Shown here in pieces: positions 1 to 64,000 of a stretch of 64,000 bases of DNA; the first letter of the stretch is position 1, and every line of letters begins with the position of its first letter. The DNA is from Candidatus Cottocaccamicrobium excrementipullorum (GTDB lineage Bacteria > Bacillota > Clostridia > Lachnospirales > Lachnospiraceae). Made by a program: the position numbers and the translations under genes. Under the pieces are notes generated by a model. It saw only the letters and a list, made by a program, of their open reading frames with translations. It had not been told where the DNA came from and made no database searches. Location: assembly GCA_018713255.1 (NCBI GenBank), contig DVFL01000041.1:1-64000 (forward strand), in the 5' to 3' direction.

Positions 1-125
1 CCATCGTCAAGTTTATGATCTACACAATATACAAGACCGATTAAAACTGTCTACCGTGTACTCCTTAAAGGTCAAAAAACCCCATAATACACACAAAACA
101 CATCTCAAATTGATAGTACATATAA
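1..125. other. Unassigned sequence joined to the pilin gene
   Basis: This stretch does not continue a normal Flp pilin and does not resemble the adjacent Tad genes. It is AT-rich, and an open frame on the plus strand runs from about position 3 through it and into the complement of the pilin gene. It may be the end of an inserted element or of a rearranged neighbour that lies outside the window. I see no terminal inverted repeat or transposase motif that would name it. Confidence 0.3.
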
Positions 126-204
126 CCACCAAAATCAACACCACCTCAATTACGCCTATCCCATCCTCTTCCCGCAAAAATCTTCTGATATCTTCTTTTC
201 GCAT
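13..204 (-). CDS. Flp-type pilin-like protein with abnormal C-terminus
   Basis: The 63-residue product starts MRKEDIRRFLREEDG and continues into IGVIEVVLILVVI. This is the short leader, the processing site with conserved Glu, and the start of the hydrophobic helix of a clostridial Flp1-type pilin, the subunit that the Tad machine assembles. The ATG at 204 follows AGGAG. It is the last gene of the Tad operon seen here, 89 bp downstream of tadC, and the prepilin peptidase upstream would process it. After the first third of the helix the sequence becomes Cys-rich and atypical (INLRCVLCVLWGF), with no normal pilin tail in any frame. The reading frame was therefore probably broken or fused by a rearrangement near position 125. 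A functional pilin could lie outside the window. Confidence 0.55.
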   Translation of the reverse strand: MRKEDIRRFLREEDGIGVIEVVLILVVICTINLRCVLCVLWGFLTFKEYTVDSFNRSCILCRS

Positions 205-293
205 CCGCCTTCTCCTTTCTGCAGCAATAAATCTACGGTCAATTTCTCCCATTTGCTTTTTATTTTCCGGCTCCAGGCTGTCTTTTCGAGAGA

Positions 294-1562
294 TCAGGAA
301 AAAGATAGAAATGCCGGAACCATTACCATTACCATCACCACCCCCAGCATCATAAACAGCGGAAGGAGAAGTTTTGCTGAAGCCTCTTCCCCCTGTCTCC
401 TGGCCAGATTTTTTCTTTGTTCAAAGGCATCTGTTACCTCCAAAATAAGAAGCTGGCGCAGATTTTTCGCTCCTGTCCGCCGGTTTTGTTCCAACAATCC
501 TGCCAGCTTTAGATAAGGCGGCAGCAGGCATCGGCGCCCGAACTCTTCGTACGCCCTGCCCTCCGGCGTTCCGCTTTTCATCTGATAATACGTCTGTGCC
601 ATCTCTTCATAAGCCGGACGGACCGCATCTCCTCGTTTGCGCCGCTCCAAATAATCTAAAACCATTTTCTCCCAAGCGCTGCTCACCGTCATCCCAGCGC
701 CCAGGAATATTTGAAGCTTTGACACAACCTCAGAATAATCCAGCAAAAGCTGCCTTTCTCTCACTTTCTGTTCCTTCTTTTTTTGGTCGGCTCGCCTGGC
801 ACGCAGATAAACGGCAGCCAAAGGTCCCATAGCCAGAATCCAGAACTGGCCTCCGTCCTCTGCTTTTCGATAACTTAATTCCGCATCCCCCAGGGTTTCC
901 GGAAGATAAAATCCCTCCTGGGTCCTGCTGTCTGTCTCTGCCTGCCGGATCTGCCTGGACAGCTCCTCCCTTGCTTTCTCCGCCTCTGTCTGAACCGGCA
1001 GATAAACCTTCAATGCAAACTCCGTTTCGCGGACGGTTCCAGAAGGCCCCCGGATTTTTCCCTTCAGCTGAACAGGTATTCCTTCCTGCTGTCCTTCTCC
1101 TGCCTGAAGGAGAATCTTACCTGTATCATCCAAAAGATCAGGACGGTCACTGCTCCATTGAATAGAAAAGCCGGTGGACGGCTCTTTGATCAGGAATAAG
1201 GGGCTCTGAATATGAAGCAGATCCTCATTGTCCCCCAAGATCATCTCCTCCAAGCGATTCACCAGATCATCCATAACGGTCTCTTCCTCCTTAAGGGTAT
1301 ACTGTCTTTCCGCCACGGGAATCTCCATCTGAATCTCCTCTTCTCCCGCTCCCTTTACCACTAGTTTCAGTTCCTCCTGGCCCTTTCCGTATTCCTTTCT
1401 GGCCACATACCCCATACGAATAGGATCCTCCTGCCTGACTGCCCAAGAAATCCCAAAGAGCAAAATGCCTGCCAGCACGCAAGCAATTTCCGAAAAGGAT
1501 ATCTGAAGGCTTTTTCCCTTAAACTGGAATGTCAAGTATCCTTTTTGACAGCCAAAATGCAA
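294..1562 (-). CDS. tadC: Type II secretion F-family protein (TadC-like) with Ig-like insert
   Basis: This is an inner-membrane platform protein of the Tad pilus. The C-terminal part (about residues 260-422) is the usual helical GspF/TadC region (LDYSEVVSKLQIFLGAGM) and ends in a hydrophobic helix rich in Val and Met. At 422 residues it is longer than the roughly 300 usual for TadC. The excess is a large segment between a first membrane helix (about 23-42) and a second (about 241-257). Within it, residues around 133-190 have the pattern of an atrophied bacterial Ig-like domain (IQWSSDRPDLL, then G-K-I-L, then a FALKVYLP strand). The start is taken as TTG, because GGGGGTG lies 7 nt upstream and keeps the first helix. 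It overlaps tadB by 44 nt, so the two are probably translationally coupled. Confidence 0.8.
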   Translation of the reverse strand: MHFGCQKGYLTFQFKGKSLQISFSEIACVLAGILLFGISWAVRQEDPIRMGYVARKEYGKGQEELKLVVKGAGEEEIQMEIPVAERQYTLKEEETVMDDLVNRLEEMILGDNEDLLHIQSPLFLIKEPSTGFSIQWSSDRPDLLDDTGKILLQAGEGQQEGIPVQLKGKIRGPSGTVRETEFALKVYLPVQTEAEKAREELSRQIRQAETDSRTQEGFYLPETLGDAELSYRKAEDGGQFWILAMGPLAAVYLRARRADQKKKEQKVRERQLLLDYSEVVSKLQIFLGAGMTVSSAWEKMVLDYLERRKRGDAVRPAYEEMAQTYYQMKSGTPEGRAYEEFGRRCLLPPYLKLAGLLEQNRRTGAKNLRQLLILEVTDAFEQRKNLARRQGEEASAKLLLPLFMMLGVVMVMVMVPAFLSFS

Positions 1563-2385
1563 TTCCGTACACCCCCAGACAAATCGTCATCAGTATTCTC
1601 CCAGCTGCAGTATGATACATCATTTCAAAAAAGCCAGGAGAAGCCTTATCCACATAAATCATTAAAAAAAAGGGAATTAAATTCATAATCCGCTGCTCCA
1701 GCCGCTTAGATGCCGTCATATTGGCAATCTCTTCTCGAACCTGGGCTTTATCTCGAATCACCCCCGCCGTATGATTAATGATGGCGACCAGATCTCCTCC
1801 GCTGCGTTTAGCTGCGGAAAAGACTTGAGCAAAATTCTCCACATCCTCCAGCCCGCTTCGTCCTGCAAACTCAAATAAGACCTGCTCTGCGGTTCGGTTC
1901 ATCTGAATCTGCCTGGTCATGGCGGCAAACTCCCCTCGGATCATCCCCTTCTCCCCAAACAGCATAGCAAGTTCATGGCTGCTGTTGGCTAATGCATTTT
2001 CAATAGAGTACCCTGCGCTCAGATTAGCTGCCAGAATCTGAATTCCTTCTTTAAACTCCTGACTCAGCTGATACCGTCTGGCCTCCTGCAATGCCTTTCG
2101 GTGATACAGCGGGTAACAAAGCCCCAAGGGAAGAAGCAGAAAAAAAATCCTTAAGCTTCGATAAAAAGTATAGGAAACCAGCGCACAAGCTGCAGCTCCT
2201 TCCGCTCCATAACGGAGCCATTCTCCTGGAGAAAGGTGGTATGTTTTATAATTTACAGCCTGCCGCCTTGAGTTTTTCCGTCTTTTGAAGTTTCCCCACC
2301 TGGACAAGGCGGCCTTCCACCCTTTCTCCTGATTCTTTACCGGCTCCGGCTTTCCTGTTCCTAGTCTCCGGCATTTTTCCTTCAC
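1519..2385 (-). CDS. tadB: Type II secretion F-family protein (TadB-like)
   Basis: This is the second GspF-fold platform protein of the Tad system, working with TadC in the inner membrane to couple the CpaF ATPase to pilin assembly. It has two adjacent N-terminal membrane helices (about residues 65-100), then the cytoplasmic helical segment with the family-typical GIQILAANLSAGYSIENAL and FAAAKRSGGDL-like blocks, then a C-terminal membrane pair (IMNLIPFFLMIYVDK and ILMTICLGVYGIAFW). The GTG start at 2385 has GGAGG 6 nt upstream. This places the first 140 nt inside the end of cpaF, in another frame. The N-terminal 55 residues are basic and probably disordered, so initiation further downstream cannot be excluded. 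The 3' end overlaps tadC. Confidence 0.85.
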   Translation of the reverse strand: MKEKCRRLGTGKPEPVKNQEKGWKAALSRWGNFKRRKNSRRQAVNYKTYHLSPGEWLRYGAEGAAACALVSYTFYRSLRIFFLLLPLGLCYPLYHRKALQEARRYQLSQEFKEGIQILAANLSAGYSIENALANSSHELAMLFGEKGMIRGEFAAMTRQIQMNRTAEQVLFEFAGRSGLEDVENFAQVFSAAKRSGGDLVAIINHTAGVIRDKAQVREEIANMTASKRLEQRIMNLIPFFLMIYVDKASPGFFEMMYHTAAGRILMTICLGVYGIAFWLSKRILDIPV

Positions 2386-3592
2386 CCTTTCCCTCCCTTC
2401 TTTCCCTTTCCACGATGTCTTTCTCTATTCCTCCTCCATTCAAGTTCTCTTCCTCCTGAAAAACAAAAAGAGGATTAAGCTGAATCTCTCCCTGGCTCAT
2501 TCCCAGTACTTCAGAAATAGCTAAAACTCTCCGGCTCCTGTCCCGAAGACGTCCCAGATGAATCAAAACGTCAATCGCTGCGCAAATCTGGCTGCGAATG
2601 GCAGTCAAAGGAAGATCCGCCGCCATCAGCACCATGGATTCCAAGCGTGACAGCATATCTTCCGGACTGTTTGCATGTCCCGTTCCCATGCCGCTGTGGC
2701 CAGTATTAAAGGCCGTCAGCAGATCAAAAGCTTCCCCGGAACGGACTTCTCCTACAATTATCCTGTCCGGATTCATCCGGAGAGCCGCCCGAATTAAATC
2801 CCGTATGGTAACTTGGCCTTCTCCTTCACTATTCGCATTTCGGGCCTCCAGCCTTACCAGATTAGGGACCTGCTGAATCTGAAGCTCAGCAGAATCTTCA
2901 ATGGTAATTACCCGCTCCTCCTGAGGAATAAAGGCAGAAAGCGCATTTAAAAAAGTTGTTTTTCCTGAATTCGTCCCGCCGCTGATGAAAATATTATATC
3001 CCGCCCGAACCAGACTCTGCAGAAAACTCGCCCCCTCCGCTGTGATGGAAGAGCTGCAAACCAGTTTCTCCATGGTAATCGGTTCGGGAAACTTCCGAAT
3101 GGTTACCGCCGGACCATCTAAAGACACCGGCGGCAGCACTACATGCACCCGGGAACCATCTTCCAGGCGGGCGTCAACGATGGGATTAGACACATTCACC
3201 ATCCGGTTCACCCGGCTCACAATCTGCTGAATCATATCTTCCAGCTGCTCTTGACTGTCAAAGGACTTGTCCCACAAGAACATTCTGCCTTCCCGTTCAA
3301 TAAAAATCCGGTCCTGCCCATTCACCATAATCTCCGTTACTTTCCGATCATCTACCAGCTCTTGGAGTATTCCCAAGCGGCGGAAGCCGTCAAACAGCCG
3401 AACCCGCAGATCCATTTTTTCTTTCAGGGGGATATACTCTTCCTGACCGAACTCCAAAATGGTATGATCAATCAGCTCCCACAATTCCTCATCATCTACC
3501 GCCTTTCTGCTTTCCAGCTCCGCCATGAGCCTGATCTGCATCCGGCGGCGCAGAGGAATTCCTTTTTCCTCCTCCTGTCTTGCCCTTTCCAC
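2246..3592 (-). CDS. cpaF: CpaF/TadA family pilus assembly ATPase
   Basis: This is the cytoplasmic hexameric ATPase that powers Tad pilus assembly. The Walker A motif GGTNSGKTT lies near residue 205. It is followed by the Asp box (VITIEDSAELQI), Walker B and RAALRMNPDRIIVGEVRS, and the His box GHSGMGTGHANS, all typical of secretion ATPases of the CpaF branch. The N-terminal domain carries VTEIMVNGQDRIFIEREG. The GTG start has GGAGG 6 nt upstream. The C-terminal tail of about 55 residues is highly charged (ERERREGKGEGKMPE) and lies beyond the conserved fold. It overlaps the 5' end of tadB by 140 nt. The gene is 36 nt downstream of the tadZ-like gene. Confidence 0.93.
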   Translation of the reverse strand: MERARQEEEKGIPLRRRMQIRLMAELESRKAVDDEELWELIDHTILEFGQEEYIPLKEKMDLRVRLFDGFRRLGILQELVDDRKVTEIMVNGQDRIFIEREGRMFLWDKSFDSQEQLEDMIQQIVSRVNRMVNVSNPIVDARLEDGSRVHVVLPPVSLDGPAVTIRKFPEPITMEKLVCSSSITAEGASFLQSLVRAGYNIFISGGTNSGKTTFLNALSAFIPQEERVITIEDSAELQIQQVPNLVRLEARNANSEGEGQVTIRDLIRAALRMNPDRIIVGEVRSGEAFDLLTAFNTGHSGMGTGHANSPEDMLSRLESMVLMAADLPLTAIRSQICAAIDVLIHLGRLRDRSRRVLAISEVLGMSQGEIQLNPLFVFQEEENLNGGGIEKDIVERERREGKGEGKMPETRNRKAGAGKESGERVEGRLVQVGKLQKTEKLKAAGCKL

Positions 3593-3627
3593 AGTCTCCC
3601 TCCTCTTTTCGTCTCAGGTACCCTGAA

Positions 3628-4656
3628 CTAATGCCGGGTTCCAGCCGGCCCTCCTGCTGGTCTTCCCTTTAACAGCTGCCGGACAAAATCCCCCAGCTCT
3701 CCCCACAAAAGCTGATCCAGATAATTCTGCCTTCCTCCGAAACTGCTGTGATAAGGAAGGCGTACCTTCTGGATCCGTTCCAGCAGCTCTCCATGTCCAG
3801 AAACCTGAACATACTCCTCAAACTCTTCAACCTTGGCGGCAGAAATCCAATCCTGCTTAACCGGCATGTAAATTCCCTGACAAATTTCCAGGATAGGAAG
3901 AACCTTCCGTCCAAATTGTCCCGCATCCACAATGATTACCTGGTACATCCCTTCCCCGCCGATCTTCAGCAGAAGCTCAGCCATCTCCTCTCCGCTAATC
4001 TGGCATAAGTCCTCAGGATAGCGAACCGGCAGAATATAATCCAGATCATCCCAACTGTAAACTAAAGATTTCAGTCTCGCCCAGTTCAGTCCGCCCTGCT
4101 GGGTGTAATAATACAGCACATCAGAAAAGTCACCTGGGCCCTGCTGATCCATAATCCGGCGCATGCCTGAGCAATCTTCAAAATTCAGGTAAAGTACTCG
4201 TTCCTCTTTTCCCAAAATCTGTCCCATGGTCAAGGCAAAGGAGGTTTTCAGACAACGGTTTACCGGAGAATATACCCCAAGAATCCTGGCAGAAGCTGAA
4301 GAGATCTTCCCCTGAGGACTAAGGGGGCTAGCTCCATAACAAGCCATCACCTCCCGAATAATGTGGTCGGCAGACTGGTACTTATATACGCTGGGACCTT
4401 CCTCTGGACTCTGGACCATTTCTCCATCAGATAAAAGGACAACCTGTCCTGCACCGATCTCCCTGGCTTCATCGGCGGCGCCCACATCTACCAGGAGAAG
4501 TTCGATGGGATTCTCCTGAGCAAAACGCCTAAGCCGTTCCATGCTGGTAAATGCCATCACCGTAAAGGGCATTTTCTCTTTCTGATTCGCTGCTTCTGCA
4601 AACCGTTCTGCAAAAAAAGGATCCACATCATAAACCGCCATCACTCTCTTTTTCAT
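3628..4656 (-). CDS. TadZ/CpaE-like pilus localisation ATPase
   Basis: By family knowledge this is a ParA/MinD-related protein that positions the Tad machine at the membrane. The N-terminal part resembles an atypical receiver domain (AVYDVDPFFAERF and ELLLVDVG). The C-terminal half resembles the MinD-like fold (VLYLNFEDCSG, YQVIIVDAGQFG). The Walker A is degenerate: GVYSPVNRCLKTSFAL stands where a canonical GKGGxGKT would be, so nucleotide use may be weak. I chose the ATG at 4656 because AGGAGG lies 12 nt upstream. An in-frame ATG at 4680 is equally possible and would add 8 residues. It is the first gene after the hairpin repeat, which separates it from the prepilin peptidase. Confidence 0.75.
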   Translation of the reverse strand: MKKRVMAVYDVDPFFAERFAEAANQKEKMPFTVMAFTSMERLRRFAQENPIELLLVDVGAADEAREIGAGQVVLLSDGEMVQSPEEGPSVYKYQSADHIIREVMACYGASPLSPQGKISSASARILGVYSPVNRCLKTSFALTMGQILGKEERVLYLNFEDCSGMRRIMDQQGPGDFSDVLYYYTQQGGLNWARLKSLVYSWDDLDYILPVRYPEDLCQISGEEMAELLLKIGGEGMYQVIIVDAGQFGRKVLPILEICQGIYMPVKQDWISAAKVEEFEEYVQVSGHGELLERIQKVRLPYHSSFGGRQNYLDQLLWGELGDFVRQLLKGRPAGGPAGTRH

Positions 4657-4692
4657 CCAGTATTCTGCCCTCCTGTTCATTCATCTCTTCCC

Positions 4693-4720
4693 GCTGCAAC
4701 TTGCAGCAGTTTTTCCTCCT
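4693..4720 (-). promoter_or_regulatory. SD-like AGGAGG and hairpin before tadZ
   Basis: On the minus strand an AGGAGG (4715-4720) is followed by the inverted repeat GCTGCAA-c-TTGCAGC (4693-4707) and then by the candidate ATG at 4680. The Shine-Dalgarno sequence is too far from either start unless the hairpin folds or a short leader frame is used. Confidence 0.35.
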
Positions 4721-4748
4721 TTATCGCCCAAAAGACCATTTCCATAAT

Positions 4749-4838
4749 ATGAAGTTGGGGTCAAAAGGTCTTTTGCCCCCTATGATACCGGCTTGTTCCG
4801 TGCTTCGCACTCCCACAAGCCTCAAAAACATTCATAAT
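4749..4838 (-). repeat. Hairpin-rich dispersed repeat, copy A
   Basis: This 90-bp sequence is nearly identical to 60210-60298. Read on the minus strand it can fold as an outer closing pair ATGAA/TTCAT, a first hairpin with arms GGCTTGT/ACAAGCC enclosing GTGC-gaa-GCAC, and a second hairpin GGGG-g-CAAAA-gacc-TTTTG-a-CCCC. The 8-bp direct repeat CATAATAT flanks it (4743-4750 and 4833-4840). Deleting the element and one repeat restores a longer prepilin peptidase frame. This points to a small non-autonomous mobile element of MITE or REP type. No transposase is encoded. Confidence 0.8.
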
Positions 4839-5374
4839 ATAAAACACCATCCCCCCTTCCACAAAACACAGACTGCCAGCCCCCAAAAAAGACAAAACAC
4901 CAGAGGGATCACCCCTTCTTTCCCCTCCTTCTCGGGACTGTGATATGCCATTAATTGCTTTAAGTGAATTGTCTGCCGAATATAGGCAGCCAGACGGCAA
5001 AGCCGATCTCCCAGACTTTTTCTAACCACCAGGCGAAAAAGAGACCAGAATGCCCCGATGACCATTCCCGCGCCAATTACCTGAACACCGGAACCAAAAC
5101 CAAGATACCCGCAGATCAGCGCCATACATTTAATATCTGCTGCGCCCATCATGCGGCAAAGAAATAATAGAAAGAACACGCTTACGGTAACAGCAATCCG
5201 AACCAAATATCCCGCCGCCGCAAGCCAGCCACTGTAAATAAAGTAAACAAGTCCTGCTGTAAACCAAAAGGCCAGCCATAAATTGGGAATCCGCCCGGCA
5301 CATAAGTCCCAAATACCTCCTGCAGCCAGGCAAATCACCATGCCGCACACCAACGGCACTTCAACATTTTCCAT
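4832..5374 (-). CDS. tadV: Prepilin peptidase (TadV/CpaA type)
   Basis: This polytopic inner-membrane aspartic peptidase removes the leader of Flp-type pilins. The two catalytic Asp motifs of the family are visible: DLCAGRIPN near residue 23, and GAADIK (the family GxGD-type box) near residue 78. They are spread over about six hydrophobic helices in 180 residues. It is the first gene of the Tad operon on this strand. The ATG at 5374 follows TAAGGAAT. Its last codons, ATA TTA TGA, come from the inserted hairpin repeat. Without the insert the frame would continue as WKWSFGR before a stop, so a short cytoplasmic tail has been lost. Confidence 0.85.
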   Translation of the reverse strand: MENVEVPLVCGMVICLAAGGIWDLCAGRIPNLWLAFWFTAGLVYFIYSGWLAAAGYLVRIAVTVSVFFLLFLCRMMGAADIKCMALICGYLGFGSGVQVIGAGMVIGAFWSLFRLVVRKSLGDRLCRLAAYIRQTIHLKQLMAYHSPEKEGKEGVIPLVFCLFWGLAVCVLWKGGWCFIL

Positions 5375-5551
5375 ATTCCTTACCTGCCTTTCCGGCAGCT
5401 ACTGGATGTATGATTATTATGCCACGAGAAGGGCATTTTGTCAACCTATATTTACAATATTTTCCATTTTAATTGCCATAAATCGTTCCATTTTCTCCAT
5501 TTTTTTGTGTAATTTAACGAATTTTGCCCTCTAATTTCTACTTGTATTATA

Positions 5552-5580
5552 TTGACCATACAATACTTGCATGATAGAAT
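5552..5580 (+). promoter_or_regulatory. Sigma-A type promoter of the ArsR-like gene
   Basis: TTGACC (5552-5557) and TAGAAT (5575-5580) are separated by 17 bp, close to the consensus. The upstream region 5400-5551 is AT-rich and contains no gene. Confidence 0.7.
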
Positions 5581-5591
5581 AAAAACACTTA

Positions 5592-5607
5592 GTTTAAATT
5601 TTTAAAC
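5592..5607 (+). promoter_or_regulatory. Palindromic candidate operator
   Basis: GTTTAAAT-TTTTAAAC is a near-perfect 16-bp palindrome. It starts about 12 bp after the -10 box, overlapping or just following the expected transcription start. This is a typical place for an autorepressor of the downstream winged-helix protein. Binding is inferred only. Confidence 0.5.
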
Positions 5608-5658
5608 CAACGGTCCGCAGTAAACTTTCTGCTTTTAAGAAAGGAGCCAGTCACAGCC

Positions 5659-5982
5659 TTGACCACTAAAGAAGAATTACGAGATGCCTTTCATCAGTGT
5701 ATGCCCCTATTTATTGCCCTAGGCGATGAAGTACGTCTTACCATTATTGAAGCACTGGTGGGGGAACAGCCTTTTGACCGCAGCGGCCTGAATGTTAATC
5801 AGATTACAGAAAAAACCAGCCTGTCCAGACCGGCGATTTCCCATCATCTGAAAATTCTGAAAGAAGCCGGATTAGTAAATGTACGCCAGGAAGGCACGGC
5901 AAACTATTACTATCTGACCATTGCCGAATCTACTCGGATTTTGATGAACCTGGGCTTTCGTCTTCAAGAATACCTGGTATAA
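5659..5982 (+). CDS. ArsR-like winged-helix regulator
   Basis: This is a 107-residue single-domain DNA-binding protein. The helix-turn-helix core is SRPAISHHLKILKEAGLV (about residues 54-71), preceded by LGDEVRLTIIEAL, the classic ArsR-family opening. The following strand pair is QEGTANYYYLT. No cluster of Cys or His suitable for metal sensing is seen (only Cys14), so the ligand is unknown. The TTG start has AAAGGAG 12 nt upstream, and no ATG lies nearby. A palindrome between promoter and gene suggests autoregulation. It is followed at 102 bp by the DUF2508 gene and the glycogen-type enzymes, which may or may not share its control. Confidence 0.8.
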   Translation: MTTKEELRDAFHQCMPLFIALGDEVRLTIIEALVGEQPFDRSGLNVNQITEKTSLSRPAISHHLKILKEAGLVNVRQEGTANYYYLTIAESTRILMNLGFRLQEYLV

Positions 5983-6084
5983 CGCTTAAAAGAAAAGGAA
6001 TCTTGAGGGCACTATACATATTTTTCCATCTTTAAAGCCATACTCTGGAAAAGAACTTTTTAGAAAAGAAAGGATGGTTCATAG

Positions 6085-6435
6085 ATGGAAGAAAGATTTG
6101 CCCAGAGAGGCCGAAAGCAAAAAGGAGAGTTTTCCCCTGAGCTTACCCGGCTGAGACAGCAAATTGAAGAGACTAAGGTGGAGATCAATGCAGCCCGAAA
6201 TCATTTTGAACAGGCTGTGGATCCTACCCTGATTGATTGTTATATTTATGAAATCAACGCGGCTCAGCTGCGCTACCAGTTCCTCCTCAGGCGGTTTAAG
6301 GCTCAGGAGGAGGCCGCTGCTGCCCGTTCACTGACATCACAGGAGGTAACTGAACATGCACACTTGGTACGAAAAAGCCGTTTTCTATCACATGTATCCG
6401 CTGGGAATGACCGGCGCACCCAGAGAGAATCGTGA
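6085..6435 (+). CDS. DUF2508 family protein (YaaL-like)
   Basis: This is a small charged protein of 116 residues. The central region matches my recollection of DUF2508/YaaL: LRQQIEETKVEINAARNHF, then DPTLIDCYIYEINAAQLRYQ and a basic end. It is predicted helical, with no membrane helix or signal peptide, and its function is not known. The ATG follows AAAGGATGG. The last 80 nt overlap the start of the GH13 gene in another frame, so the final 26 residues are constrained by that gene and are not DUF2508-like. Confidence 0.75.
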   Translation: MEERFAQRGRKQKGEFSPELTRLRQQIEETKVEINAARNHFEQAVDPTLIDCYIYEINAAQLRYQFLLRRFKAQEEAAAARSLTSQEVTEHAHLVRKSRFLSHVSAGNDRRTQRES

Positions 6436-7690
6436 AGAACAGACAACCCACCGATTTTCTCAGCTAAACCAGTGGATCCCTCATATCCATGCCCTAGGCT
6501 GCACTGCAGTCTACATCGGTCCTCTGTTTGAATCCTCTACCCATGGCTACGACACACGGGATTACAAGCTGGTAGACCGGCGCTTAGGAGATAATGATGA
6601 TTTTAAGGAATTCGTTTCTCTCTGCCACCAATCCGGCATTAAGGTAGTGGTAGACGGTGTGTTTAACCATACAGGCCGTGAATTTTTTGCTTTTCAAAGC
6701 CTGCAGAAAGAAGGCCCTTCCTCCCCCTACCGCGACTGGTATAAAGGGGTCAATTTCGGTTGGGGTTCCCCGCTGGGGGATTCCTTCAGCTATGAAGCAT
6801 GGCAGGGCCATTTTGAACTTCCCTGTCTGAATCTGCAAAATCCAGCGGTAAAAGATTACCTGTTCCAGGTCATCCATTTCTGGATTCAAGAATTTGATAT
6901 TGACGGCATCCGGCTGGACTGCGCCAATGTTTTGGATTTTACCTTTATGAAAGACATGCGCCGGGCAACCGAATCCATGAAAAAAGACTTCTGGCTTATG
7001 GGAGAGGTAATTCATGGAGATTACGCCCGGTGGGTAAATCCGGAAATGCTTCACTCTGTCACGAATTACGAACTGCACAAAAGCCTCTATTCTGGGTTCA
7101 ACGATCATAACTTTTTCGAGATCGCCCATAATGTCCGTCGCTTAGAGGCAATTCACCGCAAGCTTTACACCTTTGTGGACAATCATGATGAAGACCGTAT
7201 TGCCAGCAAGTTAAAAGACAAAAATCACCTGATGCCCATCTACCTCTGCCTCCTTACCCTTCCAGGCATTCCTTCTATTTATTATGGAGGCGAATGGGCA
7301 GTGGAAGGCACAAGAACGCGGACCAGCGACCAGGCCCTTCGCCCGGCCTTAAGCGCCGATCAGGATAAGGAACTGCACTGCGCTCTCACAGACTGGATCG
7401 CCTGCCTGGGTAAAATTCATGGAGAAAATCCAGAATATCACGATGGGATTTATCAGGAACTTCTGCTGACTAACCGACAGTACGCTTTCGCCCGCCGGGC
7501 AGAAAAAAGCATCTGCATCACCGCAGTCAATAATGACAGTCAGGATGCCGTAATTACGGTACCCGTGCCCATTCAGGCAAGTATCGCCCAGGATCTGATT
7601 AACGGCGGCAGCCTTCCGGTGGAGAACGGAAAGCTTACTCTTTCTCTCCCGGCAAATATGGGAACTGTCCTGAAAATAAGGGAGGATTAA
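6356..7690 (+). CDS. GH13 family alpha-glucosidase/amylase
   Basis: This is a cytoplasmic alpha-glucan-active enzyme with the four GH13 regions: DGVFNH (about residue 100), GIRLDCAN with nucleophile Asp188, GEVIHG with acid/base Glu216, and FVDNHDED with Asp278. It has no signal peptide and no obvious starch-binding domain. The C-terminal 80 residues form the usual small beta domain. At 444 residues it is short for neopullulanase, and nearer to maltodextrin or sucrose-type glucosidases. Substrate cannot be fixed by eye. The ATG has AGGAGGT 8 nt upstream, inside the DUF2508 gene. The stop is 6 nt before glgB, so the two are cotranscribed and likely act on glycogen or maltodextrin. Confidence 0.85.
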   Translation: MHTWYEKAVFYHMYPLGMTGAPRENREEQTTHRFSQLNQWIPHIHALGCTAVYIGPLFESSTHGYDTRDYKLVDRRLGDNDDFKEFVSLCHQSGIKVVVDGVFNHTGREFFAFQSLQKEGPSSPYRDWYKGVNFGWGSPLGDSFSYEAWQGHFELPCLNLQNPAVKDYLFQVIHFWIQEFDIDGIRLDCANVLDFTFMKDMRRATESMKKDFWLMGEVIHGDYARWVNPEMLHSVTNYELHKSLYSGFNDHNFFEIAHNVRRLEAIHRKLYTFVDNHDEDRIASKLKDKNHLMPIYLCLLTLPGIPSIYYGGEWAVEGTRTRTSDQALRPALSADQDKELHCALTDWIACLGKIHGENPEYHDGIYQELLLTNRQYAFARRAEKSICITAVNNDSQDAVITVPVPIQASIAQDLINGGSLPVENGKLTLSLPANMGTVLKIRED

Positions 7691-7696
7691 TTTACC

Positions 7697-9598
7697 ATGG
7701 CCAAAACAAAAAAACAGGCAGGCACCGGATTTATCACTGACATGGACCGGTACCTGTTTGGAAATGGAACCCACTATGAATTATTTAATAAGCTGGGTGC
7801 CCATCCCAAGACTTATAAAGGAAAAAAAGGTATGTATTTTGCCGTGTGGGCCCCTCACGCAAAGGCAGTAAGCCTGGTCTGCGACCGAAATAATTGGATG
7901 CCCGGAGCTGATCCTATGACAATGCTGGAAACTTCCGGAATTTGGGAGATTTTTATCCCCAAAATGGGACTGGGAGAGCTTTATAAATTCGCCATTACTA
8001 CAACTTCCGGCAAAATCCTGTTTAAAGCGGATCCCTTTGCCTTCAGCTCAGAATACCGTCCTGGCACCGCCTCCGTCACAGCAGATATCGATAACTTTAA
8101 ATGGAGCGATGACCAGTGGATGACCAATCGCCGTCAGGAAGATATTCTGAAATCTCCTTTAAGCATTTATGAAGTGCATATTGGTTCCTGGAAGAAAAAG
8201 GACCGGCCGGAAAAGGACGGATTTTATACTTACATAGAAGCAGCCCATGAGCTGGCGGATTATGTAAAAACTATGGGATATACCCATGTGGAACTAATGG
8301 GAATTGCCGAACATCCCTTTGATGGATCCTGGGGATATCAGGTGACCGGGTATTATGCGCCAACCTCCCGATACGGTACCCCTAAGGAATTTATGTATTT
8401 CGTGAATTACCTCCATAAAAAGGGGATCGGCATTATTTTAGACTGGGTTCCCGCCCACTTCCCCAAGGACGCTCACGGTCTGGCTGATTTTGACGGCGAG
8501 CCGCTTTACGAGTACGCCGATCCGAAAAAGGGAGAACACCCGGACTGGGGCACCAAGGTATTTGACTACGGCAAGAATGAGGTAAAAAATTTCCTCATTG
8601 CCAATGCTCTCTATTGGGTGGAAAAATTCCACATTGACGGTCTTCGGGTAGACGCTGTCGCTTCCATGCTGTATCTGGACTATGGACGCACCCCGGGTAA
8701 TTGGATTCCCAACAAATACGGCGGCCATGAAAATTTGGAAGCCATCGAATTTTTCAAACATTTAAACAGCGTCCTCACAGGACGGAAAACCGGCGCGATG
8801 ATGATCGCTGAAGAGTCTACTGCATGGCCCAAAGTAACCCGCCCGCCGGAAGAAGACGGCTTAGGCTTTACCTTTAAATGGAACATGGGCTGGATGCATG
8901 ATTTTCTGGAATACATGAAGCTGGACCCTTATTTCCGCAAATATAACCACAACAAAATGACGTTCGGCCTCACTTATTTTACCAGTGAAAATTACATTCT
9001 GGTTCTGTCCCACGATGAAGTGGTCCACCTAAAATGCTCCATGATCAATAAAATGCCTGGAATTTACGAGGATAAATTTGCTAATCTGAAGTGCGGCTAC
9101 ACTTTTATGATGGGTCATCCAGGAAAGAAACTTTTGTTTATGGGACAGGATTTCGGCCAGTGGCATGAGTGGGATGAAAAAGTAGCGCTCGACTGGTACC
9201 TCACCGATGAGGAACTCCATGCAGATCTTCTGCATTACGTCCGGGATCTGCTTCATCTGTATCAGAAATATCCCGCCCTTTACCGGCTGGACAATGACTG
9301 GAACGGCTTCCAGTGGATCAACGCCAACGATGGGGACCGAAGTATTTTCTCCTTTATCCGCCGAGATGAAACAGGAAAACGAAATCTGCTCTTTGTCATT
9401 AATTTTACCCCCATGGAGCGGGCAGACTACCGGGTTGGCGTACCAAAACGAGGAAATTACAGCTTAATTTTAACCGCTAAGGACGGACTGCTGAAAAAAT
9501 CCATTCCTTACCGCGCCAAAAAAGGCGAGTGCGACGGCCAGCCTTATTCTGTCAGCTATCCGCTTCCGCCTTACGGCACCGCTGTATTCCGTTTTTAA
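7697..9598 (+). CDS. glgB: 1,4-alpha-glucan branching enzyme
   Basis: This enzyme makes alpha-1,6 branches in glycogen. The N-terminal carbohydrate-binding module 48 is present (GMYFAVWAPHAKAVSLV, about residues 45-61). The GH13 catalytic barrel has DGLRVDAVASM (Asp319), AEESTAWP (Glu372) and LSHDEVVH (Asp440), the expected catalytic triad. The C-terminal all-beta domain ends YGTAVFRF. The length of 633 is usual for GlgB. It directly follows the GH13 gene, with a terminator 30 nt after the stop. No glgA, glgC or glgP is in the window, so other glycogen genes must be elsewhere. Confidence 0.95.
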   Translation: MAKTKKQAGTGFITDMDRYLFGNGTHYELFNKLGAHPKTYKGKKGMYFAVWAPHAKAVSLVCDRNNWMPGADPMTMLETSGIWEIFIPKMGLGELYKFAITTTSGKILFKADPFAFSSEYRPGTASVTADIDNFKWSDDQWMTNRRQEDILKSPLSIYEVHIGSWKKKDRPEKDGFYTYIEAAHELADYVKTMGYTHVELMGIAEHPFDGSWGYQVTGYYAPTSRYGTPKEFMYFVNYLHKKGIGIILDWVPAHFPKDAHGLADFDGEPLYEYADPKKGEHPDWGTKVFDYGKNEVKNFLIANALYWVEKFHIDGLRVDAVASMLYLDYGRTPGNWIPNKYGGHENLEAIEFFKHLNSVLTGRKTGAMMIAEESTAWPKVTRPPEEDGLGFTFKWNMGWMHDFLEYMKLDPYFRKYNHNKMTFGLTYFTSENYILVLSHDEVVHLKCSMINKMPGIYEDKFANLKCGYTFMMGHPGKKLLFMGQDFGQWHEWDEKVALDWYLTDEELHADLLHYVRDLLHLYQKYPALYRLDNDWNGFQWINANDGDRSIFSFIRRDETGKRNLLFVINFTPMERADYRVGVPKRGNYSLILTAKDGLLKKSIPYRAKKGECDGQPYSVSYPLPPYGTAVFRF

Positions 9599-9626
9599 CT
9601 TTGTCTTAAACAGGCAGATTATCCCT

Positions 9627-9693
9627 GGTCCGGCCAGAGCTTTTCCTTCCAGAAATCTGGAAGAGAAGGGTTCTGGCCGGCCTTTTCTTTCCC
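9627..9693 (+). terminator. Intrinsic terminator after glgB
   Basis: A long stem pairs GGTCCGGCCAGA with TCTGGCCGGCC, and an inner stem TTCCAGA/TCTGGAA extends it. It is followed by TTTTCTTT. Confidence 0.85.
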
Positions 9694-9820
9694 TTAGCTC
9701 TGTAAATTTCAGACGGTTCCTCACAAATTATTCATGAAATTGTAATAGGCGGCGGGGAAAATGTGGTGTATAATCAAACCGGATAACAACAATAATTTTC
9801 CAACAAAGGAGGTTCCCTCT

Positions 9821-10516
9821 ATGGCAAATATTCTGGTATGTGACGATGATAAACAGATCGTGGAAGCCATCGATATTTATTTAACCGGCGAAGGATTCCA
9901 TGTGATAAAAGCATATGACGGGTCCCAGGCATTAAAACTTCTGGAAACCAACGACGTAGACCTGATGATTCTTGACGTTATGATGCCTGGACTGGACGGT
10001 ATCCGCACCACCTTAAAGGTTCGGGAGACCAGCAGCATTCCTATTATCATTCTTTCCGCAAAATCCGAAGACACCGACAAGATCCTTGGACTGAATATCG
10101 GCGCCGACGACTACATTACTAAGCCCTTTAACCCGCTGGAGCTGATGGCAAGAGTAAAATCTCAGCTCCGCCGGTACACTCAGCTGGGAAATCTGAATCA
10201 GCAGACTGCCGGCCAGGTTTATAAATGCGGCGGACTGCAGATTAACGATGACAACAAAGAGGTTACGGTGGACGGAGAACCAATTAAGCTGACGCCTATT
10301 GAATACAACATTCTTCTCCTTCTGGTGAAAAATGCGGGGAAGGTCTTTTCCATCGATGAAATCTACGAACAGATCTGGAATGAGGAAGCCATCGGAGCAG
10401 ACAATACCGTGGCCGTACATATCCGCCATATTCGGGAGAAAATCGAAATCAATCCCCGAGAGCCCCGTTACCTTAAGGTAGTGTGGGGCGTAGGCTATAA
10501 GATCGAAAAACAGTAA
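9821..10516 (+). CDS. OmpR-family response regulator
   Basis: The receiver domain (residues 1-120) has the acidic pocket CDDD, phospho-acceptor Asp in LMILDVMMPGLDG, Thr/Ser in IIILSAKS and Lys in TKPF. The winged-helix output domain (about 130-230) has LTPIEYNILLLLVKNAGKVF and AVHIRHIREKIE. ATG at 9821 has AAGGAGG upstream, and upstream codons are not conserved in style. A TATAAT at about 9769 may be the -10 box. The histidine kinase follows after 20 nt. Targets are unknown. The downstream cell-wall hydrolase is an attractive candidate. Confidence 0.92.
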   Translation: MANILVCDDDKQIVEAIDIYLTGEGFHVIKAYDGSQALKLLETNDVDLMILDVMMPGLDGIRTTLKVRETSSIPIIILSAKSEDTDKILGLNIGADDYITKPFNPLELMARVKSQLRRYTQLGNLNQQTAGQVYKCGGLQINDDNKEVTVDGEPIKLTPIEYNILLLLVKNAGKVFSIDEIYEQIWNEEAIGADNTVAVHIRHIREKIEINPREPRYLKVVWGVGYKIEKQ

Positions 10517-10536
10517 AGGAGAAGCCAGACCGGTTT

Positions 10537-12873
10537 ATGAATACAAACACCTCTTATCCGAAAAAAAATATTGCCGGCATGATTCATCTGATCTGCCTGG
10601 CTCTCGTTGTCATCAGCATTGCCATCCTCTACTCCAACGCCAATTTTGGCCGCGGAGTAGCTTGGATCCGCAGCCAATCCTATATTGAGTCTGACTTATT
10701 CTATAACCAGCTTCAATCTGACGTTCGGGCCATCTTTGATTATGCCATTCTCCGGGATGCTTTTGAAACAGAAGGCGAGCCGGATATGGACAAAGAAATT
10801 GTCCGCATCAACTACGGTCCTGGCAGTACGGTCCGCTACACCCTTTCCGATATGATCAAAATGGGAGAATCCTACGGCTACATCCTTCAGGATGACTGGA
10901 CCATCAACGTAATCACCCCGGCAGACAGTTTTTCCCAGGACGAATCTGTAATGGTGGAATATAAGGCTTACGACCCTGATCCGCAGCTGACAGAACCTGG
11001 CATGGCCTACGAAAAGATGACCGATCTGTGCTACGAAGTTTTAAATAACTTTTGCCGATACTGCTATGTATACTATAATCTGATTACCGGCCCCACCAAT
11101 CTGTCCTTTCAGCTGACCTGCTCTAACGATAACGACATGATCCGAGGCGATACAATCGTTTACACCAATGTATCCAATCCCTCCTGGGACAAGATGAAGC
11201 ACATGGGATTGTATGCAGAATACAGCAGTGAAGATCTGCACATTGAAACGAATATGTCTCAAACCCCGTCTTATATCCAGGAACTGGCGGAAAATACACG
11301 TTTTTATGAACAGACCTTCATGGATTTTATTATTTCTGTGGATACCAACTTCCCCTATGCCGACTCCTACACCAGAGAGGCCGCCAGCTATGATTCCATG
11401 CGCAGCTGGACCATTCGGGGGATGATTATTTTAGGAATTGGGCTGATTGGATGTCTCTTTTCCCTGCTGTATCTGGCTGCTGTCTGCGGTCACGAAAACG
11501 GCTTTCACAGTCCGATTCAGCTGAAACCGCTGGACCACCTCAGCGCAGAAGCCTGTATTCTGCTGTTTTTGATCATTGGCGGCGGCGCCTGCTATTTAGG
11601 GAGACTTATCGGTTTTCGTCTGCTTCATTTGGTGGTCGCCTCCTCCAACTGGTATTTCGCAGAAAAGCTTCTTCTGTATTTGATTGCTTATCTGGTGGGT
11701 GTCACCTGCTTTTTCAGCCTGCTGCGGCGCTATAAAGCCGGAACCTTATGGAAAGGAAGCTGGATTCGGAAAATATTCGGCGAAATTCAAGAATATTTTT
11801 CCAGAGAACCGGCTTCCCACAGTGCCGCCTATGCGTATTTAATCTTTCTGGCGTTAAACATTACCTTGGCAGCCTGTGCCTTTTATTTAATTTTTGATCT
11901 GGAGCCTCTTTTCAATCAGCTGATTTTTGGCGGCGTGATTCTTCTGTGGGCTGTTGCCGATCTTCTGATTTTCCGATTCGTGATTCAAAAAGCCATGCAG
12001 GATGAAAAAATCCAGCAGGCCATCTCCAATATTGCCTCAGGAGACATCAGCTACTGCGTCAATGTAGATGAATTTACCGGGAAGCAGAAAATTACCGCAG
12101 ACCATATTAACCATATTGGAAAGAACCTGGACTCTGCTCTCCAGGAAAAAGTAAAAAGCGAGCGGTTTAAAGCCGATTTGATCACCAATGTATCTCACGA
12201 TTTAAAAACGCCGTTAACTTCGATTATTAATTACGTAGATCTGATTAAACGGGAGAAAATTCAGAATCCCAAGGTACAGAATTATCTGGAAGTGCTGGAT
12301 CAAAAATCCCAGCGGCTGAAAACATTGACTGAAGATCTTGTGGAAGCTTCCAAGGCAAGCTCAGGAAATCTTAAGCTGGAAATTTCTGATATTGACTTTG
12401 TAGAGCTGGTACAGCAGACTAACGGAGAATTCAACGAAAAGTTTGCCCTGCGCCATCTGGAACTGATCAGCCATCTTCCTGAAGAGCCTGTGTTAATCGA
12501 AGCCGACGGCCGGCGTTTGTGGCGGGTTCTGGAAAACCTCTATAACAATGCCTTTAAGTATGCCATGGAACACAGCCGCATTTATATCGATATGACGGTT
12601 GAAGGAGATCTGGTGGTGTTTACCATAAAGAACATTTCAGAACACCCCTTAAACATTTCCAGTGAAGAACTTACTGAACGTTTTGTCCGCGGAGATGCTT
12701 CACGCACCACAGAAGGCAGCGGTCTGGGCCTTTCCATTGCCCAAAGCCTTACTCAGCTGCAGAAGGGAATCTTCCAGATTGTCATTGACGGAGATTTATT
12801 TAAGGTTTACGTAAAATTCCCGGTGAAAAAGACGGGGGACGGTGGAAATCCTGAAGAAAATGTGTTAGAATAA
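10537..12873 (+). CDS. Multi-pass sensor histidine kinase
   Basis: This 778-residue kinase partners the preceding regulator. It has one membrane helix near residues 13-32, a sensor region of about 255 residues outside the membrane, then about five more helices between 290 and 490. After a HAMP-like stretch (NIASGDISYCVN) come the HisKA motif NVSHDLKTPLTSI (His near 553), the N box LENLYNNAFKYA, and the G box GSGLGLSIA. The large external region with several Tyr- and Asp-rich segments is not one I recognise. The extra helices between sensor and kinase suggest signal input from within the membrane as well. The ATG follows AAAGGAGAAG. Confidence 0.9.
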   Translation: MNTNTSYPKKNIAGMIHLICLALVVISIAILYSNANFGRGVAWIRSQSYIESDLFYNQLQSDVRAIFDYAILRDAFETEGEPDMDKEIVRINYGPGSTVRYTLSDMIKMGESYGYILQDDWTINVITPADSFSQDESVMVEYKAYDPDPQLTEPGMAYEKMTDLCYEVLNNFCRYCYVYYNLITGPTNLSFQLTCSNDNDMIRGDTIVYTNVSNPSWDKMKHMGLYAEYSSEDLHIETNMSQTPSYIQELAENTRFYEQTFMDFIISVDTNFPYADSYTREAASYDSMRSWTIRGMIILGIGLIGCLFSLLYLAAVCGHENGFHSPIQLKPLDHLSAEACILLFLIIGGGACYLGRLIGFRLLHLVVASSNWYFAEKLLLYLIAYLVGVTCFFSLLRRYKAGTLWKGSWIRKIFGEIQEYFSREPASHSAAYAYLIFLALNITLAACAFYLIFDLEPLFNQLIFGGVILLWAVADLLIFRFVIQKAMQDEKIQQAISNIASGDISYCVNVDEFTGKQKITADHINHIGKNLDSALQEKVKSERFKADLITNVSHDLKTPLTSIINYVDLIKREKIQNPKVQNYLEVLDQKSQRLKTLTEDLVEASKASSGNLKLEISDIDFVELVQQTNGEFNEKFALRHLELISHLPEEPVLIEADGRRLWRVLENLYNNAFKYAMEHSRIYIDMTVEGDLVVFTIKNISEHPLNISSEELTERFVRGDASRTTEGSGLGLSIAQSLTQLQKGIFQIVIDGDLFKVYVKFPVKKTGDGGNPEENVLE

Positions 12874-12969
12874 AACACAGTTTGACGATTTCCCACTTAA
12901 GCCGACAAAAGATTCTTCTGACCGGCAGCAAAATATTTACAGAAATGAGAACGAAAGGATGTCCTTTTC

Positions 12970-14586
12970 ATGAAGTACAACAAAACGAGAACCAGACTCT
13001 GGATGTACGGCGGACTGCTTGCTGCTGTAACCTGCCTGGGCCTGGCGGCCGCTGGCTGCAGCCAGCAGACCGCTGTTTCCAACACCCAGACGGTCTCTGA
13101 GACAGAAAGTGCAGAGACAGAGACTTCTCCAGAAATCCAGGTAACCACCGCACCGGAAACCATTCCTCCGTTAAGCCCAAGAGGACAGATCCTTCCGGAA
13201 ATCCAGGTAACTGTTCCCGACGCCACTCCTATGCCAGAGTATCTGCGGGTAGGAGAAACCCATCCGGCTGTGGCACAGCTTCAGGAACGGCTGATGGAAC
13301 TGGGCTTTATGGATTACGATGAACCTACTGAATATTTCGGCACTCAGACAGAACGGGCGGTAAAAATCTTCCAGCGTCAGAATGGCCTGGATGAGGACGG
13401 CATCGTAGGCAATTCCACCTACCAGGCCATTATGTCACCTGATGCCAAGTATTACGCTGCCCAGAAAGGCGACTCCGGCGATGACATTCAGCAGATCCAA
13501 AGCCGTCTCTTCCAGCTGGGCTATCTGGCCTCAGAAGATCTGGTCACCGGAAACTTCGGCGACTCTACCGAGGCCGCCGTATTAAAGCTTCAGGAATTAA
13601 ACGGTTTGACCCAGGACGGAAAAATCGGCCGCCAGACCATGAATCTTTTATATTCCGATGAAGTAAAAGCTAATCTCCTGGCCTTCGGCGATCACAGCGA
13701 AGTGGTCCTGGCCTGCCAGGAACGATTAAAAGAATTGGGGTATCTGTTTACAGAACCTGACGGGACTTACGGCCAGGATACGGTAAACGCCGTAAAACAG
13801 TTCCAGTCCAGAAACGATCAGGTAGTAGACGGTTACTTAGGCCCCAGCACCCGAGCAGCGTTAAACAGCCCTGATGCCAAACCCATGGGCCTGCGGTTAG
13901 GCGATGAAGGCGACAGCGTATCCAAGGTTCAGACTTTGCTGAATCAATATGGCTATCTGTCCTCCGGAAATGTTACTGGATATTATGGTGAAATCACAGA
14001 AAATGCAGTCCGCAGCTTCCAGAGCCGAAACGGTCTCTCTTCTGACGGTACTGTAGGTGCTTTAACCATGGCAAAGCTTACGGGAGACAATGTAACCCGG
14101 GCAGCTGCTGGAAGCTCCTCCGGCGGCTCTTCTTCCAAAGGTTCTTCCTCTGGCGGCTCTACCTCCAAAGGTTCCTCTAAAGGCTCTTCCGGCGGCTCTT
14201 CTTCCGGAACTGTAAAGATGGCAGGAGGCGTAAACTCCCTGATTTCCGTGGCGAAATCCAAGCTGGGATCCCCTTATGTCTGGGGCGCCAAGGGACCGAA
14301 TTCCTTCGACTGCTCCGGCTTTGTTTACTGGTGTCTGAATCAGGTAGGGGTAAACCAAAGCTATATTACCTCCTCCGGCTGGCGCAATGTGGGCCGTTAC
14401 ACCAGGATCAACAACTTCTCCGATATTCAGGCTGGAGATATTGTGGTCGTAACTGGTCACGTAGGAATCGCTGCCGGCGGCGGCACAGTAATTGACGCTT
14501 CCTCCAGTAACGGACGAGTTATTCACCACGCATTAAGTTCTTGGTGGGCCAACAATTTTATCTGCGCCTGGAGAATTTTCGGTTAA
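12970..14586 (+). CDS. Lipoprotein with four PG-binding repeats and NlpC/P60 domain
   Basis: This is a surface peptidoglycan hydrolase. The signal peptide ends in the lipobox LAAAGC, so it is probably lipid-anchored at Cys. Four PG_binding_1 repeats follow (about residues 94-155, 165-226, 236-297, 310-371), each with the pattern LQERLxELGY...AVKxFQ...DGxxGxxT. A Gly/Ser/Lys linker (about 378-412) leads to an NlpC/P60 (C40) endopeptidase domain with catalytic Cys448 in NSFDCSGFVYW and His497 in VTGHVGIA. It is expected to cut stem peptides. It lies 96 nt after the histidine kinase with no terminator between, so it may be part of that operon. Confidence 0.92.
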   Translation: MKYNKTRTRLWMYGGLLAAVTCLGLAAAGCSQQTAVSNTQTVSETESAETETSPEIQVTTAPETIPPLSPRGQILPEIQVTVPDATPMPEYLRVGETHPAVAQLQERLMELGFMDYDEPTEYFGTQTERAVKIFQRQNGLDEDGIVGNSTYQAIMSPDAKYYAAQKGDSGDDIQQIQSRLFQLGYLASEDLVTGNFGDSTEAAVLKLQELNGLTQDGKIGRQTMNLLYSDEVKANLLAFGDHSEVVLACQERLKELGYLFTEPDGTYGQDTVNAVKQFQSRNDQVVDGYLGPSTRAALNSPDAKPMGLRLGDEGDSVSKVQTLLNQYGYLSSGNVTGYYGEITENAVRSFQSRNGLSSDGTVGALTMAKLTGDNVTRAAAGSSSGGSSSKGSSSGGSTSKGSSKGSSGGSSSGTVKMAGGVNSLISVAKSKLGSPYVWGAKGPNSFDCSGFVYWCLNQVGVNQSYITSSGWRNVGRYTRINNFSDIQAGDIVVVTGHVGIAAGGGTVIDASSSNGRVIHHALSSWWANNFICAWRIFG

Positions 14587-14630
14587 TTGAGCCTTTCGGC
14601 GCAGGACGGTTTCAAGCATTAACAGACGGA

Positions 14631-14682
14631 GACTGATCAGCTGCGGCTAACGCAAAAAGCCCAGTTGATCAGTCTCTTTTTC
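14631..14682 (+). terminator. Intrinsic terminator after NlpC/P60 gene
   Basis: GACTGATCAGCTG pairs with CAGTTGATCAGTC (one G-T pair), followed by TCTCTTTTT. Confidence 0.85.
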
Positions 14683-14843
14683 GTCATGAGTTCTTTATCT
14701 GTTCTTATTCTTCCCTAAACATTCCCCGGCATTCGTGTTCCGGTGTACACCGGTGCTATCACACAAAAACAGCTAACAGCAAATTTTAAATAAAAAAAGC
14801 GCCGACCCCACAGCTCTCCGTCTGCAAAATCAGCACTTCCCAG

Positions 14844-14916
14844 TGCGCCTTCAGGGACTCGAACCCTGGACAAATAGATTAAGAGTCTACTGCTCTACCA
14901 ACTGAGCTAAAGGCGC
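14844..14916 (-). tRNA. tRNA-Lys (anticodon CTT)
   Basis: This is a 73-nt cloverleaf. The acceptor stem is GCGCCTT/AAGGCGC with discriminator A. The D arm is AGCTCAGTTGGTAGAGC, the anticodon loop CTCTTAA reads CTT, and the T loop is GGTTCGAGTCC. CCA is not encoded. It is identical to the second copy 194 bp away. Confidence 0.95.
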
Positions 14917-15063
14917 TTATTTCATTATTTTCTTTTCCTGAGGACTTGAATCATTATAATGCCTTGTGGAGAAATTGTCAATCGTTTTTTTAGGGTTTTT
15001 TTCGATTTTTTTAAGGATTTGTTTATTTCTGTCAGCTGCGCAGCAGGCTGTCAGGATTCAAGT

Positions 15064-15105
15064 CAAAAGAAAAACTCTGAGCCGTCCGGTCAGACAGATC
15101 AGAGC
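15064..15105 (-). terminator. Terminator after second tRNA-Lys
   Basis: On the minus strand GCTCTGA pairs with TCAGAG-containing sequence and is followed by TTTTTCTTTT, immediately downstream of the tRNA at 15110-15182. Confidence 0.6.
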
Positions 15106-15109
15106 TTAG

Positions 15110-15182
15110 TGCGCCTTCAGGGACTCGAACCCTGGACAAATAGATTAAGAGTCTACTGCTCTACCAACTGAGCTAAAGGCGC
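15110..15182 (-). tRNA. tRNA-Lys (anticodon CTT), second copy
   Basis: The 73 nt are identical to 14844-14916, with the same CTT anticodon in loop CTCTTAA and no encoded CCA. The two copies are in the same orientation, separated by a terminator, so each probably has its own promoter. A TTGACA-like box is not obvious upstream. Confidence 0.95.
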
Positions 15183-15256
15183 TTGTTCTCAATGGAACGT
15201 ACACTATTTTACAACACGATTCAGAAAAAATCAAGTCCTTTTTTAATTTTTTTGCA

Positions 15257-15304
15257 GGGCAAAAAAGAAAGGCTGTTTTGAGACAGCAGTCCCGAAACAA
15301 CCCC
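15257..15304 (-). terminator. Intrinsic terminator after trxA
   Basis: Read on the minus strand, GGTTGTTTCGGGAC pairs imperfectly with GTCTCAAAACAGCC around a GCT loop. It is followed by TTTCTTTTTT. Confidence 0.75.
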
Positions 15305-15328
15305 TCCTTCTTTGACTGTCCCAATTAA

Positions 15329-15646
15329 TTACAGACCTGAATCAATCAGGGCATTCAAAGCCCCTTTCGACTGCAGACCTACCATCCGCTTTACCTCCTG
15401 GCCGTTCTTAAACAGAATCAGCGTAGGAATGGACATTACGGCGTAGCGCTCCGCCACATCTCCGTTTTCATCTACATTCAGCTTAAATACCTTTACTTTT
15501 CCGCTGTAAGCTTCTGCCGCGCTTTCCACCGCCGGCGCCATCATTTTGCAGGGACCGCACCAATCCGCATAAAAATCCACCAGCACAGGCATTTCCGCCT
15601 TCAGCACCTCTGTCTCAAAAGCTGCACTTGTCATCTTTTCTACCAT
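15329..15646 (-). CDS. trxA: Thioredoxin
   Basis: This is a 105-residue cytoplasmic thiol-disulfide oxidoreductase. The active site WCGPC lies in [14 protein letters not shown], and the cis-Pro loop [11 protein letters not shown] is present. ATG at 15646 has GGAGGAG about 8 nt upstream. The longer open frame upstream of it lacks thioredoxin character. It follows a 47-codon reading frame by 37 nt and ends at its own terminator. Confidence 0.95.
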
Positions 15647-15683
15647 CGCATTTCTCCTCCTTTGCCATGTTATCCGCCTGATT

Positions 15684-15827
15684 TCAAGAATCGTTTTTCT
15701 TCTCGGCATTCAGCAGGCGATTTACTTCCAATAATGATTTTTTCCAGCGGAGAACCTCTTTATTCAATTCTGGATTCCCGCTGAATTTTTTCCCAAGATT
15801 TCGTTTTACCTTATCCCCAATCTTCAT
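15684..15827 (-). CDS. Small basic protein, unknown function
   Basis: A 47-residue reading frame ([15 protein letters not shown]...) lies between trmB and trxA on the same strand. It is highly charged and predicted helical, with no membrane segment. The ribosome binding site is poor (GGAAG only 2 nt before the ATG). The frame is open further upstream to a TAG, without another standard start. I keep it because it fills the operon gap exactly and its composition is protein-like. It could also be a remnant or untranslated. Confidence 0.4.
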
Positions 15828-15917
15828 CGCTTCCTGCCCCTCTGCCCTTGGGCTGATTAAAGCCGTTTTCTTAATTCCAGTCTATGAACAAGAACGCGCT
15901 GGATTGCCTGTTCTTCC

Positions 15918-16553
15918 TTATCTGGCGGCAATCAGCTTGCAGATCGGTTTTCCTTCGGCCGCAAATTTCATCTCGTATTCTGTCATTACGTTTCCTTCTC
16001 CCAGGGGAGAATGATGAAGGTCTCTGGTTTGCTCCAAAATTTTCCATCCAGCTTCTGGAATGGATTCCAGAGAATAAGAAAATAAATCCTGATTGTCTGT
16101 CTTAAATTCTACCGTTCCTTCCCGGGACAGAATCTGGTCATATACTTTCATGAATTCCGGCGAGGTAAGACGCCGCTTCGCATGCCGGTCCTTGGGCCAA
16201 GGATCAGAAAAATTCAAATAAATCCGTGAAACCTCTCCCTGATCAAAAACTTCTCCCAGCGTTTTGGCATCTACACAGAGAAACCAAATATTGGGAAGTT
16301 CAAGCTGGCTGCATTTTTCCAGCCCCCGCAGCAGCACGCTGGAATACCGCTCAATGCCGATATAATTAATTTCCGGGTGCAGGGCAGCCATCTCCATGAT
16401 AAACCTTCCTTTTCCCATTCCCACTTCAATGTGGATAGGGTTATGGTTTCCAAAACGCCTTCCCCAGAATCCTTTCTCCTTTTCCGGCTCCTGGACCACA
16501 TATGGGCTGCTTCCAATAGCTTCTTCCGCTCCGGGTATGTGACGCAGTCTCAT
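15918..16553 (-). CDS. trmB: tRNA (guanine-N7)-methyltransferase
   Basis: This SAM-dependent enzyme methylates G46 of tRNA. The SAM-binding loop is IHIEVGMGKGRFI, followed by the acidic IGIERYSSV. The family hallmark YLNFSDPWPKDRHAKRRL is present (about residues 115-132), and TEYEMKFAAEG closes the domain. At 211 residues the length is normal. ATG at 16553 has GGAGG 9 nt upstream. It lies upstream of the 47-codon frame and trxA on the same strand. Confidence 0.95.
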   Translation of the reverse strand: MRLRHIPGAEEAIGSSPYVVQEPEKEKGFWGRRFGNHNPIHIEVGMGKGRFIMEMAALHPEINYIGIERYSSVLLRGLEKCSQLELPNIWFLCVDAKTLGEVFDQGEVSRIYLNFSDPWPKDRHAKRRLTSPEFMKVYDQILSREGTVEFKTDNQDLFSYSLESIPEAGWKILEQTRDLHHSPLGEGNVMTEYEMKFAAEGKPICKLIAAR

Positions 16554-16811
16554 GGTTCATTTCCTCCGTTTTATCCTGTCTATCCAAAAAATCCTGCAGA
16601 TTTTTCAAACCAAAAAGATTATAACATTCCCCGAAAAACTTTGCAACTAAAGACAGGCAGCCTTCGTCAGGAAGCGAAATCCTGAAGGATACATTTTCCG
16701 TGTAAAATATTCGCAAAAGCAGGTGCATAAATTGGGGAAATCTTGTATAATAGCAGATATGATGATGATTTTGTCCCATCGATATAGATGCAAACAAAGG
16801 AGGACCCGATT

Positions 16812-17651
16812 ATGGCAGATGCGAACAGCCCCTGGGAAAAAATCCAGCAAGGGGTAAACGAAACTGAACGGTTAATTGGACAAAAACAATACAACCTGGC
16901 GATGATTAAGTCCCGCCAGACCCTGGAAATCATGGTAAGAAGCCTTGCGGAAAAAGCCTGTATTCTGGACGGGGATATGTCAGAGATCATCGACCAGCTT
17001 TATGAGGGAAAATGGATTTCCAAATCCACCAGAGAACATTATCACAAGCTTCGCACCATCGGAAATAAGGCGGTGCATGAAGGGTACAACAGCGCTTCCG
17101 ATGCAAACCTGGCCCATCATATCTTATCTCAGGAGGTTTATTCCTTTGCCAATGAGTATAATCCCCGCCGGAGGAGAACATCTTCAGCGGCATCTTCCGC
17201 CTCCCGAACCAGAACCTCAGCTTCCGCTCCCAGGCGGCGCAGAAAAAAGAAATCTCCAGCAGAAGATATTCTGCGGATTTTGGTTCCTATCGTATGCGTT
17301 ATTCTGCTGATTCTGATTATCCGCGCTCTTCTTCCGTCAGGAGAGAGCCAGCCTGCAACAACAACCGCAGCGCCTTCGGAAGCAGTTACCATGGAGCATA
17401 CTGCCCCAGATCCCGACGCCCTTCCGCCGGATGAGTCTACCGCAGCGCCGGAGGAAACTTCTTCCGCCGTCGTATACCGGACCACCACTACCTTAAACGT
17501 CCGCACTGAACCTTCAACGGACGCTTCTATCCTGGTGCAGCTTCCTCCGGATACTGAAGTTAATGTAACCGGTACCTATGACAGCCAATGGACGATTATT
17601 AATTATGACGGCCAAGACGCTTATGTGGCTACCGCTTATCTGACCCAGTAA
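16812..17651 (+). CDS. DUF4145-like domain, membrane anchor and SH3b domain protein
   Basis: A 279-residue single-pass protein. The N-terminal 110 residues are helical and resemble DUF4145 (SRQTLEIMVRSLAEKA, then LRTIGNKAVHEG). An Arg/Ser-rich stretch (about 114-145) precedes one membrane helix (ILVPIVCVILLILIIRALL, about 152-170). A Thr/Pro/Glu-rich spacer follows, then a C-terminal bacterial SH3 domain (LNVRTEPSTDASIL to YVATAYL, about 220-278). The SH3 domain would sit outside the cell, where such domains bind cell-wall peptide, and the DUF4145 part inside. This combination suggests envelope sensing or anchoring, but the role is unknown. ATG at 16812 follows AAAGGAGG. A terminator follows. 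Confidence 0.8.
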   Translation: MADANSPWEKIQQGVNETERLIGQKQYNLAMIKSRQTLEIMVRSLAEKACILDGDMSEIIDQLYEGKWISKSTREHYHKLRTIGNKAVHEGYNSASDANLAHHILSQEVYSFANEYNPRRRRTSSAASSASRTRTSASAPRRRRKKKSPAEDILRILVPIVCVILLILIIRALLPSGESQPATTTAAPSEAVTMEHTAPDPDALPPDESTAAPEETSSAVVYRTTTTLNVRTEPSTDASILVQLPPDTEVNVTGTYDSQWTIINYDGQDAYVATAYLTQ

Positions 17652-17661
17652 CCTTCCTTTC

Positions 17662-17730
17662 CAATCCCGATTCTTGGGCTTTCCCTGTTCTAAAGGGGAA
17701 AGAAGCCGAAGAATCGGGATTCTTTTTTTC
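17662..17730 (+). terminator. Intrinsic terminator
   Basis: AATCCCGATTCTT pairs with AAGAATCGGGATT around an inner CTTTCCC/GGGGAAAG stem, followed by CTTTTTTTCT. It separates the SH3 gene from the ATPase operon. The AT-rich 17731-17899 region probably holds the operon promoter, but I cannot assign the boxes. Confidence 0.9.
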
Positions 17731-17899
17731 TAAAAATCTAATTTTATACTTCTTCTGCACTTTTTCTCCCCTTTGTTTCTATATTTTGCACAATTTTTAT
17801 CCGCTATATAGATATAAATTGTAATATTTGTCATGGCTTTTTCTCTTTTGTTTGTAGTATTATATGGAAGGAATACAAATTTCATAAAGGAGGACAACC

Positions 17900-18211
17900 G
17901 TGGATACGCTGATCAAAAAAATCTCAGAGATTGAAGATGCTGCATCTGCCGTCATGGACAGCATGAATGACAGAAAAGCCGATTATGCAGCGGAAATCAA
18001 AGAAAAAACCGCCGCCTTCGATAAACAGCTGGAAGAAGATACAGCCAGGGAGCTTGACCAGCTGCAGAACCGGATGAAGGCAGAGATGCAGGAAAAGCTG
18101 AAAGCACAGAAAGCTGACGGCCAGAAGCTTTTAGCCCAACTGGAACAAGTTTACGAACAAAACCACGCTGCCCTGGCTTCCAGTCTCTTTCAGCAGATGA
18201 TTAAGGAGTGA
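17900..18211 (+). CDS. V/A-type ATPase peripheral stalk subunit G/H
   Basis: A 103-residue protein that is almost wholly coiled coil, rich in Lys, Glu, Ala and Gln, with no membrane segment. This is the profile of the stalk subunit G (H in archaea), which pairs with subunit E to hold the catalytic head. GTG at 17900 follows AAAGGAGG by 6 nt. It is the first gene of the nine-gene operon, 4 nt before subunit C. The sequence itself is low in specific motifs, so the call leans on position. Confidence 0.75.
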   Translation: MDTLIKKISEIEDAASAVMDSMNDRKADYAAEIKEKTAAFDKQLEEDTARELDQLQNRMKAEMQEKLKAQKADGQKLLAQLEQVYEQNHAALASSLFQQMIKE

Positions 18212-18215
18212 GGAT

Positions 18216-19265
18216 ATGGGAAATCTTCTTACCTATGGAGGACTTACCACAAAAATCAAGGCCATGAAAAGCCGTTTGATTCAAGAAGAGCAGTACCGCG
18301 AGCTGGCAGGATTGGATTCTGTCACCAGTTCTGTGGATTTTCTGAAAAGCCTTCCCGCCTACAGTCCTATCCTAAAAGGCACCGAGTCAGGAGAACTGCA
18401 CCGTGGGCAAATCGAACAGCTGCTTTTACAGGCCAAATACCGCGATTTCTCCAAGCTGTACCGTTTTTCCAATCTTTCTCAGCGAAAATTTTTGGATCTG
18501 TACTTTATGCATTATGAAATCGCTATTCTGAAACGATGCCTGCGCAGCATTATTGGCGGTCAGCCCATGGAAGTGGATTTGTCACAATTTCAGGACTTTT
18601 TCAACCGCCACTCCAAGGTGGACCTGATCCGTCTTTCCAATGCCAGAAGCCTTGAAGAATTCACGGCAAATCTGACCGGCTCACCTTACTACTCTATGCT
18701 GGTACATCTCAACAGTCAGGAAAATATGCGGCTTTTTGACTATGAGATGAATCTGGATTTAATTTATTTTAAGACCATGTGGAAAGTCACCACAAAAAAT
18801 TTAAAGAAAAAAGAACGGGAGGCTATCTCCCAGTGTTTTGGCCAGCGGCTGGACATGCTGAATATCCAGTGGATTTACCGTTGTCTGAAATACTATCATA
18901 TGGATGCCGTCCAAATTTTCGCCCTGCTGATTCCTATTCAATACCATCTGAAAACAGAACAGATTCAGGCTATGGCATCAGCGGCAACGCTGGAGGAATT
19001 CTTCCAGATTCTTAAACAGACTTATTACGGAAATCTTCTTCCAGAAGAACTTGACCGGCATCCAGATCCGGAAAAACTCTACGACCAGGTAATGGAGCGC
19101 GTGCACCGAATGACTGCCCAAAAGGATCCCTATTCCATTGCCATTGTAAATTCCTACCTGTTTTCCAAGGAATTAGAGATTCACCGGATCATCAATATCA
19201 TAGAAAGTATTCGCTACGGTCTCAGTCAGGCTCAGATCCTGTCCTCCGTAATGAATATGACGTAA
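18216..19265 (+). CDS. ntpC: V/A-type ATP synthase subunit C
   Basis: This subunit links the rotating central shaft to the membrane ring (archaeal C, eukaryotic d type). The 349-residue, all-helical sequence has the family's repeated three-helix bundles, including MKSRLIQEEQYRELAGLDSV near the start and PYSIAIVNSYLFSKELEI near the end, the typical C-terminal signature. ATG follows AAGGAGTG. It lies between subunit G and subunit I. Confidence 0.9.
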   Translation: MGNLLTYGGLTTKIKAMKSRLIQEEQYRELAGLDSVTSSVDFLKSLPAYSPILKGTESGELHRGQIEQLLLQAKYRDFSKLYRFSNLSQRKFLDLYFMHYEIAILKRCLRSIIGGQPMEVDLSQFQDFFNRHSKVDLIRLSNARSLEEFTANLTGSPYYSMLVHLNSQENMRLFDYEMNLDLIYFKTMWKVTTKNLKKKEREAISQCFGQRLDMLNIQWIYRCLKYYHMDAVQIFALLIPIQYHLKTEQIQAMASAATLEEFFQILKQTYYGNLLPEELDRHPDPEKLYDQVMERVHRMTAQKDPYSIAIVNSYLFSKELEIHRIINIIESIRYGLSQAQILSSVMNMT

Positions 19266-19280
19266 AGGGGGTAACTCTTC

Positions 19281-21245
19281 GTGATCGAAAAGATGAAATT
19301 CTTAAGTCTTACCGCTCCGAAGACAGAATTTGACCGAGTGGTGGATACGTATCTTTCCAAGTACGATATCCAGCTGGAAAACGCTCTGTCTGAGCTTCGG
19401 AATGTAAAGGATTTAAGACCATTTGTAGAAACCAACCCATACCGTGAGGAGTGGAAGCTGGCAAAGGAACTGGCCAGTCACATTGCCCCGGAAAAAAACG
19501 AAAAAAAGACTTCCGGATCAGGTTCCTCCCGGAAAATGTCTCTTGAAGAAGCAGTAAACACAATTCATGAGATCAATGATAGCATCTCCGCCTTAAATGA
19601 GAAAAAGGACCAGTGCAGCGCTCGGATCCAGCAGCTTACCGATTCTTTAAACCAGGTGGCTCCATTCACCCAGCTGAATTATGATTTATCCAGCATTCTC
19701 CATTTCCGCTGTATTAAATTCCGATTCGGCCGGATTGCCGCCGAATATTTTCAGCGTTTTCAGGCCTTCGTCTATGATGCGGTAGATACTATTATGTTTA
19801 AATGCCAGGAAGATGAGGAATATGTATGGCTGCTGTACTTTACTCCGGCCCCCTGTGCCGAAAAGGTGGACGCCATCTACGCCTCCATGCACTTTGAACG
19901 GCTTTTTCTTCCTGACCAATATCAGGGAACGCCGTTGGAAGCCGCAAAAAGCCTGAAGGAACAGATTCAGCAGGCATCAGGAGATGCCGCCCAGGCAGAC
20001 AAGGAAATCAATGACGTTCTGACCAAACGGAAGGAAGATATTTTGGCTGCCCTAGACCGTCTTGACCGATATACCAGCAATTTCGACGTACGCAAGCTGG
20101 CCGCCTGCACCAACCACGATGACAATACCTTTTTTATTCTCTGCGGCTGGATGCCGGAGGAGCAGGCAAAAAAATTTAAGGCGGAAGCAGATCAGGACAA
20201 GGATCTGTTTTTAATCCTAGAAGCTGAGCATCAGGATATTTTAAGCAAGCCTCCTACAAAAATGAAAAATCCGAGACTGTTTAAACCGTTTGAAATGTTT
20301 ATCCGAATGTACGGTCTTCCCGATTACAATGAAATCGACCCCACTATCCTCATCGGCATCACCTATTCCGTATTTTTCGGTTTCATGTTCGGCGACATGG
20401 GACAAGGGCTCTGCCTGCTGATCGGCGGCTACCTCTTATACCGGGCAAAGAAAATGAATCTTGCAGCCATTATCAGCTGCTGCGGTTTCTTTTCCACCAT
20501 CTTCGGCTTTCTCTTCGGCAGTATTTTCGGCTTCGAGGACATTATTGATGCCGCGTGGCTCCGTCCAGGAGAAGCCATGACCAATCTTCCCTTTATCGGC
20601 CGGCTGAACACGGTGTTCGTAGTGGCCGTAGCCCTGGGAATGGGGGTCATTGTCGTTACTATGATTTTAAATATCATCAACAGCATTCGTGCCCACGATC
20701 CTGAAAAAACCTGGTTCGACACCAATGGAGTGGCAGGACTGGTGTTCTATCTGGCTCTGGCATCCGTAATTGTGCTGTTTATGACAGGACATGCCCTGCC
20801 TGCAGGAATCCTGCTGGCGGTGATGTTCGGCATTCCTCTGCTGGTGATGTTCTTTAAAGAGCCTCTCACCGCCATAGTGGAGAAAAAAGCCCAGAAAATC
20901 CAGGGCGGTGCAGGAATGTTCATCGTCCAGGGATTTTTTGAGATGTTCGAAGTGCTGTTAAGCTACTTCTCCAACACCCTTTCCTTCGTCCGTGTCGGCG
21001 CCTTCGCTGTCAGCCACGCCGCCATGATGGAAGTAGTGCTGATGCTGGCAGGCTATGAAACTGGACAGGCTTCCTCCGTTAACTGGATTGTGGTAGTTCT
21101 TGGAAACCTGTTTGTCTGCGGCATGGAAGGCCTGATTGTAGGCATCCAAGTGCTGCGTCTTGAATATTACGAACTCTTCAGCCGTTTCTATCGCGGAACA
21201 GGCCGGGAATTCCGCCCCTACGGGAAGAACGCAGAAGGGAAATAA
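19281..21245 (+). CDS. ntpI: V/A-type ATP synthase subunit I
   Basis: This is the membrane stator subunit that forms the ion half-channels. The cytoplasmic N-terminal half (about residues 1-350) contains coiled coils. The C-terminal half has about eight membrane helices, starting near ITYSVFFGFMFGDMGQGL (about residue 358), a signature of the family. LSYFSNTLSFVRVGAFAVSHAAM (about 565-590) carries the essential Arg of the proton/sodium path. GTG at 19281 has GGGGG 9 nt upstream. The length of 654 is normal. Confidence 0.95.
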   Translation: MIEKMKFLSLTAPKTEFDRVVDTYLSKYDIQLENALSELRNVKDLRPFVETNPYREEWKLAKELASHIAPEKNEKKTSGSGSSRKMSLEEAVNTIHEINDSISALNEKKDQCSARIQQLTDSLNQVAPFTQLNYDLSSILHFRCIKFRFGRIAAEYFQRFQAFVYDAVDTIMFKCQEDEEYVWLLYFTPAPCAEKVDAIYASMHFERLFLPDQYQGTPLEAAKSLKEQIQQASGDAAQADKEINDVLTKRKEDILAALDRLDRYTSNFDVRKLAACTNHDDNTFFILCGWMPEEQAKKFKAEADQDKDLFLILEAEHQDILSKPPTKMKNPRLFKPFEMFIRMYGLPDYNEIDPTILIGITYSVFFGFMFGDMGQGLCLLIGGYLLYRAKKMNLAAIISCCGFFSTIFGFLFGSIFGFEDIIDAAWLRPGEAMTNLPFIGRLNTVFVVAVALGMGVIVVTMILNIINSIRAHDPEKTWFDTNGVAGLVFYLALASVIVLFMTGHALPAGILLAVMFGIPLLVMFFKEPLTAIVEKKAQKIQGGAGMFIVQGFFEMFEVLLSYFSNTLSFVRVGAFAVSHAAMMEVVLMLAGYETGQASSVNWIVVVLGNLFVCGMEGLIVGIQVLRLEYYELFSRFYRGTGREFRPYGKNAEGK

Positions 21246-21318
21246 ATCTTGTCCACACAAGAAGTTACAGTCCTCAACTGCAGCAAAAATCTATCGATAA
21301 GAAAAGGAGAATCCAATT

Positions 21319-21744
21319 ATGATGGTAAAATTATTATTAGCTCTTGCACTGATCGTCAGCATTCTGATCCCCTTCGGCGCTTTCGCCGCCGGTGAAAAAT
21401 CCAGAGGCCGGTACAAAACCGCTCTGGCTGTAAATTCTTTCCTGTTTTTCGGCACTCTTCTGGTATGTACCGCTCTCTTCTTCACCGGAAACGCATTTGC
21501 GGCTGAGGAAACCTCTGCTGCAGCCAACTCTTCTGCCGGCATGATCTGTATGGCAGCCGCCCTTTCCACCGGTCTTTCCTGCTTAGGCGGCGGCATCGCC
21601 GTATCTGCAGCTGCCTCTGCAGCCTTAGGCGCAATCAGTGAGGACAGCTCTATCCTCGGTAAATCATTAATCTTCGTTGGCTTGGCGGAAGGTGTTTGCC
21701 TCTACGGACTGATCATCTCCTTTATGATCATCGGCCGTCTGTAA
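21319..21744 (+). CDS. ntpK: V/A-type ATP synthase subunit K (rotor ring)
   Basis: This is the ion-carrying proteolipid. It has four predicted helices in 141 residues. The second hairpin (about 71-138) is a classic c-type unit: a Gly/Ala-rich helix with LSCLGGGIAVSAAASAALGAISE, then FVGLAEGVCLYGLI with the ion-binding Glu. The first two helices lack a carboxylate and resemble a secretion signal (FGAFAAGEKS, NAFAAEETS). The ring therefore has one Glu per four helices, as in other V-type rotors. Na+ or H+ use cannot be read reliably. ATG at 21319 or 21322, after AAAAGGAG. Confidence 0.88.
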   Translation: MMVKLLLALALIVSILIPFGAFAAGEKSRGRYKTALAVNSFLFFGTLLVCTALFFTGNAFAAEETSAAANSSAGMICMAAALSTGLSCLGGGIAVSAAASAALGAISEDSSILGKSLIFVGLAEGVCLYGLIISFMIIGRL

Positions 21745-21747
21745 GCC

Positions 21748-22056
21748 ATGAAAATGTTCTTAATCAGCGACAACATCGACACCCTTACCGGAATGAGACT
21801 GGCCGGTGTAGAAGGGGCGGTTGTCCATGAACGAGATGAGCTTAAAGAGGCGTTAAATAAAGCGTTGGCCGACCGGGACATCGGAATTCTTCTGCTTACT
21901 GAAAAATTTGGAAGAGAATTTCCCGAAATCATCGATAATGTAAAGCTGAACCGGAAATTCCCTTTAATTGTAGAAATTCCTGACCGCCACGGAACAGGCC
22001 GCAAGCCGAACTTTATCACCGCCTACGTAAATGAAGCCATCGGTCTGAAGATTTAA
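21748..22056 (+). CDS. V/A-type ATP synthase subunit F
   Basis: This is the small regulatory central-stalk subunit (102 residues) that binds subunit D. The Rossmann-like pattern is visible: MFLISDNIDTLTGMRLAGV, then DIGILLLTEKFG and FPLIVEIPDRHG. ATG is only 3 nt after the subunit K stop with no strong Shine-Dalgarno, which points to coupling with K translation. Known in E. hirae as NtpG. Confidence 0.9.
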   Translation: MKMFLISDNIDTLTGMRLAGVEGAVVHERDELKEALNKALADRDIGILLLTEKFGREFPEIIDNVKLNRKFPLIVEIPDRHGTGRKPNFITAYVNEAIGLKI

Positions 22057-22081
22057 TCCTTACAGAAAGCAGGTGACTGAT

Positions 22082-22672
22082 TTGACAACGGATGAAAAAT
22101 TACAGCATTTTCTGGATATCTGCATGGAAGATGCCCGGGACCGGGGCGCCCGGATTTTTGATGATTACGCCGCTGCCCTGGACAAAAGCCTTGAAGAGCA
22201 TAAAGCTGACGCCCGCCGCCGGGCTAAAATGCAGCTTCAGGGAGAAAGTGAAAAAATCGGCCGAGAAATTAACAAAGAGCTGGCCCTGGAACAGATCAAT
22301 TTAAAACGGATCTTAAGCCGGAAGCACAATCAGCTTAAGGATAAACTGTTTGTGGAGGTGCAGGATCTTCTCGCCCAATATATGGAGACTCCTGAATACC
22401 TGGATCTGTTGAAACGTCAGATTCAGCATGCCATGGATTTTGCGGGAACGGATCCCCTGATCATTTACATGGATCCCTCTGACGCAGATAAAATCAATCT
22501 TCTGTCCTTAAGCTGCAGCGCCAATATCCGCATCAGTGAATATTCCTTCGGAGGAGGCACCAGGGCGGTGATTCCTACCAGACATATTCTCATTGATAAT
22601 TCCTTTGATACCAAGCTGGAAGAAGCCAAGCGAAATTTCCGGTTTGAGACAGGAGGTGTGTCCCATGAATGA
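22082..22672 (+). CDS. ntpE: V/A-type ATP synthase subunit E
   Basis: This is the peripheral-stalk subunit that pairs with G. The N-terminal half is a long charged helix with many Lys, Arg and Glu. The C-terminal domain is alpha/beta (PLIIYMDPSDADKINLL and IPTRHILIDNSFDTKLEEAK), typical of subunit E. I chose TTG at 22082 because AGGTGA precedes it by 4-5 nt. An in-frame GTG at 22073 would add three residues. It overlaps the start of subunit A by 8 nt. Confidence 0.88.
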   Translation: MTTDEKLQHFLDICMEDARDRGARIFDDYAAALDKSLEEHKADARRRAKMQLQGESEKIGREINKELALEQINLKRILSRKHNQLKDKLFVEVQDLLAQYMETPEYLDLLKRQIQHAMDFAGTDPLIIYMDPSDADKINLLSLSCSANIRISEYSFGGGTRAVIPTRHILIDNSFDTKLEEAKRNFRFETGGVSHE

Positions 22673-24440
22673 ACTGCAGAAAACCGGAACCATTTACGGC
22701 ATTAACGGCCCGGTCATTTACCTGGACGGAGATCCTGGCTTCCAGATGAATGAAATGGTATATGTGGGAAAAGAAAACTTAATTGGTGAAGTCATCGGTC
22801 TTCGCTCTGACAGGACCACCATCCAGGTCTATGAGGAAACCAGCGGTTTAAAACCAGGAGAGCTGGTGTATGGAAGCGGCGCTCCCGTGTCCGTTACCTT
22901 GGCGCCTGGAATCCTGGATAATATTTTCGATGGAATTGAACGTCCTTTAAGTGAAATCGCCAAAACCGGCGGTCCTTATATCAGCCGAGGCGTAAATGTG
23001 TCTTCACTGGATACTGAGAAAAAATGGAAAACCCATCTTACGGTTAAAAAAGGCGATCATCTATACCCTGGAGCGATTATTGCAGAAGTTCCGGAAACCA
23101 GGGCTATTCTTCACAAAGTAATGCTTCCTCCCAATCTGGAGGGGGATGTGATAGATGTGGCGGCTGACGGAGAATACACCATTAATGAACCTCTGCTGAC
23201 CCTTCTTCAGCCAGACGGAAAAGAAACAAAAATCACCATGACCCAGAAATGGCCGATTCGTGTTCCCAGACCTTCTGCCAAGCGGTTTCCCGCCACCAGG
23301 CCCTTGATTACCGGTCAGCGTATTCTGGACACCTTGTTCCCCCTGGCAAAGGGCGGAACTGCCGCTGTTCCCGGAGGATTCGGAACGGGAAAAACCATGA
23401 CTCAGCATCAGATCGCCAAATGGTCTGACGCAGACATTATCATCTATATTGGCTGCGGAGAGCGCGGAAACGAAATGACCCAGGTTCTTGAAGAGTTTAC
23501 CCACCTGGTGGATCCGAAAAGCGGCAATCCTCTGATGGACCGTACTACTCTGATCGCCAACACCTCCAACCTGCCGGTGGCCGCCAGAGAAGCCAGCCTT
23601 TATTCCGGCCTTACTCTGGCAGAGTATTACCGGGATATGGGATATCATGTAGCCATCATGGCGGATTCCACCTCCCGCTGGGCTGAAGCCCTTCGAGAGT
23701 TGTCCGGCCGTCTGGAGGAGATGCCTGCTGAGGAAGGATTCCCTGCCTATCTGGCTTCCAGGCTTTCCGCTTTCTATGAACGTGCCGGCATGATGCAGAA
23801 CTTAAACGGAACAGAAGGATCCGTTTCCATTATCGGCGCCGTTTCCCCTCAGGGCGGCGACTTCTCCGAACCGGTTACTCAGAATACCAAGCGTTTCGTC
23901 CGCTGCTTCTGGGGATTGGATAAATCCCTGGCCTACGCCAGACATTATCCTGCCATCAACTGGCTCACCAGCTATTCCGAATATCTGTCGGAACTGGCTC
24001 CCTGGTATACCGACCATGTAGACAAACGTTTCGTGGACTACAGGAACCGTATTGTTTACCTGCTAACTCAGGAAAGCAGCCTGATGGAAATCGTAAAATT
24101 AATCGGCGCCGATGTTCTTCCTGACGATCAGAAGCTGATCCTGGAAATCGCCAAGGTCATCCGCATCGGTTTCCTTCAGCAGAATGCCTTCCATAAGGAA
24201 GATACCTGCGTTCCCCTGGAGAAACAGTTTAAAATGATGGAAATTATCTTATATTTGTATAAAAAGTCCCGTTCCTTAATATCCATGGGCATGCCTATGT
24301 CCGTTCTTAAGGAAGACAAGATCTTCGACAAGATCATTTCCATCAAATACGACGTTCCCAATGACCGCCTGGATATGTTTGATGATTATCGAAAACAAGT
24401 AGATGAGTTCTACGACGCAGTGGTAGAGCGGAACGCATAA
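22665..24440 (+). CDS. ntpA: V/A-type ATP synthase catalytic subunit A
   Basis: This is the catalytic nucleotide-binding subunit (591 residues). The N-terminal barrel begins [16 protein letters not shown]. The family's extra non-homologous region is present (residues ~115-185, [11 protein letters not shown]). The P-loop is [14 protein letters not shown] (about 237-250), Walker B area [17 protein letters not shown], and the C-terminal helical domain ends VVERNA. ATG at 22665 has AGGAGG 8 nt upstream. The longer open frame upstream is only the subunit E gene in another frame. It is followed by subunit B after 10 nt. Confidence 0.97.
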
Positions 24441-24450
24441 GGAGGCTATT

Positions 24451-25881
24451 ATGGCAATTGAATATTTAGGCTTAAGCGGAATTAACGGCCCCCTGGTGGT
24501 GCTGGAAGGCCTCCAGGACGCCGCCTACGACGAAATCGTGGAAATGACCGTAAATGGAACTCAGCACAAACTGGGCCGTATTATTGAAATCTACCGGGAT
24601 AAAGCGGTAATTCAGGTATTTGAGGGCACAGAAGGCATGGCCTTAAGAAACACCCACACCCGCCTTACCGGACATCCCATGGAAATCGCCGTGTCCGAGG
24701 AGATGCTGGGACGCACCTTCAACGGTATCGGCCAGCCCATCGATGGACTGGGAGAGATTTCCTCCGAAGTAAAACTGGATGTAAATGGAAAACCTTTAAA
24801 TCCTGTTACCAGAGAATATCCCAGAAACTACATCCGCACCGGCATCTCCGCCATTGACGGACTGACCACCTTAATTCGCGGACAGAAACTTCCTATTTTC
24901 TCCGGCAACGGCCTTCCCCATGACCAGCTGGCCGCCCAGATTGTACAGCAGGCTTCCTTGGGAGATGATTCCGATGAACAGTTTGCCATTGTGTTCGCCG
25001 CTATGGGCGTAAAATACGATGTGGCGGATTTCTTCCGGAGAACCTTTGAAGAAAGCGGTGTTTCTGATCATGTGGCCATGTTCATCAACCTGGCCAACGA
25101 CCCGGTGGTGGAGCGTCTGATTACTCCTAAGGTCGCCCTTACGGTGGCGGAATATCTGGCCTTTGAAAAGGGCATGCATATTCTGGTAATTCTGACAGAT
25201 ATGACTTCCTTTGCCGAGGCAATGCGTGAGGTTTCCTCTTCCAAAGGAGAAATTCCTTCCCGTAAAGGCTTCCCAGGCTACCTTTACAGCGAGCTGGCGG
25301 CCCTTTACGAACGTGCGGGAATTGTGGCCGGACGGCCTGGTTCCGTTACCCAGCTTCCCATTCTGACCATGCCCAATGATGACATTACTCATCCGATCCC
25401 CGACTTAACCGGCTACATCACAGAAGGCCAGATTGTGCTGGACCGGGACCTTCACGGTCAGTCCATTTACCCGCCCATCAATATCCTTCCTTCCCTTTCC
25501 CGTCTGATGAAGGACGGCATTGGAAAAGGATACACCAGAGAAGATCATCAAGATGTGGCCAATCAGCTGTTTTCCTGCTACGCGAAAGTAGGAGACGCCA
25601 GAGCGCTGGCGTCAGTAATCGGCGAAGATGAATTGTCTCCCATTGATAAAAAATATCTGGCCTTCGGAAAAGAGTTTGAACACCGATTTATCGGCCAGGA
25701 CATTCACGATAACCGCTCTATTCTCACTACCCTGGATATTGGCTGGAAGCTTTTAGGCATGCTTCCCAGGGAAGAATTAGACCGTGTAGATACGAAAATT
25801 CTGGATCAGTACTATCATCCCTCTCCAGTTGGAGAAGACGGTTCTCTTCTGGATGAAGAAGCTGCCGCCGGGGATGAGTAA
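24451..25881 (+). CDS. ntpB: V/A-type ATP synthase subunit B
   Basis: This is the non-catalytic nucleotide-binding partner of subunit A. It starts [17 protein letters not shown]. The degenerate P-loop position reads [15 protein letters not shown], which is characteristic of B subunits because the Lys of a true Walker A is missing. The SYVALSE-like block is replaced by [19 protein letters not shown]. The 476-residue length is slightly above the usual 460, owing to an acidic C-terminal tail ([13 protein letters not shown]). The ATG follows AAGGAGG. Confidence 0.97.
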
Positions 25882-25927
25882 GCTGCCGGCTGTTTCAGCG
25901 GCAGAACATCAATAAGGAGGTGATTCC

Positions 25928-26545
25928 TTGGATCCAAATGCATTTCCCACAAAAGGAAACTTGATTCTGGCCAAAAACTCCCTGTCCCTGGCCCAATTAG
26001 GCTACAGCCTGATGGACAAAAAACGGAATATCCTGATCCGGGAGCTCATGGGACTGATTGACCAGGCAAAAGATATCCAGTCGGAAATCGACGCCACCTT
26101 CACCGCTGCCTACCAGGCTCTGCAGCAGGCCAATATTGAGCTTGGCATTCATTACGTCCAGGAAATCGGAATGTCCGTTCCCGTAGAAAATTCCATTAAA
26201 ATCAAAGCCAGAAGCATTATGGGCACAGAAATTCCTCTGGTTCAGTATGATGCGCCGCCTCTGGTGCCCACTTATGCCTTTGGCGATACTACCCAGGCCC
26301 TGGACGAAGCCAGAATGAAATTTGAAAAGGTAAAAGAACTTACCATCAAGCTTTCCATGGTGGAGAATTCCGCCTACCGGCTGGCCTCCAACATCAAAAA
26401 AACCCAGAAGCGAGCGAATGCACTGAAAAACATCACCATACCGGCTTATGAAACCCTTACCAAGAACATTACCAATGCTCTTGAAGAGAAGGACCGTGAA
26501 GAATTTACCCGGCTTAAGGTGATTAAACGAAACAAGGGAGGGTGA
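25928..26545 (+). CDS. ntpD: V/A-type ATP synthase subunit D
   Basis: This is the central rotor shaft. It has a long antiparallel coiled coil from the N-terminus (KGNLILAKNSLSLAQLGYSLMDKKRNIL) and the C-terminus (VENSAYRLASNIKKTQKRANAL, ITIPAYETLTKNI), both family signatures. TTG at 25928 follows AAGGAGGTGATTCC, a near-perfect ribosome binding site. The last codons and the stop form the left arm and loop of the operon terminator, so the protein end (KRNKGG) is shaped by the hairpin. Confidence 0.95.
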   Translation: MDPNAFPTKGNLILAKNSLSLAQLGYSLMDKKRNILIRELMGLIDQAKDIQSEIDATFTAAYQALQQANIELGIHYVQEIGMSVPVENSIKIKARSIMGTEIPLVQYDAPPLVPTYAFGDTTQALDEARMKFEKVKELTIKLSMVENSAYRLASNIKKTQKRANALKNITIPAYETLTKNITNALEEKDREEFTRLKVIKRNKGG

Positions 26546-26568
26546 AAACCCTCCCTTGTTTTTCTTTC
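26531..26568 (+). terminator. Terminator overlapping the ntpD stop codon
   Basis: AACAAGGGAGGGT, loop GAAA, ACCCTCCCTTGTT, then TTTCTTT. The stop TGA at 26543-26545 lies at the tip of the left arm. It ends the ATPase operon. Confidence 0.95.
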
Positions 26569-26586
26569 CGGGAACGGCCTTTGGCC

Positions 26587-26615
26587 TTGCATTCCCTGGA
26601 ATTCTGTTATATTAT
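26587..26615 (+). promoter_or_regulatory. Promoter before the Lit-like gene
   Basis: TTGCAT (26587-26592), a 17-bp spacer and TATTAT (26610-26615). Confidence 0.6.
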
Positions 26616-26681
26616 GTAACTGTTCAAGAAGCCGGTTAAACTCAATTAACTCGTTTATTTTCACATAAGGAGCGATGCTGC

Positions 26682-27395
26682 ATGAAAAATATGATTCATA
26701 CTTTTCTGGGCGTCCTTTGCGCTTTCTGTCTAATGTTTATTTTGCTTATTACCTCAGTGGAAGCGGTATGCTACTGGACCCCCGGTTATTTTGAATCAGA
26801 ATATACAAAATACGATGTACTGGATGATCTTCCGGAAATGACCATGGATGATCTCCTTGATGTTACTCATGAAATGATGGACTATCTCCGCGGAGACCGG
26901 GAGGATCTTCATGTATGGACCACCATGGGAGGGGAATACCGGGAATTTTTTACTCCGAGGGAAATTGCCCATATGGAAGATGTGCGGAATCTGTTTGTGG
27001 GCGCTATCTTTCTTCGCCGGATCTGCCTGGCAGCAATTCTTCTTTCCCTGCTGGCCATCCGCCTTTCTGGAGGCCGTCTGCGCAAGGTGCTTCCGAAAAC
27101 CATCTTTGGGGGAACCCTGCTGTTTTTCGGTGCAGCGGCAGTTCTGGGATTGATTATTTCCACAAACTTTAACCGGTATTTTATTATTTTCCACCATATC
27201 TTCTTTGATAATGATTTATGGATTCTGGACCCTTCAGTAGATATGTTAATCAATATTGTGCCGGAACCCTTCTTCATGGATACCGCCGCCCGGATTTTGA
27301 TCACCTTCGGCGCCGGAGCCCTGGTGGTGCTGGTTCTCTCATTTCTGTTCATGAGAAAGAACCGAGTTTGTCTTCCCCCTGATCCCAGCGTCTAG
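26682..27395 (+). CDS. TIGR01906/DUF1461 membrane protein (Lit-like)
   Basis: A 237-residue protein with four predicted membrane helices: one at the N-terminus, a pair at about 107-155, and one at the C-terminus. The external loop contains FFTPREIAHMEDVRNLF, the signature of TIGR01906/DUF1461. As I recall, this family includes Lit, the lipoprotein intramolecular transacylase that moves an acyl chain to make lyso-form lipoproteins. Candidate active-site histidines are in DVTHEMMDYL and FHHIFFDND. Whether this copy acts as Lit or belongs to the uncharacterised majority is uncertain. ATG follows AAGGAGCGATGC. A promoter is seen upstream, and the next gene follows after 36 nt. Confidence 0.8.
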   Translation: MKNMIHTFLGVLCAFCLMFILLITSVEAVCYWTPGYFESEYTKYDVLDDLPEMTMDDLLDVTHEMMDYLRGDREDLHVWTTMGGEYREFFTPREIAHMEDVRNLFVGAIFLRRICLAAILLSLLAIRLSGGRLRKVLPKTIFGGTLLFFGAAAVLGLIISTNFNRYFIIFHHIFFDNDLWILDPSVDMLINIVPEPFFMDTAARILITFGAGALVVLVLSFLFMRKNRVCLPPDPSV

Positions 27396-27431
27396 CTGGA
27401 GAACTATGGATAAAGGAGAGTTAGCCTGTTT

Positions 27432-29009
27432 ATGTCAATAAAAAAGACCAGCCTTTCCTGGCTGTTGTGCCTGACCACCATTTTCTCTCTGTTCTTGTGC
27501 CGGCCGGCCATGGCCGAAGTTTCCTGGCCTGAAGCTGCGCCGATTCAGGCAGACGGAGGAATTCTCATTGACGCCGAGTCCGGCGCAGTTTTATACGAAA
27601 AGAATGCCGACCAGGCCTATTACCCGGCCAGTATCACCAAAATACTCACAGCTTTGATTATTATTGAAAACTGTGACTTGGATGATATGGTCACCTTCTC
27701 CTACAATGCGGTTTATAATGTGGAAGCCGGCAGCTCCAATATGGGAGTGCTGGACGGTGACCAGCTTACGGTGAGAGACTGCCTTTACGGTCTGATGCTG
27801 GCCTCCGCCAATGAAGCAGCCAATGCCTTGGCCGAACACTGTGCCGGAAGCATTGAAGCCTTTGCAGAAATGATGAACGAAAAGGCAGAAGAACTGGGCT
27901 GCACGGGAAGCCATTTCGCTAATCCCAGCGGACTAAACGATGAAAATCATTACACTACCGCCAGAGATATGGCCCTCATCACCAAGGCCGCCATCGAAAA
28001 TCCGGTTTTTGTGGAAATCAGCAGCGCCCGGTACTGGAAACACGCCCCGATTAAGCGCTATCCCGATCCTGATGACCCCAGCAACACCGTGTACGCCCAT
28101 CACGCCATGCTGAAAAAGAACGATTCCCGCTATTATCCGGGAGTTTTCTCCGGGAAAACAGGATACACTTCCCTGGCAGGCAATACATTGGTTACCTGCG
28201 CCAGACGAGACGGCATGACCCTGATCACCGTTATCTTAAACGGCCATCAGACCCATTACCAGGATACAAAATCGTTGTTGGACTACGGCTTCGGGAATTT
28301 TGCTTCTATTCCTCTTTCTGAAGTTAATTCCTCCTATGCCTCCATTGAAAAGGATATGACCATCAGCGGTCTTACCCCCAGCCCGGTATCCTCCCTTACT
28401 GTTGATTCGGATTGCTCCATTACCCTTCCGGCAGGGGCTGATTTTGCAGATACAGAAATCAATCTTCAATACGACCTGGGGCCGGGCGCTCCTGATGATG
28501 CCGCTGCCATGCTCACCTACACTTACGGCGGACACAATGCAGGCTCAACTTACCTGCGTACAACCCAGGCGGCTCAGCCTGCCGATCTTCCCCTGGCAGC
28601 CGCTTCCCTGGCTGCTGCAGAACCCGTAGGAATCCCTGAGCCTACCACAAAAGCCGCCGACAGCCTTCCGGAATCTGTGTCAGAATCAGCCGATGGCGCT
28701 TCCCTCTCTTCTGACAACGCTTCTCAAGAAGAGCAGAGATTGTCTTCCTCAGAAGAATCTTCATCTGATGAAGAACCTGCTCCCGGGTTCTCCATTCCTT
28801 CTGTGTTCTGGATTGCAGCAGCCGTTACGTTAATTCTTGCGGCGCTGATTACTGCAGCAGTAATGGTAAAAATTCATTTGGAAAAGAAAGAAGAACGTGA
28901 CCGGTACCAACGAATGGAACGGCGGAAAAAGAGACTTCAGGAAATCGGCTGTTCCCAGGAAGAATTCGACCGGCTGATGAAAGAGCGGAGAGATTCTCAC
29001 TCTTCCTAA
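27432..29009 (+). CDS. D-alanyl-D-alanine carboxypeptidase (DacF-like PBP)
   Basis: This is a serine-type low-molecular-weight penicillin-binding protein that trims peptidoglycan stem peptides. It has a signal peptide ending PAMAEV. The S11 active-site motifs are all present: S67-I-T-K70 in YPASITKIL, S125-A-N127 in LASANEAAN, and K242-T-G in FSGKTGYT. After the beta-sandwich domain comes a long Ser/Ala/Glu-rich spacer (about 380-455). A C-terminal membrane helix (FWIAAAVTLILAALITAAVMV) and a basic cytoplasmic tail follow, so it is anchored at both ends of processing. The Shine-Dalgarno GGAG is 13 nt from the ATG. It lies in the same orientation as the Lit-like gene. Confidence 0.92.
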   Translation: MSIKKTSLSWLLCLTTIFSLFLCRPAMAEVSWPEAAPIQADGGILIDAESGAVLYEKNADQAYYPASITKILTALIIIENCDLDDMVTFSYNAVYNVEAGSSNMGVLDGDQLTVRDCLYGLMLASANEAANALAEHCAGSIEAFAEMMNEKAEELGCTGSHFANPSGLNDENHYTTARDMALITKAAIENPVFVEISSARYWKHAPIKRYPDPDDPSNTVYAHHAMLKKNDSRYYPGVFSGKTGYTSLAGNTLVTCARRDGMTLITVILNGHQTHYQDTKSLLDYGFGNFASIPLSEVNSSYASIEKDMTISGLTPSPVSSLTVDSDCSITLPAGADFADTEINLQYDLGPGAPDDAAAMLTYTYGGHNAGSTYLRTTQAAQPADLPLAAASLAAAEPVGIPEPTTKAADSLPESVSESADGASLSSDNASQEEQRLSSSEESSSDEEPAPGFSIPSVFWIAAAVTLILAALITAAVMVKIHLEKKEERDRYQRMERRKKRLQEIGCSQEEFDRLMKERRDSHSS

Positions 29010-29059
29010 GGCCGGCCCGGCCCTCAAGGTCCTCTTAAATTTACGGAAGGATAAAGGCA

Positions 29060-30124
29060 ATGCTGAAAAATACTCTGATCACGCTGATTTCCCTGACGGT
29101 GGCCACAGTACTTTCTCTGCTGTTCGTTCATTTCGGCAACGGTACTACCAGCGTAGCCATCATTTATATCCTGGCAGTGGTATTCGTAGCCAGGTACAGC
29201 GACGGATACCTTCCAGGCATCGTCGCTTCTTTTATTGGAGTAATCTGCGTTAATTACGTATTTACCTACCCTTATATGCACTTAAACTTTACCATGGCAG
29301 GATATCCGGTAACCTTTGCTGGAATGATTATTATTTCCACTCTGATCAGCACCATGACTTCTCACTTAAAGCTTCAAAGCAAGATTATCAACGAGCGGGA
29401 AAAGCTGTTGATGGAAGCAGAAAAAGAGGCCATGCGGGCGAACCTGCTCCGGGCCATCTCCCACGATCTGCGGACCCCTCTCACAGGTATGATCGGCGCC
29501 AGCTCCACTTACCTGGAAAATCAGGACAGTCTTTCCCGGGAAGAAAAGGAAAAACTGGTTCAGAATATCTATGATGATTCCAACTGGCTTTTACATATGG
29601 TGGAAAATCTGCTGACCATCACCCGAATTAAAACGAACGACACGCCTATTCACAAAACTTCAGAGCTTCTGGAGGAAGTGGTTGGAGAAGCGGTTCAGCG
29701 TTTCCGCGCCAGATTCCCCCAGGCTCAAGTTCAGGTGGAAATCCCGGACGAACTGATTCTTATTTCCGTAGACGCTACACTAATTGAGCAGGTGCTGATC
29801 AATCTGTTAGAAAATGCTTTCTTCCACGGCGATCCCTCTTCTCCCATTGAGCTGAAGGTATCTGAAGAAAAAGGCCAGACGGTTTTCCGAGTCATTGATT
29901 ACGGCCCCGGCATCGATGAAGCCCTTCTCCCCCATATTTTTGACGGCAGCCCTTCATCTCCAGGAACAGGCGGCGATTCCCGAAAGGGAATGGGAATCGG
30001 CCTTTCCATCTGCAAAACCATAATCACCGCTCACGGCGGCACCATTAACGCGTCAAATCATAAAAACGGAGCGCAGTTTACCTTCTGCCTCCCTGCACAA
30101 GAGGAAGAGAACCATGAATCTTAA
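29060..30124 (+). CDS. KdpD-like sensor histidine kinase (short form)
   Basis: This 354-residue kinase begins directly with a DUF4118 four-helix membrane domain (about residues 5-108), as in the C-terminal part of KdpD. It lacks the KdpD and Usp domains of full-length KdpD. HisKA is AISHDLRTPLTGMIG (His near 136), the N box is LINLLENAFFHG, and G boxes are YGPGID and GMGIGLSICK. It overlaps the regulator gene by 11 nt. The kdpFABC genes are not in the window, so its target may be elsewhere or may not be potassium transport. Confidence 0.9.
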   Translation: MLKNTLITLISLTVATVLSLLFVHFGNGTTSVAIIYILAVVFVARYSDGYLPGIVASFIGVICVNYVFTYPYMHLNFTMAGYPVTFAGMIIISTLISTMTSHLKLQSKIINEREKLLMEAEKEAMRANLLRAISHDLRTPLTGMIGASSTYLENQDSLSREEKEKLVQNIYDDSNWLLHMVENLLTITRIKTNDTPIHKTSELLEEVVGEAVQRFRARFPQAQVQVEIPDELILISVDATLIEQVLINLLENAFFHGDPSSPIELKVSEEKGQTVFRVIDYGPGIDEALLPHIFDGSPSSPGTGGDSRKGMGIGLSICKTIITAHGGTINASNHKNGAQFTFCLPAQEEENHES

Positions 30125-30836
30125 ACCTACCATCATTATTATTGAAGACGAAAAAAGCATCTGCAATTTTATGGAAACCACCCTGAACGCCCATGATTAC
30201 AAGGTAATCTGCGCCTCCACCGGACAAGAGGGCCTCTCGATTATTGCCTCCTGCCTTCCGGACGTAATTCTCCTGGACCTCGGTCTTCCAGATATGGATG
30301 GCCTGGATCTTATCCGGCGGGTTCGGGAATGGTCCATGATTCCCATCATTGTCATCTCTGCCAGAACCAAAGAGCAGGAAAAAGTTCTTGCCCTGGACAA
30401 CGGCTGCGACGATTACATCACCAAGCCCTTCGGCACCTCTGAGCTTTTGGCCAGAATCCGCACCGCCCTGCGCCATCGTCAGCAGCTGGAAGCAGGAACC
30501 TTAGCCAGCCAGGAGCCGGTCTATACCTTCGAGGACCTGACCATTGACTTTAACCGGCGGCTGGTGCTTCTGGCAGGAAAGCAGGTCCATCTCACCCAAA
30601 TCGAATACAAACTGGTGTCCCTTCTGGCCAGAAACAGCGGCCGGGTTCTGACTTATGATTACATCATTCATCAAATCTGGGGACCTTACGCAGACAACAG
30701 CAACAACCAGATTCTGCGGGTAAATATGGCCCATATCCGGCGGAAGCTGGAAGCCAATCCAGCCGAGCCTAGGTATATCTTTACAGAAATCGGCGTAGGG
30801 TACCGGATGCAGGAAAGCCAGAAACCATTGGACTAG
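30114..30836 (+). CDS. KdpE-like response regulator
   Basis: An OmpR/KdpE-class regulator. The receiver has IIEDEKS, phospho-Asp in VILLDLGLPDMDG, IIVISAR and TKPF. The winged helix has LTQIEYKLVSLLARNSGRVL and MAHIRRKLE. It is 240 residues long. The close match in style to KdpE (CDDYITKPFG, RYIFTEIGVGYRM) supports pairing with the KdpD-like kinase it overlaps. An intrinsic terminator follows. Confidence 0.92.
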   Translation: MNLKPTIIIIEDEKSICNFMETTLNAHDYKVICASTGQEGLSIIASCLPDVILLDLGLPDMDGLDLIRRVREWSMIPIIVISARTKEQEKVLALDNGCDDYITKPFGTSELLARIRTALRHRQQLEAGTLASQEPVYTFEDLTIDFNRRLVLLAGKQVHLTQIEYKLVSLLARNSGRVLTYDYIIHQIWGPYADNSNNQILRVNMAHIRRKLEANPAEPRYIFTEIGVGYRMQESQKPLD

Positions 30837-30865
30837 ATCATTCCAGGACAACCATTGGATTGAAA

Positions 30866-30920
30866 AAAGCAGGCTGAAGAATTTCCATTATTTTGGGAAT
30901 TCTCCGGCCTGCTTTCTTTT
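30866..30920. terminator. Bidirectional terminator between convergent genes
   Basis: AAAGCAGGC and GCCTGCTTT form the outer stem, with an inner AATTTCC...GGGAATT pair. T-rich sequence follows on the plus strand (TCTTTTC) and on the minus strand (A-run at 30863). Confidence 0.85.
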
Positions 30921-30931
30921 CTTCAGCTTCT

Positions 30932-31966
30932 TTAACCGGCAGTGGCAGAACATTTTTCTCCTCCGCCCTCTTTTTTTCTGCTTCTGGCCTGCTTCTTGGC
31001 CTGGCGCTTCTGTTTATTTTTCTCCGTACGTCTTAGCTTTACTTCATCCCGCTTCTGGGCAATGGCTGCAGCTCCCTCTTCATCTGTAAATTTGGTGGTG
31101 CGCACTGCGAACACTCCCCCTGATTCCGCCTTTTTTATCCGAATCTTTCCCCGCACCAATCCATGCTCCGGACATACCGTCAGGCACACATAAAGCCGGG
31201 GATTAGCGGCAAACCAGCGGATCTTTTTCCGCAGCATCCGCCTGCACCGAGGACAGATCACATCTGTTACCCGTTTATCCGTCAAGGCCTCTTCCTTAGA
31301 GGAAAACTCCCGTGAAACAAATTTCGTATACCCAGGAAACTCCAGAGTGATCTCCTCTTCCGGCCTCTGGGGAATCCGGTAATAATCCATGGAAAGGAAG
31401 GCTTTTACCCGGTGAAATTCCATGACTTTCATCACCTTGCCCGTATAATAAGCATCATCCATGGCATGATGGAAAGGCCTGTCCGCCTCCACCTCAATAG
31501 CCATGGCTTCCACTGCCTGATCTAAGGACAGCTTATCCTTACTCTCCTGGCAGTACAGAAGGCCGTACAGCTTCTGAAGATCATAATATAAAAAGGGCAT
31601 GGGGAAAGGAATGCTCATCTTATAATAGGTCATATTCCGCTGAAGCTCCGTTAAGTCCATGGAGCCCCAGGTGACAAAGGTATAATCCTCCCCGCACCAG
31701 GCAAGAAAACGGCAGACTGCCTCTGGAAAGGCAATGCCCTGCCGTTTCAACACTTCCATATCCAGATGAGTAACCTCGGATATTTTATAATGGAGCTGCG
31801 GATAAACCTCTGGAGAAATCAGCTGATGAAACTCATCGGTCTGACGGAAATTTTCATCCAGCTTCACCGCTCCGATTTCAATGATCTCAAAAGGAAGGCT
31901 GTCCACAGCCCCTTCCTTCCCCTTGGGACTCTGGTTCCACTCCAAATCAAATACAATGTAATTCAT
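30932..31966 (-). CDS. DEDDh 3'-5' exonuclease domain protein with zinc-ribbon-like tail
   Basis: The N-terminal domain (about residues 1-190) is a DnaQ-type exonuclease: YIVFDLEWN supplies the first Asp-x-Glu, WGSMDLTELQRN the second Asp, and HHAMDDAYYTG the His and last Asp. This fits a metal-dependent DNA or RNA 3'-5' exonuclease. After it, CPRCRRMLRKKIRW and CLTVCPEHG form a probable zinc-binding ribbon. The tail is very basic (KNKQKRQAKKQARSRKK), suggesting nucleic-acid binding. ATG at 31966 has GGGAGAG upstream. Its biological substrate is unknown. It is not part of a polymerase gene. Confidence 0.85.
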   Translation of the reverse strand: MNYIVFDLEWNQSPKGKEGAVDSLPFEIIEIGAVKLDENFRQTDEFHQLISPEVYPQLHYKISEVTHLDMEVLKRQGIAFPEAVCRFLAWCGEDYTFVTWGSMDLTELQRNMTYYKMSIPFPMPFLYYDLQKLYGLLYCQESKDKLSLDQAVEAMAIEVEADRPFHHAMDDAYYTGKVMKVMEFHRVKAFLSMDYYRIPQRPEEEITLEFPGYTKFVSREFSSKEEALTDKRVTDVICPRCRRMLRKKIRWFAANPRLYVCLTVCPEHGLVRGKIRIKKAESGGVFAVRTTKFTDEEGAAAIAQKRDEVKLRRTEKNKQKRQAKKQARSRKKEGGGEKCSATAG

Positions 31967-32069
31967 GATTCTCTCCCTATGCAAAATATCAGGACGTAAC
32001 CATTTTAGCATACAGCAGGAAGATGCACAAGGCAGTTTCGCAGAATGGCTTTATTGCCAGCTCCTTTCC

Positions 32070-33368
32070 TCAATTCACCAGATTCCCCTCCTCATCAAAC
32101 TCCAGAGGAACCGGCTCTGAAACGGCTGTCAGTCCGGGATATTTTCCCTTTACCACATCTTCATAGTAGCTTTCCGACAGCATGATCTCTCCGATATGAA
32201 GGGTATTTTTAATCCGAACCATCCGCACATTGTTCCGGTCAATGCGGTTGGCGGTGCGGATACATGCCTGGATAGCCTCCTTGTCATTGGCCACCACCGG
32301 AGGCATCATAGCGGATTTCAGCACGGTGCTGGTGAAGGAATTCATATAAATCTTATTTAAATCCAGCTTCTCAAACATCCGGGCGGTGATAATGCTGGCC
32401 AGTCCCATTCCATTGGCATTGCCGTGGGAGCAGTCTGTCAGATCCAGGAAGCAGGTGCGCTTTACCTTCAGACCGCCGGATACGTAATCATTAGACCAGG
32501 TGCCGGAAATATTAGGGTCCACCCCGGTGCCGCTGTAATTTTTTCCCATCTCGTCTACAACCAGCACATCCGCCTCTCCCACCAGGAGACTGGGCATGTT
32601 GGAGGCGGCAATTTTAAGAAGCTCCGGCTCCCGGTCAAAAATCTTATCCCTGGGAATGGCCTCAATGAGAGCCGTCTCATCATAAGCATTCTCCACACAG
32701 GGAATGGCAAAAAGAACCTTGGAGTTCTCCAGAGCCACCTTCCCGTTGGCAGGGATGTTCCGTGCCATATTGTCCATGCCGTCGCTGTGAACGCTCTCGG
32801 CCCCTTTCTGCTTTCCCAGGCCTACCACCAGCATCTTTAACACGCCGCTCTCATATTTGCCCCGGAAGGCGTTGTGAGGCTTAATCCGGCAGGACAGAAT
32901 GATGCCGTCAGCCTCATGAGCATTTTTATCCTGGTACACCGGCTTTCCGTACTCCGAATACCCTAACAGCACCGTCTCCATGGAGGACTTAATGGGACAT
33001 CCCATGGTCTCTTCTGTAATGTTAAAGCCGGCCAGCACCTCCAGCTGGCCCTCCGGCGTAGCTCCTCCATGGCTTCCCATGGCGGGAACGATAAAGGGAC
33101 TGGCCCCCTTCTCTTTGCAGAAATCCACAATGGCTTTGGTGATCACATCCACATTGGCTACGCCGCGGCTTCCTGCGGTAATGGCAATCTCCATTCCCGG
33201 CTTCACCGTCTCACTGATTTCCGGCCGGGAAAGCTGCTCGTAAACCAAAGCCGGGATTGTTTTTGGATCAACCCGGTCCCGTTTAAACTTCTGAACTGCG
33301 TGAAACATTTTTGGAATCTTAATATCTTTTAACAGGTTGGAAATCTCTTCGCTTCGTTCAAACTTCAT
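32070..33368 (-). CDS. LarA-like nickel-dependent racemase family (DUF2088)
   Basis: The 432-residue protein has the N-terminal DUF2088 region with VPAMGSHGGATPEGQ, the family's active-site loop, and RIKPHNAFRG, plus a C-terminal domain with ADVLVVDEMGKNYSGTGVDPN. Characterised members (lactate racemase LarA and relatives) use a nickel pincer cofactor made by LarB, LarC and LarE. None of those genes is seen here, so either the cofactor genes lie elsewhere or this member does not need them. Substrate unknown, with other hydroxy acids possible. ATG follows AGGAG. It sits in a minus-strand row with MATE and alcohol dehydrogenase genes, but a 170-bp gap separates them. Confidence 0.82.
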   Translation of the reverse strand: MKFERSEEISNLLKDIKIPKMFHAVQKFKRDRVDPKTIPALVYEQLSRPEISETVKPGMEIAITAGSRGVANVDVITKAIVDFCKEKGASPFIVPAMGSHGGATPEGQLEVLAGFNITEETMGCPIKSSMETVLLGYSEYGKPVYQDKNAHEADGIILSCRIKPHNAFRGKYESGVLKMLVVGLGKQKGAESVHSDGMDNMARNIPANGKVALENSKVLFAIPCVENAYDETALIEAIPRDKIFDREPELLKIAASNMPSLLVGEADVLVVDEMGKNYSGTGVDPNISGTWSNDYVSGGLKVKRTCFLDLTDCSHGNANGMGLASIITARMFEKLDLNKIYMNSFTSTVLKSAMMPPVVANDKEAIQACIRTANRIDRNNVRMVRIKNTLHIGEIMLSESYYEDVVKGKYPGLTAVSEPVPLEFDEEGNLVN

Positions 33369-33538
33369 ACTTTAGCTCCTATTCTGAAAAATCAAGTTTT
33401 CTGCACCCTATAAATGGTTTTTCTGTATTTAATCCGGTTTCCGGCAAACCACAAAAGTCCGGAAGTCTCCTCGTTTAAAGGCAGCTCCATCTGGCTGCAC
33501 TCCGGTTTTACATAAGGGCGCCAGCGGCAATTCCCTTG

Positions 33539-34900
33539 TTAATCCGCGGTTTTTTCCCGCTTAAACATTCGGGCAAGAATGATCACTGCAACAGCAGCAA
33601 GAACAATCTCTGCTGTAAACTGAGCGTAAGCCAGACCATAAAGGGGGAACAGCGCATTTAAAATATTCAGAGCCGGGATCTCCAAAACTACTTTTCTTAA
33701 AATGGCAAAGACAAAGGCATGTTTTCCCATTCCCACAGCCTGGAACACGCCTACTGCCAGAAAATCCATCGCCAGGAATGGAAGTCCCAAACAGAATCCT
33801 CGCAGGAAGCGGGAACCGTATTGGATAATCTGCTCATTATCCATAAATAGTTCAATGAGAGAATCTGCAAAAACATAATATCCGGCTGAGATCATAATCA
33901 AAAAGCCAACAGTAATCTTAGCCGACATTACTACGCACTCTTTCATTCGCTTCCGGTTTCCTGAGGAAAAATTATAGCCTACCAGGGGCATAATTCCCTG
34001 AGAAAAGCCCTGAGCCACATACATGGGAACCATGTTTACCTTCTGGGTAATCCCCATAGCGGCAATAGCATCTGCACCATAAGCGGCGGTAAAATTATTT
34101 AACACCGTCATGCCCGTAACATTCAACAGATTCTGAATCGCCGCCGGCAGTCCCACTGCCAGAATTCCCATTACAATGGCCTTGCGGAAACCGAAATTTC
34201 CAGGATTCAGACTGATATTGGTTTTTCCTCTGCGGACAAACAGCAGCACGAAGAAATACAGGCAGGCCACACAGTTTGACAGCATGGTAGCCAGGCCTGC
34301 TCCTGCAGCGCCCATATTAAATCCCCAGGGAAGGATAAATACAGGATCCAGAACGATATTTAACAAACATCCGCTCATCGTTCCAATGCTGGCGTGAAGG
34401 GCATTTCCCTCAGACCGAACCATATACGCCATCACCACATTTAAGATAGAAGGAACCGCTCCCCAGATCACCGTCCATTTTACATACCCCACGGTAGAAC
34501 CCATGGTGTCTGCATCCGCCCCTAATAAGGTTAACAGGGGAGTCTGGAGAATAAGGCAAAACAGAGAGATAAATATACCTCCCGCCACCGCACAATAAAA
34601 TCCAAAGGCAGAACTCTGGCGCACCGTATCATAATCTTTCCGCCCCATAGCCCGGCTCATCATGCTGGAACTTCCCACACCAAACAAATTGTTCACTGCA
34701 TTAAACGCCAAAAGCAGAGGCGCCGCCAAAGCTACCGCTGCATTCTCCACCGGATCATTTAGCATCCCTACAAAATAAGTATCCGCCAGATTATAAAGCA
34801 CCATAACCAGAGAGCTGATAATGGTTGGTACTGCCAGAGTGGCGATCGCCCTGGGCATCGGGGTTGATTCAAATAATTCTGTTTTTGATATGCTGCTCAA
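33539..34900 (-). CDS. MATE family efflux transporter
   Basis: A 453-residue protein with about twelve membrane helices arranged as two similar halves, each beginning with the family pattern (ALAVPTIISSLVMVLYNLADTYFVG in the first half). The sequence FGVGSSSMMSRAMGR is typical of MATE proteins from clostridia. It would export drugs or metabolites by Na+ or H+ antiport. The start is TTG at 34900, after AGAGAGG 9 nt upstream. No nearby ATG precedes the first helix. It lies 18 nt downstream of the alcohol dehydrogenase, so they are probably cotranscribed. Confidence 0.9.
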   Translation of the reverse strand: MSSISKTELFESTPMPRAIATLAVPTIISSLVMVLYNLADTYFVGMLNDPVENAAVALAAPLLLAFNAVNNLFGVGSSSMMSRAMGRKDYDTVRQSSAFGFYCAVAGGIFISLFCLILQTPLLTLLGADADTMGSTVGYVKWTVIWGAVPSILNVVMAYMVRSEGNALHASIGTMSGCLLNIVLDPVFILPWGFNMGAAGAGLATMLSNCVACLYFFVLLFVRRGKTNISLNPGNFGFRKAIVMGILAVGLPAAIQNLLNVTGMTVLNNFTAAYGADAIAAMGITQKVNMVPMYVAQGFSQGIMPLVGYNFSSGNRKRMKECVVMSAKITVGFLIMISAGYYVFADSLIELFMDNEQIIQYGSRFLRGFCLGLPFLAMDFLAVGVFQAVGMGKHAFVFAILRKVVLEIPALNILNALFPLYGLAYAQFTAEIVLAAVAVIILARMFKREKTAD

Positions 34901-34918
34901 GTGAATGTTCCTCTCTTT

Positions 34919-35959
34919 CTATGGCTTCACCGCCACTTTTATCACTCCGTCTTTTCTCTGCTCAAACAGTTCATAAGCCTCCATAATCCGGCTTAAAGGA
35001 AAGGTATGGGTAATCAGCCCAGTGGTATCGATCTTCCCCTGGCGAATCAGTTCAAGAATCTCATCGCAGTCGCAGCCGTCCACGCCTCCTGTCTTAAACG
35101 TTAGATTCTTTCCATACATCTCCGGAAGGGGAAGAATCTGCGGATGGTCATAAAGAGCCACTATCACCACGATTCCATTGGGCCTTGCCGCCTTCCAGGC
35201 CATGGCAAAGGTCTTCTCCGTTCCCGCCGCTTCAATCACTACATCAGCTCCGCCTCGTCCGCTTAACGCCGATGCTGCCGCCGCCGGATCCTCTAACTCC
35301 GGATCAATCACCTTTACCTCCGGGTACCGTCTCCTGACATACTCCCGCCTGGCCGGATCCGTCTCCGCCACCAAAATGTGCCCCGGATTTTTTAATCTCA
35401 CACAATCTAAGGTGCATACCCCTGTGGGACCGGCGCCAATTAAAAAAACCGTATCCCCTGGCTTAATCTCTCCGATTTTTGCCGCCCAATATCCAGTGGC
35501 CAGAATATCTCCCACAAACAGGGCCTGCTCGTCCCTCACTTCATCTGGAATCCGGTTAAGTCCCTGCTGAGCGTAAGGAACCCGCACATACTCCGCCTGC
35601 CCTCCGTCAATCCGGCAGCCCAGGGCCCAGCCTCCATTTTTATCTTCACAGTTATTTACAAAACCATGACGACAGAAAAAGCACTCACCGCAGAAGGTCT
35701 CTACATTAACCGTCACCCGGTCATTTGGTTTTACCTTCGTTACTTTGCTGCCTACTGCTTCCACCACTCCCACCATCTCATGGCCCAGAGTAATGCCCTC
35801 TGCCGCCCGGGGCACCGACCCGTGCTTAATATGCAGATCGCTGGTGCAAATACTTGCCAGAGTAACCCTGACAATAGCATCTCCCGGCTCAAGAATCTCC
35901 GGTTTCGGCTTCTCTCCCAGCACAAATTTTCCCTTTGCCTCATAAATGCAGGCCAGCAT
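34919..35959 (-). CDS. Zinc-dependent medium-chain alcohol dehydrogenase
   Basis: A 346-residue MDR-family oxidoreductase. The catalytic zinc site is indicated by ASICTSDLHI and the GHEMVGVVE motif near residue 60. The structural zinc cysteines are in CGECFFCRHGFVNNC. The Rossmann nucleotide-binding loop is VFLIGAGPTGVCTLD, with an acidic residue in VAETDPARR, which suggests NAD(H) preference. Substrate, such as a secondary alcohol or polyol, cannot be assigned. ATG at 35959 follows AAAGGGGG. It is the upstream gene of a pair with the MATE transporter. Confidence 0.9.
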   Translation of the reverse strand: MLACIYEAKGKFVLGEKPKPEILEPGDAIVRVTLASICTSDLHIKHGSVPRAAEGITLGHEMVGVVEAVGSKVTKVKPNDRVTVNVETFCGECFFCRHGFVNNCEDKNGGWALGCRIDGGQAEYVRVPYAQQGLNRIPDEVRDEQALFVGDILATGYWAAKIGEIKPGDTVFLIGAGPTGVCTLDCVRLKNPGHILVAETDPARREYVRRRYPEVKVIDPELEDPAAAASALSGRGGADVVIEAAGTEKTFAMAWKAARPNGIVVIVALYDHPQILPLPEMYGKNLTFKTGGVDGCDCDEILELIRQGKIDTTGLITHTFPLSRIMEAYELFEQRKDGVIKVAVKP

Positions 35960-36052
35960 AACCTTTATCCCCCTTTACCTGATAAAATCTCTACCTTTCA
36001 TTTTAGCAGAAGGCGGGAAAAAGAACCACAAAAATCGTCAATCTAGCTCTCA

Positions 36053-36106
36053 TAAAAAAAATCCTGGAGATTCAAGGCTTTTACGCCTTAATTCTCCAGG
36101 ATCTTC
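36053..36106 (-). terminator. Terminator after the DUF2798 gene
   Basis: On the minus strand ATCCTGGAGAATT pairs with a GATTCTCCAGGAT-like arm around GGCGTAAAAGCC, followed by TTTTTTT. Confidence 0.85.
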
Positions 36107-36119
36107 TATTGTTCTTAAA

Positions 36120-36614
36120 TTAAGCCATCGGCTTTGCCAGCACGCACCCTTCCGGAAAAGCGGCCCGGAAAATCCGGCGCACTAAAGGTCCGGCAATGAT
36201 CAGCTGAAAGGGCAGCGCCATAATAAAATTCTTTGGAATATTGGTCAGCCAGCCGTAAAGCAGACCTCCCCACTGTCCGGAACGAACGCAGCCTTCCAGA
36301 CTTCCGTAAAAAGACATAATCACTACCATGGGAACAACCATGCAGCAGGAAATGGAAATTACCTTCCGCAGAGAGCTGCTCTCCGGCGTTACCAGGAAAC
36401 GGAAAGCAAAGCCCTTGGCCAGCCCCGATACCAAAAACCAATCAGCGCACATGGCAAAGATGCAGGCAATAGGAAATCCCAGCCAGCCTTCCTTTAACAC
36501 TTCCAGGGAAAAACCTCCCATATGCAGGGTTACATTATACATACTCATCCAAAACACCATTAAACAGCACATGAGCACGGTGTAGATTAAACTTTCTCGC
36601 TTATTCTGCGGCAT
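36120..36614 (-). CDS. DUF2798 family membrane protein
   Basis: A 164-residue protein with four predicted membrane helices arranged as two DUF2798-like hairpins. The pattern MVFWMSMYNVTLHMG is followed by WLGFPIACIFAMCADWFLV, and the second half has MSFYGSLEGCVRSG and IPKNFIMALPFQLIIAGPLVRRIF. The family is common in Firmicutes, and its function is unknown. ATG follows AGGAGG. It stands alone between its own terminator and the flavoprotein gene. Confidence 0.85.
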   Translation of the reverse strand: MPQNKRESLIYTVLMCCLMVFWMSMYNVTLHMGGFSLEVLKEGWLGFPIACIFAMCADWFLVSGLAKGFAFRFLVTPESSSLRKVISISCCMVVPMVVIMSFYGSLEGCVRSGQWGGLLYGWLTNIPKNFIMALPFQLIIAGPLVRRIFRAAFPEGCVLAKPMA

Positions 36615-36763
36615 CTTTTTTCCTCCTAATTCATTCCTTCATTTATCCAACATTTATCGCCGGTTTTTTATTATAGGAGAAAAAAATATCCTTCGTAAGT
36701 GATTTTTTCAAATTCGGCATTTTAACGGTAATTTCCCCGGAAATATTCCCATTTTCTGTGAAT

Positions 36764-37675
36764 CTATCCGAGAAAAGATGCCGCATTAATGGCCGCAATG
36801 GCTCCGTCCGCCACTGCTGTAGCTGCCTGGCGCACCTGCTTTACCCGGATATCTCCTGCTGCATATACGCCGGGAATCTCTGTCTCCATCCGCTCATTTA
36901 CCGGTATAAACCCATCTCTCAGCTCCAGTTCATCATAAAGCTCCGTGTTGGGCGTAGAACCAGCATAGATAAATACGCCGCATCCAGGATCTTCAATTCT
37001 GGTTTTCTCCCCCGTTTCCTCATGCGTAAGCTCCAGAGCCTCCACCTGCTCCTGACCAAATACCGCCGTCAGCCGGGTTTTTGTCATCACCTGGATATTT
37101 GCCGTCTGTTCAACTTTTCTGGCAAACTCCGCGATGCAGCCTAACTTTTCTTCAAAATGAATAATGGTAAGCCTTTTGGCAAACTGGGCAAGATATAAAG
37201 CTTCTTTTATCGCGCCGTCGGCGCCGCCCACCACATAAATATTCTTTCCTTCATATCGCCAACCATCTCTGGCAGCGTTTAATCCCGTTCCTTTTCCAGA
37301 AAGCTCCTGCTCTCCCGGAATTCCCAGCCGCCGCGGCGTGGTGCCGTTAGCCAGAATCACGGTTCTGGCCTGGTAAAGGCCCTGATCCGTGGTAATTTCC
37401 TTGATTTCACCGGCAAGTTTAGTCTTAATCACCTTCTGGAAAATCATCTTTACCCCGGCAGCTTCCGCCTGGGCCTTCAGGCGGTCTGCAAAGGTTTTCC
37501 CCGTCTCTCCGGAAATAATCCCCGCGTAATGGGTCACTGTGGAAACAGTGGCAATCACGCCGCCCACTTCCTTCTGCTCAATCACCAACACCAACTTTCC
37601 CCGGCTGATGCCGTAAATCCCCGCGCTGATTCCCGCCGGGCCTCCTCCAATGATCACCATATCATACATCATCAT
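36764..37675 (-). CDS. Thioredoxin-reductase-like FAD protein without CxxC
   Basis: A 303-residue two-domain pyridine nucleotide-disulfide oxidoreductase. The FAD motif is VIIGGGPAGISAGIYG, the NAD(P)H motif IYVVGGADGAIKEALYLA, and the C-terminal FAD contact GVYAAGDIRVKQVRQ. Where thioredoxin reductases have the redox pair (YCAxCDG), this protein reads GLNAARDG, so both cysteines are missing. It therefore cannot reduce thioredoxin in the usual way, and may transfer electrons to another partner such as a ferredoxin or a second protein. I chose the ATG at 37675, with GAGAGG upstream. Three tandem ATG codons make the exact start uncertain. A LysR gene is divergent at 128 bp. Confidence 0.85.
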   Translation of the reverse strand: MMMYDMVIIGGGPAGISAGIYGISRGKLVLVIEQKEVGGVIATVSTVTHYAGIISGETGKTFADRLKAQAEAAGVKMIFQKVIKTKLAGEIKEITTDQGLYQARTVILANGTTPRRLGIPGEQELSGKGTGLNAARDGWRYEGKNIYVVGGADGAIKEALYLAQFAKRLTIIHFEEKLGCIAEFARKVEQTANIQVMTKTRLTAVFGQEQVEALELTHEETGEKTRIEDPGCGVFIYAGSTPNTELYDELELRDGFIPVNERMETEIPGVYAAGDIRVKQVRQAATAVADGAIAAINAASFLG

Positions 37676-37803
37676 TACCTTCATCCTCTCTTTATGCATC
37701 ATTTTCCAGTTCTTCTTGCATTATAACGGAAGATTTTGATAAAATAAAATTATCTTTTGGAATCATTTAATTCTAAATTTTTATTAATGGACGTGACATA
37801 AAA

Positions 37804-38649
37804 GTGGATCCGAAGCTGAAAACCTTCTTAGTCTTATGTGAAACCATGAATTACCACGCTGCCGCCGAACTTCTCCATCTGACCCAGCCTGCTGTCACCA
37901 AGCAGATCCAGGCCCTGGAGGCGCAGTATCAGGCAAAGCTTTTTTCCTATGACGAAAGGAAGCTTAAGAAAACTGAAGCAGGAGAAATTCTGGAAGAGTA
38001 CGCCCGCTCCATCCAATATAATTGCCTGGAACTGGAGCAGACAATGGCCGGGCAGAGAAAAAGCTGCCTGCGGATCGGCGCCACCAAAACCATCGGAGAT
38101 TATGTACTCTTTGACGCAGTCAACCGCTATACCGCCGATCCCGCCCATGAGCTGACGCTGATCGTAGACAATACAGAACATCTCCTCACCTTGCTGAATG
38201 ACAACCAGCTGGACTTTCTGGTAATTGAAGGCCTCTTTGACAAAGGAAAATACGGATGGAAGCTTCTGAAAAAGGAAGCCTTTATTGGAATCTGTCCTCC
38301 CGGCCATCCTTTTTCCGGAAAGGAAGTGACCATTGAAGAGCTTTTGAAAGAAACTCTGATTCTTCGGGAGCCAGGCTCCGGAACCCGGGATATTTTAGAA
38401 AAACAGCTGACCCTCTCCGGCTACAGCCCCGCCTCCTTCCAGCGGGTTTTAACCATCAGCAGCTTCCCCATTATCCGAAGACTGGTAACGGCCGGACGGG
38501 GCATCAGCTTTCTCTATGATTCCGTTGTGACAGACATCCCCAAGCTGGGCCAATTCACCGCAGCGCCTTTAACCGGTATCCATGAATTCAATCTGGTGTA
38601 TCTTAAGCACACAAAAGCCGGGCAGTACGGAGAAGAATTCTTCCGCTGA
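37804..38649 (+). CDS. LysR-family transcriptional regulator
   Basis: The N-terminal winged helix (FLVLCETMNYHAAAELLHLTQPAVTKQIQ, residues 8-36) is typical of LysR. The remaining 200 residues form the two-lobed substrate-binding domain. The GTG start is required because the next Met lies inside the DNA-binding helices. No good Shine-Dalgarno sequence is visible. It is divergent from the TrxR-like flavoprotein, with 128 bp between, which is the usual arrangement for a LysR protein and its target. The AT-rich gap holds several T-N11-A candidates, and none stands out. Confidence 0.88.
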   Translation: MDPKLKTFLVLCETMNYHAAAELLHLTQPAVTKQIQALEAQYQAKLFSYDERKLKKTEAGEILEEYARSIQYNCLELEQTMAGQRKSCLRIGATKTIGDYVLFDAVNRYTADPAHELTLIVDNTEHLLTLLNDNQLDFLVIEGLFDKGKYGWKLLKKEAFIGICPPGHPFSGKEVTIEELLKETLILREPGSGTRDILEKQLTLSGYSPASFQRVLTISSFPIIRRLVTAGRGISFLYDSVVTDIPKLGQFTAAPLTGIHEFNLVYLKHTKAGQYGEEFFR

Positions 38650-38662
38650 CTGCCCGGCCGAA
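38620..38662 (+). terminator. Possible terminator at the LysR stop codon
   Basis: GCCGGGCAGT and ACTGCCCGGC form a 10-bp inverted repeat that spans the stop, then GGCCGAAAGGCCTCTTT follows. The U-tract is weak. Confidence 0.4.
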
Positions 38663-38670
38663 AGGCCTCT

Positions 38671-39360
38671 TTATTCCATTTTCGCCGCATTGTTAATACA
38701 GGTAATGGCGTTTAAACTCCTTGGATAACCAATATAAGGCAGGCACTGGGACACTACCTTAACCAGAAACTCCTTGTCATTTCCCAGATTCATGTTTCCC
38801 TTCGCATGAGAAGTAAGCTGAGGTTCACAGCCTCCCTGAGCAGCCAGGAAACAGAAGGTAATCATCTCCCGCTGAGCCAGACTAAGACCAGTTCTGGTGT
38901 AATAGTCTCCAAAGCAGTTAGCCGCCAGCCACCGGTTAATGTGGCCCTGTTTCCAGGCCTCAAGCATCTGAGGTCCAAAGATCTCAGCCTGAGCCTCGGC
39001 TCCTTTCTCCAGCCGGTTCTCCATGGTGGTGGTGGCCTGTCCCTCCAGAGGAAGCTTTACTCCCCGCTCTGTCAAAATCTCATTGGCCGCGTCCAAGAAG
39101 GGAAGCACTCTGCCGATTCCCAGATAATCCACCGCCTGGTAAATGATTTCCTTCACCATCACCGGCGTAACTCCACCTTCCAAAGCCCGTGGAAGCTCCA
39201 GGCGAAATTCTTCTTTTCCCTGACAGCCTAACAGCACTGCCAGAATCGCCATATGACGGGTTACTTCATCCAGCTGCTGCCCCTCTTCATTTACCACCTC
39301 GTCAAAGGCGAAATGGGTAAACCGTTCCATAAATTCCGGATCTGTATCATAATAGCTCAT
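38671..39360 (-). CDS. Carboxymuconolactone decarboxylase family protein (two domains)
   Basis: A 229-residue protein with two CMD/AhpD-like helical repeats. The first has ELDEVTRHMAILAVLLGCQGKEEF (about 30-55), and the second LSLAQREMITFCFLAAQGGCEPQLTSH (about 155-185). The Cys and His of the second repeat could serve in a peroxidase or decarboxylase reaction, but the AhpD-type CxxC is not present. ATG at 39360 has AAGGAGG upstream. It is downstream of the MerR gene (63 nt) and the LysR gene on the same strand, and so may be their target. Substrate unknown. Confidence 0.85.
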   Translation of the reverse strand: MSYYDTDPEFMERFTHFAFDEVVNEEGQQLDEVTRHMAILAVLLGCQGKEEFRLELPRALEGGVTPVMVKEIIYQAVDYLGIGRVLPFLDAANEILTERGVKLPLEGQATTTMENRLEKGAEAQAEIFGPQMLEAWKQGHINRWLAANCFGDYYTRTGLSLAQREMITFCFLAAQGGCEPQLTSHAKGNMNLGNDKEFLVKVVSQCLPYIGYPRSLNAITCINNAAKME

Positions 39361-39423
39361 CGTTAAACCCTCCTTAGCCAATGTTCTCAAAACTTCTTGT
39401 TCTGATTTCTGCTAATGTTTTTC

Positions 39424-39777
39424 CTAGATTCTTTCAATGCTGCGGATCTGATGGCGAAGATAATCCAGATTTTCCAGCTGCTTTTCCCGAAAATGGATCT
39501 CTTCCAGGGCCTGTTTGCGCCGATGATTCAACATCTTCATCCGCTCCATAGCGGTATCTTCTCCTTCCAGCATCAGCTTCATATACCTTCTTACCTCTTC
39601 TGAAGAGAACCCGATCTGGTGAAGGGTTATCATCAGACTGATCAGCTGCAAATCAGAATCATCATACCGCTCCGGGACTCTGTCCTTTCCTTCCCGGTTT
39701 AACAATCCCCAGGCCTTAAATTCCAGAAAAATTTTCTTGGGAATGCCATACCGAATGGCTGCTTCCTCCATGGTCAT
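39424..39777 (-). CDS. MerR-family transcriptional regulator
   Basis: A 117-residue regulator. MTMEEAAIRYGIPKKIFLEF is a helix-turn-helix of MerR type, then RYDDSDLQLISLMITLHQIGFSSEEVRRYM forms the second wing and the hinge, and the rest is a coiled-coil dimerisation helix. There is no sensor domain or metal-binding Cys, so it may respond through a partner or act constitutively. It lies 63 nt upstream of the CMD-family gene and 60 nt downstream of the LysR gene. Confidence 0.85.
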   Translation of the reverse strand: MTMEEAAIRYGIPKKIFLEFKAWGLLNREGKDRVPERYDDSDLQLISLMITLHQIGFSSEEVRRYMKLMLEGEDTAMERMKMLNHRRKQALEEIHFREKQLENLDYLRHQIRSIERI

Positions 39778-39837
39778 TTTTCCCTTCCATCCCTTCTGCA
39801 GATTACCTTTATTGTAATCCCGCTGAAGGCCATTTGT

Positions 39838-40734
39838 CTAATACTTGGAAGGAATGGTAAAAGATGCCTGAACAGAATCTTTTATAAACTGAATAAAAGC
39901 CGTAGCCGCCTCAGAAAACATCTGATTTTTCTTCCAGGCTAAAACCGCTCCCGTCTCCAGGGGCGGATCCAACGGAATAAAACACAGGTCCTGACAAGCA
40001 TGTTCCTGATAAAAACTTAACGCTGTCCCCACCTTATTCCGCACCATATTGGCCGCGTTCAGCAGCAGATTATAGGTGGCCGCTGTTTCAATCTTTTCAT
40101 AATCATCCCCAAACCAGCCGGCCAGCTCATGGCGCACCGTATCCCTCCAGGGAAGAAGCAACGGAACCGTTAAAAGATCTTTAGCGGTCACCCTCTCCTT
40201 TCCTGCAAAAGGAGAATCAGGAAGGGCATAAACCCCCCAGGTTTCTTTTCCCGGAAGCCGGACAAACTCATATTTTCCGATATCCACAGGTTCCAGCAGA
40301 AGGCAAATATCCAAAAGTCCCTTTTCTATCCGCTCTTTAATCTCATCTGCTGTCGCGCTGTAAATACGGTAAGACACCAACGGATACAACCTTCGGAAGG
40401 CTGCCATTCGCTCAGATAAAAACGTCATATTCTGGGTCTCTCCGCAGCCTAAGGCAATTTCCCCTGCAATCTCTTCTTCCCCATGAGAAAACTCCCGCTC
40501 CGTCTTTTCCACTAACTCCACAATCTCTTGCGCTCTGCGTTTAAGAAGCATCCCTTCATCCGTCAAAGTAATGTGATACTTTCCCCGCTGAAACAGAGTT
40601 ACTCCCAGTTCTTCTTCCAGCTGCATCAACTGCCGGGAAAGTGTAGGCTGAGTAATGTGAAGAAGCGCTGCCGCCCTGGTAATATTCTCCTCCCTAGCTG
40701 TCATTAAAAAGTAGTTTAATACCCTGATCTCCAT
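39838..40734 (-). CDS. LysR-family transcriptional regulator
   Basis: A 298-residue regulator with the N-terminal helix-turn-helix EIRVLNYFLMTAREENITRA and LLHITQPTLSRQLMQLEEEL, then a substrate-binding domain (GEIALGCGETQNM, TWGVYALPDSPFAGKE). ATG at 40734 was chosen because AGGAGG is 6 nt upstream. The adjacent ATG at 40737 has only 3 nt of spacing. It is the first of three minus-strand genes with MerR and CMD, so it may be the operon regulator or a bystander. The opposite-strand amt leader starts upstream of it. Confidence 0.88.
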   Translation of the reverse strand: MEIRVLNYFLMTAREENITRAAALLHITQPTLSRQLMQLEEELGVTLFQRGKYHITLTDEGMLLKRRAQEIVELVEKTEREFSHGEEEIAGEIALGCGETQNMTFLSERMAAFRRLYPLVSYRIYSATADEIKERIEKGLLDICLLLEPVDIGKYEFVRLPGKETWGVYALPDSPFAGKERVTAKDLLTVPLLLPWRDTVRHELAGWFGDDYEKIETAATYNLLLNAANMVRNKVGTALSFYQEHACQDLCFIPLDPPLETGAVLAWKKNQMFSEAATAFIQFIKDSVQASFTIPSKY

Positions 40735-40888
40735 CATATTCCTCCTTACAGGGACAGTAACTTTCCTACGCCGGCGGCGCACTCAACGTCAAATGTTCAG
40801 TAAGTTAATGATAATCGCTCTAAGAATGACTGTCAACCAAGTGATATTTGTGAATATTAACGATTTTTTAACATCTTTTGAAAAAGGA

Positions 40889-40917
40889 TTGACTTTTCCC
40901 CAGAAAATGAATAAAAT
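40889..40917 (+). promoter_or_regulatory. Promoter of the amt leader
   Basis: TTGACT (40889-40894), 17-bp spacer, TAAAAT (40912-40917). Confidence 0.65.
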
Positions 40918-40936
40918 TCAAACTAGAAAGAGCAAA

Positions 40937-40965
40937 GGCGCCGTAAGATATCTGCGGCGCTTTTT
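40937..40965 (+). terminator. Terminator-like hairpin in the amt leader
   Basis: GCGCCG (40938-40943) pairs with CGGCGC (40955-40960) and is followed by TTTTT. It lies about 13 nt after the expected transcription start, in the untranslated region of amt, so it could be an attenuator. Confidence 0.6.
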
Positions 40966-41013
40966 CTGTTTCCAGATTTCCGCTTTAGGAAACCAAATCA
41001 TATTAAATGGCAC

Positions 41014-41058
41014 AAGGGTGTGTATTTCTGCAAACTGGCGGCAGAAATATGCACCCTT
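41014..41058 (+). promoter_or_regulatory. Long leader hairpin before amt
   Basis: AAGGGTG-tg-TATTTCTGC pairs with GCAGAAATA-tg-CACCCTT around a 9-nt loop. This 16-bp stem with a symmetric internal loop lies 69 nt before the start codon and is not followed by a clean U-tract. Confidence 0.65.
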
Positions 41059-41127
41059 TTCCAGTGAAACCCCAGTGCAGCCCAGAACTGACGGTTCAGC
41101 TGGAAAGAAAAAGGAGGGAATGAGTTT

Positions 41128-42858
41128 ATGTATTCATCAGCTGACGTAATCTGGACTCTTATTGCTGCAATCTTAGTGTTCTTTATGCAGGCTGGATTTG
41201 CTCTTTGTGAAGCTGGTCTTACCCGGGCAAAAAATACAGGAAATATTTTAATGAAAAATATGATGGATTTCTGTATTGGAACCCCCTGCTACTGGCTGGT
41301 AGGCTTCGGCCTTATGTTTGCAGGAGCAGGACCTTTTATCGGCGGATTTGATCCTATGATTCGAGGAAGTTATGATTTTGGCACACTTCCAACCTGGTGT
41401 TATGCAATTTTTCAAACCGTTTTCTGCGCAACGGCCGCTACCATTGTATCAGGCTCCATGGCAGAACGAACAAATTTTAAAGCATACTGCATTTACAGCG
41501 CCGTGATCAGCCTGATTGTTTACCCGATTTCAGGCCATTGGATCTGGGGAGGCGGCTGGCTGTCGTCACTGAATTTCCACGATTTTGCAGGATCCACCTG
41601 CGTACACATGGTGGGCGGAATTATCGCCTGTTTAGGCGCTGCCATGCTCGGCCCCAGAATCGGAAAATATGGAAAAGATGGAAAACCAAGGGCGATTCCC
41701 GGTCACAATATGACTGCCTGCGCTCTGGGAGTGTTTATTCTTTGGTTCTGCTGGTTCGGTTTTAACGGCGGTTCCACCGTGGCAATGAGTACAGATGCAG
41801 ACATGGAGCTGGCTTCTTTAGTCATGTTTAATACTAATCTTGCTGCAGCCATGGCTACCTGCGTAGCAATGGTCTTCACCTGGATCCGTTATGGAAAACC
41901 AGATGTTTCTATGACCTTCAACGCAGCCTTAGCCGGTCTGGTTGCAATCACAGCAGGATGCGACTGCGTTACTCCTGTGGGCGCCTTCTTTATTGGAGCA
42001 GTCAGCGGCGTTCTGGTTGTTTTCTCCGTAGAATTCTTTGACAAAATTGCAAAAATCGACGATCCGGTAGGCGCCGTATCTGTTCATATGGTAAACGGCA
42101 TCTGGGGAACCATCGCTGTTGGACTTTTCAGCAACGGCGGCAATGGTGTTCATGCTGGTTTATTTTACGGCGGAGGATTGTCTCAGCTTGGAATTCAGCT
42201 GTTAGGAATTGTTTCTGCAGCCATTTATGTTCTGATCGTAATGTTTATCGTATTTAAACTGATTGATAAAACCATTGGTCTGCGTGTTCCTGCCCAGATT
42301 GAACTTGATGGACTGGATATTCATGAACACGGCCTGGTTTCTGCCTATGCCGGATTTTCTATTTCCGATGTATCTGAACCTGGAATGGAAGTAAATGAAA
42401 ATACAGACCTGGGAGAAGAAGATTTCCGCCGTGCGTCAGAAGCGCAGGTAAATGCTGCTGTAAAAGTAGTAGGCGCCCCTGATAAAAACAGCGATTATGA
42501 CACTGGAATGCATAAAGTAAGCATTATCTGCCGGCTTTCCAAGTTTGACGCGCTGAAAAAGAGCTTGAATGATCTGGGAGTAACCGGAATTACCATGACT
42601 CAGGTAATGGGATGCGGAATTCAGAGAGGCACCAATGAAAAATACCGCGGCGTTGAAGTAGATGCCAATTTAATTCCTAAAGTTAAAATAGAAGTGGTTG
42701 TCAGCAAGATTCCTGTGGATTCTGTGATCAACGCTGCGAAAAAAGCGCTTTATACCGGCCATATCGGCGATGGAAAGATCTTTGTTTACAACGTGATGAG
42801 GGTTGTAAAAGTTCGAACAGGAGAAGAAGACTATGAAGCGCTCCAGGATGTAGAATAG
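41128..42858 (+). CDS. amt: Ammonium transporter with fused PII domain
   Basis: Residues 1-400 form an Amt channel with about eleven helices. The two pore histidines are in STCVHMVGG and VSVHMVNGIWG, and the gate region includes MNKN-like MMDFCIG and GAFFIG. Residues from about 452 form a PII (GlnB/GlnK-like) signalling domain with MHKVSIICRLSKFDALKK at its start and the T-loop segment GCGIQRGTNEKYRGVEVD. Free PII proteins carry a Tyr at position 51 for uridylylation. Here that position is not Tyr, so regulation by uridylylation is unlikely. A fused PII would sense ATP, ADP and 2-oxoglutarate and control the channel directly. ATG at 41128, with AAGGAGG upstream. Confidence 0.93.
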   Translation: MYSSADVIWTLIAAILVFFMQAGFALCEAGLTRAKNTGNILMKNMMDFCIGTPCYWLVGFGLMFAGAGPFIGGFDPMIRGSYDFGTLPTWCYAIFQTVFCATAATIVSGSMAERTNFKAYCIYSAVISLIVYPISGHWIWGGGWLSSLNFHDFAGSTCVHMVGGIIACLGAAMLGPRIGKYGKDGKPRAIPGHNMTACALGVFILWFCWFGFNGGSTVAMSTDADMELASLVMFNTNLAAAMATCVAMVFTWIRYGKPDVSMTFNAALAGLVAITAGCDCVTPVGAFFIGAVSGVLVVFSVEFFDKIAKIDDPVGAVSVHMVNGIWGTIAVGLFSNGGNGVHAGLFYGGGLSQLGIQLLGIVSAAIYVLIVMFIVFKLIDKTIGLRVPAQIELDGLDIHEHGLVSAYAGFSISDVSEPGMEVNENTDLGEEDFRRASEAQVNAAVKVVGAPDKNSDYDTGMHKVSIICRLSKFDALKKSLNDLGVTGITMTQVMGCGIQRGTNEKYRGVEVDANLIPKVKIEVVVSKIPVDSVINAAKKALYTGHIGDGKIFVYNVMRVVKVRTGEEDYEALQDVE

Positions 42859-42932
42859 TTTCCCATCAATCTTTGTATCCGTGTTCAGAGCGAAAACACC
42901 GATGCAATTAACAGACAAGAAAAACCGGAAAC

Positions 42933-42970
42933 GAATATCTCCAGCTGCAGACCTGCAGCTGGAGATATTT
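42933..42970 (+). terminator. Perfect inverted repeat after amt
   Basis: GAATATCTCCAGCTGCAG and CTGCAGCTGGAGATATT form a nearly uninterrupted 17-bp stem around AC. The tail is TTTCGTCCC, a poor U-tract, so it may be a terminator or an mRNA end structure. Confidence 0.65.
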
Positions 42971-43046
42971 CGTCCCTTGCATCTGTTCTGCAAATTATCT
43001 ATAATACAGGCAAAGGCAGACAAACCCCCACAAAAACGTTTGCCAG

Positions 43047-43080
43047 AAAGGAGACAGCAGTTTTCTGCTGAATAAACACA
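43047..43080 (+). promoter_or_regulatory. Shine-Dalgarno, hairpin and start of the P-loop gene
   Basis: AAAGGAG (43047-43053) is followed by CAGCAG-tttt-CTGCTG (43055-43070), then 10 nt, then ATG at 43081. An in-frame TGA at 43069 rules out a start nearer to the Shine-Dalgarno. Folding of the hairpin would bring the two to a normal distance. Confidence 0.55.
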
Positions 43081-43668
43081 ATGAAAAAGATGATTTTAGT
43101 TACCTCACCTCCCGCCTGCGGAAAAACCTACATTGCAAAACAGCTGGCAAAAAATCTTAAGCATGTGGTTTATCTGGATAAAGATACCCTGATCCCCTTA
43201 TCAAACAGGGTCTTTATTGCCGCCGGACAGGAAATCAACCGGAGTTCAAAATTCTTTGAAGAAAACATCCGAGATTATGAATACGAAGCCATTGTGGATA
43301 TCGGCGTAGAAGCTCTGGAATACGATGATATCGTCTTGATCAATGCACCATTTACTAAAGAAGTACATAATGAAGCCGTCTTGGAACGATTCCGCACTAA
43401 GCTTGCCCAAAAGCAGGCAAAGCTGGTGGTTATCTGGGTGATCACCGATCCTCAGGTCTGTCACGAACGTATGATTCACAGAGGGTCCATCCGGGATACC
43501 TGGAAATTATCCCATTGGAATGAATATATTAAAACTGTGGATTTTTCCATCCCTGAACCCTTAAAGCGTCTGGACGCCGGACATGATCTGATTCTTTTTC
43601 ATAATTCTTCCGACGAAGAATTTAATCAATCCATGCAAGAAATTCTTCCGCGGCTGGAACAGGATTAA
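43081..43668 (+). CDS. P-loop ATPase/kinase-like protein
   Basis: A 195-residue soluble protein of the AAA/zeta-toxin/nucleoside-kinase group. The Walker A is SPPACGKT (residues 9-16). VYLDKDTLIPL, VLINAPFTKEV and VVIWVITDPQVCHERMIHRGS, with the conserved Arg pair, fit a small-molecule kinase. The exact substrate is unknown. No antitoxin-like gene lies beside it, so zeta-toxin function is not supported. The start is decided by an in-frame stop 9 nt upstream, and the ribosome binding site is separated from it by a hairpin. It is between amt and a pectinesterase gene, on the same strand. Confidence 0.75.
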   Translation: MKKMILVTSPPACGKTYIAKQLAKNLKHVVYLDKDTLIPLSNRVFIAAGQEINRSSKFFEENIRDYEYEAIVDIGVEALEYDDIVLINAPFTKEVHNEAVLERFRTKLAQKQAKLVVIWVITDPQVCHERMIHRGSIRDTWKLSHWNEYIKTVDFSIPEPLKRLDAGHDLILFHNSSDEEFNQSMQEILPRLEQD

Positions 43669-43755
43669 TGATCAACATTCCCCCTTCTTTTTGCCTGCCA
43701 AAAAACAATGCAGCGCTTAACTCTATACCAAGCAAAAGAAAACGAGGAGAACTTT

Positions 43756-44772
43756 ATGTGCATTCACGTATCCTGTACTAACCCGGACCATTTCCACACC
43801 ATTCAAGCTGGGATAGATTATGCCGGCACCCTTCCTCCCCACCAGAGGATCATTGCAGTTCACAGGGGAATTTACCATGAACGAGTAAAAATTCAAATTC
43901 CCCATATCAGAATAATTGGTGAGGATCCCAGAAATACCATTATCACCAACAGCTGCTCCGCCCTGGAACTTGATTCCGCAGGAAACAAGCTTGGCACCTT
44001 TCGAACCCAGACAGTTATGATCGAAGCCGATGATATTCGTATTAATCAACTGACCATTGAAAATTCTGCCGGCCCTGGATGGCTGAAAGCCCAAGCTATT
44101 GCATTATATGCTGACGGAGATCGGATTGCCCTGGAAAACTGCCGATTAATTGCCTGCCAGGACACACTTTTTACCGGTCCCCGTCTTCGAAAACTGGAAA
44201 CAGACGGCCTGCCTCAAATTCCCCAGCGGCATTTCTATCGAAACTGCTTTATTCAGGGTGATGTGGACTTTATTTTCGGCTGTGCCGCTGCTTATTTTGA
44301 AAAATGTGAATTTTATTCCACTTACACTCCCCGGCCCAAAGATCAACCGGATCGTTCTCAGACGAAAGAAGACCAGAATGACGCCATCCTTGGCTATGTC
44401 ACCGCAGCTGCCACTCCAAAAGGTCAGGAATTCGGCTTTGTAATGGATCGCTGTTCTTTTACGGGAAATTGTCCTCCAAAATCAGTCTTTCTGGGACGCC
44501 CCTGGCGTGATCATGCCAAAACAGTCCTGTTAAACTGTAATTTAGGTGAACATATTCATCCCGCAGGATGGCATGACTGGAACAAAATTCAAGCCCATAA
44601 TAGCACTTTCTACGCAGAATTTTCCAGCACCGGTCCTGGCGCCGCTAACAAATTCCGTGCTCCATGGACCCATACTCTCACGGAAAAAGAGGCGGATCAG
44701 TTTCAGAAAAAACGCGTGCTGATGGGCTGGAATCCGGATCATCCCCTTTTTTCCCATATTCCTGAGGGGTAA
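43756..44772 (+). CDS. Pectinesterase (CE8), cytoplasmic
   Basis: A 338-residue pectin methylesterase with the CE8 blocks: GIYHERVKI, the catalytic ACQDTLFTG, the second catalytic Asp in GDVDFIFGCAA, and LGRPWRDHAKTVL near the C-terminus. There is no signal peptide, so it acts inside the cell, probably on methylated oligogalacturonides already imported. ATG at 43756 follows GAGGAG. The upstream in-frame codons have no support. No pectate lyase or transporter lies next to it. It follows the P-loop gene by 87 nt. Confidence 0.9.
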   Translation: MCIHVSCTNPDHFHTIQAGIDYAGTLPPHQRIIAVHRGIYHERVKIQIPHIRIIGEDPRNTIITNSCSALELDSAGNKLGTFRTQTVMIEADDIRINQLTIENSAGPGWLKAQAIALYADGDRIALENCRLIACQDTLFTGPRLRKLETDGLPQIPQRHFYRNCFIQGDVDFIFGCAAAYFEKCEFYSTYTPRPKDQPDRSQTKEDQNDAILGYVTAAATPKGQEFGFVMDRCSFTGNCPPKSVFLGRPWRDHAKTVLLNCNLGEHIHPAGWHDWNKIQAHNSTFYAEFSSTGPGAANKFRAPWTHTLTEKEADQFQKKRVLMGWNPDHPLFSHIPEG

Positions 44773-44788
44773 CGCCAGTATAAAACCG

Positions 44789-44846
44789 GAGAAAAGGAAA
44801 AACCTGGTGAATTTACTCACTCCACCATTCTCTCCTTTTCTCCGTA
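44789..44846. terminator. Inverted repeat after the pectinesterase gene
   Basis: CGGAGAAAAGGA and TCCTTTTCTCCG form a 12-bp stem over a long loop, between the convergent pectinesterase and thpR genes. T-rich sequence lies in the stem itself. The rest of 44847-44993 has no gene. Confidence 0.45.
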
Positions 44847-44993
44847 CACTGACGGATAAAACCTCATCGCTGCACATGAGACGCCATCCGGTAAACCGGC
44901 ACTGCACGTTCCCAACGCCTGCCCAGCGCCATTCCACATCTTACCAGCTTTGGAGCCGTGTAAAAAAATTTCTTTTCCATCTTTCATCCTTTT

Positions 44994-45479
44994 CTACAAT
45001 TCCACATACATTGTTTTTCCGTTCTTAAATTCTGATTTCATTAACGATGCTTTTTTTACCGTCATTTCCCCTTTGGGAACCGGAAGCTTCAAAGCAGATC
45101 TGGAAGAAAACTTCCTCACCAACGTAATATGCGGAATAAACTTCCCTTTATCACAGGGGATGCCTGCAGCCGCCAGAGCATCTCGAAGCTCTTTCACATA
45201 AGATTTCAGCTTCTGATTTCCTTTAACTCCTATCCAGAAAACATCTCCAAAATTTCCCGTATCTCCCAGACTCAACCTGAAAGCCGGGAAGGAAAGGCTA
45301 TCAATAACGGCTTTTACCTTCTCCGGATCGGGATATTCGCCAATAAATGCCAGGGTTAGATGAAGATTCTGAGCAGGAACATAATTTCCCTCAACCCCCT
45401 GCCGCTTCAGCTGGTGCATCAATCCAATCAGTGTTCTTCTCATTTCCTCCGACAAACTAACCGCAACAAACAGTCTCAT
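44994..45479 (-). CDS. thpR: RNA 2',3'-cyclic phosphodiesterase
   Basis: A 161-residue protein of the 2H phosphoesterase family, with the two HxT/S motifs NLHLTLAFIGEY (about residue 40) and FIPHITLVRKF (about residue 125) that form the active site. The family opens 2',3'-cyclic phosphate ends of RNA and was once called 2'-5' RNA ligase. ATG at 45479 follows AGGTGAGAAGAT. The arginase-fold gene ends 21 nt upstream. Confidence 0.92.
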   Translation of the reverse strand: MRLFVAVSLSEEMRRTLIGLMHQLKRQGVEGNYVPAQNLHLTLAFIGEYPDPEKVKAVIDSLSFPAFRLSLGDTGNFGDVFWIGVKGNQKLKSYVKELRDALAAAGIPCDKGKFIPHITLVRKFSSRSALKLPVPKGEMTVKKASLMKSEFKNGKTMYVEL

Positions 45480-45500
45480 ATCTTCTCACCTGCTTCTTTT

Positions 45501-46271
45501 TCATTTTTCCTGATACTCTTTCCCAAACAGCCTCTCCAAAAAATGATACAAACCTTCATTTGTTTCTCGGTTAATCTGTTCATCCTGAATTAACTTCTCC
45601 AAAGGCTCCAGGGGACTGCACTCTCCGCAGATATCTGCACCAATTACCTTCTGATGTTTGAATATCTCAAGCAAAAGCCGTTCCAAAACCTTCATGGTCA
45701 TCTCTCCCTGATTCCAGTTGGTTCTGGCATAACGTGGACTAAGCACATCTTTATCAATAGAAATATAGACCGGAACAGAAGCTTTAATCCGAGCCAAATC
45801 CTGCTCCGCTTTTCCCTGAACAATTTCTTCTATGGAAACGCAAATGATCCGTTCTCTTAACTGCGGTTCAATGGTCTCCAGTGTTTTTCTCTCTGGACCG
45901 ATTAAAATCAACTGTTCAATGGAGGCATGATGATCCATCAGCTCCCTTGCCCAGCTGCCGCAGCTGAGAAGCTGAGGCACCAGAGGTTTCTGCATATCGG
46001 TATGGTGATCAAACAGCACCAGCGAAAAAGGCGTCTGGATTTTCTCAGCAAAAAACAAGGTAACGTAATGATAATTCCCATTGTCCAAAAAATGAATTCC
46101 TTCCGGCCCTGTGTCCTTCAGACGTTTTTTTATTTCTTCCGCCGCCTCTCTGCTGCAGTACATATTCGTCCCTTCAATATCGCTTAAATCCACTCGTCTT
46201 AATCCAGTTTCCCCCTTCTCCACATCTGTTGGGTAAATATGAGAAAAATCAAGGAGTATATTCTGGTTCAT
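45501..46271 (-). CDS. Arginase/agmatinase-fold protein
   Basis: A 256-residue ureohydrolase-fold protein. The metal-binding clusters of the family are seen: LDNGNYHYVTL, LVLFDHHTDMQ in place of the common DAHxD, and PVYISIDKDVLSPRYA in place of SxDxDxxDP. The substrate could be agmatine, arginine, guanidino acids or formiminoglutamate, with no clear indication here. The ATG at 46271 is the best start, although the ribosome binding site is weak. Upstream residues read as low-complexity. It is cotranscribed with thpR. Confidence 0.78.
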   Translation of the reverse strand: MNQNILLDFSHIYPTDVEKGETGLRRVDLSDIEGTNMYCSREAAEEIKKRLKDTGPEGIHFLDNGNYHYVTLFFAEKIQTPFSLVLFDHHTDMQKPLVPQLLSCGSWARELMDHHASIEQLILIGPERKTLETIEPQLRERIICVSIEEIVQGKAEQDLARIKASVPVYISIDKDVLSPRYARTNWNQGEMTMKVLERLLLEIFKHQKVIGADICGECSPLEPLEKLIQDEQINRETNEGLYHFLERLFGKEYQEK

Positions 46272-46364
46272 CTTCAAGTCATTCACATCCTTTATTCTTG
46301 TCTGATTTCCTGTCTCATTTTCCGTCTCATTTCCACGCGCTTTTCCCCAGCGCTGCATCGTTTG

Positions 46365-46418
46365 CAAAAAAGGACTGCCCCTTCAGCCATTTCTCCCCCC
46401 AGCTGAAGCAGCAGTCCG
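46365..46418 (-). terminator. Terminator after the PTS operon
   Basis: On the minus strand GGACTGC...CTTCAGC pairs with GCTGAAG.GGCAGTCC and is followed by TTTTTTGC. Confidence 0.85.
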
Positions 46419-46431
46419 CCGTCATACAATC

Positions 46432-49841
<3,410 letters not shown>

Positions 49842-49998
49842 TCATTCCTTTCTTTTTATAAACTAATACAATTTTTCTGTGCAAAATGCAGAAATTGCTA
49901 TTCATATTTTACAATAAAAGATGAATAAATGTACAGAAGATTTGAAGATCAAATAATTACAAATTTATTAAAGCAAAAACCTGGAATCGTCAGACTTT

Positions 49999-50053
49999 TT
50001 TACTTGCATTTTACATTTTTGCGATAACACTTTTTACAAAGGAACTCTATAAT
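49999..50053 (+). promoter_or_regulatory. Activator-type promoter of pstS with TTTAC repeats
   Basis: TATAAT (50048-50053) is the -10 box, and no good -35 hexamer lies 16-18 bp upstream. Instead TTTAC occurs at 49999, 50010 and 50033, with ATAAC at 50024. This spacing near 11 bp resembles PhoP/PhoB-type direct repeats that replace the -35. Confidence 0.6.
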
Positions 50054-50088
50054 CAGGACTTGTAAAACGATAAAGGAGGATAAAGGAA

Positions 50089-51081
50089 ATGAAAAAACAG
50101 ACATTAGCAGCTTTTATGACTGTACTTATGGTATCTGGACTGATTGCCGGTTGCGGAAGCAGTTCATCAAACACGGCAACTGCCACTGCAGCAGAAACTA
50201 CCTCTGCAGCAGAAACTACCTCTGCAGCAGAAACCACCGCTTCTAAAGAAACCACTTCTGAAGCTTCTAAGGAAAGTACAGAGGCAGCGCTGCCGGAAGA
50301 TTTAAGCGGAACCATTACCGCAGCAGGATCTTCTGCATTAAAGCCCCTGGTGGATGATGCTGCAAATGCCTTTAATGAAAAATATCCTGATGTAGCAATC
50401 ACCGTTGATGCCGGCGGTTCTGGCGAAGGATTAAAACAGGTTGCAGAGGGAACTGTTGATATTGGAAACTCTGATGTTGCTGCAGAAGAAAAACTGGATG
50501 CAGAACAGGCAGCAGATCTGATTGACCATCAAGTATGCGTCATTACCATGGCCCCCATTGTAAATAATGACGTAAAAGAAGGCGGCGTTACCAACCTGAC
50601 TAAAGATCAGCTGATTTCTATTTTTACCGGGGAAACCACCAACTGGAAAGAGGTGGGCGGTCCTGATGAAAACATTGTTCTTGTCACCAGACCTACTTCT
50701 TCCGGAACACGTGCAACGTTTGAAAAATACGCTCTGGATGGAAATGAAGAAGCATCCAACACCTCAATGGAAACGGATGATTCCGGCGTTCTTCTTCAGA
50801 ATGTAAAGGATACAAAAGGCGCAATCGGATATGTGGCATTGTCCTATCTGATTGGTGACCCGGGAGTATCTACCGTTGCCATTGACGGCGTTGAGCCCAC
50901 TCTGGAAAATACATATTCTGGAGAATATCCAGTATGGACCTATGAGCACATGTATACAAAAGGCGAACCAAATGAGGTCTGCGATGCATTTATCAAGTAC
51001 ATTATGTCTGATGAATATGGCGCTAATATGGAAGCTTTGGGATACGGCGTATCTTCCAAAATGACTGTAACTGAACACTAA
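50089..51081 (+). CDS. pstS: Phosphate ABC transporter, substrate-binding lipoprotein PstS
   Basis: A 330-residue lipoprotein with lipobox LIAGC. The phosphate-binding signature is present: ITAAGSSALKPLVDD, DAGGSGEGLKQVAEGTVDIGNSD, and TRPTSSGTRATFEK. A Thr/Ala/Glu-rich spacer follows the lipid anchor and contains two tandem copies of the unit AAETTS, with an 18-bp DNA repeat. ATG at 50089 follows AAAGGAGG. It is first in the pstSCAB operon. Confidence 0.95.
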   Translation: MKKQTLAAFMTVLMVSGLIAGCGSSSSNTATATAAETTSAAETTSAAETTASKETTSEASKESTEAALPEDLSGTITAAGSSALKPLVDDAANAFNEKYPDVAITVDAGGSGEGLKQVAEGTVDIGNSDVAAEEKLDAEQAADLIDHQVCVITMAPIVNNDVKEGGVTNLTKDQLISIFTGETTNWKEVGGPDENIVLVTRPTSSGTRATFEKYALDGNEEASNTSMETDDSGVLLQNVKDTKGAIGYVALSYLIGDPGVSTVAIDGVEPTLENTYSGEYPVWTYEHMYTKGEPNEVCDAFIKYIMSDEYGANMEALGYGVSSKMTVTEH

Positions 51082-51173
51082 AAGAACAGCATTCCTGAAA
51101 AGGAAAGGGGATAAGGTGGAGCGGACTTGTCAATTTGATCAGTCCGCTCTTCTTTGCACCAGAAGGAGAAAAT

Positions 51174-52085
51174 ATGAAAACGAAAAGAATGCAGGGAATG
51201 TTCTGTAAAGAATACGGATGGCGGGGACTGACCATTTTTTTCGGTCTTTTTGTGATCGTTCTTACCATAATCATCGGCGCATTTTTAGTATATAAAGGTT
51301 CGGATACCTTTTTAACCTTCGGCCATACCATCTGGGAATTTTTAGGGTCCGCTCAATGGGATCCGGCGGACAGCGCTGAAGGCGGCGGACAGACAGGGGC
51401 ATTGATCTTTATTGCAGGTTCTCTTACAACCTGCGGACTGGCTTTAGCGATTGCCACTCCCTTTGCCCTTGGCTCCGCTGTTTTTATGACTGAAATCTCA
51501 CCAGAATTCGGCGAAAAATTTTATCGCCCTATTGTGGAAATCTTTGCGGGGATTCCGTCTGTTGTATACGGCTGGGTAGGCTTAACCGTACTCATTCCCG
51601 CGATTAAAACAATTTTCCATCGCCAGGTGGGGCACTCCGTTCTTGCCGCGGGACTTGTGCTAGCCGTTATGATTTTTCCCACCATCACCACCGTATCTGC
51701 AGATGCCATTGCCTCAGTTTCCCAGGAATGCCGCAATGCAGCCTACGGCCTCGGTTCCACTCGCTGGCAGACCATCTGGAGAGTGGTAATCCCAGCTTCT
51801 TCTTCAGGAATTATTACCGGAATCATTCTTGGACTTGCCAGAGCATTTGGAGAAGCCCTAGCCGTTGCCATGGTGATTGGACAGACCACTGCCATTCCCA
51901 CCAGCATCTTCTCCACCACAAAAACATTGACTACGGAAATTGCAGCGCAGATGGGCAATGCGATGGAAGGCGGCGAGCTGAAATCCGCTTTATGGACCAT
52001 GGCTCTTCTGCTGTTTCTCATCTCCCTTCTATTCATTACACTGATTCACCATGTTTCCGGAAATCAGGATAAGGAGGAAAAATAA
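51174..52085 (+). CDS. pstC: Phosphate ABC transporter permease PstC
   Basis: A 303-residue membrane protein with six predicted helices. The permease signature GEALAVAMVIGQTTAIP and the periplasmic GIPSVVYGWVGL block are typical of PstC. ATG at 51174 has AAGGAGAA upstream. The plus frame before it is untranslated. It ends directly at the start of pstA (TAA then ATG). Confidence 0.93.
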   Translation: MKTKRMQGMFCKEYGWRGLTIFFGLFVIVLTIIIGAFLVYKGSDTFLTFGHTIWEFLGSAQWDPADSAEGGGQTGALIFIAGSLTTCGLALAIATPFALGSAVFMTEISPEFGEKFYRPIVEIFAGIPSVVYGWVGLTVLIPAIKTIFHRQVGHSVLAAGLVLAVMIFPTITTVSADAIASVSQECRNAAYGLGSTRWQTIWRVVIPASSSGIITGIILGLARAFGEALAVAMVIGQTTAIPTSIFSTTKTLTTEIAAQMGNAMEGGELKSALWTMALLLFLISLLFITLIHHVSGNQDKEEK

Positions 52086-52964
52086 ATGAGTGAACGAATA
52101 AAACGGGCGAAAAGAATCGACCGGATAATGACCGGTGTATTCTATGGCGTAGCCATTTTCTTTCTGGTTCTTTTAGCAGCATTTGCCGGCAAGGTAATTA
52201 TCGGCGGGTTTCTGGGCGCCAAACCGGAAATGTTTGGGTTTGAACGTCAAGGTACCATCGGCAATCAGCTGTTCAACACCTTGTATTTGGTGTTTGTGGC
52301 GCTGTTATGTTCCGTCCCCATCGGCGTGTTCGCCGGAATTTACCTTGCCGTCTACGCAAAACAGGGAATATTAACCAAATTCCTAAGGATATGCATTGAA
52401 ACCTTATCCTCACTGCCTTCCATTGTTGTAGGTTTGTTTGGGTATCTGGTCTTTCTGGTTTTTCTGGGAATGGGAAAAAGTCTCCTGGCCGGCGCTTTGT
52501 CCGTCTCCATTCTCACCCTCCCCCTGTTGACCACCACTACAGAAGATGCGATCCGCGGACTCCCCAAGGGATACTTTCAAGGCAGCCTTGCTCTTGGCGC
52601 CACCAAATGGCAGTCCGTGTTTCATGTGATCCTGCCTGCATGTATTCCTCGGATTATGACGGGAGTAATCCTGGCCGCAGGAAGAGGTTTCGGGGAAGCT
52701 GCGGCGCTTTTATATACAACCGGTTCTGGAAGCACTCTCCGCTGGGGCAACTGGGACATTACCTCCCCCACCAGCCCGCTAAATTTAATGCGTCCTGCAG
52801 AAACTCTCTCCACCCAGATCTGGAATCTGCAGATCAACGGCCAGGACCGGGCGCTGGCCAATCTTGCCTCTGCAGTCCTCATGCTGCTGGTTCTGGTATT
52901 TAATCTTGCCGCCAACGCCTGGAGCAGAAACATTGAATCCAAGAACTCCGGCGATCAATCATAA
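52086..52964 (+). CDS. pstA: Phosphate ABC transporter permease PstA
   Basis: A 292-residue partner of PstC with about six helices. SSLPSIVVGLFGYLVFLVF and GRGFGEAAALLYTTG are the PstA signatures. ATG follows the pstC stop with no gap, so translation is coupled. The gap to pstB (71 nt) holds a perfect inverted repeat. Confidence 0.93.
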   Translation: MSERIKRAKRIDRIMTGVFYGVAIFFLVLLAAFAGKVIIGGFLGAKPEMFGFERQGTIGNQLFNTLYLVFVALLCSVPIGVFAGIYLAVYAKQGILTKFLRICIETLSSLPSIVVGLFGYLVFLVFLGMGKSLLAGALSVSILTLPLLTTTTEDAIRGLPKGYFQGSLALGATKWQSVFHVILPACIPRIMTGVILAAGRGFGEAAALLYTTGSGSTLRWGNWDITSPTSPLNLMRPAETLSTQIWNLQINGQDRALANLASAVLMLLVLVFNLAANAWSRNIESKNSGDQS

Positions 52965-52966
52965 AT

Positions 52967-53017
52967 CATTTTTCCGTATGACAACAGCAGCTTTTGCTGT
53001 TGTCATACGGAAAAATG
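52967..53017. repeat. Perfect 23-bp inverted repeat between pstA and pstB
   Basis: The 23-bp left arm (52967-52989, beginning CATTTTTCCGTATG) and the right arm (52995-53017) are exact reverse complements around GCTTT. The transcript would form a strong hairpin, but a U-tract follows on neither strand, so it is more likely an mRNA stability or processing element than a terminator. Confidence 0.85.
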
Positions 53018-53035
53018 TGAGAAAGGAACAAAAAA

Positions 53036-53803
53036 ATGAGTGAAGAGAAAGCAAAAGCAAAGTTCAGCATTCACGGCTTGAATCTCCGCTACCAGAATTT
53101 TCATGCACTAAAAAACGTGAATATGGACATTTATGAACATAAAATTACTGCTTTGATCGGCCCTTCGGGATGCGGGAAATCCACGTTCTTAAAGACCTTA
53201 AATCGGATGAACGACTTCGTAAAAGGGGTAACCATTGAAGGGAAAATCCAGATGGACGAAAAAGATATCTATCGTCAAATGGATCCCATCGAACTCCGAA
53301 ATAAAGTAGGAATGGTTTTCCAGCAGCCCAATCCCTTTCCCAAAAGTATCTATGACAACGTGGCATACGGTCCAAGAATCTGCGGAATTCATAAAAAAGC
53401 ACAGCTGGATGAAATTGTAGAAAAAAGCCTAAAACAAGCAGCAATCTGGGACGAATTAAAAGACCGGCTGCATCGAAGCGCCCTTAGTTTGTCTGGAGGA
53501 CAGCAGCAGCGTCTCTGCATCGCCAGAACCCTGGCGGTAGAACCGGAAGTCATTCTTATGGACGAACCCACCTCCGCCCTAGATCCAATCTCTACCACGA
53601 AAATCGAAGAACTGGCCATTCAGCTGAAAGAAAAATACACCATAATCATTGTCACCCACAACATGCAGCAAGCTTCTCGAATTTCCGATTATACTGCCTT
53701 CTTCCTTCTTGGTGAAGTGGTGGAATACGCCGCAACCACAGATTTGTTTGCCCGTCCCCAGGATGCCAGAACAGAAAAATATATAACAGGCAGATTCGGA
53801 TGA
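53036..53803 (+). CDS. pstB: Phosphate ABC transporter ATPase PstB
   Basis: A 255-residue ABC ATPase. The P-loop is [12 protein letters not shown], the Q loop [12 protein letters not shown], and the signature [33 protein letters not shown] contains the C motif and Walker B, followed by the H switch VTHNMQQ. The family hallmark PNPFP is present. ATG at 53036 follows AAAGGAAC. The operon ends in a terminator, and phoU is not in the window. Confidence 0.95.
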
Positions 53804-53831
53804 TATTCTTTCCTTTCTTGCCCATTTGCAT

Positions 53832-53868
53832 GAAGCCCGGGAATTTTCAGAATCCCGGGCTTCTTTCA
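53832..53868 (+). terminator. Terminator after pstB
   Basis: AAGCCCGGGA and TCCCGGGCTT form a perfect stem around ATTTTCAGAA, followed by CTTTC. Confidence 0.85.
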
Positions 53869-53945
53869 TAAAATTTTCCCCTTTGCCTCACAAGAATCAT
53901 AAAGGAGTCTCCCTCCGGCCCCTTTCCGGCGGCCGGCTTCCTGTT

Positions 53946-54557
53946 TCAACTGAAAGATTCCTCCGGCGGCTGCCCTTCGTGAGCCTTCCATTGACATTCC
54001 ATCACCGCCATCTTTGAAAACACGGCAGTAAACGATGAATCTTCCGGTGAACAGGCATAAATGCCGAACCGTATTTTCCCTCCGCCTTTATTCATGTGGC
54101 AAATACGCATCTGGCTGTAATTGATTCCATCGCGAGAACATTCAATGCAATAATCATCCTCCCGCCTGCTGAACCGGTACCACATGGACTTAATAGACGC
54201 GTCAATTACCGTTGTGGCCCAATCAGAATATCCCCCATTGGTCACAACACTTCCTAAATGCTGGTATTCTTCGTTTTCATATTCCACGGAGCCTTTCAGC
54301 CAGTTTTCACTGTCTAAATACATAACGATCCCGCATTGGTCAAACCGGTGATGACTTCCCGAAAAATCCGTCTTTACCACAAAACTAAAATACTGTTCTT
54401 CTGTCTCCATCTGCAGTACAGGGGCATTATCGTTCCGAAAATGATAATACGTTCTCTGCCATAAATCAGTGTGGGGTTCTGTGGTAATCTCTATTTTGTC
54501 CTCTTGTATTTTGTATTCTTTTGGCTGCCTTGTCCATTGAAACTCGTTCATCTTCAT
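53946..54557 (-). CDS. DUF1349 domain protein
   Basis: A 203-residue soluble protein, probably a concanavalin-like jelly-roll fold. The recognisable DUF1349 features are HTDLWQRTYYHFR, FSFVVKTDF, DQCGIVMYLDSENWLKGSVEYEN, and IRFGIYACSPEDSSFTAVF near the end. Such proteins may bind a carbohydrate, but no enzymatic role is clear. There is no signal peptide. ATG at 54557 is preceded by AGAGG, and a longer version to 54638 is possible. It is convergent with pstB and follows the TRAP operon on the same strand after a terminator. Confidence 0.78.
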   Translation of the reverse strand: MKMNEFQWTRQPKEYKIQEDKIEITTEPHTDLWQRTYYHFRNDNAPVLQMETEEQYFSFVVKTDFSGSHHRFDQCGIVMYLDSENWLKGSVEYENEEYQHLGSVVTNGGYSDWATTVIDASIKSMWYRFSRREDDYCIECSRDGINYSQMRICHMNKGGGKIRFGIYACSPEDSSFTAVFSKMAVMECQWKAHEGQPPEESFS

Positions 54558-54721
54558 CTTTGCCTCTTTACCTCCTGTATTTTCCGCCTGCTGCTCTTCC
54601 ATCTGAGAACGCATCTGAGAACGTCTTCTATTTATCACCAGTATATCATACTTTTTCTAACCTTATCATCAGATTGCCACATTATTTGAACGGTGATTTC
54701 CTTCATTTACTTCCAGCAAAA

Positions 54722-54757
54722 GAAAAACGGCGCAGCAGTCTGAAGCTGCTGCGCCGA
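54722..54757 (-). terminator. Terminator after the TRAP operon
   Basis: Read on the minus strand, CGGCGCAGCAG and CTGCTGCGCCG form an 11-bp stem followed by TTTTTC. Confidence 0.9.
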
Positions 54758-54802
54758 AACAATCTAAGGTTTTGAACCTGCCACAAAAAACTGCCGAACC
54801 TT

Positions 54803-56092
54803 TTATAAACTATAGCCTAAGATAGAAGGCAGCCAGGTAGTTAACGGGCGCCAAATGCTGATGGCAATCAGCACCAGAACATTACAAGAAAGATAAGGAA
54901 GAGCGCCTTTAAAAATGTCTACAATCGGCATTCTGTTGATCTTATTGCAGGCATTCAGGCACATGCCCACCGGAGGAGTAACCAGACCGATGGCAAGACC
55001 GGTAATCATCATTGCTCCAAACTGCAGCGCAGAAAATCCATAGCTTTCCATGACAGGAAGCATAATGGGCGTAAGCAGAAGAATCGCCGGGCTCACATCA
55101 ATAAAGCATCCTACCAGAAGAATCATCACATCGAATACCAGAGCGATTCCCCAGTAAGGCATATTTAATCCCACAAAGAAATCCGCCACGGTCTGAGGAA
55201 CCTGAAGCATGGTTAATACCCAGGTGAAAATCGTGGTAAAGCCGATAATAATCATAATGGAAGAAGATGAAATAAAGGTCTTTTTCAGCGCCTCCCACAC
55301 ATCCTTCCAGGTCAGCTCACGATACAGGAAAAAGCCCACCAGCATGGCATAAAGCACAGCCACTCCCGCGCTCTCTGAAGCGGTGCAGATTCCAAAGGAT
55401 ACGCATACAATGATAAAAATCGGCATCAGAAGAGCGGGAATTCCAGCCAGAATATCATGGGCAAATTCCTTGCCGTTAAACGGAGTTCTTGCCGGGTGCC
55501 AGCGTTTTTTATGGCTGATCCAAAATACCAGAATCAGCTGGGTAAGGCCAATCAGAATACCCGGAACCGCACCTGCCATAAACAGCGCGCCTACAGAAGC
55601 GCCGGAAATCATGGAATACACAATCATAGGCGTACTTGGCGGAATAATCATTCCCATAGTAGAAGACGCCACGGTAATCCCTGCAGAAGCATCCTTAGGA
55701 TAGCCAAGATCCTCCATTGCCGGAATTAAAATACTTCCCAGGGCAGAGGTATCTGCCACCGAAGAGCCGGAAATTCCGCCAAAAATCATGGATGCTACGA
55801 TGTTTACCTCCCCCAGTCCGCCATGAAAAGGCCGAAGGATCTGCAGACAGAAATTAATAATCCTCTTTGTAATTCCGCCAGTGTTCATTAACTCTCCTGC
55901 CAGCATAAATAAAGGCATGGCAATCATCAATTCACTGAACACTCCATTCCACACTCTCTGTGGAACCATTGACATAAAATTCGGAACATTAGCAGAAATA
56001 TAGGTTACACAGGATGCTCCGATTGCAAAAGCCAGCGGCACTCCCAGCACTGCAAAGAAAACCAGAAGCCCCAACAGAATCAACATGACCAT
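54803..56092 (-). CDS. dctM: TRAP transporter large permease
   Basis: A 429-residue DctM-type membrane protein with about twelve helices. The family blocks are GVPLAFAIGASCV, GISGSSVADTSALGSILIPAM and ASSTMGMIIPPSTPMIVY. It carries the ion-coupled translocation path of the transporter. ATG at 56092 follows AGGAGCG. It ends the dctPQM operon and is followed by a terminator. Confidence 0.95.
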   Translation of the reverse strand: MVMLILLGLLVFFAVLGVPLAFAIGASCVTYISANVPNFMSMVPQRVWNGVFSELMIAMPLFMLAGELMNTGGITKRIINFCLQILRPFHGGLGEVNIVASMIFGGISGSSVADTSALGSILIPAMEDLGYPKDASAGITVASSTMGMIIPPSTPMIVYSMISGASVGALFMAGAVPGILIGLTQLILVFWISHKKRWHPARTPFNGKEFAHDILAGIPALLMPIFIIVCVSFGICTASESAGVAVLYAMLVGFFLYRELTWKDVWEALKKTFISSSSIMIIIGFTTIFTWVLTMLQVPQTVADFFVGLNMPYWGIALVFDVMILLVGCFIDVSPAILLLTPIMLPVMESYGFSALQFGAMMITGLAIGLVTPPVGMCLNACNKINRMPIVDIFKGALPYLSCNVLVLIAISIWRPLTTWLPSILGYSL

Positions 56093-56110
56093 GGTAATTT
56101 CGCTCCTTTC

Positions 56111-56647
56111 CTATGCCGGCTGATCGTCTTTTGTCAGCGCCTTATTCTTTGGTGCAAAATACGATTCATCTGCCGTAATGAATTCAACAATTTTCACCAC
56201 AACGCATACTGCACACAGAATTCCGCATACCGGCATGATCCCGTACATATATTTCATAGGAATTTCCATGCCCATACTCAGCTGTTTTCCGGCTACGCCT
56301 ACATAAAGGAAACCCTGATATACAAACACCAGGTCCACTACCAGCACAATGAGATAATCCAGTACACTCAGCCACCGTTTAATGGACGGCTTTACTCCAT
56401 CATAAAAAATATCAATTATTACATGCTCGTTTTTAATAATATTTACTCCCATCCCCCAGAAAGTTGTAAATGCGAACAAGGTTACATTAAACTCTGAGAG
56501 CTGTTTCCAGCTTAACGAAAAGAAGTAGCGGGCAAATACAGAAAAGACCACTAAAAACGCCAGAAGTCCCATGGCAATTACGCCAATCCCAAAATACACA
56601 GCAAACAACTTCTGACCTGCTTTTTTTAACGTTTCTATGATATTCAA
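56111..56647 (-). CDS. dctQ: TRAP transporter small permease
   Basis: A 178-residue DctQ-type protein with four helices. FNVTLFAFTTFWGMGVNIIKNEHVIIDIF is typical of the family. The TTG start at 56647 has AAAGGGG directly adjacent, so the spacing is unusual, and the true start could be a non-standard codon a few nt downstream. It lies between dctP and dctM. Confidence 0.88.
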   Translation of the reverse strand: MNIIETLKKAGQKLFAVYFGIGVIAMGLLAFLVVFSVFARYFFSLSWKQLSEFNVTLFAFTTFWGMGVNIIKNEHVIIDIFYDGVKPSIKRWLSVLDYLIVLVVDLVFVYQGFLYVGVAGKQLSMGMEIPMKYMYGIMPVCGILCAVCVVVKIVEFITADESYFAPKNKALTKDDQPA

Positions 56648-56684
56648 CCCCTTTCTTTTACCAGTTTTTCAAAAGACCGTTGAT

Positions 56685-57773
56685 CTACTGAGCGTTTGCC
56701 ACAATGTCCTGCAGCTCCTGCAGCTCTTCCGCGGTCAAAATTCCCTCCTCAATACACTGATCATATACAACCTGAACCGCATCCTTAAACGCCTGCAGTT
56801 CATCATCCGTAGGCTCATAAATTTCGCAGCCTGCATCCAGAATCGTCTGCTTAGCTGCTTCGCCCTGCTCATCAATCAGCTGATCATTATATGTACCCAT
56901 ATCGGCGGCACATTCTGTAATAATATCCTGATATTCCTGGGGAAGGCTGTTCCACCAGGAAGCATTTACATAGAATGGATCGGGATGAAACTGATAATTT
57001 ACCTCAGTGAAATATTTCTGCACCTCATAAAACTTCATATCCCGCACATTTACCCAGGGATTTTCCTGTCCGTCTGCAACACCTGTCTTCAATCCCATGT
57101 ACAAATCAGAATAAGGAATGGAAGTGGTGGTGGCGCCAAGGGCAATAAAAGTTTTATCAATGGTGCTCATTCCATTGGTTCTCATCTTTAAGCCCTTTAA
57201 ATCTTCCGGCTTTGTAATGGGATGCTTGCTGTTGGAAAACTGCCGCCATCCTCCTGCATCACAAAGATTGATGATTACCGTTCCCGTTTCTTCTTCTGCT
57301 TCTGCACAAACCTTCTTTGCCAGATCACTGTTTAACAACGCTGTCACCTGGGTCCGGTTCTGTGCAAGGAAAGGAAGGGTAAACATTAACAGTCTGGGAC
57401 TAAAATCAAACTGTCCGCCGCGCATGCCTTGGATTGTTCCTGTTACAACCTGCTCCAGCATCTCTTTTTCTGTGCCCAGCTGTCCATTTCCAAATACTTC
57501 AACCGTCACATGACCGTTAGTTTTTTCCTCTACATCCTCTGCAAATTTCACCATAGAATCATAACGAGGATTTCCTTCTGGCTGCGCGTGTCCTACCATC
57601 ATGGTAAAATCTCCAAGATTCTGGACTTCATCGCCAGCTGAGTCTCCCCCTGCACTCTCTGTTACTGCTTCCGTTCCAGCTCCCTCTGCCGCTGTTTCCT
57701 GAGTTCCTCCCTGGCAGGCTGTAAGGCTTACCGTCATTGCCAGCGCCAGAAGCATTGCAACCGTCTTTCTCAT
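56685..57773 (-). CDS. dctP: TRAP transporter substrate-binding lipoprotein
   Basis: A 362-residue DctP-family protein with a lipobox (LTAC) at residues 17-20, so it is tethered to the outside of the cell. The binding domain has VEVFGNGQLGTEKEMLEQV and LKGLKMRTNGMSTIDKTF, with the family Arg that contacts a carboxylate. The ligand is probably a sugar acid or dicarboxylate. ATG at 57773 follows AAGGAGG. It is the first gene of dctPQM and is preceded by GTATAC motifs of the divergent GntR regulator. Confidence 0.93.
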   Translation of the reverse strand: MRKTVAMLLALAMTVSLTACQGGTQETAAEGAGTEAVTESAGGDSAGDEVQNLGDFTMMVGHAQPEGNPRYDSMVKFAEDVEEKTNGHVTVEVFGNGQLGTEKEMLEQVVTGTIQGMRGGQFDFSPRLLMFTLPFLAQNRTQVTALLNSDLAKKVCAEAEEETGTVIINLCDAGGWRQFSNSKHPITKPEDLKGLKMRTNGMSTIDKTFIALGATTTSIPYSDLYMGLKTGVADGQENPWVNVRDMKFYEVQKYFTEVNYQFHPDPFYVNASWWNSLPQEYQDIITECAADMGTYNDQLIDEQGEAAKQTILDAGCEIYEPTDDELQAFKDAVQVVYDQCIEEGILTAEELQELQDIVANAQ

Positions 57774-57819
57774 ACAAAATACCTCCTTTTTCAATTCCCC
57801 TATCCACATTTGAATTTAA

Positions 57820-57831
57820 CTTGTATACAAG
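57820..57831. promoter_or_regulatory. Palindrome CTTGTATACAAG (site 1)
   Basis: A perfect 12-bp palindrome lies 47 bp upstream of the dctP start. It is a candidate operator for the GntR regulator. Related sites are at 57885, 58054 and 58142. Confidence 0.65.
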
Positions 57832-57884
57832 ATAAATCCTTATTTTTCCTTACTTTTAAGGACTTATTTATTCTTTTGTTTTTA

Positions 57885-57896
57885 CCTGTATACAAT
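57885..57896. promoter_or_regulatory. GTATAC site 2
   Basis: CCTGTATACAAT keeps the core TGTATACAA of site 1 and lies in the same intergenic region. Confidence 0.55.
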
Positions 57897-58053
57897 CTGC
57901 CTACATATTAACACAATATTAACGTTTTGGCAATAGGAATTTTGTATGTTTTTTACATTCTTCTCATTATTCTCTCACATTTTTTGTTCATAAAGCCCAC
58001 ACTTTTAAAAAACCCTTTATTTTCTTATTGATCTTTTCGTTCAAACTAGCTAT

Positions 58054-58065
58054 ACTGTATACAAG
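58054..58065. promoter_or_regulatory. GTATAC site 3
   Basis: ACTGTATACAAG shares eleven of twelve bases with site 1 and lies 68 bp before the GntR start, where it could control the regulator. Confidence 0.6.
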
Positions 58066-58132
58066 TTGCTTTTTCAATACAACAGTGTGACATTTTTTCA
58101 CTGCCATTTCAAGAAAATAAAGGGGAATTTCT

Positions 58133-58837
58133 GTGAGCACATCGTATACAAATGATCAAATTTACCATATTCTTGAAGACGAAATCGTCTCCTTAAAATT
58201 ATCTCCCGGCGATACATTAAGCGAAAACAGTCTGTGCAGCCGTTTTCATGTCTCTCGTACGCCGATTCGCAGCATTCTTCAGCGCCTGCAGCAAAACCGG
58301 TTTGTAAAAATCATTCCATACAAAGGAACCATTGTCACCTCGATTAACCTGGACATTGCCACTCAGCTTATTTATCACCGTGTAGCGGTGGAGACTATGG
58401 TACTGCGGGATTTTATCCGCTCCTGTTCTCCTACTGATGTTGAACGCGTACGATATTGTCTGGAAATGCTGGAACAATCCACCGCCAATGCTGCAGATCT
58501 GGAACATTTTGATATCAATGCATTTCTTCAAAAGGATTTGGAAATGCATCATGTATGGTTTCATATCACGAAAAAAGATTATCTGTGGGATCTTCTCACT
58601 GCCCCTCATCCAGACTACTCTCGTTTTATCCGGCTGGACATCGTAGGAGCGAAAAATGTGCCTGATGTGCTGAAAGATCACCGCAGCATGATGGCGCTCA
58701 TCGATCAGAGATGTGATCAAGGAATTGAAGAGCTGATGTCTCATCATCTGTACGGCGGTGTACGAAGGCTTGGAGGATGCCTGTTCTCTGACGAATACAA
58801 AAAATATTTCTCTTCCCCAGAAACAGAAGATCAATGA
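58133..58837 (+). CDS. GntR-family (FCD-type) regulator
   Basis: A 234-residue regulator. The winged helix has LKLSPGDTLSENSLCSRFHVSRTPIRSILQRL (about residues 23-54), typical of GntR. The C-terminal all-helical domain with the His/Asp pattern of FCD (HHVWFHIT, DHRSMMALIDQRC, HHLYGG) is a small-acid-binding domain, likely with a metal. It is divergent from dctPQM and probably represses it until the transported acid is present. The GTG start follows AAAGGGGAATTT. Confidence 0.9.
   Translation: MSTSYTNDQIYHILEDEIVSLKLSPGDTLSENSLCSRFHVSRTPIRSILQRLQQNRFVKIIPYKGTIVTSINLDIATQLIYHRVAVETMVLRDFIRSCSPTDVERVRYCLEMLEQSTANAADLEHFDINAFLQKDLEMHHVWFHITKKDYLWDLLTAPHPDYSRFIRLDIVGAKNVPDVLKDHRSMMALIDQRCDQGIEELMSHHLYGGVRRLGGCLFSDEYKKYFSSPETEDQ
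58142..58153. promoter_or_regulatory. GTATAC site 4 inside the GntR gene
   Basis: TCGTATACAAAT lies at codons 4-7 of the regulator. It keeps the GTATACAA core, but it may only reflect codons for Tyr and Thr. Confidence 0.3.
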
Positions 58838-58862
58838 ATGATTCAGACAAAAAGTCAGTTAA

Positions 58863-58909
58863 ACAAAAAAAGCCGAAAGCCTGCAAATCAAGGCTTTCGG
58901 CGCTTTATT
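58863..58909. terminator. Terminator between GntR gene and tRNA-Arg
   Basis: GCCGAAAGCC and GGCTTTCGGC are a perfect 10-bp stem. On the minus strand it is followed by TTTTTTT, so it ends the tRNA-Arg transcript. On the plus strand GCTTTATTC follows, which is weaker. Confidence 0.85.
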
Positions 58910-58910
58910 C

Positions 58911-58987
58911 TGGCGTTCCCGAGGTGATTTGAACACCCGACCTACCGCTTAGGAGGCGGTCGCTCTATCCAGCTGAGCTACGGAAAC
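58911..58987 (-). tRNA. tRNA-Arg (anticodon CCT)
   Basis: A 77-nt gene with encoded CCA. The acceptor stem is GTTTCCG/CGGGAAC with one G-T pair, the D arm AGCTCAGCTGGATAGAGC, the anticodon loop CTCCTAA (CCT), and the T loop GTTCAAATC. Confidence 0.95.
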
Positions 58988-59077
58988 GAACATGGTGCAG
59001 TTAACTGCACCATATTATAGTACCTTATAATGGAAAAAAAATCAAGACCTAATTCTTTTCTCCCATTTCATGCTCTT

Positions 59078-59956
59078 TCAATCCCGGAAGTTTACCTTCC
59101 CTGTCATCCAGATCTGTCCTTTGAACCGACGGCCTGGAGCAGGCTCGCCCAGCAGATCTGCCTGATTAATTCCCACGTTAAACATGATGTCATTGCATTC
59201 AATGGTCAGATTATAAATTTCTTCTCCCGTTATAAAATTAGTTAGACTTCGAACCTCTTTAATTTCGCCTACAATGGCGTACTGATCGCACTCGATTCCC
59301 CAGGGCATAAAACATGATTCGATAATCGAGTAAACATCTTCCTTTCGGATTCTCCGTGAGATTTTCGAATATAAATCAATATCTTCAATGGTCAATGTTT
59401 CCATGGCGTCTTCATCCCCATGTTTAGCAGCCTCCAAAAGACTGTTGCGGTTAATCGAAGCCACCTTGGCCAGTTCTATCTGCCTTGCGGTCTTTTGAAT
59501 CGGCAGCAGGATTTTTCCGTCCACCGACCAGGCTGATAAATTTACTGATTCAGAGTCTAATGAAAGATGATTCTGTCTGCGAATTCTATATTCCATGGAA
59601 TTGCTGACATAAAAAATCAGGGAAATTCCCACCTTATATTCATCCAGCATTCCCGCATAGGTTTCTTTTTCTGCATGACGCTCAATGGTACATTCCTCTT
59701 TCGAGCTGGCAAAGTCGCCATTCAGATAAGGAAAATAGTAGTCCAGATGAAATTCTCCTTCTGCCGTCTCTTCTCCTGCCATCCTTACTCCAATCCCAGG
59801 AGCAAGTTCACTGTGATATTCCACATATGTTGTTCCTTCTGGAAGCTCCAGTCTTCCTGTCTCTATTTTATGATTCATCAGAACAGAGAGAAGCTCTTCC
59901 TCCTCTCGTCTCGTCTTGCAGCCACGAAAACCTGCTGCTCTCAAAAATTTATGCAT
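59078..59956 (-). CDS. DUF3881 family protein
   Basis: A 292-residue protein that starts MHKFLRAAGFRGC, a typical DUF3881 opening. The protein contains GVRMAGEETAEGEFHLDYYFPYLNG and LTIECNDIMFNVGINQADLLGEPAPGRRFKG, conserved-looking blocks I associate with this family in Lachnospiraceae. No function is known. There is no signal peptide, membrane helix or nucleotide motif. ATG at 59956 has AGGTGATTCT upstream. It lies alone upstream of tRNA-Arg on the same strand. Confidence 0.82.
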   Translation of the reverse strand: MHKFLRAAGFRGCKTRREEEELLSVLMNHKIETGRLELPEGTTYVEYHSELAPGIGVRMAGEETAEGEFHLDYYFPYLNGDFASSKEECTIERHAEKETYAGMLDEYKVGISLIFYVSNSMEYRIRRQNHLSLDSESVNLSAWSVDGKILLPIQKTARQIELAKVASINRNSLLEAAKHGDEDAMETLTIEDIDLYSKISRRIRKEDVYSIIESCFMPWGIECDQYAIVGEIKEVRSLTNFITGEEIYNLTIECNDIMFNVGINQADLLGEPAPGRRFKGQIWMTGKVNFRD

Positions 59957-60209
59957 AGAATCACCTCTGCTTTCTCTGTGTTTCGGATTCAGCAAACCAC
60001 TGCAAATGGTCAATTCTCAGCTTTAGAAATCTTCCGCCAAGTATCTTTGGTGATTATACAATATATATATTCAAAATACTAGTAAAATTTTTATGATATC
60101 AAGGTCAAAAGGTCGGAATTCCCATGCAAGCTTGCCTGCAAAAGGATTTTCGATCTTGGGCCCCGCCAAAAACATGAATAAGCAGCCATTTTCACAGAAA
60201 AATGAGCGG

Positions 60210-60298
60210 ATTATGAATGTTTTTGAGGCTTGTGGGAGTGCGAAGCACGGAACAAGCCGGTATCATAGGGGCAAAAAACCTTTTGATCCCAACTTCAT
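60210..60298 (+). repeat. Hairpin-rich dispersed repeat, copy B
   Basis: An 89-bp sequence nearly identical to the complement of 4749-4838. The GGCTTGT/ACAAGCC stem with GTGC-gaa-GCAC inside is unchanged. The second hairpin (GCAAAA-aacc-TTTTG) has small differences. It lies between the divergent start of DUF3881 and the end of gdhA, opposite in direction to both, and does not interrupt a gene. The flanks show no clear 8-bp duplication. The preceding 60105-60190 stretch has another small GGTCAAAAGGTC motif, of unknown origin. Confidence 0.8.
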
Positions 60299-60388
60299 TT
60301 TTATTACATAAGTTGGAACATTCATATAGATTTGCCATATTTTTCTTCTGCCTTTTAGAACAAGCCTGTTTTAGGGGAGAGAATCTCA

Positions 60389-60431
60389 TAAAAAACGCCC
60401 CAGAAGCAGGAATCATCCAGCCTTTGGGGCG
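60389..60431 (-). terminator. Terminator after gdhA
   Basis: On the minus strand GCCCCA...TGGGGC form the stem, followed by GTTTTTT. Confidence 0.8.
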
Positions 60432-60457
60432 ATCTTTCGTTTACTGATTGAACAATT

Positions 60458-61795
<1,338 letters not shown>

Positions 61796-61864
61796 TCATT
61801 ATCCTCCTTTTTGTCTTTAAAAATGCATCTCATCTTAAATTTTGCATTTTTATCCATAAGAAAA

Positions 61865-61893
61865 ATTATAACAATTTACAGAAATGATGTCAA
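61865..61893 (-). promoter_or_regulatory. Consensus promoter of gdhA
   Basis: On the minus strand TTGACA (61893-61888), 17-bp spacer, TATAAT (61870-61865), a perfect sigma-A type promoter. The initiation site would be about 65 nt before gdhA. Confidence 0.9.
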
Positions 61894-62347
61894 TCTTTCT
61901 ATTTATCAATTTATCACGAAAAATAATTTTCTCAATTTTATAAATAATATATTTAATATATAAAATAAAAACTATTTTGTCCATAAGCTAACATGCTGCT
62001 TTTCGTGTTGATATTGCTTCTAATTTTCTTCGTTTTTTCATATTGTATTAATTTTTTTACTCTTCATTCTTTTTTCTCTTGCCTCATGGCTTTCTGCTTT
62101 TCTTCTTCCCTGTCTTTTCTTGTTTTTTTCCAAATAGCTTTATTCCTTTTTTCATTATTACTTCATAATTATTCATTTTGCTCGAAAAAAGACTTCAACA
62201 CACAGTCTCTCTGTTAATGTGAATGTGAATGCTAATGTTAAGGTGAATGTGCACGCCGATATGCCTCGTTCTTAAAAATTCTAAAGCTGCTCCCGATCGG
62301 CACCCCTAAACTAACGCCGCCTATCGGCAGCTGGATTTTAATCATAA
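61894..62347. other. AT-rich gene-free region
   Basis: 61894-62210 is very T-rich on the plus strand. An open frame of 74 codons exists but is low-complexity Phe/Leu/Ser and is not supported as a gene. At 62211-62252 there is a short run of hexamer-like repeats (GTGAAT, GCTAAT, GTTAAG). At 62285-62330 AGCTGC...GGCAGCT form a loose inverted repeat. I see no promoter or RNA gene I can name. Confidence 0.5.
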
Positions 62348-62398
62348 AAATAAAGACGTCCTTCTGCAGTATAGTATAGTGCAAAAGGCGTCTTTACT
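62348..62398. terminator. Bidirectional terminator-like hairpin
   Basis: TAAAGACG.CCTT.TGCA pairs with TGCA.AAGG.GTCTTTA around GTATAGTATAG. Both ends carry T-runs when read on their own strand, so it may close the parB/DUF4446 operon after the repeat. Confidence 0.7.
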
Positions 62399-62414
62399 TT
62401 TACTCTATCAGTCC

Positions 62415-62765
62415 GGCGCATGACGGTTTACTTTGACCACCCGCCGCCGACTAGGCGGCATCAATTCAGGGATTCCAAATGCGCCGCCAGACTTTTTCGG
62501 ATTGGATAAAGACCTGACCGCCGGCGCATGACGGTTTACTCTGACCACCCGCCGCCGATTAGGCGGCATCAATTCAGGGATTCCAAATGCGCCGCCAGAC
62601 TTTTTCGGATTGGATGGCACCCTGACCGCCGGCGCATGTTGGTTTACTCTGACCACCCGCCGCCGACTAGGCGGCATCAATTCAGGGATTCCAAATGCGC
62701 CGCCAGACTTTTTCGGATTGGATGAAGACCTGACCGCCGGCGCATGTTGGTTTGTTTTGATCCAC
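62415..62765. repeat. 108-bp tandem repeat, three full units plus a partial one
   Basis: Units start at 62415, 62523 and 62631 with a partial fourth at 62739, exactly 108 bp apart. Each holds a GC-rich inner palindrome GCCGCC-gacta-GGCGGC. On the minus strand the units read as a 36-residue repeat (SGGAFGIPELMPP), open for 120 codons from a GTG directly after the DUF4446 stop, but with no ribosome binding site. Most differences between copies would change amino acids, so I treat it as a minisatellite-like repeat and not a gene. Confidence 0.85.
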
Positions 62766-62773
62766 CACACCGT

Positions 62774-63301
62774 CTACTTATCGGCAGGCTCGGAGTATTC
62801 TACATAACCAAGCGCCTGTTCCAGCGCCTCTCTCTCCTCGCTTCCCAAAAGCACTTCCGTCTGTCCTCGATCTACTCGCTTTAAATACATATAACAGCCC
62901 TCTCTGCTGTGAACAGAGTTTAACACAAATCCACTATTCGTATAATCCAACAATGCAATGGCAAAGCTCAAATTGCCGCCCATTCCCTGAAACGCATTGT
63001 ATCGCACAAGCCCAAGTTTTTGAAAAGAAGCTCGAATATTCCGATTGATGGCCCGAATATTTTCTTTATTCGTCTTATCTTCAATCTTCAGCAGATTAAT
63101 ATCCTCAATCTGCTTGATCAATAAATCTTCAAGTGTCTCTGCATCTTTCCCCCGCATGAACAAATCATACCGTCTGTACAGCTGGCCCATTTTCACCAAG
63201 CAAATAATTACGGTAATAAACAAAATAAGGGTAATTACGGCTAACCCCAAAATCAAATATCCTGGATCAATGCCCAAACGATACATTATACTATTTTCCA
63301 T
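62774..63301 (-). CDS. DUF4446 family membrane protein
   Basis: A 175-residue protein with one N-terminal membrane helix (YLILGLAVITLILFITVIICL) and a cytoplasmic coiled-coil plus globular domain. The sequence NIRASFQKLGLVRYNAFQGMGGNLSFAIALLD is the family signature, shared with many clostridial proteins beside parB. The function is unknown, possibly linked to chromosome segregation or sporulation by position only. ATG at 63301 follows AAGGAG by 11 nt. It is 19 nt after parB, so cotranscribed. Confidence 0.88.
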   Translation of the reverse strand: MENSIMYRLGIDPGYLILGLAVITLILFITVIICLVKMGQLYRRYDLFMRGKDAETLEDLLIKQIEDINLLKIEDKTNKENIRAINRNIRASFQKLGLVRYNAFQGMGGNLSFAIALLDYTNSGFVLNSVHSREGCYMYLKRVDRGQTEVLLGSEEREALEQALGYVEYSEPADK

Positions 63302-63320
63302 GACGTTTTTCACTCCTTGG

Positions 63321-64000
63321 TCACTTGATCGATTCAATTAGTTCTACGATTCTTTCCAGCTCCGAAGCTGAATAGTATTCGATTTCGATTCGGCCTTTAT
63401 TTTTATCTTTTTGGTGTATCATCACCTTTGTTCCCATAATCCCCTTCATTCGTTCTTCCAAATCCCGGAAAATGAAGCTTAAGTCTCGGTCTTCACTATT
63501 TTCTTTCTTTTCCTTCGGCGGTTTTGTCATAAGCTTTACTAGTTTTTCCACTTCCCGCACGCTTAATCCCTTTTCCACCACGCGTTTTGCTAATTCTTCC
63601 TGCTGCTCAGGTTCCGGAAGGCCTAGAATAGCTCTGGCATGTCCGCTGCTCAGCTCTCCAGTAATCAAGTAATTTCTTACGGTCTCCGGCAATTTTAACA
63701 GGCGGAGACTGTTGGCAATGGTTGTTCGATTTTTTGAAACTCTGAAAGCTATCTCTTCCTGCTTCATTCCAAATTCTTCCATTAACTGAGCGTAGGCCAT
63801 TGCCTCTTCGATCGGATTTAAGTCTGCTCTCTGTACGTTCTCGATCAGAGCAATCTCTACCGATTGCTGCCGATCATATTCTCGAACAATGACCGGAACT
63901 TCTTTTAGTCCCGCAATTTTAGCTGCTCTCCAGCGTCTTTCTCCAGCAATGATCTGATACCGATCTTCGCCGGTTTTCTTAACTAAAAGCGGCTGAATAA
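63321..64000 (-). CDS. parB: ParB/Spo0J chromosome partition protein (C-terminal part)
   Basis: The window ends inside this gene, so the start lies beyond position 64000. The part seen has the ParB N-domain segment YQIIAGERRWRAAKIAGL, and IALIENVQRADLNPIEEAMAYAQL. The helix-turn-helix for parS binding follows (KQEEIAFRVSKNRTTIANSLRLLKLP, SSGHARAILGL), then the C-terminal dimer domain (RIEIEYYSASELERIVELI). With DUF4446 next to it and no parA yet visible, this fits the origin-proximal parAB locus of clostridia. Confidence 0.94.
   Translation of the reverse strand, partial: IQPLLVKKTGEDRYQIIAGERRWRAAKIAGLKEVPVIVREYDRQQSVEIALIENVQRADLNPIEEAMAYAQLMEEFGMKQEEIAFRVSKNRTTIANSLRLLKLPETVRNYLITGELSSGHARAILGLPEPEQQEELAKRVVEKGLSVREVEKLVKLMTKPPKEKKENSEDRDLSFIFRDLEERMKGIMGTKVMIHQKDKNKGRIEIEYYSASELERIVELIESIK

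Follow-up and report, generated by a model that had tools for sequence, protein, structure and literature searches.

A MITE-like structured element that includes the Clostridiales-1 (RF01699) RNA family, with a probable remnant at the 3' terminus of a prepilin peptidase gene

MITEs are short elements, under a few hundred bp in length, and the hairpin class comprising IS200/IS605 and REP sequences is not known to leave a target duplication. Among the bacterial representatives, QMITE2 of Coxiella burnetii is given, in the part of a review available to us (PMC10969869), as having direct repeats of 7-9 bp, terminal inverted repeats of 23-29 bp and a core of 113-145 bp. The bcr1-bcr3 repeats of the Bacillus cereus group are characterized in the excerpts at hand (PMC3446304) as interspersed and MITE-like, and as being often located in UTRs or in the intergenic regions of operons. 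Clostridiales-1, according to the accessible sections of its source, was put forward as an RNA candidate in Clostridiales and the human gut (Weinberg et al. 2010, PMC2864571). No description of this family as mobile was found in the literature that we searched, which took in few subscription papers and no supplements. Based on comparisons of its copies, we classify the family, filed in Rfam as the sRNA RF01699 “Clostridiales-1”, as the core of a mobile unit of approximately 180-205 bp. This unit is similar to bacterial MITEs such as QMITE2 in its size, inverted ends, duplication length and predicted folded transcript, as far as the portion of PMC10969869 consulted describes them; it differs from bacterial MITEs in that its parent IS was not found here and in that an internal arm displays compensatory change. 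To the bcr1-bcr3 repeats, likewise by the excerpts cited, it is comparable in being MITE-like and occurring in operons, a likeness of description rather than of sequence or target, and the host group differs. Folded transcripts together with duplications of 7-9 bp are already on record for MITEs in the parts of these sources seen, and what is new here is the reclassification of the RF01699 family as part of a transposable element. On this reading an Rfam entry by which small RNAs are annotated in gut Clostridia would belong to an element that has both defined ends and a preferred target, its copy counts would measure transposition rather than RNA genes, and its conserved pairing would allow selection on the folded form of a DNA element to be tested.

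The first of the copies considered here, copy A, lies near the start of the window, by which we mean the whole stretch of 64,000 nucleotides analyzed, in a locus with the following features:

4751 to 4833, a probable 83-bp remnant of the Clostridiales-1 element (copy A), with the RNA sense of RF01699 on the minus strand, i.e. in the direction of the operon; recognized from DNA copies and a partial RF01699 match
4744 to 4750, the most likely left target-site duplication of copy A, ATAATAT (ATNNNAT type); the same form flanks full copies
4834 to 4840, the most likely right target-site duplication of copy A, ATAATAT; its first five bases are also element-internal sequence (CATTC-ATAAT-CCGC in full copies)
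4751 to 4770, plus strand, the surviving terminal inverted repeat of copy A, GAAGTTGGGGTCAAAAGGTC, recognized by comparison of inverted ends
4757 to 4779, minus strand, a terminal hairpin, GGGG(T)CAAAAG..CTTTTG.CCCC, from alignment and fold; it lies outside the Rfam model
4790 to 4821, minus strand, a hairpin arm, GGCTTGT..GTGC GAA GCAC..ACAAGCC, with compensatory changes among homologues
4832 to 5374, minus strand, the prepilin peptidase gene (Peptidase_A24), ending CFIL-TGA at the element junction, from a family match and comparison with relatives
3628 to 4680, minus strand, the next operon gene as listed; judging from relatives, its start is probably nearer 4656 (ATGAAAAAGAG)

Copy A is a real repeat and not a chance occurrence. 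The window contains three matches to the inverted end, compared with none in 100 shuffles, and a search of its own genome with copy A recovered seven matches, namely copy A itself, four other long copies with 94-97% identity and two end fragments. Nine matches to RF01699 were found in the same genome, among which copy A is the second weakest, scoring 31 bits over model positions 124-157 only and falling under the gathering score of 48. The hairpin fold of copy A has a z of -5.0 as DNA and of -2.9 as RNA.

A preliminary description of this locus had reported an 8-bp direct repeat around the element, and CATAATAT is indeed present twice, at 4743-4750 and 4833-4840. While the repeat itself stands, its length as a target duplication is best revised: the eighth base (C) is also the last base of the element, ATNNNAT is the commonest form around full copies, and the duplication is most likely the 7-bp ATAATAT. 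The element had also been given as 90 bp long, which does not hold, as copy A constitutes 83 bp of the approximately 180-205 bp unit and has kept only one of its two inverted ends; the 90 bp correspond to the insert (83 + 7), a multiple of three. As had been proposed, in silico excision of these 90 bp restores an open frame in which the peptidase runs to ...GGWCFILWKWSFGR-TAA (CFILWKWSFGR-TAA), followed by AGGAGG, and the present stop codon, the TGA of ...CFIL-TGA, is supplied by the element in that it arises at the junction. The uninterrupted frame is weak evidence when taken alone, because eight codons would be open by chance about two-thirds of the time (an arithmetic estimate). One could suppose that the flanking repeat of copy A is itself due to chance, a truncated repeat being there for other reasons, and five bases of the right duplication are in fact also element sequence and so not independent; nevertheless, the left flank would still have to match at 7-8 bases, with a probability estimated from composition to be of the order of 1e-4, and it has the target form typical of the Clostridiales-1 element, which makes such a coincidence very improbable.

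According to the preliminary description, no other trace of recent mobility in the window is as clear as copy A. We would not retain this ranking, because a full copy elsewhere in the window (copy B) keeps both ends and an exact 8-bp duplication:

60095 to 60296, plus strand, copy B, a full element of 202 bp with both inverted ends, from an RF01699 match and comparison of ends
60087 to 60094, left target-site duplication of copy B, ATTTTTAT, 8 bp
60297 to 60304, right target-site duplication of copy B, ATTTTTAT, 8 bp

The RF01699 match of copy B spans 60094-60265 with 127 bits, and the copy shares with most of the matches listed the coverage of model positions 1-166 and the hairpin arms of the Rfam family. 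The mobile unit, however, extends past the model by approximately 35 nt, from GATACCAGGGTCAAAAGGTC to CCTTTTGACCCCAACATC, to reach a second inverted end, and its behaviour is that of a transposable element. It opens with the inverted end GATACCAGGGTCAAAAGGTC, continues through two structured arms and a third arm that forms a hairpin, and closes with the second inverted end, which folds as GGGGTCAAAAGG..CTTTTGACCCC and terminates in AACATC. The inverted ends of full copies are approximately 20 bp long (GATACCAGGGTCAAAAGG versus GATGTTGGGGTCAAAAGG), and the longer copies run on past the right end of copy A as CATTC-ATAAT-CCGCTC... toward the second of them. We counted as full elements those of 150-260 bp in which at least 14 of 20 positions of the left end were like the consensus and the right end had at most five mismatches, taking identical element sequences once and leaving aside more degraded and tandem copies. 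This yielded 67 full elements with distinct sequence; at lengths of 182-256 bp, none could accommodate a transposase gene.

Variants at both extremes of length were also observed. Six elements of 243-256 bp (L175, L183, L193, L208, L259 and L270) have an extra block of about 50 bp with the look of a hairpin in the third arm, perhaps a second, nested element. Miniatures of 36-37 bp that amount to the two inverted ends alone are found in the genome of the window, one near position 1494 of C39 (L007), with an exact duplication ATATCAT, and another near position 1490 of C3 (L006), without one. Two other repeated features of the window are a repeat in three overlapping copies at 62413-62760, with a spacing of 108 bp and 93% alike, and a near-identical pair of tRNA genes at 14842-14921 and 15108-15187, 266 bp apart.

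The flanks of the full elements provide the main body of evidence for mobility. Exact duplications flank 44 of the 67 (36 of 7 bp and eight of 8 bp), compared with 64 of 4422 in a control with mispaired flanks; the 23 elements without an exact 7-8 bp repeat comprise 13 with one mismatch and ten with more. A second count found the outer 7-8 bp flank repeated inward at 56 of 113 inverted ends, the control 7-mer being so repeated at five of 113. These figures bear out the preliminary description, which had made duplications around other copies a check on its proposal. The duplication is truly one of 7-8 bp, and not of 3 bp inside an element bounded by ATGA..TCAT, because 11 of the 44 repeats do not both begin and end with AT. 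Within the genus, 31 elements comprise 17 with exact 7-bp, three with exact 8-bp and 11 with imperfect duplications, and the base counts in the 17 seven-base repeats (A16 T16 N N N A17 T17) show ATNNNAT to be the commonest target form. With its small palindromic hairpins and lack of any gene inside, the element could be likened to hairpins of the IS200/IS605 or REP type, which a tyrosine transposase mobilizes; the exact 7-8 bp duplications at the 44 full elements nonetheless refute this identity, unless they were made by something other than insertion, and we consider it hardly credible.

An empty site was recovered from a pair of genomes, G004 and G007, which are 95.2% identical over the peptidase locus. 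The joined flanks of a 183-bp copy in G004 (L129) are continuous in G007 (220 bp at 98%), where ATAGTAT occurs once at the junction, and the filled site has ATAATAT plus ATA-TAT. This was the one clean empty site among the five G004 copies whose joined flanks were sought in G007: the flanks of L054 matched at 85% with a scrambled junction, those of L035 matched as separate halves, and L047 and L128 had no match. In the reverse comparison of one G007 copy (L053) against G004, the element sequence was matched and the flanks were not. At another site with shared flanks, the full copy present in G007 (L037) is represented in G004 by a remnant of 30 bp (L119). The insertion points are also unevenly placed with respect to genes: among the 56 of the 67 full elements that have 600-bp flanks, 17 lie within an ORF of at least 120 aa, whereas random points drawn from these flanks do so in 982 of 1120 cases, an avoidance to which selection after insertion may have contributed as much as the AT-rich target.

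Taken in full, the family displays shortness without a transposase gene, inverted ends, a target duplication and presence or absence at an orthologous site (in one of five comparisons one way and none of one the other). On the strength of its ends, its duplications and the one empty site, rather than of a known mobiliser, we hold the repeat to be a MITE-like mobile structured element. The preliminary proposal that a structured, transposase-less repeat entered the operon with a target duplication is in agreement with this, most of the full copies examined having duplications of the same kind and another copy an empty site.

The conservation of pairing was examined in an alignment of 55 sequences (copy A and 54 arms), which was made by sequence, the structure being read from it by eye; 13 elements were set aside, eight being listed as overlong or lacking the motif and five having the same arm as another sequence. 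The 21 pairs of the three helices are formed in 95.5% of the 1136 cells. Changes on both sides of a pair occur at 11 pairs, in 81 cells, relative to a mean of 17.4 in shuffles and 2-12 with the partner slid, figures to be read in light of the fact that sequence kinship can inflate the shuffle test and that deriving the structure from the consensus biases the comparison toward the unslid version. By this comparison pairing is maintained in the internal arm as well as at the end. The compensatory changes in the internal arm, which go beyond what recognition of the ends alone would call for, are not explained by a simple MITE. It is conceivable, if rather doubtful, that the element combines the roles of transposon and functional RNA, with its arms under selection and its transcript aiding spread or shielding the host gene.

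The same pairing, the typing of RF01699 as an sRNA in Rfam and the “y n n” that its entry carries in the part of Weinberg et al. 2010 available (PMC2864571) would also suit a family that is primarily a gene for a functional small RNA, propagated by duplication, its flanking repeats being incidental AT-rich sequence. This view has to contend with the excess of exact flank repeats over the mispaired control, with the second inverted end beyond the Rfam model, with the empty site, and with a patchy presence across the order, where RF01699 occurs in 25 of 146 genomes (18 over the cut-off, own genome included, under stricter filters). We therefore disfavour it and regard it as quite improbable.

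For copy A in particular, we propose as the probable origin that it is the remnant of a non-autonomous, MITE-like Clostridiales-1 element, inserted in full at ATAATAT and later reduced by a slippage loss of about 120 bp. In this scheme, in which we infer both the agent and the order of events, a transposase encoded elsewhere would cut an AT-rich target, preferably ATNNNAT, with a stagger of 7 or 8 bp, and the element would insert so as to leave the target duplicated. A full copy would have entered ATAATAT within the last codons of the peptidase gene, at an empty site predicted to read TTTTATATTATGGAAATGG, whereupon the last residues of the peptidase would have been replaced by a TGA composed of the target TTAT and GA of the element. 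The same TGA would arise from an insertion of full length, the other end of which starts with GATACC next to the target TTAT. Approximately 120 bp would then have been lost via slippage between two occurrences of TCATAAT, one internal and the other made up of the terminal TC and the duplication, and the remnant would place two stable hairpins between two genes of the same direction. The slippage step can be modeled by placing a 97%-identical sister copy (L002) in full at ATAATAT, whereupon the two TCATAAT lie 121 bp apart: the model deletion yields copy A except for one substitution and one single-base gap. Furthermore, the breakpoint of copy A is the only one of 165 with a 7-bp homology, the next best having 4. 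The left end of copy A has the canonical form and the right end does not; the latter corresponds to an internal position of full copies and sits at this sole 7-bp homology, a combination which suggests that the missing stretch was most likely lost after insertion.

Alternatively, copy A could have been inserted short, with the transposase acting on one proper inverted end and on a cryptic one inside the element (..TC), or as a pre-existing short form, with no later deletion. Three short copies from three genomes, L069 (73 bp, ATTACAT), L126 (approximately 70 bp, ATGACAT) and L138 (ATCCTCTT), are flanked by duplications and break off in the same arm, and by eye they end in TC if read with a 7- or 8-bp duplication. 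As they carry duplications and show little homology at their ends (judged by eye), insertion of a short form is a live rival, which we consider unlikely: the end points of the three copies differ, so that they are not one short element; truncated copies without a right duplication exist (L086 and L125, by eye); and an insertion of this kind would leave the position of the end of copy A, at the one 7-bp homology, to be accounted for.

The consequences for the operon appear to be modest, namely a changed peptidase tail and two hairpins between genes, any effect of which on expression would be conjectural; a terminator scan placed none of its six sites within copy A. Across nine same-genus relatives, none of which exceeds 74% DNA identity, the peptidase adjoins the same downstream gene and the element is absent. 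The preliminary description would have been undermined by relatives that end the peptidase at the same residue, and none of the nine does so. Counted by eye, the peptidase tails past the conserved CLF-G range from about 8 to 16 residues in the relatives, with no common end, and measure 14 residues in the present gene against 21 in its putative ancestor. Since the tails of the relatives vary, they cannot confirm the loss of the WKWSFGR tail, which is unproven; the tail is probably dispensable, and copy A probably does little more than alter it. The sequence AAAGGAGG after the predicted TAA is, when read by eye, unlike the ribosome site of the next gene. In seven of the nine relatives a GGAGG stands directly 5' of the CTGGATGA start farther downstream, and the window has the same arrangement (also read by eye).

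At least ten of the 11 genomes of the genus have RF01699 and nine of the 11 have copy-A DNA, and RF01699 was found in none of 14 control genomes. The exact 20-base end occurs in at least 120 stretches of GTDB genomes; the 80 with listed titles belong to Lachnospiraceae, Blautia, Muricomes, Hungatella, Eubacterium, other Clostridia or unnamed bacteria. For 24 of the 81 exact ends in these 80 stretches, a partner end with an exact duplication lies no more than 350 bp away, and no duplication-bearing pair was detected farther apart. Across the orphan ends, the exact-end stretches and the PF01609 and PF00872 loci examined, no transposase with the ends of the element was found. The hunt for orphan ends took in 20 stretches, comprising 19 inverted ends without a nearby RF01699 match among the matches listed and one three-copy contig; a partner end with a matching flank was sought at 13 of the 20, the best candidates agreeing at 9-11 of 20 bases and none being convincing. 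Three solo ends (L231, L156 and L222), when read, proved to be fragments or rearranged copies in which no transposase was noticed, with ORFs listed for L231 only. The 35 transposase loci of the genus (20 with PF01609 and 15 with PF00872) had no matching ends. A plasmid search gave no match to the element, and the exact end was not found in the viral contigs searched, a set that may omit records close to the genome of the window. Among human faecal phage records, eight entries named “Bacteriophage sp.” and lacking annotation (MT835871, MT837057 and a further six) match the element, one of them over 84% of the query. Finally, RF01699 matches lie head to tail approximately 150-180 bp apart in G046, G108, G040 and G003, which suggests tandem copies.
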